Shown here: positions 1 through 64,000 of the stretch, one piece after another
How the letters are laid out: every line of letters starts with the position of its first letter
Numbering within the stretch: position 1 is the first letter of the stretch
NCBI RefSeq assembly: GCF_019429625.1
Contig: NZ_JAHXRW010000002.1
Span: forward strand, 186,001-250,000
Length of the DNA: 64,000 nucleotides
Direction: 5' to 3'
DNA from: Celeribacter sp. PS-C1
GTDB lineage: Bacteria; Pseudomonadota; Alphaproteobacteria; Rhodobacterales; Rhodobacteraceae
Translations under genes and position numbers: made by a program
The notes under the pieces: model-generated
Databases searched by the model: none
Told to the model about the DNA's origin: nothing
What the model saw: only the letters and a program-made list of their open reading frames with translations

Positions 1-224
1 TTCTGACCTTCCCGCAGGCGCGCCACATCCGGGTGATCAAGATTGCCGCCTGTGGCACGCGGCGCGGTCCGGCGCCCGAAGCGCAAACCCTTTACGAAGA
101 CCTCAGCCCGCCCGCGCCACCGAAGGACCCTGTTCCGTCTGTGCCACGGTTCGAGGGAAAAGGTCGTCCTACAAAGAAAGATCGTCGCATGACGGACCTT
201 TCGCGCCCTGACATGCTTGATTGA
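1..224 (+). CDS. S4-domain RNA-binding protein (Hsp15-like), 3' part
   Basis: Only the C-terminal ~73 residues are present; the reading frame is open from base 3, so the gene starts before the window. The segment LTFPQARHIRVIKIAACGTR matches the end of an S4 RNA-binding domain in Hsp15-type proteins, which bind rRNA or free 50S subunits. It is followed by a basic, proline-rich tail (GKGRPTKKDRR). In Rhodobacteraceae this gene usually sits before a 7Fe ferredoxin and carD, as here; fdxA starts 53 nt downstream in the same direction. The exact substrate is not visible from this fragment. Confidence 0.75.
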   Translation, partial: LTFPQARHIRVIKIAACGTRRGPAPEAQTLYEDLSPPAPPKDPVPSVPRFEGKGRPTKKDRRMTDLSRPDMLD

Positions 225-277
225 TCCGGCACTTGGGGCTAGCTAAGGCGCAAATGATCAGATTTGGATGAGCCGCA

Positions 278-616
278 ATGACCTATGTCGTGATTGATAA
301 CTGCATCGCCTGTAAATACACCGACTGTGTCGAAGTCTGCCCCGTGGATTGTTTCTACGAGGGTGAGAACATGCTGGTGATTCATCCCGATGAATGTATC
401 GACTGTGGCGTCTGTGAACCGGAATGCCCGGCCGATGCGATCCGTCCGGACACCGAGCCGGACATGGAGAAATGGGTCGAGCTCAACCGCAAATATGCCG
501 AAGCTTGGCCGGTGATCCTTGAGAAGAAAGACCCGATGCCGGGCTATGAGGACAAGGACGGCGAAGAGGGCAAGCTGGAGAAGTATTTCTCCGAAGCGCC
601 CGGCGAGGGCTCCTGA
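278..616 (+). CDS. fdxA: 7Fe ferredoxin FdxA
   Basis: 112-residue ferredoxin with one [3Fe-4S] and one [4Fe-4S] cluster, a soluble low-potential electron carrier. Cysteines C9, C12, C17, C21 and C25 lie in the N-terminal motif, and the second motif [12 protein letters not shown] starts near residue 40, giving the usual FdxA ligand pattern. The C-terminal half is acidic and lysine-rich and ends in the extension typical of this family (about 107-112 aa). The ATG start gives the canonical MTYVV N-terminus. A strong intrinsic terminator follows, separating it from carD. The redox partner cannot be told from the sequence. Confidence 0.95.
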
Positions 617-631
617 GTCGATCCGACTTTT

Positions 632-651
632 CGAATCATGTGGATGATTCG
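632..651 (+). repeat. Perfect 8-bp hairpin after fdxA
   Basis: CGAATCAT-GTGG-ATGATTCG forms an 8-bp perfect stem with a 4-nt loop, 16 nt after the fdxA stop and just before the terminator hairpin. It may stabilise the fdxA mRNA 3' end; no T-run follows. Confidence 0.45.
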
Positions 652-657
652 CATTTC

Positions 658-685
658 AAGGGCCCCGACGCGTGGGCCCTTTTTA
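658..685 (+). terminator. Intrinsic terminator of fdxA
   Basis: The arms AAGGGCCC (658-665) and GGGCCCTT (674-681) pair perfectly and are followed by a T-run (680-684). It lies 42 nt after the fdxA stop. Confidence 0.85.
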
Positions 686-1026
686 TATGCAGAGCTCTCT
701 ATAAGTCCTTGATTCATGGATAACCCCCCTGAAAACGGGGGGCTCTTGCTGCCGCCTCGCTGAGCTGTGCTTTCTTTGGGGCGTTTTTTGTGCTATGGTA
801 ACTCAACCACGTTAGGACATATCGACCTCAACCCCCTGAGCCACGCTTTTACGGGGATTGAGTTTTTCGCGCCTAATTCCTTGTTCCAAAGCCTTTTGGC
901 GGGAACGCTGCAGATTGATTTCGGGCTTTTGTGTGTGCCCGGCTTTTTGCGGTTTCGGAAAACGCGAAAGTGCGATGCGACCGAGACGGTGGTGCCAACG
1001 GTCCCGTCTGAGGAAAACACCTGCAA
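686..1026. other. carD upstream region
   Basis: Gene-free stretch before carD. It holds a GC-only hairpin (CCCCCC 724-729 / GGGGGG 737-742) without a T-run, and a possible promoter TTTCTT (771-776), 17-nt spacer, TATGGT (794-799), which would give a leader of about 220 nt. No convincing coding sequence is seen in any frame. Confidence 0.4.
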
Positions 1027-1536
1027 ATGAGCAAGACCAAGAAATCCGAATTCCGCCCCAACGATTACGTTGTTTATCCGGCCCATGGCGTCGGTCAGAT
1101 CATGTCGATCGAAGAACAGGAAATCGCGGGCATGTCCCTTGAACTTTTCGTCATCGCCTTTGAGAAAGATAAGATGACGCTGCGCGTTCCGACCAACAAA
1201 GCCGTCGAATCCGGCCTGCGGTCGCTGTCGTCGCCGGAACTGATTCAGGACGCGATGAAGACCCTCAAAGGCAAAGCCAAGGTCAAACGCGCCATGTGGT
1301 CCCGCCGCGCGCAGGAATATGAGCAAAAGATCAACTCCGGCGATTTGATCGCCATCGCCGAAGTGGTGCGCGACCTGCACCGCACCGACGACCAGCGCGA
1401 GCAGAGCTACTCCGAGCGTCAGCTTTATGAAGCGGCTCTGGATCGACTGACCCGCGAAGTCGCTGCTGTGTCCGGTTCCGACGAGGCGGATGCGCAGAAG
1501 AAAGTCAGCGACGTGCTCGTGAGCCGCGCCGCCTGA
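1027..1536 (+). CDS. carD: CarD family transcriptional regulator
   Basis: 169 residues. CarD-type proteins bind the RNA polymerase beta subunit through an N-terminal Tudor-like RID domain and stabilise open complexes at housekeeping promoters. The RID starts near residue 10 with FRPNDYVVYPAHGVGQIMSI, and a helical DNA-contacting C-terminal domain follows (about 65-160), including the region ending in RRAQEYEQKIN. Length matches alphaproteobacterial CarD (about 170 aa). The ATG start follows CACCTGCAA; the Shine-Dalgarno sequence is weak. It is monocistronic, flanked by a long leader and a strong terminator. Confidence 0.95.
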   Translation: MSKTKKSEFRPNDYVVYPAHGVGQIMSIEEQEIAGMSLELFVIAFEKDKMTLRVPTNKAVESGLRSLSSPELIQDAMKTLKGKAKVKRAMWSRRAQEYEQKINSGDLIAIAEVVRDLHRTDDQREQSYSERQLYEAALDRLTREVAAVSGSDEADAQKKVSDVLVSRAA

Positions 1537-1562
1537 TCTTCTGAGTGTATCAAGCACAAAGG

Positions 1563-1600
1563 AAACCGCCGAGAGGGAGACCTCTCCGGCGGTTTTTTTT
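1563..1600 (+). terminator. Intrinsic terminator of carD
   Basis: AACCGCCGAGAGG pairs with CCTCTCCGGCGGTT (one bulged C) around a short loop, followed by eight T residues (1593-1600). It lies 27 nt after the carD stop. Confidence 0.9.
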
Positions 1601-1955
1601 ATGACGGTTTTCTGTGTGGATGGCGCAAAAGAAAACGCTGTCCCACGAGGTGACAGCGCTTCTCCTGACTTTACGGCGAAGGAGCCCAGTCAGATCGCAA
1701 CCCCCTCAAACGGTCAGGGCCACTGTTCGAGAGGTCTGCGAAATGAGATGTGCGCCAAGCCGCTCCTCTTCATTTCGAGAGGCTGGCCGACGACACTGAT
1801 GGCACGGCACAGGAGGGTGACATCCAACTCATGAAAACTCATTATGCTTCTCCTGCGCCGTGCAATCGGCCTGTTTTTTCTATGCCGATAGGGGGCAAGC
1901 CACATTCCCCAGATGGGGTAAGCGCGTCAAAAAAACGGTAAGAATGTAGAAACCG
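1601..1955. other. Intergenic region between carD and the LuxR-type gene
   Basis: About 355 bases between two convergent genes. The short open frames here have no recognisable protein character and no ribosome binding sites. No RNA gene or clear terminator for the minus-strand gene is seen. Confidence 0.4.
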
Positions 1956-3668
1956 TCAGGCCATTCGGGTCAAATGCGCGAGCGCTTTGTCCCAGGCGCG
2001 AAAGAACACGAAGCGGCCTGCGTTGTCACAGGTCTCGATCTTGATCTCCGGATAGCGCGCGGCATGTTGGGCCAACATTTCGGGCGGGATTTCTGTGTCT
2101 TCCGTGCCATGCAGGAAGTGCACCGGCACATGTCGGGCAAGGGCGCGGAGATCCTGCGACCAATCCATCGTCATCTGTTCAATCGTGGTCCGGGTGAAAA
2201 TATCCGCCGCGTTATAGTCCTTCGACAGGGTGAAGTGGCTGCCCTCTAACAGGGCCTCGCGGGTGTCAGGATCGTCCAGCAACGCGAGATCCCCCGGCGC
2301 ATCGGCGAAGATATTGCGGATGAAGGCGTCTTTCCCGGCCTTTTGCGCCAGCGCGAACCCCGCCTTGATCAAAAACGGCAAAAGCCGCGGCGTATGGCGG
2401 GCTGTGGCGAGGATCATGCGGTGCCATTTGTCCATGCAGGCGATCTGATTGGGTTCGGTTACCGGGAAGACCGCGCCGCACCCGAAAACGCCGGTTATGA
2501 GATGCGGGAAAAGGGCTGCGAATTTGGCGACGAACATCACATCGACCCCAAGCGCCAGATGCGGGCAGGGGCCGAGGTTCAGATGTGCCACCAGTTCGGC
2601 CATGTCACGCGCGTAGTGTTCGGACAGGCTGCCTGTCGCGGGGGGCGTGTCCGAGGGGCCGTAGCCTCCCCGTAGTGGCAAGATCACGCGAAGCCCCAAA
2701 GCGCGGGCCTGTTCCTCTGCCGCCTGTGGCCAATGGGTGAACCCATAATCCATTGGCCAGACAAGGATCGGTTTGCCCGTAGTTGCACCAAATTCGCGAT
2801 AGTCCATCCGCCGTCCGTCGCTGAGACGCATGCTCATCCATTGAACCGCCGGTCTGGCCACGTCCATAACGGCTTGCGCACGAGTTGCACCCGGTGCCGT
2901 CGCCATGTGCATCATCATCAAAACGATGCGGATCAATTCGGCTTGCGAACGTGTGTCGGTCTTGCTCAGGATGGTCTTGACCTGCGTGCGGATCGTATCG
3001 ACAGAGCGCCCGCGTGCGGCGGCGATTTCCTGAATATTTTCGGATTTGATCAACCTCTGGATCACGGCAATCTCGGCGGGCGTCAAAGCAAAGGCCGAGG
3101 CCAGCACCGCGTCGAAACCCTCTGGCCAGATCAGTTCAGACGAGAGGATCAGGACCACCGGCCCGACCTGTGGTAAGATCTCCACATGCAGTTTCAAGAG
3201 GGTCGGGCGCGCGTGGTTGTCCCTGTGCAATTCCAAAAGCGTGTCTGCGGTCTCATTGTCTGCAGTGCGCTGGTTCAGATGCTTTCTGACCAGCGCCAGC
3301 AAGGTCGCACGCGTGTCCTCGGGCATCGCGGCGCAACCGAGAGATGCGCCAACGTCGACCCCGAAAAGCGACCTAGTCGAGCCGTTGGCCGCCAGAACGG
3401 AGAATCGGGCATCCACCAGAATGGCGGTGGATTGCGAAAACCGCTCCATGAGAGTGGCGATCTCATCAGCTTTCGAGGGTAGAGTGCTGCGCGCGAGGAT
3501 TTCTTCGGCGCGATGAAAATGTTTGAGCAGAGTGCTTTCCGACAGACCGGCCGGCACTGTTTCGCGATCCATATGCGGCAAGAGTCGAGCATAACATTCG
3601 GGCGCGAGTGCCACGTCATAGATCGCGGACAGGATATCGTCCGGAGGGGGGATGCGAGTTTGGTTCAT
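1956..3668 (-). CDS. LuxR-type regulator with PAS-like and alpha/beta-hydrolase-like domains
   Basis: About 570 residues from the ATG at 3668 (MNQTRIPPPDD). An in-frame ATG at 3749 would add 27 residues of low-complexity sequence, and neither start has a clear Shine-Dalgarno. Order of domains: a PAS-like segment (about 80-170, STAILVDARFSVLAANG), a LuxR-type HTH (about 190-250, LTPAEIAVIQRLIKSENIQE), then an alpha/beta-hydrolase fold to the C-terminus. The nucleophile elbow reads GVDVM instead of GxSxG, and the usual catalytic His is replaced in NAGRFVFF, while the acid-containing HGTEDTEIP is kept. The hydrolase domain is therefore probably a ligand sensor rather than an enzyme. The gene stands alone and its target genes are unknown. 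Confidence 0.8.
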   Translation of the reverse strand: MNQTRIPPPDDILSAIYDVALAPECYARLLPHMDRETVPAGLSESTLLKHFHRAEEILARSTLPSKADEIATLMERFSQSTAILVDARFSVLAANGSTRSLFGVDVGASLGCAAMPEDTRATLLALVRKHLNQRTADNETADTLLELHRDNHARPTLLKLHVEILPQVGPVVLILSSELIWPEGFDAVLASAFALTPAEIAVIQRLIKSENIQEIAAARGRSVDTIRTQVKTILSKTDTRSQAELIRIVLMMMHMATAPGATRAQAVMDVARPAVQWMSMRLSDGRRMDYREFGATTGKPILVWPMDYGFTHWPQAAEEQARALGLRVILPLRGGYGPSDTPPATGSLSEHYARDMAELVAHLNLGPCPHLALGVDVMFVAKFAALFPHLITGVFGCGAVFPVTEPNQIACMDKWHRMILATARHTPRLLPFLIKAGFALAQKAGKDAFIRNIFADAPGDLALLDDPDTREALLEGSHFTLSKDYNAADIFTRTTIEQMTMDWSQDLRALARHVPVHFLHGTEDTEIPPEMLAQHAARYPEIKIETCDNAGRFVFFRAWDKALAHLTRMA

Positions 3669-3872
3669 GACGAGCCGAGGGGTGCGATTGACTGTGTGCT
3701 GGTAGGATCGCTCGCTGTCTTGGGGAGGCAAAGCGTTTTTTGACCGCATGGGAAAAGCAGATGACTTTTCCCCCTGAAAAGGTAGGGGAAACCGCAGGTT
3801 TCACTGCGGGGCGTGCCTCAATCGTATGCAGATGAGGGGGGCAATGACGAAAAGGTTTGGGTGAGGCGCGCG

Positions 3873-4637
3873 TCAGGCGAGCGTGGCAAAGACCGTCAGA
3901 GCCATGATCTCTGCCACATTCTGCGTCGCGCCGAGCACATCGCCGGTCTGGCCGCCGATTTTACGCTTGGCGATCCGTGCGGTGACAAAGGCGGTTGCGG
4001 TGACAGCGGAGGCGGCGAGCACAGTGGGCACAAAACCAACGACGATCCAGCAGAGCACAAAGGCCACCACGGCACCAAGGCTCGCGGCGTCACGCGGCGG
4101 GCGGCCGGTTTGGACCGAAAGCCCGTCCTCGCGTGCGGGTGGCATCAAGGCCATGAGATAGGGCAGGGGTGCGCGCGATAGCATGGCGCTGGCGATCACT
4201 GTGGTGACGATCACATCCTGATGCGCAAGCATCGAGAGTGCCGTGAAGCGCAGCAACAGCGACAGGATCAGCGCGAGGACGCCGTAAGCCCCGATGCGAC
4301 TGTCGCGCATGATCTCAAGACGCCGCACGCGCGTGAATCCGCCCCAAAAGCCATCGGAGCAATCCGCTAGGCCGTCTTCGTGCATTGCGCCGGTGACAAT
4401 GATGGAGGCGGCGAGGGTGAACCCGGCGATCAGTCCGGCCCCAAGCGTCAGCCAGCCCGCAATTGTGGCGATAGCGCCCGCGATCAGTCCCACGGCCAGC
4501 CCCGCGAGCGGAAAGGCCCATGTCGCCTCCGCCGTGCGGCCGAACCCGGCCCGCACCGGAATACGGGTCAAAAGGGCCAGTGCTGTGGCAATGTCGCCGG
4601 GCGCGGGTTGGAAACGCGGTTTGAAACGGGGGAACAT
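3873..4637 (-). CDS. cobS: Adenosylcobinamide-GDP ribazoletransferase (cobalamin synthase)
   Basis: 254 residues. CobS (CobV in the aerobic nomenclature) joins adenosylcobinamide-GDP with alpha-ribazole(-phosphate) at the inner membrane, the last step of cobalamin assembly. The motif GAMHEDGLADCSDGFWGG near residues 85-102 is the family's acidic metal-binding signature. Several hydrophobic helices follow, and the C-terminal GGQTGDVLGATQ is also typical. The start is the ATG at 4637, preceded by AGGAG at 9 nt; a longer open frame running into cobT on the other strand is not used. It is divergent from cobT with 73 bp between the starts. Confidence 0.93.
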   Translation of the reverse strand: MFPRFKPRFQPAPGDIATALALLTRIPVRAGFGRTAEATWAFPLAGLAVGLIAGAIATIAGWLTLGAGLIAGFTLAASIIVTGAMHEDGLADCSDGFWGGFTRVRRLEIMRDSRIGAYGVLALILSLLLRFTALSMLAHQDVIVTTVIASAMLSRAPLPYLMALMPPAREDGLSVQTGRPPRDAASLGAVVAFVLCWIVVGFVPTVLAASAVTATAFVTARIAKRKIGGQTGDVLGATQNVAEIMALTVFATLA

Positions 4638-4710
4638 GTGAAATCGCTCCTGTCCATGTGGGTGCTCTCGGGATAAAACCCCGGCAAGACAAATACAATG
4701 AGGACGACCC

Positions 4711-5727
4711 ATGGTTTTCACCGGTGCTTTTTCCGATCTCGCTGGCTTTGAACTTCTGCTGAAACAGGCCCCCGGCCCGGATTTGGCGGCAAAAGAGGCA
4801 GCTGAGGCGCGCAATGCGCAGCTGACGAAACCGGCGGGCTCTCTGGGGCGGCTCGAAGAAATTGGCATCTGGTATGCCACTTGGCGGGGTGAGGGCCGTC
4901 CCAAGATCACTCAGCCGCAGGTCGCGATCTTTGCGGGCAACCATGGCGTGACAGCGCGCGGGGTTTCGGCCTTCCCGGCGGAAGTGACCGTGCAGATGGT
5001 TGCGAATTTCGAGCACGGCGGGGCGGCGATCAACCAACTGGCGCGCAACGCGGGCGCGGCCATGTCAGTGCATCCTATTGCGCTGGACCGTCCGACCGGT
5101 GATTTTACTGAAACCGTTGCCATGACCGAGGTCGAATGCGTTGAGGCGCTTTTGATCGGCTGGAATGCGGTCAATCCGCAGTCGGATTTGCTGGTCGTCG
5201 GCGAAATGGGCATCGGCAACACCACCTCTGCGGCGGCGATTGCGAACGCTTTGTTCGGGGGCGAGGCGGCCGACTGGGTCGGGCGTGGCACGGGCGTCGA
5301 TGACGACGGTCTGAAGATCAAGGAAGAGGTCTGCGCCGCCGGTGTTGCCCTTCATGGCGGGAAATCTCCGTTGGCGATTTTGGCCGCATTGGGCGGGCGG
5401 GAAGTGGCGGCGATGGCGGGAGCGATTGCCCGCGCGCGTCACCTGCGCATTCCTGTGGTGCTTGATGGATTTATCTGCTGTGCGGCGGCGGCAACGCTTG
5501 AGCGCGCGGTGCCGGGGGCTTTGGATCACTGCATCGCAGGCCATGTCTCGGCAGAGGCCGCGCATCCGGCTGTGCTCAGTTCTATCAGCAAAGAGCCTTT
5601 GGTCGCCTTGGGCCTGCGTTTGGGCGAGGGGTCGGGCGCGGGGCTTGTGATCCCGCTGGTCAAGGGCGCAGTGGAATGCCTGTCAGGCATGGCGACATTC
5701 GCCGAGGCCGGCGTGTCGGACAAATAA
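4711..5727 (+). CDS. cobT: Nicotinate-nucleotide--dimethylbenzimidazole phosphoribosyltransferase
   Basis: 338 residues. CobT transfers phosphoribose from nicotinate mononucleotide to 5,6-dimethylbenzimidazole, giving alpha-ribazole phosphate, the lower-ligand precursor used by CobS. Family features include [15 protein letters not shown] near residue 40, [16 protein letters not shown] near 80, and [14 protein letters not shown] near 165. The C-terminal part carries the catalytic Glu region ([11 protein letters not shown]). Length is typical (about 335-350 aa). It shares its short upstream region with divergent cobS. No cobalamin riboswitch fits in the 73-bp gap. Confidence 0.95.
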
Positions 5728-5757
5728 GCGGACAGAGAAATGAGGAGGCGATGCCGC

Positions 5758-7644
5758 TTAGGCTGCATCGCCTTTCTCTCTTTTACGCTCCAGTTCGGTG
5801 ACCAAAGCGGCCTCAAATTCTTTGTCGAGCGCCTGAGATCGCGCGACATAGGCGGAATTTTCCGACACAGGTTTGCTCGGATCCCAAAGCTCGGCCAAGG
5901 CCCGCATCGCCTCGCGGTCGTGTTGGTAATAGGCCTGTTCCGTGACGGCGGCGTCATATTCGGAAAAGCCCATCTCTTCCAAGACGTAGCGGCCTGCACG
6001 CAGCGAACTGTCGAACATTTCGCGCACGATTTTGTCGGCGCCAGCCTTGTAGAGCTCATAGACATGGATGCGGTCGCGGGCGCGCACGATGATAAAAAGA
6101 TCGGGCCGCAGGTTGCGGGCATATTTCACAAGCTGCGTGGCGGCTTTCGGGTCGTCCAAGGTGATCACGAGAATACGCGCTGTCTCGATCCCTGCGGCAT
6201 GCAGAAGCTCCGGTCGGGTCGGGTCGCCGAAGAAGCCCTTGAAGCCGAATTTGCGCATCAGCTGGATGGTTTTCAGATCGTGATCCAACACGGTGGTCTG
6301 AAACCCGGAGGCCTGCACGAGCCGGTTCACCACCTGCCCAAAACGCCCGATCCCCGCGATGATGATCTTTTGCTGGTCGTCGATGTCATCCGCAGGCGTC
6401 TCCTCCGCGCGGTCGGCGAGCTTCGCGCGCAGATAGTCCTGGAGCATGAAGAACAAAGGCGTGAACAAGAGCGACAGCGCGATGATCAACAGAACCCGCT
6501 CGCCCATGAAGGACGACAACACCCCCTGTTGCAGCGAGAAAGTGGTGAGCACCATGCCGAATTCCCCGGCCTGTGCCAGTGACAGGGTGAACAGCCATTG
6601 TCCGCGTTGGCGGAGTTTGAAAATCCGCCCGATGATATAGAGGATCACCCCCTTGGTGATCATCAGGGCAAAGGTCAGCCCGATCAACGTGAAGGGATCA
6701 TGGAACAGAATTGTGAAATTGATGCCCGCGCCCACGGCGATGAAAAACAGCCCCAACAACAAACCTTTGAAAGGTTCGATGGAGCTTTCCAATTCGTGGC
6801 GAAACTCGGAGTTTGCCAGAACCACACCGGCGAGGAAGGTGCCCAGAGCCGGCGAAAGGCCCACCGCAGTCATGAGCCAGGCGATGCCGATCACGATCAA
6901 CAGAGCGACGGCGGTGTAAATCTCGCGCAGGTTGGCGGAATGGATGTAGCGAAACACCGGACGGGTCAGGAACACGCCTGCGAGAATGATTGCGCCCACG
7001 GCGCCAAGTGTCACCAGTGTGACGCCCCAACCGGGCAGCCCCTCGACCAGTGTGGCGCTGTGAGAAGCGGCTTTTTCCAAATCACTCGCGCGACTGATCG
7101 AGCCATCGGGGTTGATCGACATTAGCGTCCCCGTGGCCAAAAGCGGCATGAGCGCGAGCATCGGGATCACCGCGATGTCTTGCGTCAACAGAACGGAAAA
7201 TGCCGCGCGTCCGCCGCCAGTGTGCATCAGGTTCTTCTCTGACAGCGTTTGAAGCACCACCGCGGTCGAGGACAGTGACAGGATCATGCCAAGCGCGAGG
7301 CCTGTCTGCCATGTCTGCCCCGCCCAGATTGCGGCGCCCATGATGGCCGCGCCAGTCAGAACGATCTGCAATCCGCCCATGCCCAAAAGCTTGTTGCGCA
7401 TCTCCCATAGGCCGCGCGGGTCCAGTTCGAGCCCGATCAGGAAGAGCATCATCACCACGCCAAACTCGGCGTAATGAAGCAAATCCTCGCTTTCATTATG
7501 CTGAACCAACCCCAGAAGAGGGCCGACGATCATACCGGCCAAAAGATAGCCCAAAACGGAGCCAAGCCCCAATCGACGCGCCAGAGGAACGGCGATGACA
7601 ATGGCGGCGAGGTAGATAACGGCTTGGGCCAGAAGGCCTTGCAT
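5758..7644 (-). CDS. Kef-type K+/H+ antiporter (CPA2 family) with TrkA-N domain
   Basis: 628 residues. The N-terminal ~390 residues form about 12 membrane helices of the CPA2 monovalent cation:proton antiporter family, with family-like stretches such as GYLLAGMIVGPLLGLV and ALGTFLAGVVLANSEFRHE. A cytosolic RCK/TrkA-N domain follows (about 395-510), with the nucleotide-binding fold IIIAGIGRFGQVVNRLVQ. It resembles KefB/KefC, which protect against electrophile stress. The start at 7644 has AAGGAC about 8 nt upstream and removes a 21-residue extension. It ends 30 bp from convergent cobT. No KefF/G-type ancillary gene is adjacent. Confidence 0.9.
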   Translation of the reverse strand: MQGLLAQAVIYLAAIVIAVPLARRLGLGSVLGYLLAGMIVGPLLGLVQHNESEDLLHYAEFGVVMMLFLIGLELDPRGLWEMRNKLLGMGGLQIVLTGAAIMGAAIWAGQTWQTGLALGMILSLSSTAVVLQTLSEKNLMHTGGGRAAFSVLLTQDIAVIPMLALMPLLATGTLMSINPDGSISRASDLEKAASHSATLVEGLPGWGVTLVTLGAVGAIILAGVFLTRPVFRYIHSANLREIYTAVALLIVIGIAWLMTAVGLSPALGTFLAGVVLANSEFRHELESSIEPFKGLLLGLFFIAVGAGINFTILFHDPFTLIGLTFALMITKGVILYIIGRIFKLRQRGQWLFTLSLAQAGEFGMVLTTFSLQQGVLSSFMGERVLLIIALSLLFTPLFFMLQDYLRAKLADRAEETPADDIDDQQKIIIAGIGRFGQVVNRLVQASGFQTTVLDHDLKTIQLMRKFGFKGFFGDPTRPELLHAAGIETARILVITLDDPKAATQLVKYARNLRPDLFIIVRARDRIHVYELYKAGADKIVREMFDSSLRAGRYVLEEMGFSEYDAAVTEQAYYQHDREAMRALAELWDPSKPVSENSAYVARSQALDKEFEAALVTELERKREKGDAA

Positions 7645-7819
7645 GGGCGCTGTCCTTATTCGGAATGTGAGCCGTCCGGATGAGACGGGCGTGACAATCA
7701 TATTCACGCGTCATTACAGAGAGGTAAAGCCCCGACACACCTAAGAAGCGGGGCGACAAGGGGCATGTGAGATTTTTAGCAAGCAATGCCAAAACATGAG
7801 CGGCGTGGACGCGACCGCC

Positions 7820-10800
7820 TTAGCCTTGGATCTCTAGCGTGACGGCGCGCCCGTTCTTGACGTAGGTCAGGTTGTCGGACCCGATGGATTGCACCCGTCC
7901 TCCATCCAGTCGGTCACCGATTTTCACTTTCGCGAACCGGCCAGATGGCAGACGCACAAGCGCGCGGCGATCCGAGCTAGAGCCATAGACGCCCATCAGG
8001 TTGAGGCGACGCAGGTTGATCGCATTCTTGACGGTCGCGGCACGTGCCACATTGGCCGGGTCGGATTGCGGCAGCGGCGAGGCTGGCACGCGCGCTGTGA
8101 CCTGCGCTGCGGCGGAGGTCTGCGTGGTACCCGCTTCGGCGGCGGCCGCTGCGGCGGCTTCTGCGGCGCGGGCGGCGGCGGCGAGTTTTTCCAAATCTTG
8201 CGGGCGCGCTTTCGGGACGAGAGAGACCGTCACCACGGGGGCGGTGCGGGGCTGTTCATCCGGGGTCTCGGTGCGAGCGTCCTCTTCGGCCAACTCCTGT
8301 GCAGACGCCGGGCGCAGTTTCGGGGCAAAGCCGCCCAATTCGGCACGGGTCATGCCGCCGAGATTGGCCTTTTCGGTATTCTCAACAAGGCTTTCGGGGC
8401 GCAATTTCGGTTGAAACGCTGCAAGAGCGAGGCGCACCGGATCGTTTTCATCGACAGGGGCCGGATCGAGAGCGGCTTCGACCGATTCATCCACCGCGCT
8501 GCCGGGGCGGGGTTTGGTAATGATGTCGGGGCGTCCGGCATAGACAACCGCACCTTCAGGCGTCACCGTGCCTTCCGGCGTGGCGCGGATGAACCCGTCC
8601 TCGTCGTAATCGTAGCGCGTGCCCGGAGGCGCTGGTTGCAGCGCTGCGCGCGGGGCGGTTTCAGCGGCATTGCGAGTCGGATCGGACAGGGCGCCCGCAT
8701 CTTGTGAGGAAATGCGCGGGTCGATCGAGGCAGTGTAAACTGCGTTCAGATCGTCTTCGCCGGTCTCGCCCGTGCCGTTTTCCGGCGCCAGAGGCCAAAT
8801 GCCTGTCGCGGCATATTGCGCGTTCAGGGCCTCCAAATCTGGTTCCGGCATCTCGTTTTGCGCCCCCGGCGGCTCGGGCAACGCGGCTTGCTCCAGCAGC
8901 TCTGGCGTCAGCTCTGGTTCATCTTCAAGCGCGGCATCTTCGGTCACGTCATCCGAAGCCGAGGCCTCTGCGATCACCGTCTCGGGTGCCATTGCCTCAT
9001 CCGGCGAAAGAACCGCCGTCGCATCATCGACGGTCACATCGCTATTTTGCTCCAGAGCGCTGGTTTGTTGCGCCGGGGCATCTGTCGCGGCTTCGTCGTC
9101 TGGTAAAAATCCGGCGATCAGCCCCACGATCAGCAGCAATAGCACCAGAACGCCGGTCAGGATCAAACCGAGGCGCGGAGATTTGCGGCTCGTGCGACTG
9201 CTGCGGCGCGCGCCAAAGACGGTCAGGGCCTCGGCCTCGTCGATCGTGTTTTCCGCGCGGTCGAGACCGGCGGCTCGATCTGACATCGGGGCAATTTCAG
9301 TGGCGATCCCTGTGGTCGTCGCGCTTTGAGTGCGCAGTGCGAGGGTTTCTGTTTTCGCCGCTTCCTTTTGCGCCTCGCCCTTTTTCGCTCTGTCGTCCTT
9401 GGCCTTATCCATGCGGCTTTTGGCCGCTGATGAAAGACCCGACAGGGATTTGAGCGCGCCCTTGGCAGCCTCTTTGGCCGCAGCCTTCGGCGCTTTCTTG
9501 TCCGAGCTGCCTACGGGGCGCGGCTCTGGTGCGCGCGGACTCGCGGGCATCGGCGGCGGTTCTGGCAGGGGCGCGGATTTGCCGGGACGTGGCGCCTTGG
9601 GTTTCGTGGTCTCTTCCGGGTCCTCAACCGGCAGATCGCCGGAGGTCACGGCCACATGCGGGTGCTCTTGCTGTGGTCTCGACGCCGCGGGGGCATTGAT
9701 CTCCGGTGTTGAGATGTCTGGCGCGTCCTCGGTCCTCTCCTCCTGCGTGGCGGGTCCAAGCGGTTTGTGCGCAGGCGTGCCGCTTTCGGGCAGCGCAGAG
9801 AACCGGGCCGGGCGCGCCGAGAGGCGAGGTGTGGCCGTCGTCTCTGCGGGTGTCTCGCTTGTCGTCGGGCTGGCTGCTGTCAGGCGGCGGCTGTGGAAGG
9901 CGGAGGCGGTTGGCGTCTCCTCCACATCTGTGATCTCCACATCGTCGCTCTCAGTGTCATCTGACAAGGGTATGTCGGACAAGGGGGGGACAGGTTGTGG
10001 GGGCTCAACTTTGGCTTCCTCGGCGCCTGTGTCCTCATCGTAAGGGACGTCCTCGAAAGGCGCTTCGTCACTATCCTCTCCTGAATTGTCCGCGTCTGTC
10101 TCCGCCTCAGCGGCATCGTCCAGAGCTTCAGGCGTGTCTACCTTTGAGGCCGAGGTGTCTTCCAAATCTTCAGCCGGCGCCTCCGCGGCATCGGCTTCGG
10201 TCTCGGCTTCAGGATCATCTACGGCAGACCTGTCCTCGTCGCGGCCAAGCACCAAAACAGGATCTTCGCTTTGGGTCTCATCCCGCAAATCGGCGGGGTC
10301 TTCCTGAATCGTCTCACTAGGGGCTTCAACTGCCTCCGAGATCACGGGATCGACGGGTGGCGGAGGCAGTTTGCGGGTGGGTAAAATTTGGATCGCGGTC
10401 TCGTCCGGCTCGACCTTCGTGCCCGCGCCGATCAGCGCGTCGGCGGATTTGGCGCGGCCGAAAAACGGCTCGCCTGTGTAGGTGTTTGCGTCGGGAAGGG
10501 CGACAAAAGAGATCGGGTTGAAACGGTGCTCCGTGGCGAAACTCTCTGCCTCTTCAAGGGTTTCACGGGCGATCACCGCGACCTGCACTTGACCGTCCAC
10601 AACCGTGCTAGCCCAGACGAGATCGTCCAATGCATAGGGTGTGGCGCCATCGAGGGCCGCGCGGATCGCGGCATCGCGCGTCGCCTCGCCCGGATCGGGC
10701 AGGCTGCGGTAGAGGATCTGGCTATTCGGGATCACCAGTTTGGTGGCCAGTCCCGAGGTTGAGACGGAGGTCGCAAGTTGACGCAGCTCGGCGAGTTCCG

Positions 10801-10915
10801 CGGCCATATCGGGCGCGTCCAGCGCAACCTCGCCCATCTGATGCCAGCCGCTCGAAGCGCGGTGCAATAGAACGATGCCGTCATGGCTTAGGTTGAGGGC
10901 AAAATTCGGTTTCAT
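7820..10915 (-). CDS. Large TM-anchored protein with GspL/PilM-like N-terminus and PilP-like C-terminus
   Basis: 1031 residues. Residues 1-150 look like the cytoplasmic actin-fold part of GspL/PilM proteins (FALNLSHDGIVLLHR; IPNSQILYRSLPDP; AALDGATPYALDDLVW). A very long acidic, Ala/Pro/Glu-rich linker follows (about 170-560), then one membrane helix near 579-599 (LGLILTGVLVLLLLIVGLIA). The outer part is again disordered and contains four PKxRP-like repeats (about 798, 832, 860, 898). The C-terminal ~65 residues (RRLNLMGVYGSSSDRRAL; VKIGDRLDGGRVQSI) resemble the PilP/GspC homology domain. It may bridge the inner membrane and the envelope. No secretion or pilus genes lie nearby, and its function is unknown. 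Confidence 0.75.
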   Translation of the reverse strand: MKPNFALNLSHDGIVLLHRASSGWHQMGEVALDAPDMAAELAELRQLATSVSTSGLATKLVIPNSQILYRSLPDPGEATRDAAIRAALDGATPYALDDLVWASTVVDGQVQVAVIARETLEEAESFATEHRFNPISFVALPDANTYTGEPFFGRAKSADALIGAGTKVEPDETAIQILPTRKLPPPPVDPVISEAVEAPSETIQEDPADLRDETQSEDPVLVLGRDEDRSAVDDPEAETEADAAEAPAEDLEDTSASKVDTPEALDDAAEAETDADNSGEDSDEAPFEDVPYDEDTGAEEAKVEPPQPVPPLSDIPLSDDTESDDVEITDVEETPTASAFHSRRLTAASPTTSETPAETTATPRLSARPARFSALPESGTPAHKPLGPATQEERTEDAPDISTPEINAPAASRPQQEHPHVAVTSGDLPVEDPEETTKPKAPRPGKSAPLPEPPPMPASPRAPEPRPVGSSDKKAPKAAAKEAAKGALKSLSGLSSAAKSRMDKAKDDRAKKGEAQKEAAKTETLALRTQSATTTGIATEIAPMSDRAAGLDRAENTIDEAEALTVFGARRSSRTSRKSPRLGLILTGVLVLLLLIVGLIAGFLPDDEAATDAPAQQTSALEQNSDVTVDDATAVLSPDEAMAPETVIAEASASDDVTEDAALEDEPELTPELLEQAALPEPPGAQNEMPEPDLEALNAQYAATGIWPLAPENGTGETGEDDLNAVYTASIDPRISSQDAGALSDPTRNAAETAPRAALQPAPPGTRYDYDEDGFIRATPEGTVTPEGAVVYAGRPDIITKPRPGSAVDESVEAALDPAPVDENDPVRLALAAFQPKLRPESLVENTEKANLGGMTRAELGGFAPKLRPASAQELAEEDARTETPDEQPRTAPVVTVSLVPKARPQDLEKLAAAARAAEAAAAAAAEAGTTQTSAAAQVTARVPASPLPQSDPANVARAATVKNAINLRRLNLMGVYGSSSDRRALVRLPSGRFAKVKIGDRLDGGRVQSIGSDNLTYVKNGRAVTLEIQG

Positions 10916-11111
10916 TTCCGCAGGCTGGCTCGATTATTTGGTCTGAATTCTTGTCGTCGCAGCACCCTAACGCAGCTTTTCGAGCCTGCAAAGGGAAACC
11001 CGAGCGCCTTGCCGCAGATGTGAGCCGCTATGGCGGAACCTTGCCGGAGGGGGAGGCGGTGAGGCCGTCCTTACTTTGCGCTCTATCGCTTTCGTCGCGC
11101 GGAACATGCGC

Positions 11112-12116
11112 TTATCGCATCCAGAGACCGGCCTTCTTAATCTGATTGCGGATCATCTTTTCGCGGCGCGGCAGGTGTTCGCGGTCGAACATTGCCCGGA
11201 TTTTGTCACCCTTCGGCTGATAGATGAGGCGTTTGATTGGCTCGTAGTCCTTGAGCGCCTTTTTGATCCAATTGGGGCTTGAGACCTCGCGCAGCACCTC
11301 GACGACGCGGTCGCTTTCTCGTGCAAACAACAAGGGGAAGGTGCGGTAATGGCACGAGATTGTGCCATCGAGCGTGTCTTCGGGAATGGTCCGCCGCGCG
11401 CCTCCGAAGGAGTGGATCACCAAGGGCAGTGCGACCTGGTCAAGCCAGGGATCAAAGACCTGAAGGCTCGCGGCCTCAGGCGGGTTGTCGCGAATTTCGA
11501 GGGCGTATTCGAGGAAGCGCTCGCCAAATTTGCGCGGGCAATCATAGAAAAAGAAGCCCGCGTTGAAATAGAGATAGCGTTTCCAGTATTCGTCCGGCTG
11601 ATCAAGATCGAGCGTGCTTTCGAACTCCAGCCCGAAATGGTCGTAGAGCGACTTCCAAATCTCGGTGTAGCCCGGCCCGTAAAGCTCGATCTGCGGCCAT
11701 GTTCCCTCGACTTTCTGAGAGGCACAGGGCCGGGAGAAATCGAAAGGCACGGAGGATAGCGGTCCGGTGATCAGCGTGTCACTGTCGAAAAACACGAAGG
11801 GCTCGCCTTCTGGGAGCGCCAGAAGTGCTTCGATTTTGTTGCCATAGGGATAGCTCTCACCGAAATGCTGACTCTCAAACGGCAAAATCTCCGCATTCAA
11901 GCGTTTGAGAGCGCTCAACACATCGGCCTGTTTCATCCGCGGATCGTGCGGCCATAGCGCGCCGGGCTGCGGTTCGGCGACGAACAGCCGGCCTTGGAAA
12001 TCAGGGTCCATCGCGCGCAGCGAGGCAGCGAACAACAGCGCCTCATACATCAACCGCCCGTCCTGTCCGATGATGACAATGTTGAACGGGGCGTTTTTTT
12101 GAGGCTTACTGGGCAT
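11112..12116 (-). CDS. GT8-like glycosyltransferase-fold protein
   Basis: 334 residues from the ATG at 12116. FNIVIIGQDGRLMYEALLFA near the N-terminus and a DxD motif in FVFFDSDTLITG (about residue 120) suggest a nucleotide-sugar-dependent glycosyltransferase with a GT-A fold. KRYLYFNAGFFFYDCPRKFG resembles the acceptor-side segment of GT8-like enzymes. There is no signal peptide or membrane helix, and the C-terminus is basic. A longer frame begins at 12191, but its extra 25 residues look unrelated. There are no polysaccharide genes nearby, so the acceptor is unknown. Confidence 0.65.
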   Translation of the reverse strand: MPSKPQKNAPFNIVIIGQDGRLMYEALLFAASLRAMDPDFQGRLFVAEPQPGALWPHDPRMKQADVLSALKRLNAEILPFESQHFGESYPYGNKIEALLALPEGEPFVFFDSDTLITGPLSSVPFDFSRPCASQKVEGTWPQIELYGPGYTEIWKSLYDHFGLEFESTLDLDQPDEYWKRYLYFNAGFFFYDCPRKFGERFLEYALEIRDNPPEAASLQVFDPWLDQVALPLVIHSFGGARRTIPEDTLDGTISCHYRTFPLLFARESDRVVEVLREVSSPNWIKKALKDYEPIKRLIYQPKGDKIRAMFDREHLPRREKMIRNQIKKAGLWMR

Positions 12117-12239
12117 GAGAACTCTAAAGGGCAACTCGATAGGGAAGGCGGGAGACCGCAGGGTGGTTCGGCAGACTATAGGGCGGATCATCGTTTATAA
12201 AAAGCCGTTAATTCCCTTGTAGTTAAAAGGATTGTTTCC

Positions 12240-12665
12240 ATGGTATCCGGAATGACACGCGCAGCTCTAGCGTCACTTTTCTGCCTCACGGCCTCGGGCG
12301 CTTCGGCAGAGAATTTCACCACCGCGGCAGAGGTCAAACCCATCTTACAGGCGACGAAGCCGCAATGGATTGCGGTGCGCAATTATGACGGTAAGGACCT
12401 GTTGTATTTCACCAATCTCCTGAGCTGGCGCTGCGGGTTGACCGAGATTTTCTATGGCGTGAACGGTGGTGAGATGGTGCCTTTCGTGATGGAGCCCTGC
12501 TATCTCGACACAGCGCAACCCAATGCGCTCAAGGCCGAAAGCTTGGACGCGATCCTCGTCAGTTTTCCGTCGGGCTCCATCGAGACGGTCGATCTCAACG
12601 TGACCTTTGATGACGGCACGGCGGAGCAGGCGCATTACGAGCGCAAGGCGGTCGAGATTCAGTAA
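12240..12665 (+). CDS. Small exported protein of unknown function
   Basis: 141 residues with a clear signal peptide (MTRAALASLFCLTASGASAE, cleavage after ASA). The mature part contains two cysteines (WRCGLTE and MEPCYLD) that could form a disulfide in the periplasm. It looks like a small beta-rich envelope protein of the type often found in Rhodobacterales, but no named domain is recognised. The start could be at 12240 or at the second Met (residue 5). It is convergent with the dienelactone hydrolase gene, 10 bp apart. Confidence 0.7.
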   Translation: MVSGMTRAALASLFCLTASGASAENFTTAAEVKPILQATKPQWIAVRNYDGKDLLYFTNLLSWRCGLTEIFYGVNGGEMVPFVMEPCYLDTAQPNALKAESLDAILVSFPSGSIETVDLNVTFDDGTAEQAHYERKAVEIQ

Positions 12666-12675
12666 ACCTTCCGCT

Positions 12676-13404
12676 TCACCGCAACACCTCCGCCAAGAAA
12701 TCCACCAGCGCGCGCCAGCTTCGCGCGGTCGCTTTGACGTCGAATCCAAACCCCGGCTGCGCGCCCGGTTTGGCGGCGGGATTGGTAAAGGCGTGTCCGG
12801 TGTTGCCATAGGCGTGGAGCTGCCATTTCGCACCGCGTTCTGTCATTTCGCGACCGAATGCCAGAACGCTTTCGGGATGCGCGAGCGGGTCGTCCCAACC
12901 GTGCATCACCAAAACCTCAGAGACGATTTTCATGTCCGGCGCGCTTGCGGCTCGGTCAAGAATGCCATGAAAGGTCGCGACGCCGCCGATCTCGACACCC
13001 TCGCGGGCCAGATCGAGCACGGCCTTGCCGCCAAAGCAATAGCCCATGGCGGCGGTGCGTTCCGCATCCACCAGCTCCTGTGCTTTCAGCGCCTCGAACG
13101 CGGCCACCATGCGCGCGGCCAATGTGGCGCGGTCCGCGTCCAGTTTATCCTTGGCGGCATGGGCCTCGGCGGCATCCGTGGTGGTCCAGCCTTGCCCGTA
13201 ATAGTCGATGGCGAATCCGACATACCCCAAAGCGGCCAGCTCCTGCGCGCGGGCTTCTTCAAACTCCGAGCGACCACGAAAAGCGGGGGCGACCATGACG
13301 CCGGGGCGGGGGCCGGTGAGGGCGTCATCCCAATAGAGCGCACCGATGAAGGGCCCGCCGATTTCGGGTCCGCCGTAAGTGATCTCAACGCGTTGCAGGG
13401 TCAT
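12676..13404 (-). CDS. Dienelactone hydrolase family protein
   Basis: 242 residues, alpha/beta-hydrolase of the DLH family. The Cys nucleophile elbow GYCFGG lies near residue 121, the acid in VMHGWDDPLA near 170, and the catalytic His in NTGHAFTNP near 202. DLH enzymes hydrolyse dienelactones or other esters; the true substrate is unknown. It is cytosolic, with no signal peptide. The start has a good Shine-Dalgarno (AAGGAGAG) about 5 nt upstream of the ATG. It stands alone between a small exported protein and tRNA-Tyr. Confidence 0.88.
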   Translation of the reverse strand: MTLQRVEITYGGPEIGGPFIGALYWDDALTGPRPGVMVAPAFRGRSEFEEARAQELAALGYVGFAIDYYGQGWTTTDAAEAHAAKDKLDADRATLAARMVAAFEALKAQELVDAERTAAMGYCFGGKAVLDLAREGVEIGGVATFHGILDRAASAPDMKIVSEVLVMHGWDDPLAHPESVLAFGREMTERGAKWQLHAYGNTGHAFTNPAAKPGAQPGFGFDVKATARSWRALVDFLAEVLR

Positions 13405-13525
13405 GTCACTCTCCTTTTATGATCGCCTCAAATTCGGTGGATCAGACAGGAGTTGCAAGGGCAGAAAGGGCGATCAGTGACTAAGCGTCACCGCGATAAG
13501 CTTGTCATATCCGGAGGGGGAGAAG

Positions 13526-13609
13526 TGGTGGGCGACCCTGGAATCGAACCAGGCATGAGTCTCCTCGGCGGAGTTACAGTCCGCTGCCGCACCTTGCAGC
13601 CCGTCGCCC
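13526..13609 (-). tRNA. tRNA-Tyr (GTA)
   Basis: 84 nt including an encoded CCA. The acceptor arms GGGCGAC / GTCGCCC pair perfectly, the anticodon stem-loop is GCGGA-CTGTAAC-TCCGC with anticodon GTA, and the T-loop region reads GGTTCGATTCC. A long variable arm is present, as expected for class II tRNA-Tyr. It is divergent from rlmB. Confidence 0.95.
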
Positions 13610-13764
13610 ACTTTCACGCTGATCTGTGATCTCTCACTGACCGTTTGCGTCTGTGTGGGCGGTGGATACATTTGGGGGCGGGGGGCGTCAACAGGAAAAT
13701 TGCTTGTTCTTAGAGATTGCCTGCGCCAAGAAGGGCCAGCCACAAAAATCGGGACACCAAAGCC

Positions 13765-14562
13765 ATGAAAAAACCCAAATGGGTCGTCGAAAAAGAGCAA
13801 GCCAAGCGCAAGGCCGCGCAAGAAACCGTCTGGCTGTTCGGCCTGCATGCGGTGCGCGATGCGCTGGCGAATCCGGCGCGCGAGAAATTGCGGCTTTTGG
13901 TGACCAAAAACGCGATGGCCAAACTTGAGGCGGAAATCGCCGCCTGTGGGATCGTTCCCGAAGAGATCGACCCGCGCAAATTCCACGATCCGCGCAAGTT
14001 CGACATTCCTGTGGACCCGACCTCGGTGCACCAAGGGGCGTTGTTGGAGGTGAAACCACTAAGCTGGGGGTCGGTTGAGGAGGTCTGTTTGGCGAAAGGC
14101 GAAGGGCTGCCGCTGGTCGTACTGCTCGATCAGGTAACGGACCCGCACAACGTTGGCGCGATTCTGCGCTCCGCCGAGGTGTTCGGGGCCGAAGCCGTGA
14201 TCGCGACCGCGCGTCATGCTGCGCCCGAGACCGGCGCTTTGGCGAAAACAGCCTCAGGTGCATTGGAACGCCAACCCTATCTGCGGGTGCGCAACCTCTC
14301 GGAGACTATCGTGAAGCTACAAGAACTGGGCTTCACCTGTCTGGGTCTTGATGGCGAAGCCGACGAGACCATCGACGAAGCTCTGGCGGTGCTTTCGGAT
14401 CGACCCGTCGCACTTGTGATGGGCGCCGAGGGGCCGGGGCTTCGGGAGAAGACCAAAGAAACCGTCGATAAATTGGTGAAAATCCCCTTCGCGCGCGGCT
14501 TTGGTTCGCTCAACGTCTCGAACGCCGCCGCCGTCGGGCTTTATGCGGCCTCACAGCGGTAA
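13765..14562 (+). CDS. rlmB: 23S rRNA (guanosine-2'-O-)-methyltransferase RlmB / SpoU family
   Basis: 265 residues from ATG 13765 (MKKPKWVVEK). An N-terminal substrate-binding domain (about 20-95, WLFGLHAVRDALANP) precedes a SPOUT methyltransferase domain (about 105-262). The three SpoU motifs are visible: LDQVTDPHNVGAILRSAEVFG, VALVMGAEGPGLRE and IPFARGFGSLNVSNAAAVGL. RlmB methylates the ribose of G2251 in E. coli 23S rRNA. An upstream GTG-type extension of 16 residues is possible but not needed. It is transcribed away from tRNA-Tyr and followed by a candidate sRNA. Confidence 0.92.
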   Translation: MKKPKWVVEKEQAKRKAAQETVWLFGLHAVRDALANPAREKLRLLVTKNAMAKLEAEIAACGIVPEEIDPRKFHDPRKFDIPVDPTSVHQGALLEVKPLSWGSVEEVCLAKGEGLPLVVLLDQVTDPHNVGAILRSAEVFGAEAVIATARHAAPETGALAKTASGALERQPYLRVRNLSETIVKLQELGFTCLGLDGEADETIDEALAVLSDRPVALVMGAEGPGLREKTKETVDKLVKIPFARGFGSLNVSNAAAVGLYAASQR

Positions 14563-14598
14563 AGAGGGGTAATGGGGAAGAGGGCAAGGCGCGCGTGA

Positions 14599-14762
14599 TT
14601 CACGCTGTGTTCACGTTTTTCTTACAATCTCTTCCATATCGAGATTCACTCCCTATCTCTTTAGGTGAGACGCGCACACTGGAACACGCGCGTAGCTCTC
14701 ACTGTCCCTCGTTCCACACTTTGTCCCGGGCCTTCTGTTCTTCAGAGCCCGGGCTTTTTTCT
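14599..14762 (+). ncRNA. Candidate small RNA between rlmB and the CoA-binding protein gene
   Basis: A promoter-like pair TTCACG (14599-14604), 18-nt spacer, TACAAT (14623-14628) predicts a transcript from about 14635. It contains nested stems (GTGAGA/TCTCAC around CGCGC/GCGCG, 14665-14703) and ends in a strong intrinsic terminator: TCCCGGGC, then GCCCGGGCTTTTTT (14726-14762). No open frame fits. The terminator could instead serve rlmB alone. Confidence 0.45.
14726..14762 (+). terminator. Intrinsic terminator
   Basis: CCCGGGC and GCCCGGG arms flank a loop containing TTCTGTTCTTC and are followed by six T residues. It ends rlmB and/or the candidate sRNA. Confidence 0.85.
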
Positions 14763-14789
14763 TTCTGAAAATGCGCTATCATTTTGCAC

Positions 14790-15221
14790 ATGCAACATGT
14801 TGACCAACTGACCGACGCCGACATCGCCCGCATTCTCGGAGACACGAAAGTGATCGCCCTTGTGGGAGCCTCTCCCAAACCAGAACGCCCCTCGCATCAA
14901 GTTGGAAAGTTTCTGGCGGCGCGAGGCTACAAAGTCATCCCAGTCAATCCAGGGCAAGCAGGTAAGGAATTGTTTGGCCAGACCTGTGTCGCGACACTGG
15001 CCGACATCTCTGAGCCGGTCGATATGGTCGATATTTTTCGCAAACCCGAAGTGACCGGACAAGTGGTCGATGACGCGCTGCACGAACTTCAGGGATTGAA
15101 ATACATCTGGATGCAGCTCGACATCGTCAACGAGAAAGCGGCTGCGCTTGCCCGTGCGCAAGGCGCCGAGGTGGTGATGGATCGCTGTCCGGCGATTGAG
15201 ATTCCGCGACTGGGGTTGTGA
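14790..15221 (+). CDS. CoA-binding (YccU-type) protein
   Basis: 143 residues with a Rossmann-like CoA-binding fold: KVIALVGASPKPERPSHQVG near residue 20, the central VIPVNPGQAGKELFG, and LKYIWMQLDIVNEKAAALA near 108. The C-terminal MDRCPAIEIPRL is typical of YccU-like proteins. The family binds CoA, but no catalytic role is established. The start is the ATG at 14790; a TTG two codons upstream is less likely. It begins 28 nt after an intrinsic terminator, so it probably has its own promoter within the preceding short gap. Confidence 0.85.
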   Translation: MQHVDQLTDADIARILGDTKVIALVGASPKPERPSHQVGKFLAARGYKVIPVNPGQAGKELFGQTCVATLADISEPVDMVDIFRKPEVTGQVVDDALHELQGLKYIWMQLDIVNEKAAALARAQGAEVVMDRCPAIEIPRLGL

Positions 15222-15312
15222 GGTCGGGAGAGCCCACTGGCTCGCGCTAGCCGCGGGACGATTCTGCCGATATAAAACCGGAATTCGCGAAGTCTTGTGA
15301 CGGATTTATTTG

Positions 15313-15780
15313 ATGAAACGATTTTCGATGGCTGTGGGCGCAGTGATGGCGTTCTGGCCGATGACGGCGGAGGCCGCAGATTGTTCTGATCGCAACAATC
15401 AATGCACGCGCGTGGTCGGCTGTATTCTCGGCGCGCAGAATGAACTTTTTATCGGCGAGGTTTACGGTGTGGAGACGGGCCTGTTTGAAGCCGTATCCAG
15501 CGCCGGCGCCACCTGTTCCGGCACGTTCCGGCGCACCCAAATTGGGACTGCTAAGGTTCGCACCACTTGCACCGATGGCCGTAGCGGTCGCGCGACGTTT
15601 TTCTACTACGACAAGAAGACCGGCACAGGGCGTGGAAAAGGGCGTATGTCGGACGGCAAGCAGATCGTCTTTTGGGCGGGCGACAATCTTATGGACTATT
15701 TCAAGAAGGAACAGGCCAGAGAGTTTTCGGATCTTGTCAGCTGCGGGATCGATGCCCTTGAGAACGCGCCAAACAGCTGA
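15313..15780 (+). CDS. Exported protein of unknown function
   Basis: 155 residues. A signal peptide MMKRFSMAVGAVMAFWPMTAEAAD is followed by a mature domain with about five cysteines (CSDRNNQCTRVVGC, ATCSG, TTCTDG and LVSCGID). This suggests a disulfide-bonded periplasmic protein. The centre is Gly/Arg/Lys-rich (GRSGRATFFYYDKKTGTGRG). The TTG at 15310 lies directly before the ATG used here. It is convergent with hisE, 20 bp apart. No family is recognised. Confidence 0.7.
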   Translation: MKRFSMAVGAVMAFWPMTAEAADCSDRNNQCTRVVGCILGAQNELFIGEVYGVETGLFEAVSSAGATCSGTFRRTQIGTAKVRTTCTDGRSGRATFFYYDKKTGTGRGKGRMSDGKQIVFWAGDNLMDYFKKEQAREFSDLVSCGIDALENAPNS

Positions 15781-15800
15781 GGTCGCGGTTCTCTAAGCCG

Positions 15801-16109
15801 TCACCGGCTGGCTTTCTCCGCGATCCCAGACAGCCCCTGACGGCGGGCCAGCTCCTTCAATACATCGTCCAGCGCCACATCGCGCGCGGCCAGCATGACC
15901 AGCATGTGATAGAGCACATCGGCGGCTTCATAGGTGAGGTTCTCACGGTCGTTCTTCACCGCGGCAATGATCGCCTCGACCGCCTCTTCGCCGAATTTCT
16001 CGGCGCATTTCTCCGGGCCTTTGGTGAGGAGTTTCGCGGTCCAAGAGGTCTCGGGGTCAGCCCCTTTGCGGGAGGCGATGACGGTTTCAAGCTCGTGCAA
16101 AACAGACAT
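15801..16109 (-). CDS. hisE: Phosphoribosyl-ATP pyrophosphatase
   Basis: 102 residues, an all-alpha MazG-like NTP pyrophosphatase that hydrolyses phosphoribosyl-ATP to phosphoribosyl-AMP, step 2 of histidine synthesis. The metal-binding region KCAEKFGEEAVEAIIAA and the segment YEAADVLYHMLVMLAARDV are typical. It is a standalone HisE, not fused to HisI. It lies 10 nt downstream of hisF in the same operon. Confidence 0.95.
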   Translation of the reverse strand: MSVLHELETVIASRKGADPETSWTAKLLTKGPEKCAEKFGEEAVEAIIAAVKNDRENLTYEAADVLYHMLVMLAARDVALDDVLKELARRQGLSGIAEKASR

Positions 16110-16119
16110 GACCAGCTCC

Positions 16120-16917
16120 TTAATTCAAACGCATGGGGATGCCCTTGGCGGCCATGTACTCTTTGGCTTCCTGGATCGTGTAATCCCCGAAATGGAAGAT
16201 GGAGGCGGCCAGAACGGCGCTGGCATGGCCTTCGGTTACACCTTCGACGAGGTGGTCAAGATTGCCAACCCCGCCAGAGGCGATGACCGGGATGTTCACG
16301 GCATCGGCGATGGTGCGGGTCATGCCGATGTTAAAGCCTGCACGGGTGCCGTCGCGGTCCATCGAGGTCAAGAGGATCTCGCCCGCGCCTTTGCTCTCAA
16401 TCAGCTTGGCGAATTCCACCGCATCAATCGGGTGGCCGTCCGCATCAAGCGCGGCTTTGCGCCCGCCATGGGTGAAAATCGCCCATTTGATCGGGTTGCC
16501 CTCGGCATCCCATTCGATGGTCTTGGCGTCGATGGCGCAGACGATGCATTGGCTGCCAAATCGATCTGCGGCGCGTGCGATGACATCCGGGTCGGCCACG
16601 GCGGCGGAGTTGAAGGACACTTTGTCGGCGCCCGCCAGCAACAGGTTGCGCACATCTTCGGTGGTGCGCACGCCACCACCGATGGTCAATGGCATGAAGC
16701 ATTGCTCGGCAGTGCGGGTAGCGAGATCGTACATTGTGCCGCGGTTCTCATGGGTTGCGTGGATATCCAAGAAACACAGCTCATCCGCACCCGCCGCATC
16801 ATAGGCCCGTGCGCTCTCGACCGGATCGCCCGCGTCAATGAGGTCCACGAAGTTCACGCCTTTCACCACACGGCCATCGGCCACGTCGAGGCAGGGGATG
16901 ATGCGGGTCTTGAGCAT
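16120..16917 (-). CDS. hisF: Imidazole glycerol phosphate synthase cyclase subunit
   Basis: 265 residues, a TIM barrel that uses ammonia from HisH to convert PRFAR to imidazole glycerol phosphate and AICAR. The N-terminus [20 protein letters not shown] contains the catalytic Asp11. The second catalytic Asp lies near residue 130 in the [11 protein letters not shown] region, and [11 protein letters not shown] and [11 protein letters not shown] form phosphate-binding loops. It sits between a DUF2867 gene and hisE. Confidence 0.97.
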
Positions 16918-16977
16918 GGGGCGCGCCTTTTTGTCTCTCGCCCGAGTCTTTAAAGTGCGAGGGGGCCGGATGCAACG

Positions 16978-17451
16978 TCAGGCGCCGTGATTTCCATGCG
17001 CATTTCCACGAGCGATCCGGCGCATGGCGTCCCTCACGATCAGCACGTGAAAGGGTTTGACGATCATCAGATACGCTCGCCCCAGAGCGTTGTTGCGATG
17101 CACCCATGTCGCCATATGGATGCGGCCTGCGTCCTGACGGATGCAAATGCGGAAATTCAGATGGGTGTCGTCGGTGCCGATGATCAACTCATCCGCGCCT
17201 TCGTATTCCACCGGAAAAATCGCGCCGTCACCGCTGGCGGCGGTTTCCGTTTTCAGGCCGAGGGGTTTCACGATCCGGTTGCGCAGGTTCAGAAGTGCGT
17301 CGGCCCAGCCGGGCATGGTTAGGCCGATGTTCGCCGCATCTCTTGGGGACAGCGCACTGTTGACCGCGTAGCCGTCGATGAAGTCGCCGCTTCGGACCTT
17401 CGCCCAGAGCCGCGAAGTGGAGGGGAGGGGAGCATGCTGAACCTGTGACAT
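16978..17451 (-). CDS. DUF2867 domain protein
   Basis: 157 residues. The pattern DFIDGYAVNSALSPRDAANI, then FPVEYEGADELIIGTDDTHL and a C-terminal LGRAYLMIVKPFHVLIVRDA matches the DUF2867 family, which lacks an established function. It has no signal peptide and is transcribed with hisA upstream and hisF downstream (60-90 nt gaps). Its place inside the histidine genes is common in this bacterial family but does not prove a histidine role. The upstream sequence 17468-17489 is AT-rich with GTTAA...TTAAC arms. Confidence 0.75.
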   Translation of the reverse strand: MSQVQHAPLPSTSRLWAKVRSGDFIDGYAVNSALSPRDAANIGLTMPGWADALLNLRNRIVKPLGLKTETAASGDGAIFPVEYEGADELIIGTDDTHLNFRICIRQDAGRIHMATWVHRNNALGRAYLMIVKPFHVLIVRDAMRRIARGNAHGNHGA

Positions 17452-17540
17452 TGGAACCCTTTACGCCATGTTAAACGTGTTCACTTAACGGCGAACCATG
17501 GCGTTAGGAAAGGGACAGCTTGACGCAGGGGGAGGGGGCC

Positions 17541-18263
17541 TCAGGCCTTCATCACCTTAAGCGCCTCTTTCAAATCAATCGCCCCATCGTAGAGCGCACG
17601 GCCGGAGATGGCTCCATTGAGCGGAGCGCCACAAGCCTTGAGGTTTTCGAGATCGGCAATTGAGGACACGCCGCCGCTCGCAATCACGGGGATCGACACG
17701 GCATTGGCCAGCGCTGCGGTTTCCTCGATGTTCGGGCCTTGCATGGCGCCGTCGCGGTTGATGTCGGTGTAGATGATCGCTGAGACGCCTGCGTCCTCGA
17801 AAGATTTGGCGAGGTCCGTGGCGTTCACGTTGGTTTCTTCGGCCCAGCCCTTGGTTGCCACCATGCCTTTGCGCGCGTCGATGCCGACGGCGACGTGACC
17901 GGGGAAGGCACGCGCCGCTTCACGCACCAGATCGGGGTTTTCGACGGCCACGGTGCCGAGAATCACACGTTCTAGGCCTTTGGACAGCCACATCTCGATC
18001 GTCGCCATGTCGCGAATGCCGCCACCCAACTGCGCGGGCACTTTGCATTGCTTGAGAATCTCTTCCACAGGCGCTGCGTTCACCGGTTCGCCGGCAAAAG
18101 CGCCGTTCAGATCAACAAGATGCAGCCACTCGCAGCCCGCTTCGACAAACTCCAAAGCCTGCGCGGCCGGGTTCTCGTTGAACACGGTCGCTTTCTCCAT
18201 CTCGCCTTTGTAAAGCCGCACGGCGTTGCCGTCTTTGAGGTCGATGGCGGGATAGAGGATCAT
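17541..18263 (-). CDS. hisA: ProFAR isomerase (1-(5-phosphoribosyl)-5-[(5-phosphoribosylamino)methylideneamino]imidazole-4-carboxamide isomerase)
   Basis: 240 residues, TIM barrel performing the Amadori rearrangement of ProFAR to PRFAR (step 4 of histidine synthesis). The catalytic Asp is in [20 protein letters not shown] and the second in [28 protein letters not shown] is the phosphate-binding loop. The start at ATG 18263 has AGGAG about 10 nt upstream; a longer frame with 21 more residues is rejected. It is divergent from the DUF2147 gene. Confidence 0.96.
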
Positions 18264-18418
18264 GGCGCGGGGCTCCTGTCGTGAAATCGTTGCGATCCCT
18301 TTGGCATGATTGCGCGGGAATTGCAAAACCCGCTTTGAGGAGGATGTGCCGCTGCGTTAATCTTGCCTCAAAGCGCCGATCCCGCTCAGGGTAGGGCCAT
18401 ATTTTGGGAGGATATAGA

Positions 18419-18802
18419 ATGAAACATGTGATGTTCGCGGCGATTGCCGCGCTGGGTCTCGCCGCGCCCGCGTTTGCTGACCCGGTCGAAGGCATCTGGC
18501 AGACTCAGGTCGATGACGGCGCCTATGCGCATATCACCATCGCCCCCTGTGGCGACAAGATTTGCGGCACGATCAGCCGGACCTTCAACGACAGCGGCGA
18601 GTATAACTCCGCCAACAAGGGCAAGCCAATCGTCTGGGACATGGTCGCGCAGGGCGGCGGCGGCTATAAGAGCGGCAAGATCTGGCAGCCCTCAACGGGA
18701 AAGGTTTACAACTCGAAAATGGCGCTCTCCGGCAACACGCTCAAGGTCTCCGGCTGCGTCGGTCCGATCTGCAAAGGTCAGACATGGAGCCGGGTGCAGT
18801 AA
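18419..18802 (+). CDS. Exported DUF2147 family protein
   Basis: 127 residues. A signal peptide MKHVMFAAIAALGLAAPAFA precedes a compact lipocalin-like DUF2147 domain: DPVEGIWQTQVDDGAYAHIT, CGDKICGTI, then KIWQPSTGKVYNSKMALSG and CVGPICKGQTWSRVQ. Four cysteines in CGDKIC and CVGPIC probably form disulfides. Function is unestablished; DUF2147 proteins are periplasmic. The ATG at 18419 follows GGGAGGA by 7 nt. It is inserted on the opposite strand between hisA and hisH. Confidence 0.88.
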   Translation: MKHVMFAAIAALGLAAPAFADPVEGIWQTQVDDGAYAHITIAPCGDKICGTISRTFNDSGEYNSANKGKPIVWDMVAQGGGGYKSGKIWQPSTGKVYNSKMALSGNTLKVSGCVGPICKGQTWSRVQ

Positions 18803-18827
18803 GCACTTTCCGTTTCCATCAAAATAA

Positions 18828-18852
18828 AAGGGGCCTCAAACGGGCCCCTTTT
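18828..18852 (+). terminator. Terminator between DUF2147 gene and hisH
   Basis: AAGGGGCC / GGCCCCTT arms with a TCAAACG loop, followed by TTT. The A-run upstream makes it usable in both directions, serving the two convergent genes. Confidence 0.8.
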
Positions 18853-18885
18853 TCACGTCTTCTTCGTGGCAAAAATACTCAAATC

Positions 18886-19524
18886 CTACGGTGCCCAGCC
18901 GAGGAAGTTCGACACGATGCGCAGCCCCGCGCGCTGGCTTTTCTCCGGGTGGAATTGCATACCGATCATATTGTCGCGCGCAACGATGGCGGTGACGTCC
19001 TCGCCGTAATCCACATGCGCGAGACGGTGCGCCGGGTTTGCGACCTTGAAATGGTAGGAATGTACGAAATAGGCATGATCGCCACTCGAAATGCCATCCA
19101 AAACCGGGTGTGTGTTCGATATGTGCAAGTCGTTCCAACCCATGTGAGGCACTTTCAGGGCCGGATCCGAGGGTGCGATCTTTACGACTTCACCGCCGAT
19201 CCAGTCGAAGCCCTCAGTTTCTTCATACTCAAGGCCACGGGTCGCCAGCATCTGCATGCCGATGCAAATGCCCATGAACGGACGGCCCTTTTCCGTGACG
19301 GCCTCAGAGATCGCCTCGAACAGGCCAGTGTAGTCGAACAGCTGCTTCTTGCAGGCTGGAAAGGCGCCGTCGCCCGGCAATACGATGCGGTCGGCTTTGG
19401 CCACGACATCGGGTTCCGAGGTCACCACGATGGTGCCGGAGCCGTTCTCGCGCGCCATACGCTCAAACGCTTTATGGGCGGAGTGCAGGTTTCCGCTGTC
19501 GTAATCGACGAGTGCTGTCAGCAT
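18886..19524 (-). CDS. hisH: Imidazole glycerol phosphate synthase glutamine amidotransferase subunit
   Basis: 212 residues, class I glutamine amidotransferase delivering ammonia to HisF. The nucleophile Cys lies in PFMGICIGMQML near residue 85, preceded by the oxyanion strand VLPGDGAFPAC. The catalytic His/Glu pair is in the C-terminal MIGMQFHPEKSQRAG. It is 22 nt downstream of hisB in the same operon. Its partner hisF lies 2 kb further on, after the oppositely oriented DUF2147 gene. Confidence 0.97.
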   Translation of the reverse strand: MLTALVDYDSGNLHSAHKAFERMARENGSGTIVVTSEPDVVAKADRIVLPGDGAFPACKKQLFDYTGLFEAISEAVTEKGRPFMGICIGMQMLATRGLEYEETEGFDWIGGEVVKIAPSDPALKVPHMGWNDLHISNTHPVLDGISSGDHAYFVHSYHFKVANPAHRLAHVDYGEDVTAIVARDNMIGMQFHPEKSQRAGLRIVSNFLGWAP

Positions 19525-19545
19525 GTCAGTCTCTCTTCAAAGCCT

Positions 19546-20133
19546 TTAAAGCGCGCCCTTGGTCGACGGCAGGCTGTCGGCCATGCGCGGGTCGATCTCA
19601 AGCGCCATACGCAGCGCGCGGGCGACGGATTTGAACGCGGCCTCGGCGATGTGGTGGGAATTTATCCCATGCACCTTGTCGATGTGCAGCGTGATGCCGC
19701 CGTGCGTCGAAAGCGCCTGAAAGAATTCGCGCACCAACTCAGTGTCAAACGCGCCGATCTTGTCGGTCGGGAAGTCGACATTCCACACGAGAAACGGCCG
19801 CGCCGAGAGATCGAGCGCGCAGGCCACCTGCGTGTCGTCCATGGCGAGTGCGAAGTGGCCGTAGCGGTAGATGCCTTTCTTGTCGCCCACCGCCTTGACC
19901 AGAGCCTGACCGATGGCGATGCCGGTGTCCTCGACCGTGTGGTGGTCGTCGATGTGATAATCCCCCTTGGCGCGGATCGTCATGTCGATGAGGGAATGGC
20001 GCGACAGTTGGTCGAGCATGTGGTCGAAAAAGCCCACGCCCGTCTGGTTGTCGTATTTGCCGGTCCCGTCGAGGTTGATCTCGACCGTGATCTCGGTTTC
20101 CGCGGTCACGCGGGTGATGCTCGCCTTGCGCAT
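19546..20133 (-). CDS. hisB: Imidazoleglycerol-phosphate dehydratase
   Basis: 195 residues, monofunctional HisB that dehydrates imidazole glycerol phosphate to imidazole acetol phosphate. The two Mn-binding repeats are visible: [18 protein letters not shown] with [16 protein letters not shown], and [24 protein letters not shown]. Length is normal for the monofunctional form (about 195 aa). It is the first gene of the minus-strand hisB-hisH pair. Confidence 0.97.
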
Positions 20134-20222
20134 GGAGGCCTCTTGGTTCTGGGTGCTGCGCCCTTATAGGCGCGGGGGCGGGGATTTGTCGAGAAAGCAG
20201 TCGCGCCCCATATCACGCAGCC

Positions 20223-22034
20223 TCACGGCAGGAAGTTGTAATAGACGGGATAGAGCGCCCCTGATGTGTTGCGTTTCGTGCCGGCCACATGGAGCTTTTC
20301 GTCATCGGCAAAGACGATGTCGCTAATTTCCACACCGTCGAAGGTGACATGGGCGTAGGGCAGCCCTTCCGAATCGACAAAGGCGATGGCGCTATAGCGG
20401 CTGGAGTTGCCCCAGTTCCGGATCAAAAGCGCAAAGCGGTCGCCTGTGGTCAGGACGGCCTCCGTGACTTGGGCACCATCAGAGGCGTCGATGTCGTCGC
20501 GTGCCAGAAAGACCGTGCGTTCGCGTTGCTGACTGTCGTCTGCCCTGCCGCGGGTCCAGGTGTAAAAGGCATCGCCGGAATAGCTGCCGTCGGTCTGACG
20601 CTGGCCCTTGAGGCCCGCCAGAGAGCCCGCCACCAGATGGGTGTCGTCCTCGCCAAGTGCGAAGGCGGAGGTGATCATGCCGCGTTTCTCTCGGTCTGCC
20701 TGATCGTAGTCTTCCGCCGAGGCGTCATCCATGAGTGATAGCGCGTCACGCCATTCCGTCCAGCCCTCACGGTAGTCATAGCCGCCGTCTGCGCGGTCAT
20801 AGGTCTCTTTGACCCAGTGGCTGACGGGATCCGTGATCGTGCCGCCGCCGTCCTGCATCCCTCCGGCCATCATAGTCAGGCTCCAGTCGGGGTCGAGGCG
20901 CAGCGAGAGGGTCGAAAGCTCGCGCCTCGGCTGGCCCTCGGGGGTGTCGTCAAACGTGTAGCCGCTCCAATACCCGGAAATCCCGTCGAACATCACGACT
21001 TCTTTCTCTTCCGTGGTGCCGAAATATGTCATTTCGCCCGACGCGAGCCATGCGACGGCGGCGCCTGAGCGGGCTGTGGCGAGGATGAATCGGTCCTCAT
21101 TGATGTCGACACGGTCCTTCATTTCACCGTCTTTATTGACGTAGTAGACATAGGGAAAAAGGCCCATCTCCTCAACGGCGGCGAAAGCAGCGTATGATAC
21201 GCCGCTCCCCATCGCATCCATCAGCACATGGGCACTTTTGACCGTGGTCTCCGTGCGCGCAGGCGTGCTGTAGCTGTTGGCGGTGGTGTCAAAACGGGTG
21301 ACAAAGCCATGGTTCTCGTCATCGATCCCTGCGAAGAACACATTGCCGTGCCCTGTGGTGTCGAGGCTGGTGAAGCGGACACCCTCGAAGGGGGTGAAGG
21401 TGATGGCGGTCTCGGCGCGCCGTTCGGGCGTGTTGAGCCAGGCCAGATCGGAGGAGGCAGGGAAATTGCGGCCTCTAGGGTCGAAATCCGCGATCCAGAC
21501 ATAGGCGCCGGTGGCGATCATGCCGATCATGCTCAGCGCGAGGAAGCGGTCCTTCATGGTCCAGCCGTTTGTCTTTGAGGTTGTTTGGGGGGCTGCGTCT
21601 GTGGCCGGTGCGGTCTTTTTGCGTTTCCGCTTTTGCTTCGTTTCCGGCTCGGTCTGCGGCTCTGCCTGCTGCTGAGGTTTGGGCTTCGGGTTTGCCTTTG
21701 CTTTCGGTTTGGCTGCGCCTTCATCGGCTTTCGAACCGGAGGCCGCGTCCGCACCTGAAGCCGCGCCTGCGGCGCTCGCGGTGGCCTTTGCGTCCTCGAA
21801 GGTCTCAATTACCAAAAGCATCTGGCGTCGTTCGAGAATGGTATCGACCGGCGGGATCTGGATCACGCGCCCGGTTTCGCCCGCTTTGATGCCGATGCGC
21901 TTGCCTGTGGCTGTTTCCGCCACAAGGACCCGTGTCTCCGCCTCGACCATCGCGCCGATCGTGGTCAGTACCTCCTTGACGCGAATAGGATAGAGCTGTG
22001 CCGCATTCGGCGACATAACGGTTTTGATGGCCAT
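20223..22034 (-). CDS. Lipoyl-like domain / TM / periplasmic repeat protein of unknown function
   Basis: 603 residues with an unusual order of parts. Residues 1-80 look like a biotinyl/lipoyl-type barrel (GKRIGIKAGETGRVIQIPPV then RRQMLLVIETFED) but without the modified Lys. A low-complexity Ala/Lys/Pro/Gln linker (85-155) has a strongly basic patch KQKRKRKK. One membrane helix lies near 163-183. The C-terminal ~410 residues are probably periplasmic and rich in aromatic and Asp/Gly repeats (GNVFFAGIDDENHGF; AVAWLASGEMTYFGTTEE), possibly a beta-propeller. No family is recognised. It is separated from hisB by 89 bp. Confidence 0.7.
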   Translation of the reverse strand: MAIKTVMSPNAAQLYPIRVKEVLTTIGAMVEAETRVLVAETATGKRIGIKAGETGRVIQIPPVDTILERRQMLLVIETFEDAKATASAAGAASGADAASGSKADEGAAKPKAKANPKPKPQQQAEPQTEPETKQKRKRKKTAPATDAAPQTTSKTNGWTMKDRFLALSMIGMIATGAYVWIADFDPRGRNFPASSDLAWLNTPERRAETAITFTPFEGVRFTSLDTTGHGNVFFAGIDDENHGFVTRFDTTANSYSTPARTETTVKSAHVLMDAMGSGVSYAAFAAVEEMGLFPYVYYVNKDGEMKDRVDINEDRFILATARSGAAVAWLASGEMTYFGTTEEKEVVMFDGISGYWSGYTFDDTPEGQPRRELSTLSLRLDPDWSLTMMAGGMQDGGGTITDPVSHWVKETYDRADGGYDYREGWTEWRDALSLMDDASAEDYDQADREKRGMITSAFALGEDDTHLVAGSLAGLKGQRQTDGSYSGDAFYTWTRGRADDSQQRERTVFLARDDIDASDGAQVTEAVLTTGDRFALLIRNWGNSSRYSAIAFVDSEGLPYAHVTFDGVEISDIVFADDEKLHVAGTKRNTSGALYPVYYNFLP

Positions 22035-22297
22035 TCTGGGGAAACCTGTTCTCTAAAGTGGTGAAACTGTTGGTGTTTAAAATGCGGGGCATCGTTATGC
22101 GGCGCAGTTTTCTGCATGGGTGCCCGAGGGTCAAGCGCGTGGTCAAGGTAATGCGAAAAGTTATTAACAAAATTGCAGGGTTGGAAGGCGCGGCGTGCGC
22201 GAAAATCAAGCAGGCTTGGAGCTTTCAGAGGCGCGTTTAGGCTTTGTTAAGGATTTTTTGAGACTCTGTTTACCATACCCTGAAGAGGAGATCGGCC

Positions 22298-22882
22298 TTG
22301 CGGATGCTCATGTTCCATGATGATCGGAAGGCCGTCGCGCGTTGGACTGAGGCTTTCGCGGCGCGCGGGCATGAGGTGCATCGCGCCTTCAAAGCTGAGG
22401 TAGCGATGACTTACCTGCGGGACCTGCGCTTTGAACTGCTGATTTTCGATCTGCTCGTGGATGGGGGCAGCGGCCTCGCCGTTGCGTTGACTGCGGAATT
22501 CCATCAGCCGGAGATCACTTCGATCCTCGTGGCTGGTCCAAGCGGGTCCGCGATGGACAAGAGTTTTCATGCCGAAACGCTATTCTCTCGCCTCTCGACG
22601 CTGCGCTATGTGATGGGAAGTGAGACGCCCGCAGATGATATGGTCGCAATTGCCGAGGCCTTCATCACTGAGAGCGGCAAGAATTGCTATGAATTGGCAC
22701 GCAAGACGAAGGAGGTCTGTATCGGGTGCGATTTTCTGACGGATTGCGCCCAGGTCGAGTCCGAAGCGCGTGCGAGGGCTGATGTGGAGCAGATTGCGCA
22801 GGAGCCATCCTTTGCGGACAGACGTGTTGCGTCTTTTGGAGAGACAGGTCCTGTCTTTGTCTCGAAACGTTCTGACCAATAG
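22298..22882 (+). CDS. Receiver-like protein with a four-cysteine motif
   Basis: 194 residues. The first ~120 residues resemble a response-regulator receiver domain: a candidate phospho-acceptor Asp51 in LLIFDLLVDGGSGL and repeated beta/alpha pattern. Towards the C-terminus C130, C141, C144 and C150 (CYELARKTKEV and CIGCDFLTDC) could bind an Fe-S cluster or zinc. The TTG start at 22298 is preferred because GAGGAG ends 7 nt upstream; the ATG at 22304 would be too far. There is no kinase or DNA-binding domain nearby, so its output is unknown. Confidence 0.65.
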   Translation: MRMLMFHDDRKAVARWTEAFAARGHEVHRAFKAEVAMTYLRDLRFELLIFDLLVDGGSGLAVALTAEFHQPEITSILVAGPSGSAMDKSFHAETLFSRLSTLRYVMGSETPADDMVAIAEAFITESGKNCYELARKTKEVCIGCDFLTDCAQVESEARARADVEQIAQEPSFADRRVASFGETGPVFVSKRSDQ

Positions 22883-22977
22883 GGGCTGCGCAGTTTGTGC
22901 GATCCCGGGGGCAACGACTGGTTTCGGCCGCATGATGCGGCGGAAACAAGTCATTCAGAACATTTCCTGAGAGAAAT

Positions 22978-23052
22978 TGGAGCGGGCGAGGCGATTCGAA
23001 CGCCCGACCCTAACCTTGGCAAGGTTATGCTCTACCCCTGAGCTACGCCCGC
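22978..23052 (-). tRNA. tRNA-Gly (GCC), copy 1
   Basis: 75 nt with encoded CCA. Acceptor arms GCGGGCG/CGCCCGC pair, the D-arm reads GCTCAGGGGTAGAGC, the anticodon arm AACCTTGCCAAGGTT has anticodon GCC, and the T-arm contains GTTCGAATC. Confidence 0.96.
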
Positions 23053-23166
23053 TCGCGTCCAGCCTGTGCGTCGGCTCGGTTACGTGAGGCGGCTGGGTGT
23101 GCCGTCTCAACCCTAAATCCTCCTTGGGGATGGCCATGCGATGTCTCGCGTGACCGGGAGGATATT

Positions 23167-23241
23167 TGGAGCGGGCGAGGCGATTCGAACGCCCGACCCT
23201 AACCTTGGCAAGGTTATGCTCTACCCCTGAGCTACGCCCGC
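23167..23241 (-). tRNA. tRNA-Gly (GCC), copy 2
   Basis: Identical in sequence to the copy at 22978-23052, separated from it by 114 bp on the same strand, so the two are probably co-transcribed. Confidence 0.96.
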
Positions 23242-23388
23242 TTCCTTGGGTGAGGCGTGAGATATGAAATCCCGCTCCGGGCTGCAAGAGGAAAAATGGA
23301 TTTGTCGCAATTTTTTCTTCGAAGGCGCTGGCCAGAGGCCAAAAGCTGACGCCAAAGGTGAGGGGGAGGGGGTGCTCCTCCCCTAAGT

Positions 23389-23775
23389 TTAAAAGAGCGC
23401 CATGCCGATATCGGCGAGAGACAGGACCAGCAGCAAAGCGAAAGTGGAGAGGATGCCATATTTACGGCCCCATTCTTTGTCGCCGCCCTGCATGCCGTAG
23501 GCGTGCAGCCCGCGTGAGACGATCAGCGTGATTCCGGCGAGGTGCACCAAGAGCGTTGGCGCGCCTTGGGCCTCGAACCCCGCGATCAGCACGAGGGTCA
23601 GCGGCGCGTATTCGTTGAAATTGCCATGCGCGCGAATCCGGCGGTTGAGTGTGTCGTCGCCGCCGTCGCCGAGGCCTTGGCCGATGTGAAGGCGTTGTTT
23701 GATCACATAGATCGAGAGGTAAAGGTATAGGAGGCCAGCAAGGCCCGCGTAAAAGGCAGTCAATGTCAGGGTCAT
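23389..23775 (-). CDS. MAPEG family membrane protein
   Basis: 128 residues with four predicted membrane helices. FYAGLAGLLYLYLSIYVIKQRL and the motif RIRAHGNFNEYAPLTLVLIA match bacterial MAPEG proteins (glutathione-S-transferase/oxygenase-like). The family Glu/Arg residues of the second helix (HGNFNEY) are kept. The start is ATG 23775 (MTLTLTAFYAG); a longer frame adds a segment overlapping the next gene. It lies between the tRNA-Gly pair and the XRE-cupin regulator. Confidence 0.85.
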   Translation of the reverse strand: MTLTLTAFYAGLAGLLYLYLSIYVIKQRLHIGQGLGDGGDDTLNRRIRAHGNFNEYAPLTLVLIAGFEAQGAPTLLVHLAGITLIVSRGLHAYGMQGGDKEWGRKYGILSTFALLLVLSLADIGMALF

Positions 23776-23920
23776 GATGTGAGTCTTTTGTTGGGGAAGG
23801 CGTGCGGATCGCGCACCGGTTCTAAAAGAAACATATTCAAAAATCATTGTTTGATGCCGCACACACCATGCGCATTTGATCCGATGCGACCTGACGCCGC
23901 GTCGGGATGCCTGACACGCT

Positions 23921-24469
23921 TCAGACGCGCGGATAATGCATCGTGTTGTGGAACCGAGTCGGCGTATCGGTCGGATTGCGGTAGCTGTGCGGCTGATCTG
24001 CCGCAAAACGCACCGCGGCACCCGCGCTATAGCGCGTCCATGTGCTGTTCTGTGTGTCGCCCAGTTGCAGTTCAAGTGAGCCTTCGGTGACGAAAATATC
24101 CTCGACCACGCCCGCGTCATGGGGATGCGAGATATGGGTTTGACCGGGGGAGAGTGTGATCAGGAAGCTCTCTGAGCCCAATGTGGCATCAAAGGCAAAG
24201 AGCGTGCGAAAGCGGATGCTTTCGGGGAAGTTGACCGCCGGGGGTGTTGTCGCAGCCCCCTCGAGAAAGGCGGTCAGCGGCAGGTGAAAGCCCTTCGCCA
24301 GCTTCCAAAGCGTCACCAAGGTGGGGGAGGATTCACCGCGTTCGATCTGGCCCAGCATGGCTTTGCTGACGCCAGTGATCTCGGCAGCTTGGGCCAGACT
24401 TAGACCGGCCTCGGTGCGAATAGCCTTGAGGGCGATCTTGGGCATCTGCGCCGTCTCGGTTTGCATCAC
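23921..24469 (-). CDS. XRE-family regulator with cupin sensor domain
   Basis: 182 residues. An N-terminal helix-turn-helix of the XRE type (about 10-65, LSLAQAAEITGVSKAMLGQI) is followed by a short linker and a cupin (about 90-178, SPGQTHISHPHDAGVVEDIFV), typical of regulators that sense small molecules. A cupin metal/ligand site is suggested by HISHPHD and the downstream RFAADQPHSYRNP. It is divergent from the benE-type transporter, and the 112-bp gap holds three similar palindromes, so it probably regulates that transporter and itself. Confidence 0.88.
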   Translation of the reverse strand: MMQTETAQMPKIALKAIRTEAGLSLAQAAEITGVSKAMLGQIERGESSPTLVTLWKLAKGFHLPLTAFLEGAATTPPAVNFPESIRFRTLFAFDATLGSESFLITLSPGQTHISHPHDAGVVEDIFVTEGSLELQLGDTQNSTWTRYSAGAAVRFAADQPHSYRNPTDTPTRFHNTMHYPRV

Positions 24470-24489
24470 CTGTCCTCAATTCCACTCTT

Positions 24490-24538
24490 GTGCGCTATAG
24501 CGCCCGTGCGTTATAGCGGTCATGGCCGTTATAGCGCA
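24490..24538. promoter_or_regulatory. Operator: three GCG(C/T)TATAGCG palindromes
   Basis: GCGCTATAGCGC (24492-24503, perfect 12-bp palindrome), GCGTTATAGCGG (24508-24519) and CCGTTATAGCGC (24526-24537) lie in tandem between the XRE-cupin gene and the BenE transporter, 16-18 bp apart, about one and a half helical turns. They are probable binding sites of the regulator and may also form part of the overlapping promoters. Confidence 0.7.
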
Positions 24539-24581
24539 CATTTCGACCGGTTCAAATCTTTCCTTTCAGAGAGGCCCCATA

Positions 24582-25739
24582 ATGTTCGGTCTGAAACTCT
24601 CCCATCTCGTTGCGGGCGCCGTCGCCGTTCTTCTGGGCTACACCAGCAGCGTTGCGATCATCTTTCAGGCCATCGACGTCCTGGGCGCGACACAGGCGCA
24701 GGCGAACAGTTGGATGCTGGCGCTGGGCCTCGGTATGGGGCTCAGCGGGCTCATCCTGTCGCTGCGCTACAAAATGCCGATCCTCACCGCTTGGTCGACA
24801 CCCGGCGCGGCGCTTTTGGTCATCAGTCTCGACGGCGTGCCGATGGGGCAGGCAATCGGGGCCTTTGTCTTCTGTGCCGTGCTTTTGACCCTCACCGGCC
24901 TCACCGGCTGGTTCGAGAAGCTGTCGCATCTGATCCCTGACGCGCTGGGAAATGCGATGCTGGCGGGGATTCTGTTTCGCTTCGGCTTGGAGATTTTCAC
25001 CTCGATGGAGGACAATCTCGTCCTCGTGGCTCTGATGTGTGCGACCTATCTGGCCGGGCGTCGGTTCTTTGCCCGCTTCTCAATCCCCATGGTCCTGCTC
25101 GTCGGTATCGTGTTTTGCGCCCTCACAGGCGCCTTTGACACCACCCAGCATGTGAATTTCGAGATCGCTAAGCCAGTCTTTGTCATGCCCGAATTCACTC
25201 TTGCCACGCTGATCGGCATCGGTCTGCCGCTTTATATTGTCACCATGACCTCTCAAAACGTCCCCGGTGTCGTCACCCTCAAGGCTGCGGGATATGAGCC
25301 GCCCGTCTCCTCTGCGATCACCGTCACGGGCCTCACCTCGCTGATCCTCGCGCCCTTCGGAGGCTACGCCTTTAACCTTGCCGCGATCACGGCGGCGATC
25401 TGTGCGGGGCCAGAGGCCGACGAAAATCCTGCGACTCGCTACAAGGCGGTCGTCGTCGCGGCTGTGCTCTATTCCATCGTCGGACTTTTGGGTGCTGCGG
25501 TGATCAGTCTCTTCGTGATCGCGCCAAAAGCTCTGGTGGTGACGGTTGCGGGGCTGGCGCTTTTGAACACCATCGCGGCGAGCCTTACAGGCGCGCTCAA
25601 GGATCCGGCGCAGCGTGAGGCGGGGCTTGTGACCTTTATGACCACAGTGTCGGGGATCAGCTTCTTTGGCATTGGTGCGCCGCTTTGGGCGCTGGTGTTT
25701 GGCGGGCTGACCTCTTTGGCACTCACACGCAAAGCATGA
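24582..25739 (+). CDS. BenE-family transporter
   Basis: 385 residues, about 11 hydrophobic helices. The N-terminus MFGLKLSHLVAGAVAVLLGY and the later GIGLPLYIVTMTSQNVPGV and FGGYAFNLAAITAAICAGPE match the benzoate:H+ symporter (BenE) family. The actual substrate is unknown, since no aromatic degradation genes are adjacent. The start at 24582 has AGAGG upstream; an earlier ATG at 24522 lies inside the operator palindromes and is unlikely. Expression is probably controlled by the divergent XRE-cupin gene. Confidence 0.88.
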   Translation: MFGLKLSHLVAGAVAVLLGYTSSVAIIFQAIDVLGATQAQANSWMLALGLGMGLSGLILSLRYKMPILTAWSTPGAALLVISLDGVPMGQAIGAFVFCAVLLTLTGLTGWFEKLSHLIPDALGNAMLAGILFRFGLEIFTSMEDNLVLVALMCATYLAGRRFFARFSIPMVLLVGIVFCALTGAFDTTQHVNFEIAKPVFVMPEFTLATLIGIGLPLYIVTMTSQNVPGVVTLKAAGYEPPVSSAITVTGLTSLILAPFGGYAFNLAAITAAICAGPEADENPATRYKAVVVAAVLYSIVGLLGAAVISLFVIAPKALVVTVAGLALLNTIAASLTGALKDPAQREAGLVTFMTTVSGISFFGIGAPLWALVFGGLTSLALTRKA

Positions 25740-25762
25740 AAAAGGGCGCCAGAAGGCGCCCC
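25739..25762 (-). terminator. Intrinsic terminator of the outer membrane protein gene
   Basis: Read on the minus strand, GGGCGCC-TTCT-GGCGCCC is followed by TTTTT. It lies between the two convergent genes, overlapping the last base of the transporter's stop codon. Confidence 0.8.
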
Positions 25763-25784
25763 TCTCAAAGACCTGAGTGACGGC

Positions 25785-26528
25785 TCAGAAGTGATAGTTC
25801 ACGCCGAAACGCAGAACGCTGGCCTCGATATCGGTCGGGCCGCAGGGTGCGCCACAGGGGTCGTTGTCGGCCGGGACAAGTTCCTCTTTCTCAAAGAAAT
25901 GCAGGGCTTCGAGTTTGAGAGAAATTTTCTCTGATGCCATATATTCCACACCTAGACCAATCACCGGGGTGACGATGATGTCTTTGTTCAACGTTGCCGG
26001 GTCGTAATCCGGGAAACCGACCTCGACCTGCATCGCGCCGACGCCTGCGGTGGCGTAGGGAAGCCATTTGTCCAACGCGTAGCCGACGCGTCCCCGAAGC
26101 GTTGCTATGGCTAGAATGTCGGTCTGACAGTTGCCGCCACAGCCATACCCCGAGGAATCAGGAGCGGAGCCATCCGCGTTCGCTTTCGAAATATCTGCCT
26201 CCACACCGTATACCAGAGGCCCGTTTTGCCAGTTGTAGCCGCCAGTCAGACCGAAGACATTTCCCTCGGGCTCCGGCTCGGGCAGGTCAAAGTCCTGTGG
26301 ATTTCCTTCGCAGGTTTCGGATGCGCCCTCTTGGCAGAACAGCGAAGATCCGGACAGATAGCCTGCCGTTGCGCCGGCATAGAAACCGGACCAGTCGACC
26401 GCGCTGGGCGTCACGACTTCGACGGCGGAGTCCTCGATGGCCGGTGCCAAGGAGCCAGCAAAAGCCGTTTGAGCCGAGAGCAGGCCAGCTGCGATCAGAA
26501 GTGCATTGGATTTAAGTTTGAGAGTCAT
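25785..26528 (-). CDS. Outer membrane beta-barrel protein
   Basis: 247 residues. A signal peptide (MTLKLKSNALLIAAGLLSAQTAFA) precedes a region WSGFYAGATAGYLSGSS near 45-61, the usual start of Omp25/31-like eight-stranded barrels, and NVFGLTGGYNWQNGPLVYGV. It ends RFGVNYHF, with the C-terminal Phe of outer membrane proteins. Cysteine pairs (CQEGASETC; CGGNC; CGAPC) suggest disulfides in the surface loops. A CtrA-like box lies just upstream, and a similar but decayed 3' end lies next to it. Confidence 0.87.
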   Translation of the reverse strand: MTLKLKSNALLIAAGLLSAQTAFAGSLAPAIEDSAVEVVTPSAVDWSGFYAGATAGYLSGSSLFCQEGASETCEGNPQDFDLPEPEPEGNVFGLTGGYNWQNGPLVYGVEADISKANADGSAPDSSGYGCGGNCQTDILAIATLRGRVGYALDKWLPYATAGVGAMQVEVGFPDYDPATLNKDIIVTPVIGLGVEYMASEKISLKLEALHFFEKEELVPADNDPCGAPCGPTDIEASVLRFGVNYHF

Positions 26529-26548
26529 TGTATCACCATCCCCATGTT

Positions 26549-26567
26549 GATTAACGTTACGTTAATC
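26549..26567. promoter_or_regulatory. CtrA-like box upstream of the omp gene
   Basis: GATTAACGT-T-ACGTTAATC is a perfect 9+9 palindrome that contains TTAA-N7-TTAA (26551-26565), the consensus of the alphaproteobacterial cell-cycle regulator CtrA. It lies 21 bp upstream of the omp ATG at 26528. Confidence 0.55.
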
Positions 26568-26648
26568 TTTGCTCGCAGATCAGTCATCAAGAATTTGTGA
26601 GTGGTGTTCCGGGTAGCGCTGGTGATGAGTCTTTTGGGTAACACCAGT

Positions 26649-26726
26649 GAAAAAGGGCGTCGCCGGGCGCCCCGCTAACGGGTCCTAAGAAAACCTCCAA
26701 AGTGATCGTGCACGCTGAACCGTACA
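26649..26726 (-). pseudogene. Decayed duplicate of the omp gene 3' end
   Basis: The segment AAAGTGATCGTGCACGCTGAA (26699 on) matches the coding end of the intact omp gene (25788 on) at about 21 of 26 bases. Both are preceded, at exactly 51 bp, by TGAAAAAGGGCG, the start of a terminator hairpin. On the minus strand the remnant reads VRFSVHDHF against LRFGVNYHF. There is no open frame upstream, so only a degraded 3' end remains. Confidence 0.45.
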
Positions 26727-26808
26727 GAGTGTGCATCGTGTTCCGATGCATGGAGGGCGCGCGATCTGTGTCGGGGGCAGCACAGCTACGGGCATCGGCC
26801 TTAAGTCG

Positions 26809-26833
26809 AAAGGCGCCCGGGTGGGGCGCCTTT
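26809..26833 (-). terminator. Hairpin after pyc
   Basis: AAAGGCGCC / GGCGCCTTT arms with a 7-nt loop, 11 nt past the pyc stop; on the minus strand only three T residues follow, so termination may be completed at the second hairpin (26649-26675). Confidence 0.6.
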
Positions 26834-26844
26834 CTCAGTTTGGG

Positions 26845-29800
26845 TTATTCGAATTCGACCAGCAAATCCTTGGCGTCGATCTGAGCGCCGGGGGTGACGT
26901 GTGCCGCTTTGATCGTGCCGTCTTGATCGGCGGTGATCGAAGTTTCCATCTTCATCGCCTCAATGGTCAAAAGCACATCGCCCTTTTTAACCGACTGGCC
27001 CGCGACCACGGCGACCGTGGCGACGACGCCCGGCATCGGCGCACCGACGTGTTTTGGATTGCCCAGCTCGGCCTTGGCGTTCGCCACCACCGAAGAGGCG
27101 GCGGAGCGGTCTTTGACGCGCACGGTGCGCGGCTGACCGTTCAGCTCGAAGAAGACTTTGACCTCGCCCATCTCGTTGGGCTCCGACACCGCCTGACAGC
27201 GGATTTCAAGCGTCACACCCGGATCGATCGATGCAGAGATTTCCTCACCGGTTTCCATCCCGTAGAAGAAGTTCCGGGTCGGAAGTGTGCGCACCGGCCC
27301 GTATTGCTCGTGGCGGGTGACGTAATCGGTGAAGACCTTCGGATACATCAGGTAGCCGTTGAAATCCTCGTCGTCGAACTCTTCATCCGGGAATTTCTCA
27401 GCAAGCTCAGCGCGCAGCGCCGCAAAATCAGCGGGCGGCAGGTGTTTGCCGGGGCGTTCGGTGTTGGGTTTTTCCTTGCCCAGCACCTTTTTGATGATCG
27501 CATCGGGGAAACCTCCCGGCGGCTGGCCGAGGTTGCCGCGCATCATATCGACAACGCTGTCCGGGAAGGCCACATCGTGTTTCGGGTCCTCGACCTGATC
27601 GCGGGTGAGGCCTTGGGAGACCATCATCAGAGCCATGTCGCCGACCACTTTCGAGGAGGGCGTCACTTTTACGATGTCGCCGAACATCATGTTCACATCG
27701 GCATAAGACTGCGCCACCTCATGCCAGCGCTCTTCGAGGCCCAGAGAGCGGGCCTGCGCCTTGAGGTTGGTGAACTGACCGCCGGGCATCTCGTGCAGGT
27801 AAACCTCGGAAGCAGGGGCCGCGAGGCCGCTCTCGAAGGCTTTGTACTGACCGCGCACGGCTTCCCAGTAGTTCGACATCTCGCGGATCGCCGCGATGTC
27901 GAGGCCGGTATCGCGCTCGGTGAAACGCGTGGCCTCAACAATGGAGCCCAAGCACGCCTGAGACGTGCCGCCAGAGAAAGCGTCCATTGCCGCATCCACC
28001 GCATCCACGCCCGCGTCAGCGGCGGCGAGGATGGTGGCGGCAGCGGCGCCAGAGGTGTCATGGGTGTGGAAGTGGATCGGCAAGCCGACCTCTTCTTTCA
28101 GCGCCTTGACCAACTGACGCGCCTGCGCAGGTTTCAACAGGCCCGCCATGTCCTTGAGCCCAAGCACATGCGCGCCGGCGGCTTTCAGGTCCTGACCCAT
28201 TTTGACGTAGTACTTCAGGTCGTATTTCGAGCGTGCCGGATCGAACAGGTCACCAGTGTAGCAGATCGTGCCTTCACAGACCTTGCCGCTCTCGATCACC
28301 GCGTCCATCGCAACGCGCATGTTCTCGACCCAGTTGAGGCTGTCGAAGACACGGAACACATCGACACCGGTCTCGGCGGCCTGACGCACGAATTCCTGCA
28401 CCACGTTGTCCGGGTAGTTGGTGTAGCCGACGCCGTTCGAGGCGCGCAGAAGCATCTGCGTCATGATGTTGGGCATGCGCTCGCGAATGTCGCGCAGTCG
28501 CTGCCACGGGCATTCCTGCAAGAAGCGGTAAGCCACGTCAAAGGTCGCGCCACCCCAGCATTCCACCGAGAACAGGCTCGACAGGTTGGCCGCATAGGCC
28601 GGCGCCGCGTTGATCATGTCGATGGACCGCATGCGCGTCGCAAGCAGGGACTGGTGACCGTCGCGCATCGTGGTGTCGGTGATCAAAAGCTGTTTCTGTG
28701 CCAGCATCCAATCGGCCACCGCCTGCGCGCCTTCGTTCTCAAGCAACTGGCGCGTGCCAGCGGGTGCGGTTTCCACCTTGAGCTTCGGCACCACAGGTTT
28801 GCGCGCATCGGCGGCGGGTTTCGCGCGTCCGATTGTCTCCGGGTGGCCGTTCACCGTGATGTCGGCCAAATAGGTCAGGATTTTCGTCGCACGGTCGCGG
28901 CGCGGTTTGAAATCGAACAGCTCCGGCGTCGTGTCGATGAACTTCGTGGTGTATTCATTCGACAGGAAGGTCGGGTGTTTCAGCAGGTTTTCGACAAAGG
29001 CGATGTTGGTTTGAACGCCGCGGATGCGGAATTCGCGCAGCGCCCGGTCCATCCGTGCAATCGCGGCCTCGGGCGTGCGGGCCCAAGCGGTCACTTTCGT
29101 CAGCAAGCTGTCATAGTAGCGCGTAATCACCGCGCCCGAATAGGCGGTGCCACCATCGAGACGGATGCCCATGCCGGTCGCCGAACGATAGGTGGTGATG
29201 CGGCCATAGTCGGGAATGAAGTTGTTCGTCGGGTCCTCGGTCGTCACACGGGTTTGAAGCGCATGGCCGTCGAGTTTCACGTCATATTGGCTGGCCACTC
29301 CGGTGGCCTCGGTCAGGCTCTTGCCTTCGGCGATCAGGATCTGAGCGCGCACGATGTCGATGCCGGTGACCTCCTCGGTGACGGTGTGCTCCACCTGCAC
29401 GCGGGGGTTTACCTCAATGAAATAGAATTTGCCGCTTTCCATATCCATCAGGAATTCGACGGTGCCGGCGCATTCGTAATTCACATGCTCACAGATGCGC
29501 TTGCCGAGCGTGCAGAGCTCTTCGCGCTGCGCGGGTGAGAGGAAGGGGGCAGGGGCGCGTTCCACGACTTTCTGGTTGCGGCGCTGCACCGAGCAATCGC
29601 GTTCGTAGAGGTGGTAGATGTTGCCATGCTGGTCACCAAGGATTTGCACCTCGACGTGACGCGCCTTGATGATCATCTTCTCGAGGTAGCCCTCGCCATT
29701 GCCAAAGGCGGCTTCGGCTTCGCGGCGGCCTTCTTTGACCTTTTCTTCAAGCTCTTCGACATTGTTGATCGGACGCATGCCGCGCCCGCCGCCGCCCCAA

Positions 29801-30288
29801 GAGGCCTTGAGCATCAGCGGAAAGCCGATCTCGGTGGCTTCCTTGCGGATCGCGTCGAAGTCGTCCCCCAAGACCTCTGTGGCCGGGATCACCGGCACGT
29901 CGGCCTCAATCGCCACTTTGCGCGCCGAGGCCTTGTCACCCAGCTGGCGCATGGTCTTGGCCTTCGGGCCGATAAAGGTGATGCCGGCCGCGGTGCAGGC
30001 GTCGACGAAATCGGGGTTCTCGGACAAAAGGCCGTAGCCCGGGTGGATCGCATCGGCGCCCGAGAGTTTGGCGACGCGAATGATCTCTTCGATCGACAGA
30101 TAGGCCGCGACGGGCCCCATGCCTTCGCCGATCTTATAGGCTTCGTCCGCTTTGAAGCGGTGCAAAGAGAGCTTGTCCTCTTCGGCGTAAATGGCGACGG
30201 TGCGTTTCCCCATTTCATTCGCAGCACGCATCACGCGGATCGCAATTTCTCCCCGGTTCGCGATGAGCACTTTTTTGAAATCGGCCAT
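26845..30288 (-). CDS. pyc: Pyruvate carboxylase
   Basis: 1147 residues, the full-length one-chain enzyme that makes oxaloacetate from pyruvate, bicarbonate and ATP. Order: biotin carboxylase (1-450; KVLIANRGEIAIRVMRA, the ATP-grasp SWGGGGRGMR near 165), carboxyltransferase TIM barrel (about 530-800; ITDTTMRDGHQSLLATRMR), central allosteric linker, and C-terminal biotinyl domain (about 1075-1147) with EAMKMET carrying the biotin Lys. It is alone in its operon. A dyad TTTCTGCA...TGCAGTAAA lies at 30331-30348, 43 bp upstream. Confidence 0.97.
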   Translation of the reverse strand: MADFKKVLIANRGEIAIRVMRAANEMGKRTVAIYAEEDKLSLHRFKADEAYKIGEGMGPVAAYLSIEEIIRVAKLSGADAIHPGYGLLSENPDFVDACTAAGITFIGPKAKTMRQLGDKASARKVAIEADVPVIPATEVLGDDFDAIRKEATEIGFPLMLKASWGGGGRGMRPINNVEELEEKVKEGRREAEAAFGNGEGYLEKMIIKARHVEVQILGDQHGNIYHLYERDCSVQRRNQKVVERAPAPFLSPAQREELCTLGKRICEHVNYECAGTVEFLMDMESGKFYFIEVNPRVQVEHTVTEEVTGIDIVRAQILIAEGKSLTEATGVASQYDVKLDGHALQTRVTTEDPTNNFIPDYGRITTYRSATGMGIRLDGGTAYSGAVITRYYDSLLTKVTAWARTPEAAIARMDRALREFRIRGVQTNIAFVENLLKHPTFLSNEYTTKFIDTTPELFDFKPRRDRATKILTYLADITVNGHPETIGRAKPAADARKPVVPKLKVETAPAGTRQLLENEGAQAVADWMLAQKQLLITDTTMRDGHQSLLATRMRSIDMINAAPAYAANLSSLFSVECWGGATFDVAYRFLQECPWQRLRDIRERMPNIMTQMLLRASNGVGYTNYPDNVVQEFVRQAAETGVDVFRVFDSLNWVENMRVAMDAVIESGKVCEGTICYTGDLFDPARSKYDLKYYVKMGQDLKAAGAHVLGLKDMAGLLKPAQARQLVKALKEEVGLPIHFHTHDTSGAAAATILAAADAGVDAVDAAMDAFSGGTSQACLGSIVEATRFTERDTGLDIAAIREMSNYWEAVRGQYKAFESGLAAPASEVYLHEMPGGQFTNLKAQARSLGLEERWHEVAQSYADVNMMFGDIVKVTPSSKVVGDMALMMVSQGLTRDQVEDPKHDVAFPDSVVDMMRGNLGQPPGGFPDAIIKKVLGKEKPNTERPGKHLPPADFAALRAELAEKFPDEEFDDEDFNGYLMYPKVFTDYVTRHEQYGPVRTLPTRNFFYGMETGEEISASIDPGVTLEIRCQAVSEPNEMGEVKVFFELNGQPRTVRVKDRSAASSVVANAKAELGNPKHVGAPMPGVVATVAVVAGQSVKKGDVLLTIEAMKMETSITADQDGTIKAAHVTPGAQIDAKDLLVEFE

Positions 30289-30329
30289 GGCAAGCTTCCC
30301 CTCTTGCTGTTTTTCACATCAGGTTAGTG

Positions 30330-30349
30330 ATTTCTGCACTGCAGTAAAT
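30330..30349. promoter_or_regulatory. Dyad upstream of pyc
   Basis: ATTTCTGCA-C-TGCAGTAAAT is a near-perfect inverted repeat (one extra T in the right arm), 42 bp before the pyc start. It could be an operator; the protein is not known. Confidence 0.35.
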
Positions 30350-30471
30350 CCCCTTACCCTGCCGGATTTGAGCATGGCAGAAGATTTGCGACGCCTAGCC
30401 GCGATTTTTGATGTGCGAGGGGCGGGAAATGGCCGGGTTTGCAATTTTTGCAGAAAAAAATGGGGGATTAG

Positions 30472-30509
30472 CAAAGGCCCGACCTGTGAGGATCGGGCCT
30501 TTGCAAAGC
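30472..30509 (-). terminator. Hairpin after the MFS gene
   Basis: GCAAAGGCCCGA pairs with TCGGGCCTTTGC (30472-30508), a long stem about 30 nt beyond the stop of the minus-strand MFS gene; a strong U-tract lies only further on. Confidence 0.6.
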
Positions 30510-30538
30510 ATTTCGAGAGGAATCATGCGTCTGGCTCG

Positions 30539-32089
30539 TCAGCCTTCCCGCGACCGAAGCGGGATTTCCCGCAAGAACACCGCCATGATCAACCCGACCA
30601 ATGCGAGGGCGGCGGCGATCCAGTAGATCGGATGAAGGGCCGCGGAAATCGTCTGGCCGATCAGATCGCGGGTGGCCTCCGGCAGCTGCGCCAATATCTG
30701 CGGACCAAGCTCTGCGACATTTGCGAGGCCGCCTGCGGGGCCATCGACCGTGGCTTCGACATTCGCCTCGGCCATCATGGTCGCCATGCGGCTGGCAAAA
30801 AGCGCACCGAATAGCGCGACGGCGATGGATCCGCCGACCTGGCGGAACATCAGCCCCGCAGCGGTGGCGGTGCCAATCTGTTCACGCGGCACGGCGTTTT
30901 GCACGGCGGTGGTCACCACCGGGAAGATACAGCCCATGCCCATGCCAAGCCCCGCCAGCGACAGCCAGAGCGACCAGGAGTGCATCTCCGGCGACAACCG
31001 CGTCAGCGAGACTAGCGCCACCACGGCGATGCTGAGTCCGATCACCGGCAGGAGGCGATAGCGCCCGGTGCGGCTCATATATTGGCCTGAGATGGTCGAG
31101 GCGGTGAGAATGCCAAAGGTCATCGGGATCAGCTGCAATCCCGATTGCGTGGCACTCGCGCCCTTCGCCATTTGCAGGAACACGGGGATAAAGGTCAGCG
31201 CCCCGAACATCAGCGCACCGGAGACAAAAGAGATCGCCGAGGTGATGGTGAAGACATTCATCTTGAACAGGCTGATCGGGAGGATCGGCTCCGACGCCTT
31301 TTGCTCGATTGCGATGAAGCCAAGGGTTGAGATGAGAAACAGCGCCATCAGCGACAGGCCAATGGGGGAAGTGAGGCCGAATTCCTTGCCGCCCAGAGCG
31401 GTCAACAGCACGATGGACGAGAGCGACAGTGTGAGTGCCAGGGCGCCTGCGTAATCGACCTTGTGCTGCACCCGACAACCCAAAGGCTTGAAGCCAAAGA
31501 CAAAGCCTGCGAGAGCCAGCGCGCCGAAGGGCAGGTTGATGTAGAAAATCCAGTGCCAAGACAGGGTGTCGACGAACCAGCCGCCCAAAAGAGGCCCAGC
31601 GACAGAGGAGACGCCGAAGACGCCAGCAAAGACGCCTTGGATGCGGCCCCGTTCCTTGGGCGGGATCACGTCACCGATGATCGATAGCGCCAGAACGAAT
31701 AGGCCGCCACCGCCGAGGCCCTGAAGCGCGCGGGCGGCGATGAGAAAGCCCATTGAGTTCGCCAGACCACACAGAACAGAGCCGGACAGGAACAGTGTCA
31801 CGGAAAAGATCACCACATTTCGCCGCCCGTAAAGGTCGCCGAGCTTGCCATAAAGCGGCGCGACAACGGTGGAGGCGAGGATATAGGCGGTGACCACCCA
31901 AGACAGATGCTCCAAACCGCCGAGATCGGCGACGATGGTCGGCAGTGCCGTGGAGACGATGGTCTGATCGAGCGCGGCCAACAACATGAGGACGGCGACG
32001 GAGCCGATCACCAGCCCGACGGAGGTATGCTCTTTGGGGCGTTCGGATGTGGCCTCATCGGGCCGGGGGGATGTGTGCGTTTGTGTCAT
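30539..32089 (-). CDS. MFS multidrug efflux transporter (DHA2, EmrB/QacA type)
   Basis: 516 residues, 14 hydrophobic helices. The motif LDQTIVSTALPTIVADLG (motif D1) near residue 37, GKLGDLYGRRNVVIFSV (motif A) near 80, and the motif C-like GPLLGGWFVDTLSWHWIFYI place it in the drug:H+ antiporter-2 family. It exports drugs or other toxic compounds. The start at 32089 has AAGGAG at 5 nt and removes a 29-residue extension. It is divergent from a MarR regulator with a palindrome between them. Confidence 0.92.
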   Translation of the reverse strand: MTQTHTSPRPDEATSERPKEHTSVGLVIGSVAVLMLLAALDQTIVSTALPTIVADLGGLEHLSWVVTAYILASTVVAPLYGKLGDLYGRRNVVIFSVTLFLSGSVLCGLANSMGFLIAARALQGLGGGGLFVLALSIIGDVIPPKERGRIQGVFAGVFGVSSVAGPLLGGWFVDTLSWHWIFYINLPFGALALAGFVFGFKPLGCRVQHKVDYAGALALTLSLSSIVLLTALGGKEFGLTSPIGLSLMALFLISTLGFIAIEQKASEPILPISLFKMNVFTITSAISFVSGALMFGALTFIPVFLQMAKGASATQSGLQLIPMTFGILTASTISGQYMSRTGRYRLLPVIGLSIAVVALVSLTRLSPEMHSWSLWLSLAGLGMGMGCIFPVVTTAVQNAVPREQIGTATAAGLMFRQVGGSIAVALFGALFASRMATMMAEANVEATVDGPAGGLANVAELGPQILAQLPEATRDLIGQTISAALHPIYWIAAALALVGLIMAVFLREIPLRSREG

Positions 32090-32172
32090 AAGAACTCCTT
32101 TTTGCCCGTCCGTACTCCGGTACGTCGGGCGCGCCTCGGGCTGGGCGTTTTGGCGGACAGATAGCGCTAAAT

Positions 32173-32201
32173 ACATATATGTGTCAACGGCACATAAATG
32201 T
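32173..32201. promoter_or_regulatory. Operator between MFS and MarR genes
   Basis: ACATATATGTG (32173-32183) and CACATAAATGT (32191-32201) form an 11-bp inverted repeat with one mismatch around TCAACGG, the usual size of a MarR site. A second half-site-like TGTCACATAATTGACA follows. Probably bound by the adjacent MarR protein. Confidence 0.65.
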
Positions 32202-32249
32202 TACTGTCACATAATTGACATTGGCACACATTCATGCGACCCCATCGCC

Positions 32250-32867
32250 ATGACCCAAGATCACGCTCCAGATACGATGCCCCACCCTGACGATGCCCCG
32301 GCAAAACGCCCTGCTGACCCGCGCGTGCACGCCGGTGTGCCAGAGTTCTTGAGTGGGGAAGGTTTTTCCGATCCCGCCGTCATGGCGCTTCTCGATCTCG
32401 ACCTGTCGCTGTTTCAATGGCGGCGCATGGCGGAAAAGGGCGAATTCAAGGGCAAGGTGATCGCGGGCATGTCCGAGGCGCTGGAACCCGCGCTGTTGCA
32501 GGGGCTCTTGTCCGTCGCGCAAATCTCCGCTGGTCTCGGGCGCGACCGCCCAGAGCCGCCGACCATCGGCATGGTGGCCGAGGTCATGGCCGTCGATCCG
32601 TCGCGTGCCTCGCGCATCGTCTCCGAACTGGTCTCGCGCGGCTATCTGGCTCGACAAGCAGTGCAGGAAGACGCGCGCAAATCGGTTCTGGTCATGACGC
32701 CGAAATCGAAAACCCTTTTGGGCGAATTCACCCTGTCGAAATGGCGCATCATGGCGCAGGTCTTCGCGGGCTGGTCGGGTGACGACATCTCCGACTTCTC
32801 GCGGCTCTTCGCGCGCTATGTGTCGGGGCTGGTTGAGGCTGTCTCTGAGCCTTCTGAGAAACCTTGA
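32250..32867 (+). CDS. MarR family transcriptional regulator
   Basis: 205 residues. A charged N-terminal extension of about 55 residues precedes a winged-helix core (about 60-190). PPTIGMVAEVMAVDPSRASR near 125 is the recognition region and ELVSRGYLARQAVQEDARKS the wing. MarR proteins repress neighbouring efflux genes and release DNA on ligand binding; the divergent MFS pump is the likely target. The start is ATG 32250; upstream codons are not supported. Confidence 0.88.
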   Translation: MTQDHAPDTMPHPDDAPAKRPADPRVHAGVPEFLSGEGFSDPAVMALLDLDLSLFQWRRMAEKGEFKGKVIAGMSEALEPALLQGLLSVAQISAGLGRDRPEPPTIGMVAEVMAVDPSRASRIVSELVSRGYLARQAVQEDARKSVLVMTPKSKTLLGEFTLSKWRIMAQVFAGWSGDDISDFSRLFARYVSGLVEAVSEPSEKP

Positions 32868-32950
32868 TTTGGCATTTTTCTGCGCAATGCGTGTGAGAAC
32901 AATAGAAGAACGCACTTTTCCTCGGCGCGGCTCTTATGTATCCTGCCCTC

Positions 32951-35437
32951 ATGAGCAGTTTCAATGAAGACGACGCCTTCGAGGCGGCGGTACAGCCCCA
33001 ACGTCCTTCCCTCTCCCAGCTCGCGATGCAAGGCGCGCGCGAGGCCGCCTTTGGCGCGCCCGACACGTCGTATCTCGACACGCTGAACGACGCGCAGCGC
33101 GAGGCGGTGGAGACCCTCGATGGGCCTGTCCTGATGCTCGCGGGGGCGGGGACGGGGAAGACCAAGGCGCTGACGGCCCGTATCGCGCATCTCTTGAACA
33201 CTGGCCGCGCGCAGCCGCGCGAAATCCTCGCCGTGACCTTCACCAACAAGGCCGCGCGGGAGATGAAGAGCCGTGTCGCCGGGCTGATGGGGATGGAGCT
33301 TGAGGGCATGCCCTGGCTCGGCACCTTCCACTCGGTCTGCGTCAAGCTTTTGCGTCGCCACGCCGAGCTTGTCGGGCTCAAGTCGAACTTCACCATTCTG
33401 GACACGGATGACTCGATCCGATTGCTCAAACAGCTGATCTCAGCGGCGGGCATTGATGAGAAGCGCTGGCCCGCGCGCCAGCTCTCCGGCATGATCGACA
33501 ATTGGAAGAATCGCGCCCTCACACCCTCTGCCGTGTCTGGCGGAGAAGGCAGTGAATTCAATGGTATGGGCGTCAAACTTTATGCACAATATCAAGAGCG
33601 CCTGACAACGCTGAACGCCGTCGATTTCGGTGATCTTCTGCTGCATATGGTGGTGATTTTTCAGAAACACCCGGACCTCTTGGAGCAGTATCAGCGCTGG
33701 TTCAAATACATCCTCGTGGACGAGTATCAGGACACGAACGTCGCGCAATATCTCTGGCTCAGGCTCTTGGCCGGCGGGCATAAGAACATCTGTTGCGTTG
33801 GCGATGATGACCAGTCGATCTACGGCTGGCGCGGCGCTGAAGTGGGCAACATCCTGCGGTTCGAAAAGGATTTTCCCGGCGCCAAAGTCGTGCGCCTTGA
33901 ACAGAATTACCGCTCCACGCCCCACATCCTCGCCGCCGCCTCGTCGGTGATTGCGGGCAACCGGGATCGTCTCGGCAAGGAGCTTTGGACCTCGGAGACC
34001 GAGGGCGAATTGGTGCGTCTCATCGGCCATTGGGATGGCGAGGAAGAGGCGCGTTGGGTCGGCGAAGAGATCGAGGCGCTGCATGGCGGCACACGGTCGC
34101 GCCTGCGCAAGTACTCCCTCGATGACATGGCCATACTGGTCCGCGCCTCGCATCAAATGCGCGCTTTCGAGGATCGGTTCCTCTCCATCGGACTGCCGTA
34201 TCGCGTGATCGGCGGGCCTCGATTTTACGAGCGGATGGAGATCCGCGATGCCATGGCCTATTTCCGCATCGTCACCCAGCCGGAGGACGATCTGGCCTTT
34301 GAACGCATCATCAACACACCGAAACGCGGGGTGGGCGACAAGGCGCTGCAAGAGATCCAAATGTGCGCCCGCCGCCATGGCGTGCCGCTTTTGGAGGCGG
34401 CGGGGATTGCCGTGGAAGAGGGGCTTTTGAAGGGCAAGGCCAAGTCGGGTGTCGCGCAACTGGTCGCTGACATCGCGCGGTGGTCGTCGCTCAACGTCCA
34501 ACAGATTCGCTATGGCGTCGAGGACGAAGACGCACTGGTGGAAGACGTCGCTTATGACCCCGCCGAGATCGGCCATATCGAATTGGCGGAGAAAATTCTC
34601 GACGAGAGCGGCTACACCACCATGTGGCAGAACGACAAGACGCCGGAGGCGCCGGGGCGGCTTGAGAACCTTAAGGAACTCGTCAAGGCCCTGGAGCAAT
34701 TCGACAACCTCGCCGGGTTCCTCGAACACGTCGCACTGATCATGGACAATGACAGCGGTGAAGACGGCGAGAAGGTCACGATCATGACACTGCACGGCGC
34801 CAAGGGGCTTGAGTTCCCGGTCGTATTCCTGCCCGGCTGGGAAGAGGGGTTGTTCCCGTCGCAGCGCTCTATGGATGAAAACGGCACCAAGGGCCTCGAG
34901 GAAGAGCGCCGTCTGGCCTACGTCGGCATCACCCGCGCCGAGGAGCTTTGCACGATTTCCTTCGCAGCAAACCGTCGGGTCTATGGACAATGGCAATCGC
35001 AGTTGGCCTCGCGGTTCATTGATGAATTGCCGCCTGAGCATGTCGATATTTTGACGCCCAACGGCCTTTATGGTGCGCAGGGCAATATGGGCGGTGGCAT
35101 GGCCAGAGATCGGTCGCTGGACGATTATGCGCAGACCTCAGCCACGCGTTTCAACGAACGTGCCTCCAAAGCCGATGTCTACAATTCTCCGGGCTGGAAA
35201 CGGATGCAGGAGCGCACCATGCGGGCTGGCACGCCGCGCGCGCCTGTCACCCTCGATCTGAAAGCTAGCGCCTCTTTCACGCTGGGCGACCGAGTGTTCC
35301 ACAAGAAGTTCGGCTATGGCGAAGTCATGGAAATCGAGGGTGAAAACCTGACGGTGGAGTTTGATCACTCGGGCACGAAAAAGCTCAAAGCAGGCTTTGT
35401 GATGCCCGCAGATCAAGCGGGCGACGTTCCATTCTGA
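32951..35437 (+). CDS. UvrD/PcrA-type ATP-dependent DNA helicase
   Basis: 828 residues, superfamily 1A 3'-5' helicase. Walker A AGAGTGKTKALTARIAHLL near residue 60, motif II VDEYQDTNVAQYLWL near 255, motif III GDDDQSIYGWRGAE, motif V-VI TLHGAKGLEFPVVFLPGWEE and RRLAYVGITRAEELC. The C-terminal tail (about 760-828) contains a Tudor-like segment (GDRVFHKKFGYGEVMEIEGE) as in PcrA/UvrD. It functions in mismatch and nucleotide excision repair and in removing stalled RNA polymerase. The start at 32951 lacks a clear Shine-Dalgarno; 32936 is possible. Confidence 0.93.
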   Translation: MSSFNEDDAFEAAVQPQRPSLSQLAMQGAREAAFGAPDTSYLDTLNDAQREAVETLDGPVLMLAGAGTGKTKALTARIAHLLNTGRAQPREILAVTFTNKAAREMKSRVAGLMGMELEGMPWLGTFHSVCVKLLRRHAELVGLKSNFTILDTDDSIRLLKQLISAAGIDEKRWPARQLSGMIDNWKNRALTPSAVSGGEGSEFNGMGVKLYAQYQERLTTLNAVDFGDLLLHMVVIFQKHPDLLEQYQRWFKYILVDEYQDTNVAQYLWLRLLAGGHKNICCVGDDDQSIYGWRGAEVGNILRFEKDFPGAKVVRLEQNYRSTPHILAAASSVIAGNRDRLGKELWTSETEGELVRLIGHWDGEEEARWVGEEIEALHGGTRSRLRKYSLDDMAILVRASHQMRAFEDRFLSIGLPYRVIGGPRFYERMEIRDAMAYFRIVTQPEDDLAFERIINTPKRGVGDKALQEIQMCARRHGVPLLEAAGIAVEEGLLKGKAKSGVAQLVADIARWSSLNVQQIRYGVEDEDALVEDVAYDPAEIGHIELAEKILDESGYTTMWQNDKTPEAPGRLENLKELVKALEQFDNLAGFLEHVALIMDNDSGEDGEKVTIMTLHGAKGLEFPVVFLPGWEEGLFPSQRSMDENGTKGLEEERRLAYVGITRAEELCTISFAANRRVYGQWQSQLASRFIDELPPEHVDILTPNGLYGAQGNMGGGMARDRSLDDYAQTSATRFNERASKADVYNSPGWKRMQERTMRAGTPRAPVTLDLKASASFTLGDRVFHKKFGYGEVMEIEGENLTVEFDHSGTKKLKAGFVMPADQAGDVPF

Positions 35438-35510
35438 CGTCGGTTATGTGGCATTTTACGGGCAATTAAGAAGTTTCGGGTAGGCTCAGGTCAGTTTGAA
35501 ATCCTGAGAT

Positions 35511-36677
35511 ATGTGCCCGATGCCCATCACAATCGAAGCCCTCGACAGCCAGTTTGCGACCGCGACCGGTTCGAATGTGAATTCGGGGCCGGGGACCTCG
35601 CAATTCGATTATCCGCCGACCTCGACCAGTGGGTTGATCATCGAATCCCAACCGGGAGATGACAGCCCCTATATCTTTTCGCCAGGTGACACCTACACGC
35701 TGACTTTTGCTGGACAGGGCGGTGATACGATTGAAAACGCCACCGTGGTGCGCTCCGACTATATCGATGTCAATGGCGACACAGGCTACGCCGTTGTCTT
35801 CGAGGGGTACAACAGCAATGGCGAACTGGTTCAGGTCGTGTGGACGCCGGAATTCGATCTCGAAAGTTGGTATTGGGACAACTTCGATGCGGGGCAATCG
35901 CCGGGGTTCTACAATACCGATCAATCTGCCGCGACCACCTATCAGGCAGTGTGTTTTGAGGCCTCGATGCCGATTGACACGCCCTCGGGGCCGCGCGCCG
36001 TCGGGGAGTTGAGGCCGGGTGATACGGTGGTCACGCTAGATCACGGGGTGCAGCCGATCCTTTGGGTGGCGGCGCGGCAGGTGCGCGGATGGGGGCGTCA
36101 TGCGCCGGTGATTTTTGCGCCCGGCAGTTTTGACAATCCGGAGCCAGTGGTCCTGAGCCAGCAACACCGCATCTTGCTCGATTTGCCGACCAAGGGGATG
36201 CATCCGGCAGGGCGACAGCTTTTGGTCCCGGCGGTTTCCTTTGTTGATGGCAAATATGTCCGGGTGCGGCCACGCGATGAGATCACCTATGTGCATCTCT
36301 TGCTTGAGGATCACGGGTTGGTCTCTTGTCACGGGATCGCCTGTGAAAGTCTTTATCTCGGGCAAGTGGCGCGTGATGTGTTGGGGGGCGTTGCTGGCTA
36401 TGCGCCGGGAGGGATCGCGGCCGGGTCGATCGAGAGTTTTCTGGATCTCTTTGCGGGGCATAAGGCGCAACAACCAGCGCGGCCGCTTCTGTCGCCGCGC
36501 GAAGGGCAGGCGTTGCTGCATCGTCTGGCCGGTCTGCCGGAGCGCAAACCTGCAATGCTCATGAAGCGGGGGCGGCAAGGTCAGCAGCCCTATCATCTGG
36601 ACGCGATGAAATATCCCGGTGCGCCCGGATTGCGCGGCCTGCCGGCCTTCGAGCGCATTCTGGAGCTTGCGGCCTAA
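35511..36677 (+). CDS. Hint-domain protein (Hedgehog/intein type)
   Basis: 388 residues. The N-terminal ~145 residues are acidic, Gly/Ser/Thr-rich and look like a secreted beta-rich passenger. A Hint domain follows (about 147-300): CFEASMPIDTPSGPRAVGEL has the conserved Cys start, with LRPGDTVVTLDHGVQPILWV and HRILLDLPT. The C-terminal 80 residues are a basic/Leu-rich tail. Such Hint_2 proteins are common in Rhodobacterales, often near type I secretion loci, but none is adjacent here. Two start codons, 35511 and 35520, are equally plausible. Confidence 0.82.
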   Translation: MCPMPITIEALDSQFATATGSNVNSGPGTSQFDYPPTSTSGLIIESQPGDDSPYIFSPGDTYTLTFAGQGGDTIENATVVRSDYIDVNGDTGYAVVFEGYNSNGELVQVVWTPEFDLESWYWDNFDAGQSPGFYNTDQSAATTYQAVCFEASMPIDTPSGPRAVGELRPGDTVVTLDHGVQPILWVAARQVRGWGRHAPVIFAPGSFDNPEPVVLSQQHRILLDLPTKGMHPAGRQLLVPAVSFVDGKYVRVRPRDEITYVHLLLEDHGLVSCHGIACESLYLGQVARDVLGGVAGYAPGGIAAGSIESFLDLFAGHKAQQPARPLLSPREGQALLHRLAGLPERKPAMLMKRGRQGQQPYHLDAMKYPGAPGLRGLPAFERILELAA

Positions 36678-36754
36678 CGCGCCGACCCTGATTTTCGAAC
36701 TGATAAACTCTGGTCGCGACGTTGCATCGTCAGCGCGTTTCCTCATGCCTGAAC

Positions 36755-36834
36755 AAAAAAACACCCGCGTCCAGGGAGGAGGAGAGGACGCGGGTGCTCT
36801 TGCATCGGACCACGAGGGAGGAGGAGTGGGTCCG
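36755..36834 (-). ncRNA. CcsR-like sRNA unit 4 (terminal, with terminator)
   Basis: Two hairpins with CCTCCTCCC-type loops: 36806-36834 (stem CGGACC, one bulge) and 36762-36796 (11-bp perfect stem CACCCGCGTCC/GGACGCGGGTG, loop on the minus strand TCTCCTCCTCCCT). The last is directly followed by seven U (36755-36761), giving an intrinsic terminator. Their 9-nt gap makes a pair; the next pair is 14 nt away. Confidence 0.85.
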
Positions 36835-36848
36835 TATCAGAAAGAAAT

Positions 36849-36921
36849 GCGGCGGTGTCAGGGAGGAGGAAGACACCGCCGCCTTCAGTCACGATCCCTC
36901 AGGGAGGAGGAAGAGAGATCG
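36849..36921 (-). ncRNA. CcsR-like sRNA unit 3
   Basis: Two hairpins 9 nt apart: 36892-36921 (9-bp stem with one G-U pair) and 36849-36882 (11-bp perfect stem GCGGCGGTGTC/GACACCGCCGC). Each loop reads TTCCTCCTCCCT on the minus strand. Confidence 0.85.
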
Positions 36922-36949
36922 GATCTCTAGGGCTAGGCCCCGTATTGGT

Positions 36950-37019
36950 GCGACGATGCAAGGGAGGAGGAAGCATCGTCGCTCTGGTCTTCAAGGTCCC
37001 AGGGAGGAGGAGAGGGACC
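36950..37019 (-). ncRNA. CcsR-like sRNA unit 2
   Basis: Hairpins at 36995-37019 (6-bp stem GGTCCC/GGGACC) and 36950-36982 (10-bp perfect stem GCGACGATGC/GCATCGTCGC), 12 nt apart, both with a CCTCCTCCC loop on the minus strand. Confidence 0.85.
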
Positions 37020-37038
37020 CCGAATTCCGGTATCTGGT

Positions 37039-37111
37039 GCGGCAGCGCCAGGGAGGAGGAGAGGCGCCGCCGCAGGTATCAGGGCCTCAGGGAGGAGGAG
37101 GAGGCCGTGAT
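37039..37111 (-). ncRNA. CcsR-like sRNA unit 1
   Basis: Hairpins at 37078-37111 (GAGGCC stem extended by ATCA/TGAT after one mismatch) and 37039-37073 (11-bp stem with one G-U pair), only 4 nt apart, each with CCTCCTCCC in the loop. The first hairpin begins 8 nt after the ccaF1 stop codon, so it is probably cut from the ccaF1 mRNA. Confidence 0.85.
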
Positions 37112-37119
37112 GAGTATTC

Positions 37120-37335
37120 TTATTTGCCGTAAGCGGCTTCGTAGGCCACGGCGTTGATCGAGGCACGGGACATGCCGAGATCGTTGAGGTCGCGGTCGCT
37201 CAGGCCGGACAGCTCAAGCACCGTTTCACGATAGACGCGGTAACGTGCGAAGCGTTCGCCGAGTGCTTTGAACAGACCGCCGAAAGAAGCGGAGGAAGCC
37301 GTTGCGGCACTGTTGATGTCGTTTGCGTAAGCCAT
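37120..37335 (-). CDS. ccaF1: DUF1127 protein, CcaF1-like RNA-binding protein
   Basis: 71 residues. The C-terminal DUF1127 motif (about 30-60) YRETVLELSGLSDRDLNDLG with a short helix before it is characteristic. In Rhodobacter sphaeroides the DUF1127 protein CcaF1 (RSP_6037) binds RNA and affects sRNA maturation, and its gene is co-transcribed with the four CcsR sRNAs directly downstream. The same order is present here. The ATG at 37335 has AAGG upstream. The naming rests on domain plus gene order, not on alignment. A long leader (about 170 nt) lies upstream. Confidence 0.85.
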   Translation of the reverse strand: MAYANDINSAATASSASFGGLFKALGERFARYRVYRETVLELSGLSDRDLNDLGMSRASINAVAYEAAYGK

Positions 37336-37508
37336 GTGACTCTAACCTTAGATATGCGTTCGGACGTTGGTCCGCTTGATGCGCCGCCGCTTACTCCCTT
37401 CGGGCTTCTGCCGGTCTTCGGTCCAACTCCGCGTCGTTTTAGCGAGGTCTTTTCGAAGCGAACCGCTTGCTGCGGTCGAAGGTGCATGCCTTGGCTGCTG
37501 TTGAACCT
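37336..37508 (-). other. 5' leader of the ccaF1-ccsR transcript
   Basis: About 165 nt between the predicted promoter and the ccaF1 start. No terminator or conserved riboswitch is recognised. Contains the GC-rich GTAAGCGGCGGCG and a weak Shine-Dalgarno (AAGGTTAGAG). Confidence 0.4.
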
Positions 37509-37537
37509 AATATTGTGGAATTGCTGCGATTGCACAA
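37509..37537 (-). promoter_or_regulatory. Predicted promoter of ccaF1-ccsR
   Basis: On the minus strand TTGTGC (37532-37537), 17-nt spacer, AATATT (37509-37514). In R. sphaeroides this operon is induced by stress through RpoHI/RpoHII; whether this element is RpoH- or RpoD-type cannot be decided by eye. Confidence 0.45.
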
Positions 37538-37583
37538 TCCGTCCAATCGGCATTGCCGCTATGCAGAATATGCATGAGTAGTC

Positions 37584-37662
37584 CTGACCTATTTTGCATG
37601 GCTCCCAAAAACGGCCTGAAATGGCAGGGGGTGTGCTGGATTGAATGCTGGAAATAGGTCAG
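37584..37662. promoter_or_regulatory. Inverted repeat upstream of mrp
   Basis: CTGACCTATTT (37584-37594) and AAATAGGTCAG (37652-37662) are perfect 11-bp inverted repeats separated by 57 bp. They lie between ccaF1 and mrp, 63 bp before the latter's start. They may be two operator sites for a looping regulator or one long weak hairpin. Confidence 0.4.
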
Positions 37663-37724
37663 TAAACCCCCTATTTCGTGGGCAAAGCCGATGAAATCGT
37701 CGAAAAACTGAAAGGGGGGACCCT

Positions 37725-38816
37725 ATGTCCGTCACGCAAGATCAAATCATGGCTGAGCTGCGCAAAGTGGCCTTGCCCGGGGGCTCGAATCTGGTGGAGG
37801 CAGACCTTGTGCGTGCATTGACGCTACGTCAGGGGGCGGTCAGTTTCGTGATCGAAGCGCCGGATGCCGCCACTGCTCAGGCCTGGGGGCAGGTCGAATC
37901 GCAGGCGAAAGCGGTGCTCGAGGCGCTCGATGGGGTCGAGAAAGTCTCCATCGTCATGACGGCTCATGGTCCTTCGGCGCCGAAACCGGCGCCTGCCGCC
38001 GGAAGTGAACCGCCGAGTCTCAAGATTGGGCGTCATCCGACCCCGCAACAGGGCAAGCAAGGCGTGCCGGGCGTCAAACACATCATCGCCATCGCTTCGG
38101 GCAAGGGCGGGGTGGGCAAATCCACCGTGTCTGCCAACCTCGCCGTGGCGCTGGCCCGTCAGGGGCGCAAGGTCGGTCTTTTGGATGCCGACATCTACGG
38201 CCCGTCGCAGCCGCGCATGATGGGGGTGAACAAGCGCCCGGCTTCACCGGATGGCCAAACCATTGAGCCGCTGCACGCTCACGGCGTCACGCTCATGTCC
38301 ATCGGCTTCATGATTCCCGATGGCGAGGCGGTTGTATGGCGCGGGCCGATGCTGATGGGCGCGATGCAGCAGATGCTGGGGCAGGTGGCCTGGGGAGAGT
38401 TGGATGTCCTTCTGATCGACATGCCGCCGGGCACGGGCGATGTTCAGCTCACTCTGGGCCAGAAGACCGAGCTCACCGGCGCTCTCGTCGTGTCAACGCC
38501 GCAAGACGTGGCGCTGATCGACGCGCGGCGTGGCATTTCGATGTTCGAAAAGCTGAAAGTGCCGGTGCTGGGGCTCATTGAGAACATGTCCACTTATGTT
38601 TGTCCGAATTGCGGCCATGAGGACCATATCTTCGGTCATGGCGGTGTCGCGCAGGAGGCAGACAAGCTCGGCGTGCCGCTTTTGGCGGAGTTGCCGCTTG
38701 CGATCGAGGCGCGTTTGGCGGGCGACAACGGAACGCCCGTGGCAGCAGGCGACAGTCCCCTAGCGGCGCCCTACATGGCGCTTGCCCAGCGGCTCGTGGA
38801 GAGTGGTGTCGCCTGA
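37725..38816 (+). CDS. apbC: Mrp/ApbC family iron-sulfur cluster carrier ATPase
   Basis: 363 residues. An N-terminal MIP18/DUF59 domain (about 5-80, ITAELRKVALPGG-like) precedes the P-loop ATPase domain: deviant Walker A in SGKGGVGKSTVSANLAVAL near residue 125, GLLDADIYGPSQPRMMG and IDMPPGTGDVQLTLG. The CxxC pair in TYVCPNCGHEDHIFG near 290 binds a transferable [4Fe-4S] cluster between two monomers. It delivers clusters to apo-proteins. It is cytosolic and monocistronic, with a terminator at 38854-38884. Confidence 0.93.
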   Translation: MSVTQDQIMAELRKVALPGGSNLVEADLVRALTLRQGAVSFVIEAPDAATAQAWGQVESQAKAVLEALDGVEKVSIVMTAHGPSAPKPAPAAGSEPPSLKIGRHPTPQQGKQGVPGVKHIIAIASGKGGVGKSTVSANLAVALARQGRKVGLLDADIYGPSQPRMMGVNKRPASPDGQTIEPLHAHGVTLMSIGFMIPDGEAVVWRGPMLMGAMQQMLGQVAWGELDVLLIDMPPGTGDVQLTLGQKTELTGALVVSTPQDVALIDARRGISMFEKLKVPVLGLIENMSTYVCPNCGHEDHIFGHGGVAQEADKLGVPLLAELPLAIEARLAGDNGTPVAAGDSPLAAPYMALAQRLVESGVA

Positions 38817-38853
38817 CGCCCAGCTTGAAAAAGACAGTGAAGACAATCTCTTT

Positions 38854-38884
38854 CGCGCCCTCGCATGTCGGGGGCGCGTTTTTG
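38854..38884 (+). terminator. Intrinsic terminator of mrp
   Basis: CGCGCCC (38854-38860) pairs with GGGCGCG (38872-38878) around an 11-nt loop, followed by TTTTTGTTTT. Confidence 0.85.
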
Positions 38885-39051
38885 TTTTCGGGGCTGTTGT
38901 TTGCAAATCCGGGCCGCTCTCGGTATCGTGAGGGTGCTAAGTGGTTTTTTGCCACTGCATTTCAGAACGCTCCGCGTCGCAGTCGCGATGCGTCTTGCCG
39001 AAAGGATCTCGACGGGCCGGCAAGCCCGCTAAATCATCCGGAAAGGACGAT

Positions 39052-39468
39052 ATGTTTACCAAAATCCTGGTCCCTGTGGACCTTGCACATGCAGACAAGC
39101 TGAGCCGCGCGCTGGACGCGGCGGCGGATTTTGCACTGCATTATAAAGCTGCTGTCACCTATGTCGGTGTGACGGCGGAGACCCCTGGCTCGCTGGGGCA
39201 TAATCCAAAAGAATATGCGGAACGATTGGCGCAATTCGCGCAGGAGCAGGGCAAACGCCACGGCTTCGAGGTCGAAACTCGTGCGGTGGTCAGTCACGAT
39301 CCCGCGGTCGATCTCGACAAATCTCTGGCCAGGGCGGTCAAAGAGGCGGGGGCTGATCTGGTGGTCATGGCCACCCATGTTCCCAATGTCGCCGATCATT
39401 TCTGGCCGTCCCATGGCGGCAAACTTGCGTCCCATACTGACGCTTCCGTGTTTCTCGTGCGGGGCTGA
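39052..39468 (+). CDS. Universal stress protein (UspA family)
   Basis: 138 residues. KILVPVDLAHADKLSRALDA at the start and DLVVMATHVPNVADHFWPSHGGKLASHTDASVFLVRG at the end show the UspA fold; GLVVMATH and the Gly-rich G-x-x-G-x-x-S variant near 120 indicate possible ATP binding, although the loop is shorter than in ATP-binding UspAs. The ATG at 39052 has AAGGA about 7 nt upstream. It is monocistronic and located beside a stress RNA locus, but no direct link is shown. Confidence 0.9.
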   Translation: MFTKILVPVDLAHADKLSRALDAAADFALHYKAAVTYVGVTAETPGSLGHNPKEYAERLAQFAQEQGKRHGFEVETRAVVSHDPAVDLDKSLARAVKEAGADLVVMATHVPNVADHFWPSHGGKLASHTDASVFLVRG

Positions 39469-39565
39469 GCCGCACTGACGTCACATCATTGATCGCGCCT
39501 CCGCATCGCGCGGGTGAGGCATGGCATGTGGCGCAAGGTGACACCAAATTCCAAGGAGTATTTCC

Positions 39566-41179
39566 ATGAGCGATGACGGCATTCCTGCCCCAGAGGGCGA
39601 CGCCGCTTTGATTGAGACCGATTATGAAATCGGTCAGGACAATATCACAACAACCGTCGGGCCCTTTGGGCTTGATGTTCACAATCCGGTCTTTCTGATC
39701 TCCGGTCTGTCCATCGTGGTCTTCGTCTTGCTGACGCTTGCGTTGCAGGAACAGGCGGGCGCGATTTTTACCCAGTTGCGCGATTGGCTGACCTCGACCT
39801 TTGACTGGTTTTTCCTTTTGGCAGGCAATATTTTCGTGTTGTTCTGTCTGTTCCTGATCGTCTCGCCCTACGGCAAGGTGCGCATCGGGGGCATGGAGGC
39901 CACGCCCGACTATAGTTATCGCGGTTGGTTCGCGATGCTTTTTGCCGCCGGGATGGGCATCGGGCTGATGTTCTATGGCGTCTCTGAACCGATCTCTCAT
40001 TATTCCTCTTCCTTTGCTGACACGGCAGGAACGCCCGAAAGCTGGGCGCCGCTGGCCGGTGCGCCGGGGGATGCGGAGGCTGCGCGCCGTCTCGGCATGG
40101 CGGCGACGATTTTCCACTGGGCGTTGCACCCTTGGGCGATTTACGCCGTGGTGGCGCTCTCTTTGGCGCTGTTCTCCTTTAATAAGGGGCTGCCCCTGAC
40201 AGTGCGCTCTGTGTTCTACCCGATCTTTGGCGAACGCATCTGGGGCTGGCCGGGTCATATCATCGACATTCTGGCGGTCTTCGCGACGCTCTTCGGACTG
40301 GCGACTTCGCTGGGCTTCGGTGCGGAACAGGCCAATGCGGGCCTCAATCACCTCTTTGGCATTCCCGTCAACGATGTATCGAAGGTGATCCTGATCGGTA
40401 TCATCACCTGTTTTGCGCTCCTGTCCGTTGTGGCCGGGCTTGATGCCGGTGTGAAACGTCTCTCCGAGATCAACATGGGGCTGGCGGCCTTGCTGTTGCT
40501 CTTTGTGATCATTGTTGGGCCGACGATGGCGATCCTCACCGGGTTCTTCGCCAATCTGAAAGCTTATGTTGTCGATCTTCCAGCGCTCTCCAACCCGTTC
40601 GGCCGGTCAGACGATAACTTCCGCCAAGGTTGGACCGCCTTCTATTGGGCGTGGTGGATTTCCTGGTCCCCGTTCGTGGGCATGTTCATCGCACGCGTGT
40701 CGCGTGGCCGGACCGTGCGCGAGTTCCTGATTGCCGTGCTGATCGTTCCCATGCTGGTCTCTGTCCTGTGGATGACGGCTTTTGGTGGCACCGCGATCAG
40801 CCAGATCGTCAACGATGGCTACACGGCAGTGACCGAAGCGGCGCTGGAGTTGAAACTCTTTGCCATGCTCGAAGCGTTGCCGTTGAAGGAAATCACCTCC
40901 TTCATCGCGATCATTCTGGTCATCGTTTTCTTTGTCACCTCCTCGGACTCCGGCTCACTGGTGATTGATACGATCACGGCAGGGGGCAAGGTCGACGCGC
41001 CTGTGCCGCAACGTGTGTTCTGGGCCAGCTTCGAAGGTCTCGTTGCCATTGCGCTTCTGCTGGGCGGTGGCCTCGGCGCGCTTCAGGCGATGGCGGTCTC
41101 GACTGGCTTTCCATTCACCATCGTGCTTTTGCTGGCGTGCTATGCCACATGGCGCGGGCTGCGGTCTGAGCCCCGCTGA
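39566..41179 (+). CDS. BCCT family betaine/choline/carnitine transporter
   Basis: 537 residues, twelve hydrophobic helices. The family signature WAWWISWSPFVGMFIARVSRGRTVREF near residue 370 and GMGIGLMFYGVSEPISHYSS near 135 are clear, with FHWALHPWAIYAVVALSLAL. It imports quaternary ammonium compounds such as glycine betaine or choline, often for osmoprotection. The N-terminus is an acidic cytosolic extension and the C-terminus is short, so osmosensing through a long C-tail (as in BetP) is not evident. A terminator follows. Confidence 0.92.
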   Translation: MSDDGIPAPEGDAALIETDYEIGQDNITTTVGPFGLDVHNPVFLISGLSIVVFVLLTLALQEQAGAIFTQLRDWLTSTFDWFFLLAGNIFVLFCLFLIVSPYGKVRIGGMEATPDYSYRGWFAMLFAAGMGIGLMFYGVSEPISHYSSSFADTAGTPESWAPLAGAPGDAEAARRLGMAATIFHWALHPWAIYAVVALSLALFSFNKGLPLTVRSVFYPIFGERIWGWPGHIIDILAVFATLFGLATSLGFGAEQANAGLNHLFGIPVNDVSKVILIGIITCFALLSVVAGLDAGVKRLSEINMGLAALLLLFVIIVGPTMAILTGFFANLKAYVVDLPALSNPFGRSDDNFRQGWTAFYWAWWISWSPFVGMFIARVSRGRTVREFLIAVLIVPMLVSVLWMTAFGGTAISQIVNDGYTAVTEAALELKLFAMLEALPLKEITSFIAIILVIVFFVTSSDSGSLVIDTITAGGKVDAPVPQRVFWASFEGLVAIALLLGGGLGALQAMAVSTGFPFTIVLLLACYATWRGLRSEPR

Positions 41180-41202
41180 GGTCCTCGTGCAATCCTAAGT
41201 TA

Positions 41203-41226
41203 AAGGGGCCTTCGGGCCCCTTTTTT
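41203..41226 (+). terminator. Intrinsic terminator of the BCCT gene
   Basis: AAGGGGCC-TTCG-GGCCCCTT followed by six T; a perfect 8-bp stem with a stable TTCG tetraloop. Confidence 0.92.
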
Positions 41227-41566
41227 GCGCCCGACACTTGCGTCACGGGATGCCATGGTACCGAGTGGGGAGGGTGTCATGGAACTTCACGGGAATTCTG
41301 GGATTTTATGGTCTCCTCTGCGCTATCTGGTCTGTTGCGAATCACTTCTGCGCATAAGCCTGTGGATAACTCCGTGGATTGCTTTGAGTTTTGGCTGTGC
41401 GGTGAATAATTTCGGGAATGTCGGGTGGGAATTATTGGCGCTATATGTGGTTTATTGGTGTAAAATTTTTACTATATGTGCTCTCATTTTCGTGAGGTGG
41501 AGCTTCTACACCTTGAGTTGGACATCCCTGTGGAACAAGATGTTGGGGCTGTGTAGAAAAAATCCA
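41227..41566. other. Low-GC region upstream of the dcw cluster
   Basis: About 340 bases, markedly AT-richer than the surroundings. It contains a perfect DnaA box (TGTGGATAA, reverse complement of TTATCCACA) at 41361-41369. Open frames here are hydrophobic and lack ribosome binding sites, so no gene is called. Confidence 0.45.
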
Positions 41567-41595
41567 TTGATTACCATGAATTCCCATAGCATAGT
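41567..41595 (+). promoter_or_regulatory. Predicted promoter of the UpsM-mraZ transcript
   Basis: TTGATT (41567-41572), 17-nt spacer, CATAGT (41590-41595); predicts a start near 41602, about 265 nt before mraZ, close to the leader length known in R. sphaeroides. Confidence 0.45.
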
Positions 41596-41601
41596 GGGTT
41601 C

Positions 41602-41815
41602 ATCCGGTGAGTTGGATATGAGCGGCGCATTCAAGACCGCGAAAAAAAGACCATAAGTCAGGTTCATACAGGCATCCTCTCTCACCAGAACAATGAGATC
41701 CGGCGCGCGAGCGAGCAGACATCCCCCCAGGTGGCGCGTGCAGTCCGGACAACCCGTATATCGGGACGAGGGCGGCGGATTGAGCAGTGGCAGCAGCTCA
41801 TCCGCCGTTTCGCTT
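41602..41815 (+). ncRNA. UpsM-like sRNA from the mraZ leader
   Basis: About 212 nt from the predicted start to an internal intrinsic terminator: stem CGGCGGATTGAGC / GCTCATCCGCCG (41773-41807, one bulged T) and TTTCGCTT. In R. sphaeroides the abundant sRNA UpsM (about 206 nt) is made by premature termination roughly 60 nt before mraZ; here the hairpin ends 52-60 nt before the start codon. Identity rests on position and structure only. Confidence 0.6.
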
Positions 41816-41866
41816 AAAAGGCCCTGCGCAACTTCGCGGGGCAGGGACAGGTAAAGGAGCGCCCCG

Positions 41867-42367
41867 GTGGTCGGGATGTTTATCGGCGAACACACCTTCA
41901 AGGTGGACGGAAAGGGGCGCGTGTCGATCCCCGCCGATTTTCGTCGTGAACTCGAACTGGGTGATCCTCTGGCCGCTGAGACCGGCCGTCCCCGCATGGT
42001 CATCGTTTATGGCCACGACAAACAGAAACAGCTGATCGTCCACACTTACGAGGGCTACCGGGCCTTGGCCGCCGACATCGCGCGCCTGCCGCGTGGCTCG
42101 GAAAAGCGCAAGATCATGGAGCGCATGATCCTCAACCGCGCGCGTCCGACCGAAGTGGACAATGATGGTCGTCTGGTTTTGCCGCAACCGCTGCGTGACA
42201 AGATCAATCTGGACGGCGTGGCCTATTTTGCCGGCATGGGTGAAACTTTCGAGATTTGGAAGCCGGAGACCCACGAGGCGGTGGATGCCGCGATTTCCGG
42301 CAAATGGCTGGAAGAGCAGGGCGAGGATTTCGATCCTTTGAGCCTGCTGGATGATTTGGAGGTCTGA
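41867..42367 (+). CDS. mraZ: MraZ, transcriptional repressor of the dcw cluster
   Basis: 166 residues, two tandem AbrB-like SpoVT/MraZ domains: [24 protein letters not shown] near residue 5, and [19 protein letters not shown] near 100. MraZ binds repeats upstream of its own gene and represses the cell-division cluster. A GTG start at 41867 is preferred because AAAGGAG ends 7 nt before it; the ATG three codons later (41876) is 16 nt away. It is the first gene of the dcw operon. Confidence 0.93.
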
Positions 42368-42368
42368 G

Positions 42369-43358
42369 ATGGCCTCAGATGATACAAAACCCCACATTCC
42401 GGTCCTGCTGAACCCGTTGTTGCGGGAATGTGCGCCGATCACGGGCCGCTGGCTCGATGGCACTTTCGGGGCTGGCGGTTATACCAAGGGTCTGATTGCA
42501 GAGGGGGCCGATCACGTCACTGGCGTCGATCGCGATCCTCTTGCACATGACATGGCCGCCACTTGGATCAACGAGCCCCCTTATAAAGGCAAGATCGACC
42601 TCGTGCTCGGCACCTTCGGTGAGATGGATCAATATGCTTCCGGTCTCGACGGCGTAGTGCTTGACCTTGGCGTGTCTTCGATGCAGCTCGATCAGGCTGA
42701 GCGTGGCTTTTCCTTTATGAAAGACGGGCCTCTGGATATGCGCATGTCGCAGGACGGCCTGTCGGCGGCGGATTTCGTCAATACGGCGGATGAGGCGGAG
42801 ATCGCCGAGGTGCTATTTCACTACGGTGAGGAAAAACAATCGCGCAAAATCGCGCGCGCCATCGTCAAGGATCGCGTCGAAAAGGCGCCGTTCACCACGA
42901 CCTTGCAGCTCGCCAATCTGATCGAACGCCTGTTGCCGCGTAAAAAGCCGGGTCAAAGCCACCCGGCGACCCGCACTTTTCAGGCCATCCGCATCGCTGT
43001 GAACGACGAATTCGGGCAACTTATCGAAGGGCTCGAGGCGGCTGAACGCGCGCTCAAACCGGGCGGGCAACTGGCGGTGGTGAGCTTTCATTCGCTTGAA
43101 GACCGCGTGGTCAAACGCTTTTTCCAAGCAAGGGCCTCGACGGGAGGTGGCGGGTCGCGCTATGCTCCTGAACAAGAGGTGAAAACACCCGGTTTCGAGC
43201 AGCTCTCCAAAGCCATCGGTCCCGATGCGGACGAGCTAGAATTGAACCCGCGCGCGCGGTCTGCGCGTTTGCGGGTCGGTCGGCGGACCGCTGCTCCTTT
43301 TGAGGCGGTGGACCGGGCGGCGATGGGGTTGCCGAAACCAGTCCTGAGGCGAGATTAA
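42369..43358 (+). CDS. rsmH: 16S rRNA (cytosine(1402)-N(4))-methyltransferase
   Basis: 329 residues (MraW). SAM-binding motif [17 protein letters not shown] near residue 32, the family stretch [20 protein letters not shown] near 100 and the C-terminal [16 protein letters not shown]. It methylates N4 of C1402 in the ribosomal P site. The ATG is 1 nt after the mraZ stop, so translation is coupled. Confidence 0.97.
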
Positions 43359-43360
43359 CG

Positions 43361-43732
43361 ATGCGTGGGTTCTATATTATTGTGGCAAGTCTGGTGGTTA
43401 TGGGGTTGGGCTTTTGGGCCTACCAGGAAAACTACGCCACCCAGCGCGTGCTGAAAAAAGTCAGCCAACTTCAGCGCGAGATCGGTCATCAGCGCGAAGA
43501 ACTGGCTGTTTTGAAGGCCGAATGGGCCTATCTCAACCGCCCGGATCGTCTGCGCGATCTGGCGGAGATCAACTTTGACCGTCTGGGTCTTTTGCCGTTT
43601 CAGCCCGAACAATTCGGACGCGTCGATCAGGTGGCCTTCCCGCAAGAGGAAGATCTGATCCTCGAGTTGTCCGAGACCTATGATGTGGTTGGCTCGCTGG
43701 AGGCGATTGACGCCGGAGAAGGTGAAGAATGA
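43361..43732 (+). CDS. ftsL: Cell division protein FtsL
   Basis: 123 residues, small bitopic membrane protein: one helix (about 4-21, FYIIVASLVVMGLGFWAYQ) and a periplasmic coiled coil (about 25-65, VLKKVSQLQREIGHQREELA). It forms the FtsQLB complex. It starts 2 nt after rsmH and overlaps ftsI by 4 nt. Confidence 0.9.
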   Translation: MRGFYIIVASLVVMGLGFWAYQENYATQRVLKKVSQLQREIGHQREELAVLKAEWAYLNRPDRLRDLAEINFDRLGLLPFQPEQFGRVDQVAFPQEEDLILELSETYDVVGSLEAIDAGEGEE

Positions 43733-45531
43733 CGATCCGCACACCACTCCGCCCGCTCGCCCGCGTGTTGCAAGCCCGGCAAAAGGGCGAAAACCCGGAC
43801 GCCATCGAGCGCGAAAACCTGCGCCTGCGTCACGAGGAAATGCGCGACCGCTCCCGCCTTCGGGCCGAGGGGCGGCTTTTGGTCTTGGGGCTGTGTTTTG
43901 TCTCGGCCTTTGTTGTCGTCGGCGCCCGCATGGGGCAGGTCTCTGCCACCGTCCCCGAGGAGCCGCAGGCCGCCGCTTCTGGCACGCCGATCCTTGCACA
44001 ACGCGCCGACATCGTGGACCGCAACGGGCGCATTCTGGCGACCAACCGCGTGACCAATTCGCTCTACGCACAGCCGCAGGAAATGATCGATCCGATCCAC
44101 GCCGCCGAAGAATTGGTGAGGATTTTCCCCGATCTCGACCGCGAACGCCTGATCCGCGACTTCACCGGCAAGCGTAAATTCCTCTGGATCAAGAAAAAGA
44201 TCGCCCCTGAGCAGCAGCAGGCCGTGCATGACATCGGTGAGCCGGGCCTGTTGTTTGGCCCGCGCGAAGAGCGTCTCTATCCGAACGGTATGCTGGCTGC
44301 CCATGTTTTGGGCGGGACCAAGTTTGGTCGCGAAGGTGTGATGAGCGCCGAGATTGTCGGCCAGTCCGGCATTGAGAAACAGATGGACACCTATCTGCGC
44401 GACCCGGCCAATGGCGACAAACCGCTGCAACTGTCGATCGACATGACGGTTCAGACCACCATTCGCGAAGTCCTGTGGGGCGGGATGCGGATGTTGAACG
44501 CCAAAGGCGCCGCCGCCGTCATGATGGATGTGAACACGGGTGAGATCATCTCTCTCGTGTCGCTGCCGGATTTCGACCCGAACTCGCGCCCCGAGTTTTT
44601 CGAGGGCAAGGACCCGAGCAACAACCCGCGTTTCAACCGCGCGGTGCAGGGCGTCTATGAACTTGGCTCGACCTTCAAGATTTTCGCCGCTGCTCAGGCG
44701 ATGGAGTTGGGTCTGGCCGGTCCCGACACCCTGATCCCTGCCACGCCGCCGTTTCGTTGGGGAAAGTTCTCTATTGGCGAATTCGAAGGTCACAACTACG
44801 GCCCGAACCTCAGCCTGACGGGGATGATCGTTAAATCCTCCAACGTCGCCACCGCTCATATTGCCCAGCAAATCGGCGTCGAGCGCCAGCAGGCCTTCTT
44901 GAAATCCTTGGGCTTTTTTGAGCCCGTGCCGGTGGAGCTGTCCGAGGCGCCTTCCGGCAAACCGCTTTTGCCGCCGAAATGGTCTGAGCTGTCGACTTTG
45001 ACCATCGGCTATGGTCACGGACTTTCGGCCTCGCCGCTGCATCTGGCGACCGCTTACGCCTCGCTGTTGAATGGCGGCACGCAGGTCACGCCGACGCTGA
45101 TCAAACGCGATGGTTTTGTGCCGAAAGGCCCGCGTGTCGTGCGCGAAGAGGTCTCGAGAGCGTCCCGCGCCATGCTGCGTGAGGTGGTGTCGAGCCCCGA
45201 AGGCACTGCGTCTTTCGCCGAGGTGCCCGGCTATCAGGTTGGCGGCAAAACCGGCACGGCAGACAAACCGCGCCCTCAAGGCGGCTATTATCCGGACAAG
45301 ACGATCAACACCTTTGCCTCGGTCTTTCCGGCGGACAACCCGAAATATGTGCTGATCCTGACCATGGATGAGGCGGTCGAGACCTCCGGGCCGAAACCGC
45401 GCCGCACGGCCGGTTGGACCGCCGTTCCGGTGGCTGGCGAGGTGATCCGCCGCACAGCACCGCTCTTGGGATTGCGGCCCGAGATTGAATCCCCCTCCCA
45501 AGCTGCGGTAACACTGACCGCGACACAGTGA
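43729..45531 (+). CDS. ftsI: Septal penicillin-binding protein 3 (peptidoglycan transpeptidase)
   Basis: 600 residues, class B PBP. A cytosolic N-terminus and one membrane helix (about 45-65) precede the pedestal and transpeptidase domains. Catalytic motifs: SxxK in LGSTFKIFAAAQ near 310, SxN in VKSSNVATAHIA, KTG in GGKTGTADKPR. It crosslinks septal peptidoglycan with FtsW. It overlaps ftsL by 4 nt (ATGA). Confidence 0.97.
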   Translation: MTIRTPLRPLARVLQARQKGENPDAIERENLRLRHEEMRDRSRLRAEGRLLVLGLCFVSAFVVVGARMGQVSATVPEEPQAAASGTPILAQRADIVDRNGRILATNRVTNSLYAQPQEMIDPIHAAEELVRIFPDLDRERLIRDFTGKRKFLWIKKKIAPEQQQAVHDIGEPGLLFGPREERLYPNGMLAAHVLGGTKFGREGVMSAEIVGQSGIEKQMDTYLRDPANGDKPLQLSIDMTVQTTIREVLWGGMRMLNAKGAAAVMMDVNTGEIISLVSLPDFDPNSRPEFFEGKDPSNNPRFNRAVQGVYELGSTFKIFAAAQAMELGLAGPDTLIPATPPFRWGKFSIGEFEGHNYGPNLSLTGMIVKSSNVATAHIAQQIGVERQQAFLKSLGFFEPVPVELSEAPSGKPLLPPKWSELSTLTIGYGHGLSASPLHLATAYASLLNGGTQVTPTLIKRDGFVPKGPRVVREEVSRASRAMLREVVSSPEGTASFAEVPGYQVGGKTGTADKPRPQGGYYPDKTINTFASVFPADNPKYVLILTMDEAVETSGPKPRRTAGWTAVPVAGEVIRRTAPLLGLRPEIESPSQAAVTLTATQ

Positions 45532-45556
45532 ACGGACATACGAAAGAGGCGCGGTC

Positions 45557-47029
45557 ATGATGAAATCTCTATCGGAGCTGGGATTGACCGCGCAAAGCGG
45601 CGGTGAGACCCAGATCACTGGGCTCTCCGTCGACAGCCGCCGGGTTGAGCCCGGCCATTTGTTTGCAGCCCTCCCCGGTGCGCATGCCCACGGCGCCTCC
45701 TTCGTGCCGATGGCGCTCACTATGGGGGCGAAAGCCATCCTGACCGACCCCGAAGGTGCGCGCATGGCCGCCGAGGCAATTGCCGAACATCGCCCGTCCG
45801 TTGTGGTGGTCGAAGACCCGCGTCAGGCTTTGGCCTATGCCGCCGCGCTGTTTTACGGCGCGCAACCTGATGTCATGGTCGCCGTCACCGGCACCAATGG
45901 CAAAACCTCGGTTGCGACCTTCACCCGCCAGATTTGGCAACTTCTGGGCGTTCAGGCGATCAACATCGGCACCACCGGCGTCGAGGGCGATTGGCAGGCG
46001 CCAAGCCCGCACACCACGCCGGAACCGATCACGTTGCATGGCATGTTGTCCGAGGCCGCGCGCGCGGGCGTGTCTCACGGCGCTATGGAGGCCAGCTCAC
46101 ATGGGTTGGCACAACGGCGTCTAGACGGGGTCGAACTGACCGCTGCCGCCTTTACCAATTTCACCCAAGACCACCTCGACTATCACGCCACCTTCGAAGC
46201 CTATTTTGCCGCCAAGGCTGGGCTTTTCACTCGCGTGTTGCCCGAAGATGGCGTGGCCGTCATCAACATCGACGACGCCAAGGGAATGGAGCTCGAGGGG
46301 CTTTGCGCCGAACGTGGCATCGACGTGATGCGCGTGGGGCGTTCGGAGGCGTCAGATCTGCGGATCGTCGGCCAGCGGTTCGACGCGACTGGCCAAGACC
46401 TGCGCATTGATTTCGTCGGCAATATCTACCAGATCCGCCTCGATCTCATTGGCGGGTTTCAGGCCGAAAACGTCATGGCCGCCGCGGGTCTTGTCATGGC
46501 TTCAGGCGCCGATCCCGAAGAGGTGTTTTCCTGTCTGCCGGAACTGACCGGCGTGCGCGGGCGGATGGAGCATGCCGCGACGCGCGACAATGGCGCGGCT
46601 GTGTTTGTTGACTATGCCCACACGCCTGATGCCGTTGCCACCGCGATCAAGGCGCTGCGTCCGCATGTCATGGGCCGCATCATCGCCATTGTCGGCGCGG
46701 GTGGGGATCGTGACAAGACGAAGCGCCCGCTGATGGGGCAGGCCGCGGCGGAAAACGCCGATCTGGTGATCGTGACAGATGACAATCCGCGTTCTGAAGA
46801 CCCGGCCTCGATCCGGGCCGAGGTTCTGGCGGGTGCCCCCGAGGCGATCGAAGTGGGTGATCGGGCCGAAGCCATCTTGCGCGGCGTCGATGCGCTGCAA
46901 CCGGGCGATGCTTTGCTGATCTGCGGCAAGGGGCATGAGAGCGGACAGGTGATCGGCGACGATGTGTTCCCGTTCGACGATGTGGAACAGGCCTCGATGG
47001 CGGTTTCCGCATTGGATGGCGCGCTATGA
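45557..47029 (+). CDS. murE: UDP-MurNAc-L-Ala-D-Glu:meso-DAP ligase
   Basis: 490 residues. Mur ligase with ATP motif TGTNGKTSVATFTRQIW near 112, central THEQNFTQDHLDYH-type stretch (NFTQDHLDYHATF) and the C-terminal DDNPRSEDPASIR: the DNPR motif specifies meso-diaminopimelate, so the peptidoglycan is DAP type. ATG at 45557 or 45560. It overlaps murF by 4 nt. Confidence 0.97.
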   Translation: MMKSLSELGLTAQSGGETQITGLSVDSRRVEPGHLFAALPGAHAHGASFVPMALTMGAKAILTDPEGARMAAEAIAEHRPSVVVVEDPRQALAYAAALFYGAQPDVMVAVTGTNGKTSVATFTRQIWQLLGVQAINIGTTGVEGDWQAPSPHTTPEPITLHGMLSEAARAGVSHGAMEASSHGLAQRRLDGVELTAAAFTNFTQDHLDYHATFEAYFAAKAGLFTRVLPEDGVAVINIDDAKGMELEGLCAERGIDVMRVGRSEASDLRIVGQRFDATGQDLRIDFVGNIYQIRLDLIGGFQAENVMAAAGLVMASGADPEEVFSCLPELTGVRGRMEHAATRDNGAAVFVDYAHTPDAVATAIKALRPHVMGRIIAIVGAGGDRDKTKRPLMGQAAAENADLVIVTDDNPRSEDPASIRAEVLAGAPEAIEVGDRAEAILRGVDALQPGDALLICGKGHESGQVIGDDVFPFDDVEQASMAVSALDGAL

Positions 47030-48426
47030 GGCTTTGGACATCTGATGAAGCCGCGCAGGCGACCGGTGGACGTGTGACGCAAGCGTTTGAGATCACGGGC
47101 GTGTCCATTGACACGCGCACGATCCAGCCGGGTGATTTGTTCGTTGCGTTGAAAGACATCCGCGACGGTCACGACTTCGTCGGGCAGGCTTTGGAAAAAG
47201 GTGCGGCGGCGGCTTTGGTGTCGCGCATTCCCGAGGGCGTGGCAGAAGATGCGCCGCTGTTGATTGTGGACGATGTGCTGCCCGCTTTGGAACGCCTCGG
47301 CGCCGCCGCGCGGGCGCGCGTTGAGGGCAAGGTCATCGGCGTTACCGGATCGGTCGGCAAAACCTCGACCAAGGAAATGCTGCGCGCGATCCTTTCCGAG
47401 CAGGGCAAGACCCATGCCGCAGAGGCCAGCTACAACAACCATTGGGGCGTGCCTTTGACGCTCGCCCGCATGCCCAAAGACACAGATTTCGCCGTGATCG
47501 AGATCGGCATGAACCACCCCGGCGAGATCGCGCCTTTGGCCGAACTTGCGCGCCCGGATGTGGCGATGATCACCACGGTCGCGCCCGCGCATATGGCGGC
47601 CTTTGAAAGCCTCGAAGGCATTGCGCGTGAAAAAGCCGATATTTTCAAAGGACTTGTGCCGGGGGGGGTGGCGGTCTTCAACGGTGATCTCGATGTGAAT
47701 GATATTCTGGCTGGGGGTTGGGACGGGGACACCATCCGATTTGGCGAAGACGAAACCTGTGCCGCGCGGCTCATGTCCGTAGAGCTGGAAGACGGCTCGA
47801 CGCGGGGCGTGGCGGTGATCGACACGGATCATGTCGATTTCACGCTTTCCACCGCCGGGCGGCATTTCGCGGCCAATGCAGTGGGCTGTCTCGCGGTCGC
47901 CTATGCTCTGGGTGCGGATGTCGCGAAGGCCGCCCGAGATCTCACGCTCTGGGCGCCGCCCGAGGGGCGTGGCGCGCGCGAAACCGTATCTTTGCCCGTT
48001 GGCGCGCCGGTCGAGTTGATTGACGATGCCTTTAACGCAAACCCGACCTCCATGGCCGCCGCTCTTGAGGTGTTGGCCAAGGCACAACCCCATGACACCG
48101 GTCGCCGGATCGCTATTCTCGGCGATATGTTGGAGCTGGGCGAAAAGGAAAACGCGATCCATGAGGGGCTTGCGGCCCTGCCGTGGTTCGCCACCGTCGA
48201 TGCGGTGCATTGTGTCGGACCCTTGATGCGGTCGCTTTACGACGTCTTGCCCGAGGGACGCCGCGGGGAGTGGTTCGACACGGCCAAAGAAGCGGTTCCG
48301 GCACTGTCGGCGCTGATCGGGCCGGGCGATGTCGTGCTTGTGAAAGGCTCCAAAGGATCGAAAGTCAGCCTTCTGGTTGACGCGCTGCGGGAATTGGGAC
48401 AAGTGCCACAGCACTCTGACGAATAA
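47026..48426 (+). CDS. murF: UDP-MurNAc-tripeptide:D-Ala-D-Ala ligase
   Basis: 466 residues, Mur ligase that adds D-Ala-D-Ala. N-terminal domain with ITGVSIDTRTIQPGDLFVAL near 27, ATP motif VIGVTGSVGKTSTKEML near 105, IEIGMNHPGEIAPL, and C-terminal domain with AYNANPTSM-like DDAFNANPTSMAAAL. It overlaps murE (ATGA) and precedes mraY by 36 nt. Confidence 0.97.
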   Translation: MRLWTSDEAAQATGGRVTQAFEITGVSIDTRTIQPGDLFVALKDIRDGHDFVGQALEKGAAAALVSRIPEGVAEDAPLLIVDDVLPALERLGAAARARVEGKVIGVTGSVGKTSTKEMLRAILSEQGKTHAAEASYNNHWGVPLTLARMPKDTDFAVIEIGMNHPGEIAPLAELARPDVAMITTVAPAHMAAFESLEGIAREKADIFKGLVPGGVAVFNGDLDVNDILAGGWDGDTIRFGEDETCAARLMSVELEDGSTRGVAVIDTDHVDFTLSTAGRHFAANAVGCLAVAYALGADVAKAARDLTLWAPPEGRGARETVSLPVGAPVELIDDAFNANPTSMAAALEVLAKAQPHDTGRRIAILGDMLELGEKENAIHEGLAALPWFATVDAVHCVGPLMRSLYDVLPEGRRGEWFDTAKEAVPALSALIGPGDVVLVKGSKGSKVSLLVDALRELGQVPQHSDE

Positions 48427-48462
48427 GTGCCGCAGCACACGGATGAAAGGTAAATTGAGCGC

Positions 48463-49545
48463 ATGTTGTATTGGATTTCGGGCCTCTCCGACGGTGGGGA
48501 CTTTTTCAACCTGTTTCGCTACATCACCATGCGTTCGGGCGGGGCGTTTTTCACGGCTTTGATCTTCGCGATGTTCTTTGGCCGCCCGCTGATCGACCTG
48601 TTGCGCCGTCGTCAGGGCAAGGGCCAGCCGATCCGCGATGACGGCCCCGAAACCCATTTCGCGAAAGCTGGCACGCCCACGATGGGCGGCTTGCTGATCC
48701 TGACCGCTTTGCTGGTCTCGACGCTGCTCTGGGCGCGGCTTGATAACCCTTACGTCTGGATCGTGATGTTCGTGACCTTTGGCTACGGGCTGATCGGCTT
48801 TGCCGACGACTACGCCAAAGTGTCGAAATCCAACACCAAAGGCGTGTCGAGCAAGGTGCGGCTTTTGCTGGGTTTTGTGATCGCTTTGATCGCCTCCGTC
48901 TGGTCCACCATGGTGCACCCGGAAGAGCTGCAATTCCAACTGGCCCTGCCGGTGTTCAAGGATTTGCTCATCAATCTCTGGTGGTTCTTCATTCCCTTCG
49001 CGATGATCGTCATCGTGGGGGCCGCCAATGCAGTGAACCTTACCGATGGTCTCGATGGTTTGGCGATCATGCCGGTGATGATCGCCGCCGGAACTTTGGG
49101 CGCGATTGCCTATGTCGTCGGCCGTGTCGACTTCACCGACTATCTGGGCCTGCACTATGTGCCCGGCACCGGCGAAATCCTTGTCTTTACGGCTGCTTTG
49201 ATCGGCGGTGGCCTCGGGTTCCTGTGGTTCAACGCGCCGCCCGCGGCCGTCTTTATGGGCGACACCGGGTCTTTGGCCTTGGGCGGCTCCTTGGGGGCGA
49301 TTGCAGTGGCGACGAAACACGAGATCGTTCTGGCCATCGTGGGCGGTTTGTTTGTCGTCGAGGCCCTGTCCGTCATCATTCAGGTGCTGTACTTCAAACG
49401 CACCGGCAAACGCGTCTTCCTCATGGCGCCGATCCATCACCATTACGAGAAAAAAGGCTGGTCCGAGCCGACCATCGTGATCCGGTTCTGGATCATCTCT
49501 CTGGTACTGGCTTTGATTGGTCTGGCGACGCTGAAACTGCGCTAA
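48463..49545 (+). CDS. mraY: Phospho-MurNAc-pentapeptide transferase
   Basis: 360 residues, ten membrane helices. It transfers phospho-MurNAc-pentapeptide to undecaprenyl phosphate, giving lipid I. Family motifs: [54 protein letters not shown], and [24 protein letters not shown] at the end includes the catalytic HHH motif. A terminator follows within 30 nt. Confidence 0.97.
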
Positions 49546-49550
49546 AATGA

Positions 49551-49575
49551 GAGGGGGCCATGGCCCCCTTTTTTG
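49551..49575 (+). terminator. Intrinsic terminator between mraY and murD
   Basis: AGGGGGCCATGGCCCCCT is a perfect palindrome followed by TTTTTT, 6 nt after the mraY stop. It may separate or attenuate the dcw operon at this point. Confidence 0.85.
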
Positions 49576-49604
49576 AGTATTTGGACAGCAAAGGAGCGAG
49601 CGCG

Positions 49605-51002
49605 ATGATCCCTGTGCTCGGATACGAAGGTCAAAAAGTGGCGGTTCTGGGCCTTGGGCGCTCCGGTCTCGCAACGGCGAAAGCCTTGGAGGCCGGTGGG
49701 GCCGAGGCTTTGTGCTGGGACGACTCTGTCGAGGCGCGGGACCGGGCTGCGGCTGAGGGGTTCACCATTCACGATCTGCACAAAGCGGGCGCCTTCGAGG
49801 GCGTGGCCTGTCTCGTCGTCTCGCCCGGCATTCCGCATCTCTACCCTGAGCCGAACAAGGTGATCGCGCTCGCTTGGGACGCAGGCGTGCCGGTCGACAA
49901 TGACATCGGGCTGTTCTTTCGCTCTTTGGGTCAAGGCGATTGGATGGAGCATGACACGCCGCCGCGCGTGATCACAGTGACCGGGTCGAACGGCAAATCC
50001 ACCACTTCGGCGCTGATCCATCACATCTTTGAAGAGAACGGCACGCCGTGTCAGTTGGCGGGCAATATCGGGCGTGGGGTGTTGGACATCGAGCCACCTG
50101 AGGAGGGCGAGGTGATCGTGCTGGAGCTGTCCTCCTATCAGACCGATCTGGCCCGCGCTTTGACGCCCGATGTGGCGGTGTTCACCAATCTCTCGCCCGA
50201 TCATCTGGACCGTCACGGCGGCATGGGCGGCTATTTCGCGGCCAAGCGGCGGCTGTTTGCCGAGGGCGGGCCGGACCGTGCCGTGATCGGTGTGGACGAG
50301 AAAGAGGGACGCTATCTGGCGAACCAATTGGTCGAATGCCCTGAGGATCTGCGGCTTATCCGCGTGTCCTCGGGACAGAAACTCGCTGGACCGGGGTGGA
50401 ACATCTTCGCGCGCAAAGGTTTCCTGTCGGAGTATCGCAAGGGCAAGCAGACCGCTTCGATCGACTTGCGCGAGATGGATGGGCTGCCTGGTGCACACAA
50501 CCACCAAAATGCCTGCGCCGCCTATGCCGCCGCCCGCGCGCTGAACCTCTCGCCGAAGAGCATCGAAGCCGCTTTGCGCAGCTTCAAAGGCCTCCCGCAC
50601 CGTTCTCAGCTCGTGCGTGAGTTGAACGGTGTGCGCTATGTGAATGACTCGAAAGCCACCAATGTGGACGCCGCCGCGAAGGCGCTTCAGGCCTTTCCCC
50701 GCATCCGTTGGATCGCAGGCGGGCTTGGCAAGGATGGTGGGATTGAGGATTTGAAACCCTTCCTCGGCGCGGTGTCGAAAGCATATCTCATCGGCTTTTC
50801 GGCCCGCGATTTCGCGCTTCAGATCGGTGACACGCCCTATGAGATTTGCGAAACCATGGAACTCGCCGTCGCCAAAGCCGCGGCTGAGGCCGAGGAGGGC
50901 GAGACCGTGCTTTTGGCCCCTGCCGCCGCGTCCTTTGACCAGTTCCCGAATTTCGAGAAACGCGGCGAGTCCTTTGCGGCAGAGGTCGAAAAGCTGGGTT
51001 AG
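49605..51002 (+). CDS. murD: UDP-MurNAc-L-Ala:D-Glu ligase
   Basis: 465 residues. N-terminal Rossmann fold [24 protein letters not shown] motif [18 protein letters not shown] near 120; [24 protein letters not shown]-terminal [17 protein letters not shown]. It adds D-Glu to UDP-MurNAc-L-Ala. Start is ATG 49605 with AAGGAG 8 nt before; a longer frame begins inside the terminator. Its stop overlaps the convergent transporter's stop. Confidence 0.97.
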
Positions 51003-52375
51003 ATCCAGCCCAAAGCCAGCCACCACAGGTAGTCGAGCGGGATGAAGACGAGGAACGTGAGCGCTGCCATCGAGAGTGTCATCTTCATCAGGTGGCGGCT
51101 GCTTTCGCCCGCAAGCCCCATGGCGACAATCAGAGGTCCGACTTGGTAGGGGAAGATCACGGTCGAAAACCCAATGACCTGTGTCATCAAGACGGCTTCC
51201 AGAGAGAACCCTGTGGCTTGTGACAGCTCCTCGGCCAGAGGAGTCAAAACGGCGGGGACGCCCGGCATGGTGGTGAAGACGGAGGTCAGCGCGCCCAAGG
51301 TGGAGAGCGAAACGAAGTTCAGGAAATCACGGCCCTCTGAGAGAGGCAGGAGGCCGACCACCTGATGGGCAATGATCGTCCCGAGGCCCGAACTGTTGAC
51401 CACCGCGCCAAGAGCCAAGGCACCGGAGACAAAGAGCAGCATGCCGAAATCGACCGCACCTTTGAACACGTGCGGCGGCACGAGGCCCAGACGTGGCACC
51501 AACAAGACGAGTGTTGTCGCGAGGCCGATCCATGCGGCGTTGATGTGGTGCAACTGGTCGGTGGCCCAGAACCCCACGGTGACCAGAAGGATCGCCATCA
51601 ACAGGAGCTGCTTACGCGACGCGTGCGGAGTGTCTTTGGCAACTTCGATTTGAACGGGTGCGACCCTGGCCGGGAAGAAATAGAGCGTCAACAGCACCAG
51701 AGCGATGGATTTGACCACACCCAGCACCGGGTAGTGCAGCAAGAGGTAATCGGCATAGGAAAACTCCAGACCGAAGACCTTGTCGGCCATGCCCGAGAGA
51801 ATGATGTTCGGAATGTTCGACGGCAAGATCGCGAAGCTGGGCATATTGGTGCCAAAGGCGATGATGACCGCGACACCTATCCGGCCTTTAGAGCCTTTCT
51901 CAAGCCCCAGCATATCCGACAGCGCCATGCCTACCGGCACCAGAACGGCGGAGCGGCCCAAGGATGAGGGCATGACAAAGCCCAAGGCCATGCCAATCAC
52001 CATCAACCCACCAATGAGCATTGGGTAGCTTTTCGACAAATGCGGGCGGGCGATTTCCCCGATCTTGGCGCCAAGGCCAGAATGCGTGATCGCGGCCCCG
52101 ATGACAAAGCCCGCGATGATCAACCACATCGCGGTGGAGGTGAAGCCGGAAAACACCACATCGGGGGCGGCCAGACCGGGCAGCAGGAGTGTTGTGAAAA
52201 AGAACAAGGAGGCGAGGTAGCCGGGCACGAGGCCCGTCGCCCAAAGGCCTAAAGTGACCAGCACGATGGCGAAGATCAGGGCTTGGTTCGCGGCGAAGAT
52301 GGCGGGAATAAAAATGGCGATCGCCAGCGCGATGAGAGTGATGACCGCAAGGACGGCTTCTCTGAAATAGGTCAT
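50999..52375 (-). CDS. SLC13/DASS-family anion permease
   Basis: 458 residues, about 12-13 helices, including paired half-repeats [17 protein letters not shown] and [36 protein letters not shown] resembles the SNT-like sites of DASS carriers. Likely substrates are dicarboxylates, citrate or other anions; none is proven. The start at 52375 has AGGA about 6 nt upstream. The gene ends overlapping murD by 4 nt on the other strand and is divergent from the AraC regulator. Confidence 0.85.
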
Positions 52376-52471
52376 GGGCATTCCTGCGCTTATGAATGGC
52401 GCGCTGGCGTCGGCGGGCGCGGTTATTGAAAAAATGTAGAAAAAATGTCGGATAGGCGGTAGATCGACATT

Positions 52472-53266
52472 ATGCCAAAACATGTCGAATATCTGCCAAA
52501 TCCAGACGCGCCGCCCACAGGGATTGGGTTTGACCTCACGCCGGGGCGTCCGGTGATCGCTCGGCGTGAAGAGTTTCACGGTGGCTATGCCGTGGAGCCG
52601 CACAGCCATCCGCGCGCGCAATTGGCCATGTGTTACAACGGCGTAATGCGGTTGCAGGCGGGCGAAGATGTCTGGATCATCCCGCATAAACACGCGATCT
52701 GGATTCCGCCCGATGTCGAACATCAGCTCAGCACGCAATCTGCCGTTCTGACCCATCACCTCTACGTCGCGCCGTCTTATGTGACCCGCGCCGGGCTGCC
52801 GCAAGAGATGACTGTGCTGCGCACCTCGCCTCTGTTGCGGGGCGTGGTGGAGCGGATGGTTGAGGGCGGATTGACGCGGGCGGAGGTGCGGCGACTGGCC
52901 TGGGTGGCTCTGGACGAGATTGGTAGGTTGAGGCCCGCAGCGATGCACCTGCCGGGTGGGCGCGATCCACGTCTGGTGGCAGCGATGGGGATATTCTTGC
53001 GCCATCCGGAAGAGCGACGGGGGCTTTCAGAGATTGCCCATGAGGTGGGGACCTCGGAACGGACCTTGGCTCGGCTTTTTGTGACGGAAACCGGCAAGAC
53101 CTTTCGCGACTGGCGCGCGCGGCGTCGGATTTTGTTCGCACTCGAGCGGCTGGAGCAGGGCGAAAGCAGCACCGATCTGGCGGCGCATCTGGGCTATTCC
53201 AGCCCCTCGGCCTTTATCGCCGCTTTCAAACGCGATTTGGGCGCGCCGCCCTCGGCGTTTCGGTGA
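52472..53266 (+). CDS. AraC-family regulator with cupin sensor
   Basis: 264 residues. An N-terminal cupin (about 20-110; GGYAVEPHSHPRAQLAMCYN, IIPHKHAIWIPPDVEHQLS) precedes an AraC HTH domain (about 165-262; EIAHEVGTSERTLARLFVTE and LAAHLGYSSPSAFIAAFKRD). Both HTH motifs are intact. It is divergent from the SLC13-type permease and probably controls it. Monocistronic. Confidence 0.9.
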   Translation: MPKHVEYLPNPDAPPTGIGFDLTPGRPVIARREEFHGGYAVEPHSHPRAQLAMCYNGVMRLQAGEDVWIIPHKHAIWIPPDVEHQLSTQSAVLTHHLYVAPSYVTRAGLPQEMTVLRTSPLLRGVVERMVEGGLTRAEVRRLAWVALDEIGRLRPAAMHLPGGRDPRLVAAMGIFLRHPEERRGLSEIAHEVGTSERTLARLFVTETGKTFRDWRARRRILFALERLEQGESSTDLAAHLGYSSPSAFIAAFKRDLGAPPSAFR

Positions 53267-53271
53267 AGCGG

Positions 53272-53511
53272 TTACTTTTGATGGTTTTTCATAGAAGCCA
53301 GACCCCAGACGTAGCCGACCGGAAACATGAAACAAGGGAGCCAAGTTGAAAGAGCTGAATAGCGCCGCGACTCGACCCACCAGTCGGGGCGAAAAATTAG
53401 CAAATAGAGCGCAAACGCTTCCAAACTCAAACATAATGCGGTGAAAGATCGGACTTGCTTAGGTCTTTCGCGCAGTGCCCACTGAATATTTTGTTTAAAC
53501 GTTCTGATCAC
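53272..53511 (-). CDS. Small membrane protein of unknown function
   Basis: 79 residues from a GTG start (53511), supported by AAGGA 7 nt upstream. Two hydrophobic segments are seen (about 22-40 SFTALCLSLEAFALYLLIF and 56-72 STWLPCFMFPVGYVWGLA), with basic N-terminus and C-terminus (MKNHQK), suggesting both ends in the cytosol. Codon use is less GC-rich than in the neighbours, hinting at a recent arrival. No family is recognised. Confidence 0.6.
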   Translation of the reverse strand: MIRTFKQNIQWALRERPKQVRSFTALCLSLEAFALYLLIFRPDWWVESRRYSALSTWLPCFMFPVGYVWGLASMKNHQK

Positions 53512-53556
53512 TTAAATATCCTTGGTTGAATGGCCTTTGGCGTCAGAGCTTACTCT

Positions 53557-54525
<969 letters not shown>

Positions 54526-54759
54526 TTAGCGCCAGACTGCGGGGATTCCCCTTACCGATCAATGACAACGAACAATGAAGGGGATCAATTCGTGTTTTGG
54601 CATATCTCGGGCGATATGTCGGCAAAACCCTGCCTTTGTGGCGTTTGGGGGTGTTGAGACCACAATCTGTAGTGGCGCAAATTCGGAAAACCCGCTATCC
54701 TCTCCAAATCAGACCCGGAAAACCGGGCGTATGATGATAACGAGGCAGTAGGCGGTATC

Positions 54760-55929
54760 ATGACAGAGATGGTGTATGGCTCGGCGCCGATGCGCGTGGG
54801 AGAGCCGATCTTGCCGCGTTGGTGGCGGACAATCGACAAATGGACGCTGTCCTGCGTCTTTATCCTTTTTGGTATTGGGCTCTTGCTCGGGCTCGCGGCA
54901 TCGCCGCCTCTGGCCGAAAAGAACGGCTTCACGGATCTGTTCCACTACGTCAAACGTCAGGCGTTTTTTGGCTCTGTCGGGCTGATGGTGATGATCGGCA
55001 TCACTATGATGGACCCGGCGCGGGTGCGCCGTTTTGCTGTTGTGGGCTTTGTTTTGGCGCTCTTTTCGCTATTTCTTCTGCCCGCTTTTGGCACGGATTT
55101 CGGCAAGGGCGCGACGCGGTGGTTCTCGCTTGGGTTCGCCTCTGTCCAGCCGTCCGAATTCCTGAAGCCCGCCTTCGTCATCACTTCCGCCTGGCTCATG
55201 GCAGCAGGGCTTGAAATCGGTGGACCTCCGGGGCGGATGTATTCTTTCCTGATCACCTCGCTCGTCGTGATCCTCTTGGCGCTGCAACCGGATTTCGGGC
55301 AAGCTTCGTTGATCCTCTTCGCTTGGGGGGTGATGTATTTCGTTGCGGGTGCGCCGCTCACATTGCTTGTCGGCATCGCAGGTCTCGTCGTTCTGGGCGG
55401 CACCTTCGCCTACAACAACTCCGAACACTTCGCGCGCCGTATCGACGGGTTCCTGAACCCGACGATCGACCCCACGACCCAGATCGGCTACGCCACCAAC
55501 GCCATCCGCGAGGGCGGATTCTTTGGTGTCGGGGTGGGTGAGGGGACCGTGAAATGGTCGCTGCCCGACGCGCATACCGATTTCATCATTGCAGTGGCTG
55601 CCGAAGAATACGGGCTGATCCTTGTGCTCGTGATCATCGCGCTTTACGCGACCATCACCGTGCGCTCTTTGTGGCGTTTGCTGAAAGAACGCGATCCCTT
55701 CATCCGCCTTGCGGGCACGGGGCTCGCCTGCGCTTTCGGCATTCAGGCCTTTATCAACATGGGTGTTGCTGTGCGGCTTTTGCCCGCCAAAGGCATGACC
55801 TTGCCGTTTGTGTCCTATGGCGGCTCGTCCTTGATCGCGTCTGGCATTGCGCTTGGTGCACTGCTGGCCTTTACCCGCACCCGTCCGCAGGGCGAGATCG
55901 GTGACATCCTGATCCGTCGCGGCCGCTGA
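54760..55929 (+). CDS. ftsW: Septal peptidoglycan glycosyltransferase FtsW (SEDS)
   Basis: 389 residues, about ten helices. It polymerises lipid II together with FtsI. Family motifs: LQPDFGQASLILFAWG, the loop FGKGATRWFSLGFASVQPSE, SLPDAHTDFIIAVAAEEYG, and the C-terminal KGMTLPFVSYGGSSLIASG. It is divergent from ldh; a 270-bp gap holds an imperfect inverted repeat at 54594-54628. Confidence 0.96.
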   Translation: MTEMVYGSAPMRVGEPILPRWWRTIDKWTLSCVFILFGIGLLLGLAASPPLAEKNGFTDLFHYVKRQAFFGSVGLMVMIGITMMDPARVRRFAVVGFVLALFSLFLLPAFGTDFGKGATRWFSLGFASVQPSEFLKPAFVITSAWLMAAGLEIGGPPGRMYSFLITSLVVILLALQPDFGQASLILFAWGVMYFVAGAPLTLLVGIAGLVVLGGTFAYNNSEHFARRIDGFLNPTIDPTTQIGYATNAIREGGFFGVGVGEGTVKWSLPDAHTDFIIAVAAEEYGLILVLVIIALYATITVRSLWRLLKERDPFIRLAGTGLACAFGIQAFINMGVAVRLLPAKGMTLPFVSYGGSSLIASGIALGALLAFTRTRPQGEIGDILIRRGR

Positions 55930-55959
55930 GCTTTCGCAGATAAATAAAAGAGGTTCCAA

Positions 55960-57057
55960 ATGACCCAAGCCCCCCTTCTTGTCATCGCCGCCGGCGGCAC
56001 CGGCGGACATATGTTCCCGGCGCAGTCTCTGGCCGAGGTGATGCTGGCGCGGGGCTGGCGGGTCAAGCTTTCGACCGATGCCCGTGGCGCGCGCTACACC
56101 GGCGCTTTCCCGCAAGCGGTGGAGATCGAGGTTATGCCCTCGGCCACCTTCGCGCGCGGTGGCATTGCCGCCAAAGCGATGGTGCTGCCACGCATCATGG
56201 GCGGCGTGTTCAAGGCCATGTCGAATTTCATGCGCGATAAACCCGCCGTGGTGGTGGGCTTTGGCGGCTATCCGGCGATCCCGGCGGTGGCGGCAGCGAC
56301 TCTGATGAAATTGCCCCGAATGATCCACGAACAGAACGGCATTCTGGGTCGGGTCAATCAGGTCTTTGCCAAACGCGTCGACAAAGTCGCTTGCGGCACT
56401 TGGCCGACCACGCTGCCCGAGGGTGTCGAGGGCGTCTATACCGGCAATCCGGTGCGGGGCGCCATTTTGGAAAAATACGCAGCACCTTACATTGCGCCCG
56501 GCGATTATCCGATGGAAATTCTGGTGATGGGCGGCTCTCAGGGCGCGCGCATTCTCTCCGACGTCGTGCCCGAGGCCATTGCGCGCCTACCGGAGCGGAT
56601 GCTTTCCAACCTGCGCATCAGCCAACAGGCCCGCGCCGAGGACCTTGACCGCGTGACCGAGTTCTACCAGCTGCATGGCATCAAGGCCGATGTTCAGACC
56701 TTCATCCATGACGTGCCGAAGCGCATGAGTGAAAGCCAGTTGGTGATCACCCGCTCGGGGGCCTCGTCGGCGGCGGATGTGTCGGTGATCGGGCGGCCTG
56801 CGATTTTTATCCCTTTTGCGGCGGCCACCGCCGATCATCAGACCGCGAATGCCCGCGGGCTCGTAGAGGCGAACGCGGCGATCATGATCCCCGAAAGTAA
56901 GCTGACGCCCGAGAGCCTCGCCGAGCAGATCGAAAACGTACTGAGCCATCCTGAGGGCGCTTTGATGATGTCGCAGGCGGCGCTGTCGGTGTCGAAACCG
57001 CAGGCGGCCGAGGAATTGGCGTCACTGGTCGAAGATCTGGCCTTTCAAGCAAAATAA
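55960..57057 (+). CDS. murG: UDP-GlcNAc--lipid I GlcNAc transferase
   Basis: 365 residues, GT-B fold, GT28. G-loop [19 protein letters not shown] at the start, second loop [17 protein letters not shown] near 190, and [22 protein letters not shown] with [10 protein letters not shown]-like [13 protein letters not shown]. It makes lipid II at the inner membrane. 30 nt after ftsW. Confidence 0.97.
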
Positions 57058-57098
57058 CGGTGCCGATTTAAGGCGCGACAGACGAGTGAGACGATAAG

Positions 57099-58502
57099 AT
57101 GAACGCGAGCGTAACCAAACTCCCCACCGAAATGGGCCCGATCCACTTTGTCGGCATCGGCGGCATTGGCATGTCCGGCATTGCCGAGGTGCTGTTGAAC
57201 CATGGCTATCGGGTGCAGGGGTCGGATTTGAAAGCCTCGAAAATCACGGATCGTCTGAAAGAATTGGGCGCTGTGATCTACGAAGGCCAGCGCGAAGAAA
57301 ATCTCGAAGACGCCGAGGTTGTGGTGATCTCTAGCGCCATCAAACCCGGCAATCCGGAACTGGACGCCGCCCGTCTCAAAGGTCTGCCGGTGGTGCGCCG
57401 CGCGGAGATGCTTGCCGAGCTCATGCGTCTGAAATCCAACGTTGCCGTCGCGGGCACGCACGGCAAGACCACGACCACCACGCTTGTGGCCGAGCTTTTG
57501 GTTGCGGGTGGTATCGATCCGACCGTGATCAATGGCGGCATCATCCACGCCTATGGTTCGAACGCCCGGATGGGGCAGGGCGACTGGATGGTTGTCGAGG
57601 CCGATGAGAGTGACGGGACATTCAACCGTCTGCCCGCCACCATCGCCATCGTCACCAATATCGACCCGGAGCATATGGAGCATTGGGGCTCGATCGAAAA
57701 CCTGCGTCAGGGCTTCTACGATTTCGTCTCCGGTATTCCGTTTTACGGCCTCGCCGTCTGTTGCACCGATCACCCGGAGGTCCAGAGCCTCGTCGGCAAG
57801 ATCACCGACCGCCGCGTTGTGACCTATGGCTTCAATGCGCAGGCCGATGTCCGCGCCGTCAATCTGACCTACAAAAAAGGCGTGGCGCATTTCGACATCG
57901 TGCTGGCAGCCGAGGATATGGTGATCGAGGGCTGTACGCTGCCGATGCCGGGCGATCACAACGTGTCCAATGCGCTGGCGGCCGTCGCCGTCTCGCGCCA
58001 TCTCGGCATGAAGGCCGAAGAGATCAAACAGGCCTTGGCCGCGTTTGGGGGCGTCAACCGTCGCTTCACCAAGGTTGGCGAGATCAATGGGGTCACGATC
58101 ATTGACGACTACGGCCACCACCCGGTCGAAATCGCTGCCGTGCTTAAAGCCGCGCGTCAGGCCTCCGAGGGGCGTGTCATCGCCGTGCATCAGCCGCACC
58201 GCTATTCGCGTCTGCATAGCCTGTTCGACGATTTCTGCACCTGTTTCAACGAGGCCGATGTGGTCGGCATCGCAGAGGTCTACGCCGCAGGCGAGGAGCC
58301 GATCGAAGGCGCGTCGCGCGATGATCTCGTCGCCGGTCTCATTCGCCACGGCCACCGCCATGCGCGCGCTGTGACGTCTGAGGACGATCTGGTCCGTCTG
58401 GTGCGTGAACAGACGCGCGAGGGTGATATGGTTGTGTGCCTCGGGGCAGGAACGATTTCCGCTTGGGCGCATAACCTGCCGGAGCGGCTTTCAAAAGGCT
58501 GA
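57099..58502 (+). CDS. murC: UDP-MurNAc--L-Ala ligase
   Basis: 467 residues. N-terminal UDP-binding motif [22 protein letters not shown] motif [19 protein letters not shown] near 118; [20 protein letters not shown]; and C-terminal [19 protein letters not shown]. It adds L-Ala to UDP-MurNAc, the first peptide step. 41 nt after murG. Confidence 0.97.
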
Positions 58503-58579
58503 TCGCAGCTTTGTTCTAACGCAGAGACAGGGGCGCGGGTCTGAGATAGGCTCAGAGGCGGACGATCTGTGGAGAACTC

Positions 58580-59782
58580 ATGTCTGCACAAGGCAAAACT
58601 GGTCATCTCAAACGCCGCATCGGCCCTGGACTGCTCACCGCATATGGCGTGGGCGTCATGGTCGGTGCGGGGATTTATGTTCTTGTCGGCACGGTGGCCG
58701 CACAGGCCGGAATTTACGCGCCTCTGGCCTTTTTGCTCGCGGGCCTGATCGCCGCGCCCTCAGCACTCTCCTACGCCGAATTGTCCACCCGCATCCCCGA
58801 AGCGGCGGGCGAGGCGGCCTATGTCGAGGCGGGCACGGGGTCGCGGGCTCTGGGCCTCATCGTGGGCCTTGCCATCGTTGCCGGCGGAACGGTGTCCGCC
58901 GCCGCCGTACTCAGAGGCGGCGCAGGCTATCTCACCGGATTTGTTGATATTCCTTTTAATATTTCTGTCATTGGGCTGGGCCTCATGCTTCTGGCCGTCG
59001 CCATCGTCGGCGTCTTGGAAAGCCTCGCCATGGCCGCCGCCTTTACCGTGATCGAAGTCATAGGCCTAATGCTCGTCGTCTGGGCCGGGTGGCAGGCGCC
59101 CGTGTCGCCGGATTTCACCGCCCCGGCAGCACCGTATTTTTCCGGCATCGGTGTCGCTGCAACGCTCGCGTTCTTCGCCTTCATCGGCTTCGAGGACATC
59201 GTCAATATGGCCGAAGAGGTCAAACGCCCCGAGCGCAGCCTGCCGATCGCCATTATCGCATCGCTACTCATCACCACGTTGCTCTATGTCATCGTCACCC
59301 TTTCCGCCGTGCGCGCCGTCCCGCTCGAAGACCTCGCCGCCTCCGAGCGCCCATTGGCACTGGTCTATGAGGCGGGAGGCGGAGCGGTCGTCGTGCTCTC
59401 CGCCATTGCTGTGACCGCCGCTTTAAATGGGGTGCTGGCGCAGGTCGTGATGGCCGCGCGGGTGCTCTATGGTCTTGGCAAGCGCGGCGGCCTCTTGGGG
59501 CTCTTTCGTCACGCCCATCCGCGCTTCGGCACACCGGTTCTCGCCACCGTTCTCATCGGCGCGGTGGTGATTGGCGCGGCACTTGTGCTGCCGGTCTCTG
59601 ATCTGGCGGGGGTGACGTCGACGATCCTGCTGGTGGTTTTCACGCTGGTCAACGGCGCGCTCATCTTGCTCAAACGCCAAAGCCCCAAAGCGCCGTTCCG
59701 TGTTGCAAATTGGGTGCCCGTCGTTGGTCTGATCTTCGCGCTTCTGGCGCTGATGGCCTTTGCCTTCGGAGCTGCGTCATGA
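58580..59782 (+). CDS. APC-superfamily amino acid permease
   Basis: 400 residues, about 12 helices. The N-terminus GLLTAYGVGVMVGAGIYVLV holds the GIGxGIF-like unwound helix of APC transporters, and AFIGFEDIVNMAEEVKRPER is the family signature near 210. It imports or exchanges an amino acid or polyamine; the substrate is not visible. It is inserted between murC and murB and overlaps the next gene by 4 nt (ATGA), so it is probably expressed with the cluster. Confidence 0.85.
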   Translation: MSAQGKTGHLKRRIGPGLLTAYGVGVMVGAGIYVLVGTVAAQAGIYAPLAFLLAGLIAAPSALSYAELSTRIPEAAGEAAYVEAGTGSRALGLIVGLAIVAGGTVSAAAVLRGGAGYLTGFVDIPFNISVIGLGLMLLAVAIVGVLESLAMAAAFTVIEVIGLMLVVWAGWQAPVSPDFTAPAAPYFSGIGVAATLAFFAFIGFEDIVNMAEEVKRPERSLPIAIIASLLITTLLYVIVTLSAVRAVPLEDLAASERPLALVYEAGGGAVVVLSAIAVTAALNGVLAQVVMAARVLYGLGKRGGLLGLFRHAHPRFGTPVLATVLIGAVVIGAALVLPVSDLAGVTSTILLVVFTLVNGALILLKRQSPKAPFRVANWVPVVGLIFALLALMAFAFGAAS

Positions 59783-60042
59783 GCGACCTTGTTTCCTTCG
59801 TCGACAATCCGCTGATAGCGCTCGCATTATGGGCGCTTGCCACTATGGCGCTTGCTCCGTTACCTTTGCGCTACCAGATTCTCCCCGGATCAGTGCTGTT
59901 GCTCGTGCTGCCCGTGTTGCTCATCTGGACCGGATTGACCTATGGGGTCTGGCCGGTGCTCATCGGTTTAGCTGCTGCCGTGTCTTTGTTTCGAAAGCCG
60001 CTCAAGGTGCTGTGGAGGCGTCTTGTGCGCGGGATCAAATAG
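59779..60042 (+). CDS. Small membrane protein (upstream neighbour of DUF2484)
   Basis: 87 residues with two or three hydrophobic helices (ALALWALATMALAPLPL; ILPGSVLLLVLPVLLIWTGL; VWPVLIGLAAAVSLF) and a basic C-terminus. Its ATG overlaps the permease stop (ATGA), and the DUF2484 gene follows 12 nt later. It looks like a paralogue of that family; function unknown. Confidence 0.7.
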   Translation: MSDLVSFVDNPLIALALWALATMALAPLPLRYQILPGSVLLLVLPVLLIWTGLTYGVWPVLIGLAAAVSLFRKPLKVLWRRLVRGIK

Positions 60043-60054
60043 GAAGTGGCCGCC

Positions 60055-60315
60055 ATGACCCTGTCCCTCACTCTGGCCTGTTTCTGGGCCGTGCTCGCCA
60101 ATGTGATCGCGATGTTCCCTTCGCGCCGCCACCATTGGCCTGCGGCCTACGTGTTGATCGCGCTGGGGGTTCCTCTTTTGGGATTTGTCACCTATGAGAA
60201 CGGCCCATGGATCGGGCTGGTCGTCTTGGCGGCAGGCGTGTCGATCCTGCGCTGGCCTGTGGTGTATTTGGGTCGGTGGATCAGAAGAACCTTGGCGCGA
60301 GGCCCCGCAGAATGA
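60055..60315 (+). CDS. DUF2484 family membrane protein
   Basis: 86 residues from ATG 60055 (AGGAAG 8 nt upstream). The pattern [22 protein letters not shown], then [24 protein letters not shown] and [13 protein letters not shown] matches DUF2484, a two- to three-helix family found with murB in Rhodobacterales. It overlaps murB by 4 nt, so translational coupling is likely. Function unknown. Confidence 0.82.
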
Positions 60316-61277
60316 CCTATCCCACGCCCCGTGGCAAACTGACCGAGAACCGTGCGCTCGCCGATCTCACGTGGCTGCGTGTGGGCGGCCCTGCGGATGC
60401 GTTGTTTCAGCCGGCGGACCTTGAGGATTTGCAGAGCTTTCTTGCGGATCTCGACCCGACCGTCGACGTCTTCCCGATGGGCGTCGGCTCCAACCTGATC
60501 GTGCGCGATGGGGGCATTCGTGCCGTGGTGATCCGCATGGGGCGGGGCTTTAACGGCATCGAGATCGAGGGCAACCGGGTGACCGCCGGTGTCGCCATGT
60601 TGGACGCGCATGTGGCGCGCAAAGCGGCAGAGGCGGGCTTGGACCTGACATTCCTGCGCACCATTCCGGGCGCTATCGGGGGCGCGGTGCGGATGAATGC
60701 AGGATGCTATGGCTCTTATGTGGCCGATCATTTCGTTTCTGCAAAGGCCGTGACGCGGTCCGGCGAGTTGGTGACGCTCACCGCCGAAGACCTGAATTTC
60801 CAATACCGCCAGACCGATCTGACAGAGGGCTATGTGATCGTCGAGGCGACGTTTGAGGCCGAGCGGGGCGATCCCGCAGACCTTGAGGCCAGAATGGTCG
60901 ATCAACTTGCCCGCCGCGATGCCTCGCAGCCGACGAAAGAGCGCAGTGCGGGGTCGACATTCCGTAATCCGGCTGGGTTCAGTTCGACGGGCAAGGCCGA
61001 CGATGTCCATGATCTGAAGGCCTGGAAAGTCATTGATGACGCAGGGCTTCGGGGCTTTTCCATCGGCGGCGCGCAGATGAGCGAGATGCATTCCAACTTT
61101 ATGATCAACACCGGTGAGGCCACCGCGCATGCTCTCGAACTTTTGGGTGAGACGGTGCGAAAAAAAGTATTTCAAAACGCCGGTCTCGCGTTAGAGTGGG
61201 AAATTAAGCGCATCGGCGAATTTTCTGGCAATCCGATCCCGGATGGCCTTGCCGAAGCACAAATTTCCGAGGCATAA
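60312..61277 (+). CDS. murB: UDP-N-acetylenolpyruvoylglucosamine reductase
   Basis: 321 residues, FAD flavoprotein that reduces enolpyruvyl-UDP-GlcNAc to UDP-MurNAc with NADPH. FAD-binding [20 protein letters not shown] near 50; [17 protein letters not shown] near 120; catalytic GSTFRNP (Ser proton donor) near 215, and [10 protein letters not shown]. The short form (type II-like layout) lacks the long E. coli C-terminal insert. Start ATG 60312 overlaps the DUF2484 stop. Confidence 0.96.
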
Positions 61278-61285
61278 GTGCCTTA

Positions 61286-61309
61286 ACGCTCTGAGCAGGG
61301 CGTATTTTT
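61286..61309 (+). terminator. Intrinsic terminator after murB
   Basis: ACGCTCT-GAGC-AGGGCGT (7 bp, one G-U) followed by ATTTTT, 8 nt past murB. Confidence 0.7.
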
Positions 61310-61330
61310 CCCGAAAGGGAGTAAATCAGA

Positions 61331-61353
61331 CCCCGAAACGGGGCGATTTTTTT
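61331..61353 (+). terminator. Second terminator-like hairpin before ddl
   Basis: CCCCG-AAA-CGGGG then CGATTTTTTT; a further hairpin GGATCG/CGATCC (61357-61376) follows before ddl. Confidence 0.65.
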
Positions 61354-61395
61354 AAAGGATCGCACAAAGACGATCCCAGAGTGAGGCGAGTGGAC

Positions 61396-62307
61396 ATGTC
61401 GAGCAGGCAGTCCCCGAAAGTTGCGGTTCTCAAAGGCGGTCCCTCGGCTGAGCGCGAGGTGTCACTGTCTTCAGGTCGCGAATGCGCTGAGGCGCTTCGG
61501 GGTGAAGGATTCGAAGTGGTTGAGATCGACGCAGGCGAAGACCTGTGCGCGCAGCTGACGGCGGTCGCGCCCGATGTTGTGTTCAACGCGCTGCATGGTC
61601 GGTTCGGCGAAGACGGCTGTGTCCAAGGTTTGCTCGAATGGATGCGCATTCCCTACACCCACTCCGGTGTCCTGTCCTCTGCGCTCGCTATGGACAAGGA
61701 GAAGACCAAGGAGGTCTACCGCGCCGCTGGACTTCCCATCGTACCCTCAAAACTGGCGTCGCGCCTTGAGGTCGAAGCCGGTCATGTGATGGACCCTCCC
61801 TATGTGGTGAAGCCCTATAACGAAGGCTCCTCGGTAGGCGTCTACATCGTGCGCGAGGGCTCCAACGCGCCGCGTTTGTCGGAAGAGATGCCGCCGGTGG
61901 TCATGGTTGAACAATATGCGCCGGGCCGCGAGTTGACCTGTTCGGTGATGGGCGACAAAGCGCTCTGCGTCACCGATATTCTCACCGACGGCTGGTATGA
62001 CTACGAGGCGAAATACGCCACGGGCGGCTCGCGCCATGTCTGTCCTGCCGAAATCCCCGAAGAGATCGCCCAAGCCTGTCAGGACTATGCGCTCAAGGCG
62101 CATCAGGTGCTGGGCTGTCGCGGTGTGTCGCGGACGGATTTCCGTTGGGATGAGGCGAAAGGGCTCGACGGGCTTGTGCTGTTGGAAACCAACACCCAGC
62201 CGGGGATGACGCCGACGTCGCTGTCGCCTGAACAGGCGCAGAAATGCGGCATCACGTTTGGTCAGTTCTGCAAATGGATGGTGGAGGACGCGTCATGCGA
62301 CCGATAG
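61396..62307 (+). CDS. ddl: D-alanine--D-alanine ligase
   Basis: 303 residues, ATP-grasp enzyme supplying D-Ala-D-Ala for MurF. N-terminus KVAVLKGGPSAEREVSLSSG; NALHGRFGEDGCVQGLLE; serine loop EGSSVGVY; TPTSLSPEQ near the C-terminus; NTQPGMT metal-binding Asn. Start ATG 61396. It overlaps ftsQ by 13 nt. Confidence 0.96.
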   Translation: MSSRQSPKVAVLKGGPSAEREVSLSSGRECAEALRGEGFEVVEIDAGEDLCAQLTAVAPDVVFNALHGRFGEDGCVQGLLEWMRIPYTHSGVLSSALAMDKEKTKEVYRAAGLPIVPSKLASRLEVEAGHVMDPPYVVKPYNEGSSVGVYIVREGSNAPRLSEEMPPVVMVEQYAPGRELTCSVMGDKALCVTDILTDGWYDYEAKYATGGSRHVCPAEIPEEIAQACQDYALKAHQVLGCRGVSRTDFRWDEAKGLDGLVLLETNTQPGMTPTSLSPEQAQKCGITFGQFCKWMVEDASCDR

Positions 62308-63278
62308 ATCCGACCGAATTTGCCAAGGGTCCGACCGCAGGGGGCTCCGCCCGCGTGTCGGAGGCCGTGGCCCGCGCCCTTCGCGCCCGTCGCGGAGATG
62401 CCGAGAGCGCGCCGCAGCGTCCGCGGGACCCGGCACCATCTCGCGCGGCCTACCGGATGAACCGCCTTTGGTTGACGCCATCGTTCCGCTTTTTCCTGCG
62501 CCGCATCGCGCCGGTCGCCGCCGTGGCGGCCTGCATCGGGTTGTGGTTCGCGCCGCAAGACAACCGAGAGGCCTTTATGGGGCAGGTGATGGCGATCAAA
62601 GCCGAGGTGCAAAACCGGCCTGAGTTCATGGTCAAGCTGATGGCCATTGACGGCGCCTCGGGCGAGTTGTCCGAAGACATTCGCGAAGTCATGGCTCAGG
62701 ATTTCCCGGTCTCCTCCTTCGATCTCGATTTGCCGGGGTTGTTGGCGCAGGTTGAAAGCCTTGATGCAGTTGAAAGCGCGGGCATTCATGTGCGCGCGGG
62801 CGGGATTTTGCAGGTCGATATCGTCGAACGCACGCCCGCAGTGGTTTGGCGCTCCGATCTTGGGCTTGAGATGCTTGATGCCGAGGGGCACCGCGTCGCC
62901 GCGCTTGAAAGCCGTCTTGATCGTCCCGACCTGCCGCTGATTGCGGGCGAGGGCGCGGATCGTGCCGTCGAGGAAGCTCTGGCGATCCTCGCAAACGCTG
63001 GCCCTCTGACCCCGCGTCTGCGCGGGCTGGTGCGTGTGGGCGAGCGGCGCTGGAACATCGTTCTGGACCGCGATCAGGAAATCCTCCTGCCTGAAATTAA
63101 ACCGCTGGGCGCGCTGGCGCAGGTGGTGGCGTTGGATCAGGCCAAAGACCTTTTGGGACGTGATGTGGCCACTGTTGACATGCGCCGTCCGACCCGACCG
63201 ACCGTGCGACTGACCGAAGCTGCACAAGACGAATTGAAACGCCTGCGGGGCGTCGAACTTGGAGTGTCTTATCGATGA
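62295..63278 (+). CDS. ftsQ: Cell division protein FtsQ
   Basis: 327 residues. Cytosolic Arg/Ala/Pro-rich N-terminus (1-65), one membrane helix (about 72-90, IAPVAAVAACIGLWFAP), then a POTRA domain (about 100-170) and the FtsQ beta domain (about 180-300, including IVERTPAVVWRSDLGLEMLD). It recruits FtsB/L to the septum. The ATG lies inside ddl, with GGAGGA upstream. It overlaps ftsA by 4 nt. Confidence 0.95.
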   Translation: MRPIDPTEFAKGPTAGGSARVSEAVARALRARRGDAESAPQRPRDPAPSRAAYRMNRLWLTPSFRFFLRRIAPVAAVAACIGLWFAPQDNREAFMGQVMAIKAEVQNRPEFMVKLMAIDGASGELSEDIREVMAQDFPVSSFDLDLPGLLAQVESLDAVESAGIHVRAGGILQVDIVERTPAVVWRSDLGLEMLDAEGHRVAALESRLDRPDLPLIAGEGADRAVEEALAILANAGPLTPRLRGLVRVGERRWNIVLDRDQEILLPEIKPLGALAQVVALDQAKDLLGRDVATVDMRRPTRPTVRLTEAAQDELKRLRGVELGVSYR

Positions 63279-64000
63279 CCGATTTGTACGAAGCCCAACG
63301 GGCGATGCGGAACATGCGCAAAGCCGCCCTGCAACGCGGTGTGATTGCCATTCTCGACGTGGGCAGCTCGAAGATTGCCTGTCTCGTGCTGCGCTTTGAT
63401 GGCGAGCGTTTCATGGGGGGCGATGGGGTCGGCGCGCTGGCTGGTCAATCGTCTTTCCGCGTCATTGGTGCCGCCACCACCCGTTCGCGGGGTGTGCGTT
63501 TCGGCGAGATCGAAGCCATGGCCGAAACCGAACGTGCCATTCGCACCGCCGTGCAGGCCGCGCAGAAAATGGCCCAGACCCGCGTGGATCACGTCATCGC
63601 CTGTTTCTCTGGTGGTAGCCCGCGCTCTTACGGCATCGCTGGGCAGGTCGAGGTTGAATATGACACCGTGTCGGAACAGGACGTTGCCCGCGTGCTCGCT
63701 TCCTCAGATGTGCCGGACTACGGCAATCATCGCGATGTGCTGCACGCCCAGCCGGTGAACTTCCAGCTCGATCACCGCTCTGGGCTCAAGGACCCGCGCG
63801 GTCAGATCGGTCAGAACCTCGCCGTTGATATGCATATGCTCACCGTCGACACCGCGTCGATCCAGAACCTTCTCTATTGTATCAAGCGCTGTGACCTCGA
63901 AGTCGCGGGGCTGGCCTCTGGGGCTTATGTGTCCGGCATTTCGGCTCTCGTGGAAGATGAACAAGAGCTGGGTGCGGCCTGTATCGACATGGGCGGCGGC
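63275..64000 (+). CDS. ftsA: Cell division protein FtsA, 5' part
   Basis: The first ~242 residues; the gene runs off the window. Actin-fold ATPase that tethers FtsZ to the membrane. GVIAILDVGSSKIACLVLRF is the phosphate-1 motif, followed by FtsA subdomain 1C (about 80-160) and IDMGGG at the window end (phosphate-2). ftsZ probably follows outside. Confidence 0.96.
   Translation, partial: MTDLYEAQRAMRNMRKAALQRGVIAILDVGSSKIACLVLRFDGERFMGGDGVGALAGQSSFRVIGAATTRSRGVRFGEIEAMAETERAIRTAVQAAQKMAQTRVDHVIACFSGGSPRSYGIAGQVEVEYDTVSEQDVARVLASSDVPDYGNHRDVLHAQPVNFQLDHRSGLKDPRGQIGQNLAVDMHMLTVDTASIQNLLYCIKRCDLEVAGLASGAYVSGISALVEDEQELGAACIDMGGG

Follow-up and report, generated by a model that had tools for sequence, protein, structure and literature searches.

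The ccaF1-like gene and its hairpin array

On the minus strand of the window, by which we mean the whole 64 kb stretch of DNA analysed, a ccaF1-like gene encoding a 71-aa DUF1127 protein (37120-37335; Pfam PF06568, E 5e-12) is followed by an array of eight hairpins that spans 36757-37106. The loop word CCTCCTCCC occurs eight times in the window, always on the minus strand and between 36774 and 37098, against an expectation of 0.72, and none of 100 shuffles reached eight copies. In the Celeribacter genome as a whole, CCTCCTCCC was found 41 times (15 forward and 26 reverse) and its reversed control 36 times; given this similarity of the counts, the word is unusual only in its clustering. The 372-nt stretch 36748-37119 folds at -173 kcal/mol, compared with -115 ± 5.6 kcal/mol for 100 shuffles (z -10.4), and the predicted structure includes all eight hairpins, which bears out the eight minus-strand hairpins with a shared loop word described in an earlier note on this DNA.

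The hairpins are arranged in four units of two, all on the minus strand: hairpins 1 (37083-37106) and 2 (37038-37074) in unit 1, hairpins 3 (36990-37024) and 4 (36950-36982) in unit 2, hairpins 5 (36892-36921) and 6 (36849-36882) in unit 3, and hairpins 7 (36806-36834) and 8 (36755-36801 with its U tract; stem 36757-36801) in unit 4. The loop-to-loop distances are 39, 49, 40, 60, 41, 45 and 42 nt, and this short and long order agrees with the four two-hairpin units of the earlier note, although the exact gap sizes given there vary with the definition of the stem end. In seven of the eight hairpins, the stem runs without interruption for 6-16 pairs (G-U allowed), where 6-11 bp had been stated, and the loop measures 12-13 nt. 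The loop size that had been claimed for every hairpin thus holds for these seven; hairpin 7, with six uninterrupted pairs, has a 17-nt loop, and a 13-nt loop requires a 1-nt bulge in its stem. Likewise, the 8 nt that had been given as the distance to the DUF1127 gene counts a longer, interrupted stem, and the stop codon lies 13 nt ahead of the first uninterrupted stem. The last stem does end in seven U residues (36755-36761), as noted before, and hairpin 8 with this U tract is likely to form an intrinsic terminator.

Relatives of the DUF1127 protein were found at 11 named loci. Nine of these, which include two contigs of one assembly, belong to Celeribacter (80-93% identity) and all carry arrays of 6-8 exact loops; the remaining loci come from a Yoonia MAG (48%) and a Rhodobacteraceae MAG (54%). 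Two contigs of Celeribacter ethanolicus NH195 (L009 and L011) have the same locus identity and the same array spacing, and this double locus perhaps reflects a mixed or duplicated assembly. A plasmid search returned six records with DUF1127 relatives, each below 60% identity.

Convergent with the array lies a gene for a 388-aa Hint-domain protein (PF13403; 35511-36677, plus strand). Divergent from the ccaF1-like gene is a gene for an Mrp/ApbC-type P-loop ATPase (37725-38816, plus strand), with AAATAGG and TGACC words upstream of it that resemble those on the ccaF1 side.

Relationship to CcsR, cuckoo and ar14 RNAs

Rfam was searched at the gathering threshold and then, on 1001 bases, with an E-value threshold. 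At the gathering threshold, the array had no match, and two tRNAs were detected elsewhere in the window, encoded by adjacent genes of equal Rfam score (22981-23052 and 23170-23241, minus strand). With the E-value threshold, the CcsR1 model (RF02791) matched three of the four hairpin pairs, namely units 1, 4 and 2, with 53.2, 42.7 and 35.4 bits (E 5e-12, 7e-9 and 1e-6), all below its gathering cut-off of 65.3 bits, and unit 3 had no CcsR1 match of its own. The ar14 model (RF02344) matched two stretches with 52.9 and 51.1 bits (E 1.4e-8 and 3.4e-8), again under the gathering cut-off, which is 58.8 bits for this family. Weaker matches were obtained with ar7, 6C and Pseudomon-1. The CcsR1 model comprises two hairpins, and the earlier note gives two loops for each CcsR sRNA. 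Given that all CcsR1 and ar14 matches remain below the cut-offs, we label the array, by its sequence features, a CcsR/cuckoo-type locus without claiming formal RF02791 membership; loci of this kind are already known from Rhodobacter.

Cuckoo RNAs are defined by 2-4 hairpins with a conserved loop and helices without sequence conservation (PMC4504443). The conserved CCUCCUCCC loop and unconserved helices are found here in each two-hairpin unit, the array as a whole having eight hairpins, and a short DUF1127 gene stands beside the predicted sRNAs, as in cuckoo/CIN1 loci. The CcaF1-CcsR1-4 locus of R. sphaeroides (RF02791, CIN1 locus, cuckoo family) shares with this one a 71-aa DUF1127 gene, sRNAs with the CCUCCUCCC loop and a terminator. 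It has four CcsR RNAs, its CcaF1 is 71 aa long, and ccaF1 is controlled by RpoHI/RpoHII (PMC10253847); RNase E takes part in cutting CcsR1-4 out of the ccaF1 mRNA (PMC8625941), and these sRNAs target flhR (PMC8625941, PMC8307010). The array described here differs in belonging to another genus and in scoring under the Rfam cut-off. The homology to the ccaF1-CcsR locus that had been proposed is supported by the CcsR1 matches of the covariance model search, the ar14 matches, the DUF1127 domain and the identical protein length.

NfeR1/ar14 of Sinorhizobium meliloti (RF02344) has the same loop motif, with three hairpins versus the eight found here. The available portions of PMC10746234 mention no DUF1127 gene in the NfeR1 transcript, whereas such a gene lies upstream of the present array. 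The three CCUCCUCCC loops of NfeR1 silence two ABC-transporter mRNAs and ntrB (PMC10746234). The earlier reading of the loop as an anti-Shine-Dalgarno sequence finds precedent in work published on the same loop (PMC3927594) and in a reporter assay for NfeR1 (PMC10746234).

Conservation of the two-hairpin unit in Rhodobacteraceae

Of 295 genomes sampled from the family, 217 have two loops 20-50 nt apart, a pattern that is rare in a class sample (15 of 289 genomes, four of them from the same family, the Celeribacter genome included). Family loci hold between 2 and 26 exact loops, and at 49 of 54 loci the first loop word comes 15-73 nt after the end of a DUF1127-like ORF. Five loop clusters (L017, L021, L022, L031 and L034) had no DUF1127-like ORF within 400 nt in the pattern search.

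For the analysis of stems, seven of the 54 loci were set aside, six as duplicates or close relatives (judged by eye) and L022 as a two-loop locus without a DUF1127 gene. The remaining 47 loci contain 334 hairpins, 312 of which carry the exact loop word under a rule that admits at most one mismatch in that word and demands a minimum stem score; the rule misses some hairpins, as in L024, where 21 of 26 exact loops pass. The stem score of the 334 hairpins was 25.8 for their own arms, compared with 11.0 for arms swapped with any locus and 11.9 for arms swapped within the same locus, each of the three scores being taken at the register with the most pairing and admission by own score favouring own arms somewhat. 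Of 114 clean hairpin pairs, 105-114 showed base pairing at positions 1-5 in the first hairpin and 1-8 in the second, with several pair types in use, and the second hairpin of the unit was the longer one (11.9 versus 9.4 pairs). Among the 91 pairs predicted in an alignment of ten Celeribacter arrays, 29 stay paired through two-sided changes. Covariation of the stems among relatives, whose absence would have spoken against the earlier note, is therefore seen both across the 47 loci and within Celeribacter. Short and long distances alternated in 184 of 240 neighbours, beyond anything reached in 2000 shuffles (mean 121, maximum 144), and the two-hairpin unit is thus conserved across the family.

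Such a conserved unit fits cutting between units, and the processing of the R. sphaeroides product into CcsR1-4 points the same way. Both observations argue against an uncut array that acts as one multivalent decoy, either by competing with the 16S rRNA tail for many ribosome binding sites or by soaking up a protein such as CcaF1 or Hfq. A decoy would agree with the anti-Shine-Dalgarno core contained in the loop and with the RNA binding of CcaF1 (PMC12501420), and the range of loop numbers per locus is compatible with a dose effect, but we regard it as unlikely.

A conserved promoter block upstream of ccaF1

A conserved promoter block, which the earlier note does not describe, occupies 37509-37595, upstream of the ccaF1-like gene; its elements are given here on the minus strand. 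Its 5' element, AAAATAGGTCAG (37584-37595), shows 57-78% conservation per base in an alignment of 33 upstream regions, which were chosen by the neighbouring TGCA..GC.GCA word, so that the columns of that word are conserved by choice. It is followed by TGCA-N6-GCAT (37561-37574), which matches the LsrB box, and by the overlapping TGCATAGCGGCAATG (37551-37565), which agrees at 12 of 15 bases with the Brucella VtlR box read on the opposite strand. A predicted -35 element, TTGTGC (37532-37537), and a predicted -10 element, CAATATT (37509-37515), the latter placed by sequence and spacing, complete the block. These positions would put the window's box at about -72 to -59 relative to the predicted start.

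The box was searched in 43 upstream regions of 420 nt each, selected only by the presence of a DUF1127 gene and an array (the 49 loci minus six duplicates or close relatives). TGCA-N6-GCAT occurs in 40 of them, compared with 0.26 expected from mononucleotide shuffles, and is missing from L040, L043 and L044. In 37 of the 40 box-bearing loci, the box starts 36 or 37 nt before TTGTG. Spacings of N4, N7 and N8 were found in 0, 0 and 1 of the 43 regions, and the N5 spacing, which an overlapping half site produces, in 23; the reverse complement, ATGC-N6-TGCA, is present in 35 regions because the block is nearly palindromic. The Brucella VtlR box, CAATGCAGCCATGCA (PMC12595884), is matched at 12-14 of its 15 bases in 41 of the 43 regions and at 11 in the other two. 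Shuffles reached 12 bases in 12 of 860 cases and never more, 27 control stretches stayed at 11 or below, and five permuted motifs never exceeded 12. The best VtlR-box match lies within 16 nt of the TGCA-N6-GCAT box in 39 of the 43 regions. As regards the window itself, a TGCA-N6-GCAT/CAATGCAGCCATGCA site is thus located upstream of the predicted promoter.

The NfeR1 promoter has an LsrB site of the same form, TGCA-N6-GCAT, at the same place (-72 to -60), examined by gel shift and mutation (PMC10746234). The accessible portions of the CcsR literature make no mention of an LsrB-type box for these sRNAs. Two points speak against LsrB as the regulator: another form of the box, GCAT-N3-TG-N3-T, known from B. 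abortus and A. tumefaciens (PMC7486931), occurs on the sense strand of just one of the 43 regions and on the opposite strand of eight, and the published control of R. sphaeroides ccaF1 is by the RpoHI/RpoHII pair mentioned above.

Of 40 genomes with the exact loop-pair pattern, 32 contain a 25-base version of the block with at most two mismatches, as do 14 of 40 genomes that lack the pattern; its reversed control was found in none of the 80.

An LsrB/VtlR homologue and its putative regulon

In the Celeribacter genome, a 16-base block has one exact match, upstream of ccaF1, and nine matches with one mismatch, six of which lie inside ORFs of at least 120 aa. A block copy with one mismatch (L148) is located between a LysR gene and an sRNA of the SorY/SorX/suhB type (SorY 59.9 bits, E 8e-11; SorX and suhB also match, each of the three below its gathering score). 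This copy is not an exact TGCA-N6-GCAT and has 13 of the 15 bases of the VtlR box; the inexactness of the box beside the genome's own LsrB-like gene counts against the LsrB reading. The LysR protein (L267:2720-3637, minus strand) scored 247 bits against 9HH1, the structure of A. tumefaciens LsrB (PMC11975290), the next structure reaching 113, and the genome thereby contains an LsrB/VtlR homologue. A SorY/AbcR-type sRNA (L267:2500-2577, minus strand) follows the LsrB-like gene. The near block copy at L267 is accompanied by an RpoH-like CTTGAA..CCCCTAAAT sequence.

A comparable arrangement is found in a second genus (L269), where the block comes after a LysR gene with 75% identity and before matches to SorX and SorY (E 2e-5 and 2e-4). 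When 46 loci (41 distinct sites) around block matches in other genomes were inspected, a DUF1127 relative was present at 29; the LsrB-like gene is present at L269 only, and this rarity is a further argument against LsrB. A simple transfer of LsrB function is also opposed by two differences from A. tumefaciens LsrB, namely that trxB is not adjacent to the lsrB-like gene and that the cysteines 144, 236, 244 and 273 discussed for that protein (PMC11975290) align to V, V, V and A in an alignment read by eye. Redox sensing through these cysteines is thus not carried over, and the regulator would respond to a different signal.

VtlR activates three DUF1127 genes and AbcR2 in Brucella (PMC12595884). 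The counterparts of this Rhizobiales VtlR/LsrB regulon of AbcR sRNAs and DUF1127 proteins, that is, regulator homologue, site, sRNA and DUF1127 gene, are all present here; unlike in that regulon, the DUF1127 gene and an anti-Shine-Dalgarno array share one predicted transcript. LsrB has been called unique to Rhizobiales (PMC11975290) and VtlR conserved in Alphaproteobacteria (PMC7486931); our reading of the regulator contradicts the former and agrees with the latter, within what the available portions of both papers state. No paper linking CcaF1 or CcsR to LsrB, VtlR, LysR or SorY was found in the accessible literature, though the founding papers of the family might do so; PMC12501420 contains both CcaF1 and LsrB, the latter, in the available text, in the reference list only. 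What is new is the LsrB-type site at ccaF1 promoters, which suggests an overlooked regulator. On balance, we consider it somewhat probable that, across the Rhodobacteraceae, ccaF1-CcsR arrays and SorY/AbcR-type sRNAs are both under the control of a LysR regulator of the LsrB/VtlR type.

Another regulator may bind the block, for example PhaR of the polyhydroxybutyrate system, given that CTGC-N3-GCAG, which we take to be the PhaR core, occurs in 24 of the 43 regions and, by eye, ahead of a gene resembling a phasin gene, and that the Celeribacter genome has a PhaR gene. The block of the window itself is not CTGC-N3-GCAG, TGCA-N6-GCAT is found in 40 of the 43 regions, and further block copies stand beside an LsrB-like gene in two genera; PhaR was accordingly ranked below LsrB, and we judge its involvement improbable, somewhat more so than that of an uncut decoy.

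Candidate targets of the loops

By eye, the genes that follow GGGAGGAG sites in the Celeribacter genome include parts of TRAP and ABC transporters, soxA and dioxygenase genes. The target set of this genome comprised 33 stretches for 35 sites, the array's own site being left out and two overlapping ones merged, and its control 27 stretches hand-picked among 100 of 150 AAGGAG sites. For the family, the first GGGAGGAG site per genome was taken as target and the first AAGGAGGT site as control (30 control loci, one of them without such a site); a genus set had no control of its own, and some of its proteins are orthologous to each other or to those of the Celeribacter genome. Stretches with an ORF of less than 60 aa were dropped: in the Celeribacter genome 9 of 33 targets and 4 of 27 controls, in the family 8 of 30 targets and 10 of 29 controls, and in the genus 11 of 30 targets.

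The 65 pooled proteins after GGGAGGAG sites include SoxA, DctP and ABC families in Pfam, with five DctP and two SBP_bac_1 members (solute-binding proteins). Neither family was among the 25 most frequent of 82 families of the 42 control proteins, where each can thus have at most one member. We treat this excess of DctP and SBP_bac_1 as a lead, not a result.

The frequency of GGGAGGAG start sites was compared between two groups picked from the family sample, 40 genomes that show the exact loop-pair pattern and 40 that lack it. The sites were more common in the genomes with the pattern (Mann-Whitney p 1.5e-6), the 'without' group being impure: of its 14 genomes with the promoter block, loci of 11 were inspected and nine of these have a DUF1127 gene after the block, and some of its loci also hold a CcsR/ar14-like RNA. 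After subtraction of the background given by the reversed pattern, the GGGAGGAG/AAGGAGGT ratio was 2.58 versus 2.24, with a bootstrap interval of the quotient of 0.74-1.59, and no difference remained between the groups. Co-evolution of the array with GGGAGGAG start sites was rejected for this reason, and the statistical evidence for targeting is weak or negative.

Proposed function of the locus

The observed hairpins, their covariation and unit structure, the linkage to a DUF1127 gene, the Rfam similarity and the conserved promoter block lead us to propose, with a probability of roughly 0.78, that the locus is a CcaF1-type DUF1127 stress operon with CcsR-type silencing sRNAs, whose promoter is activated by an LsrB/VtlR-type regulator. 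One stress operon would encode both a small RNA-binding protein of the CcaF1 type and, in its 3' UTR, the array. Judging from relatives as regards transcription and RNase E processing, the 3' UTR would give rise to four two-hairpin sRNAs of the CcsR/cuckoo type. The CCUCCUCCC loop is predicted to pair with ribosome binding sites of the GGGAGGAGG type and to block translation, a silencing role that follows the relatives; by analogy, the Celeribacter array may yield four sRNAs that block GGGAGGAG sites. The repetition of equal loops on one transcript would raise the dose of the same seed. Newly proposed here is that a LysR regulator of the LsrB/VtlR type may activate the promoter from about -72, in which case CcsR arrays would join the regulon of AbcR/SorY-type sRNAs and DUF1127 proteins. 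From these sequence features, we infer that the LsrB/VtlR homologue controls the locus and that the loops silence transport and catabolic mRNAs, the likely effect being lower uptake and catabolism under stress. That the hairpins merely stabilise or terminate the ccaF1 mRNA, without a role in trans, is very improbable. The last hairpin with its U tract does resemble a terminator, but a single terminator would suffice, and 312 of 334 hairpins keep the exact loop word (at most one mismatch admitted) while the stems change, which points to a function of the loop.

If regulation by an LsrB/VtlR-type protein holds, a regulon of LsrB, DUF1127 proteins and anti-Shine-Dalgarno sRNAs would predate the split of Rhizobiales and Rhodobacterales, with the DUF1127 gene and the sRNAs forming one operon in which the number of loops (2 to 26) would set the dose. 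The promoter site would offer one transcriptional switch for CcsR sRNAs, AbcR/SorY-type sRNAs and DUF1127 proteins, which have so far been studied apart, and allows a direct test of what controls CcsR in addition to RpoHI/RpoHII. By the standards of the CcsR/cuckoo family, the array is unremarkable, and the wide size range within the family represents a natural experiment on seed dosage.

Very large arrays were found in L024 (1950-3130, genome G185), with 26 exact loops, and L052 (genome G291), with 14. Both contain near-identical three-hairpin repeats of about 140 bp and probably arose by recent tandem amplification.
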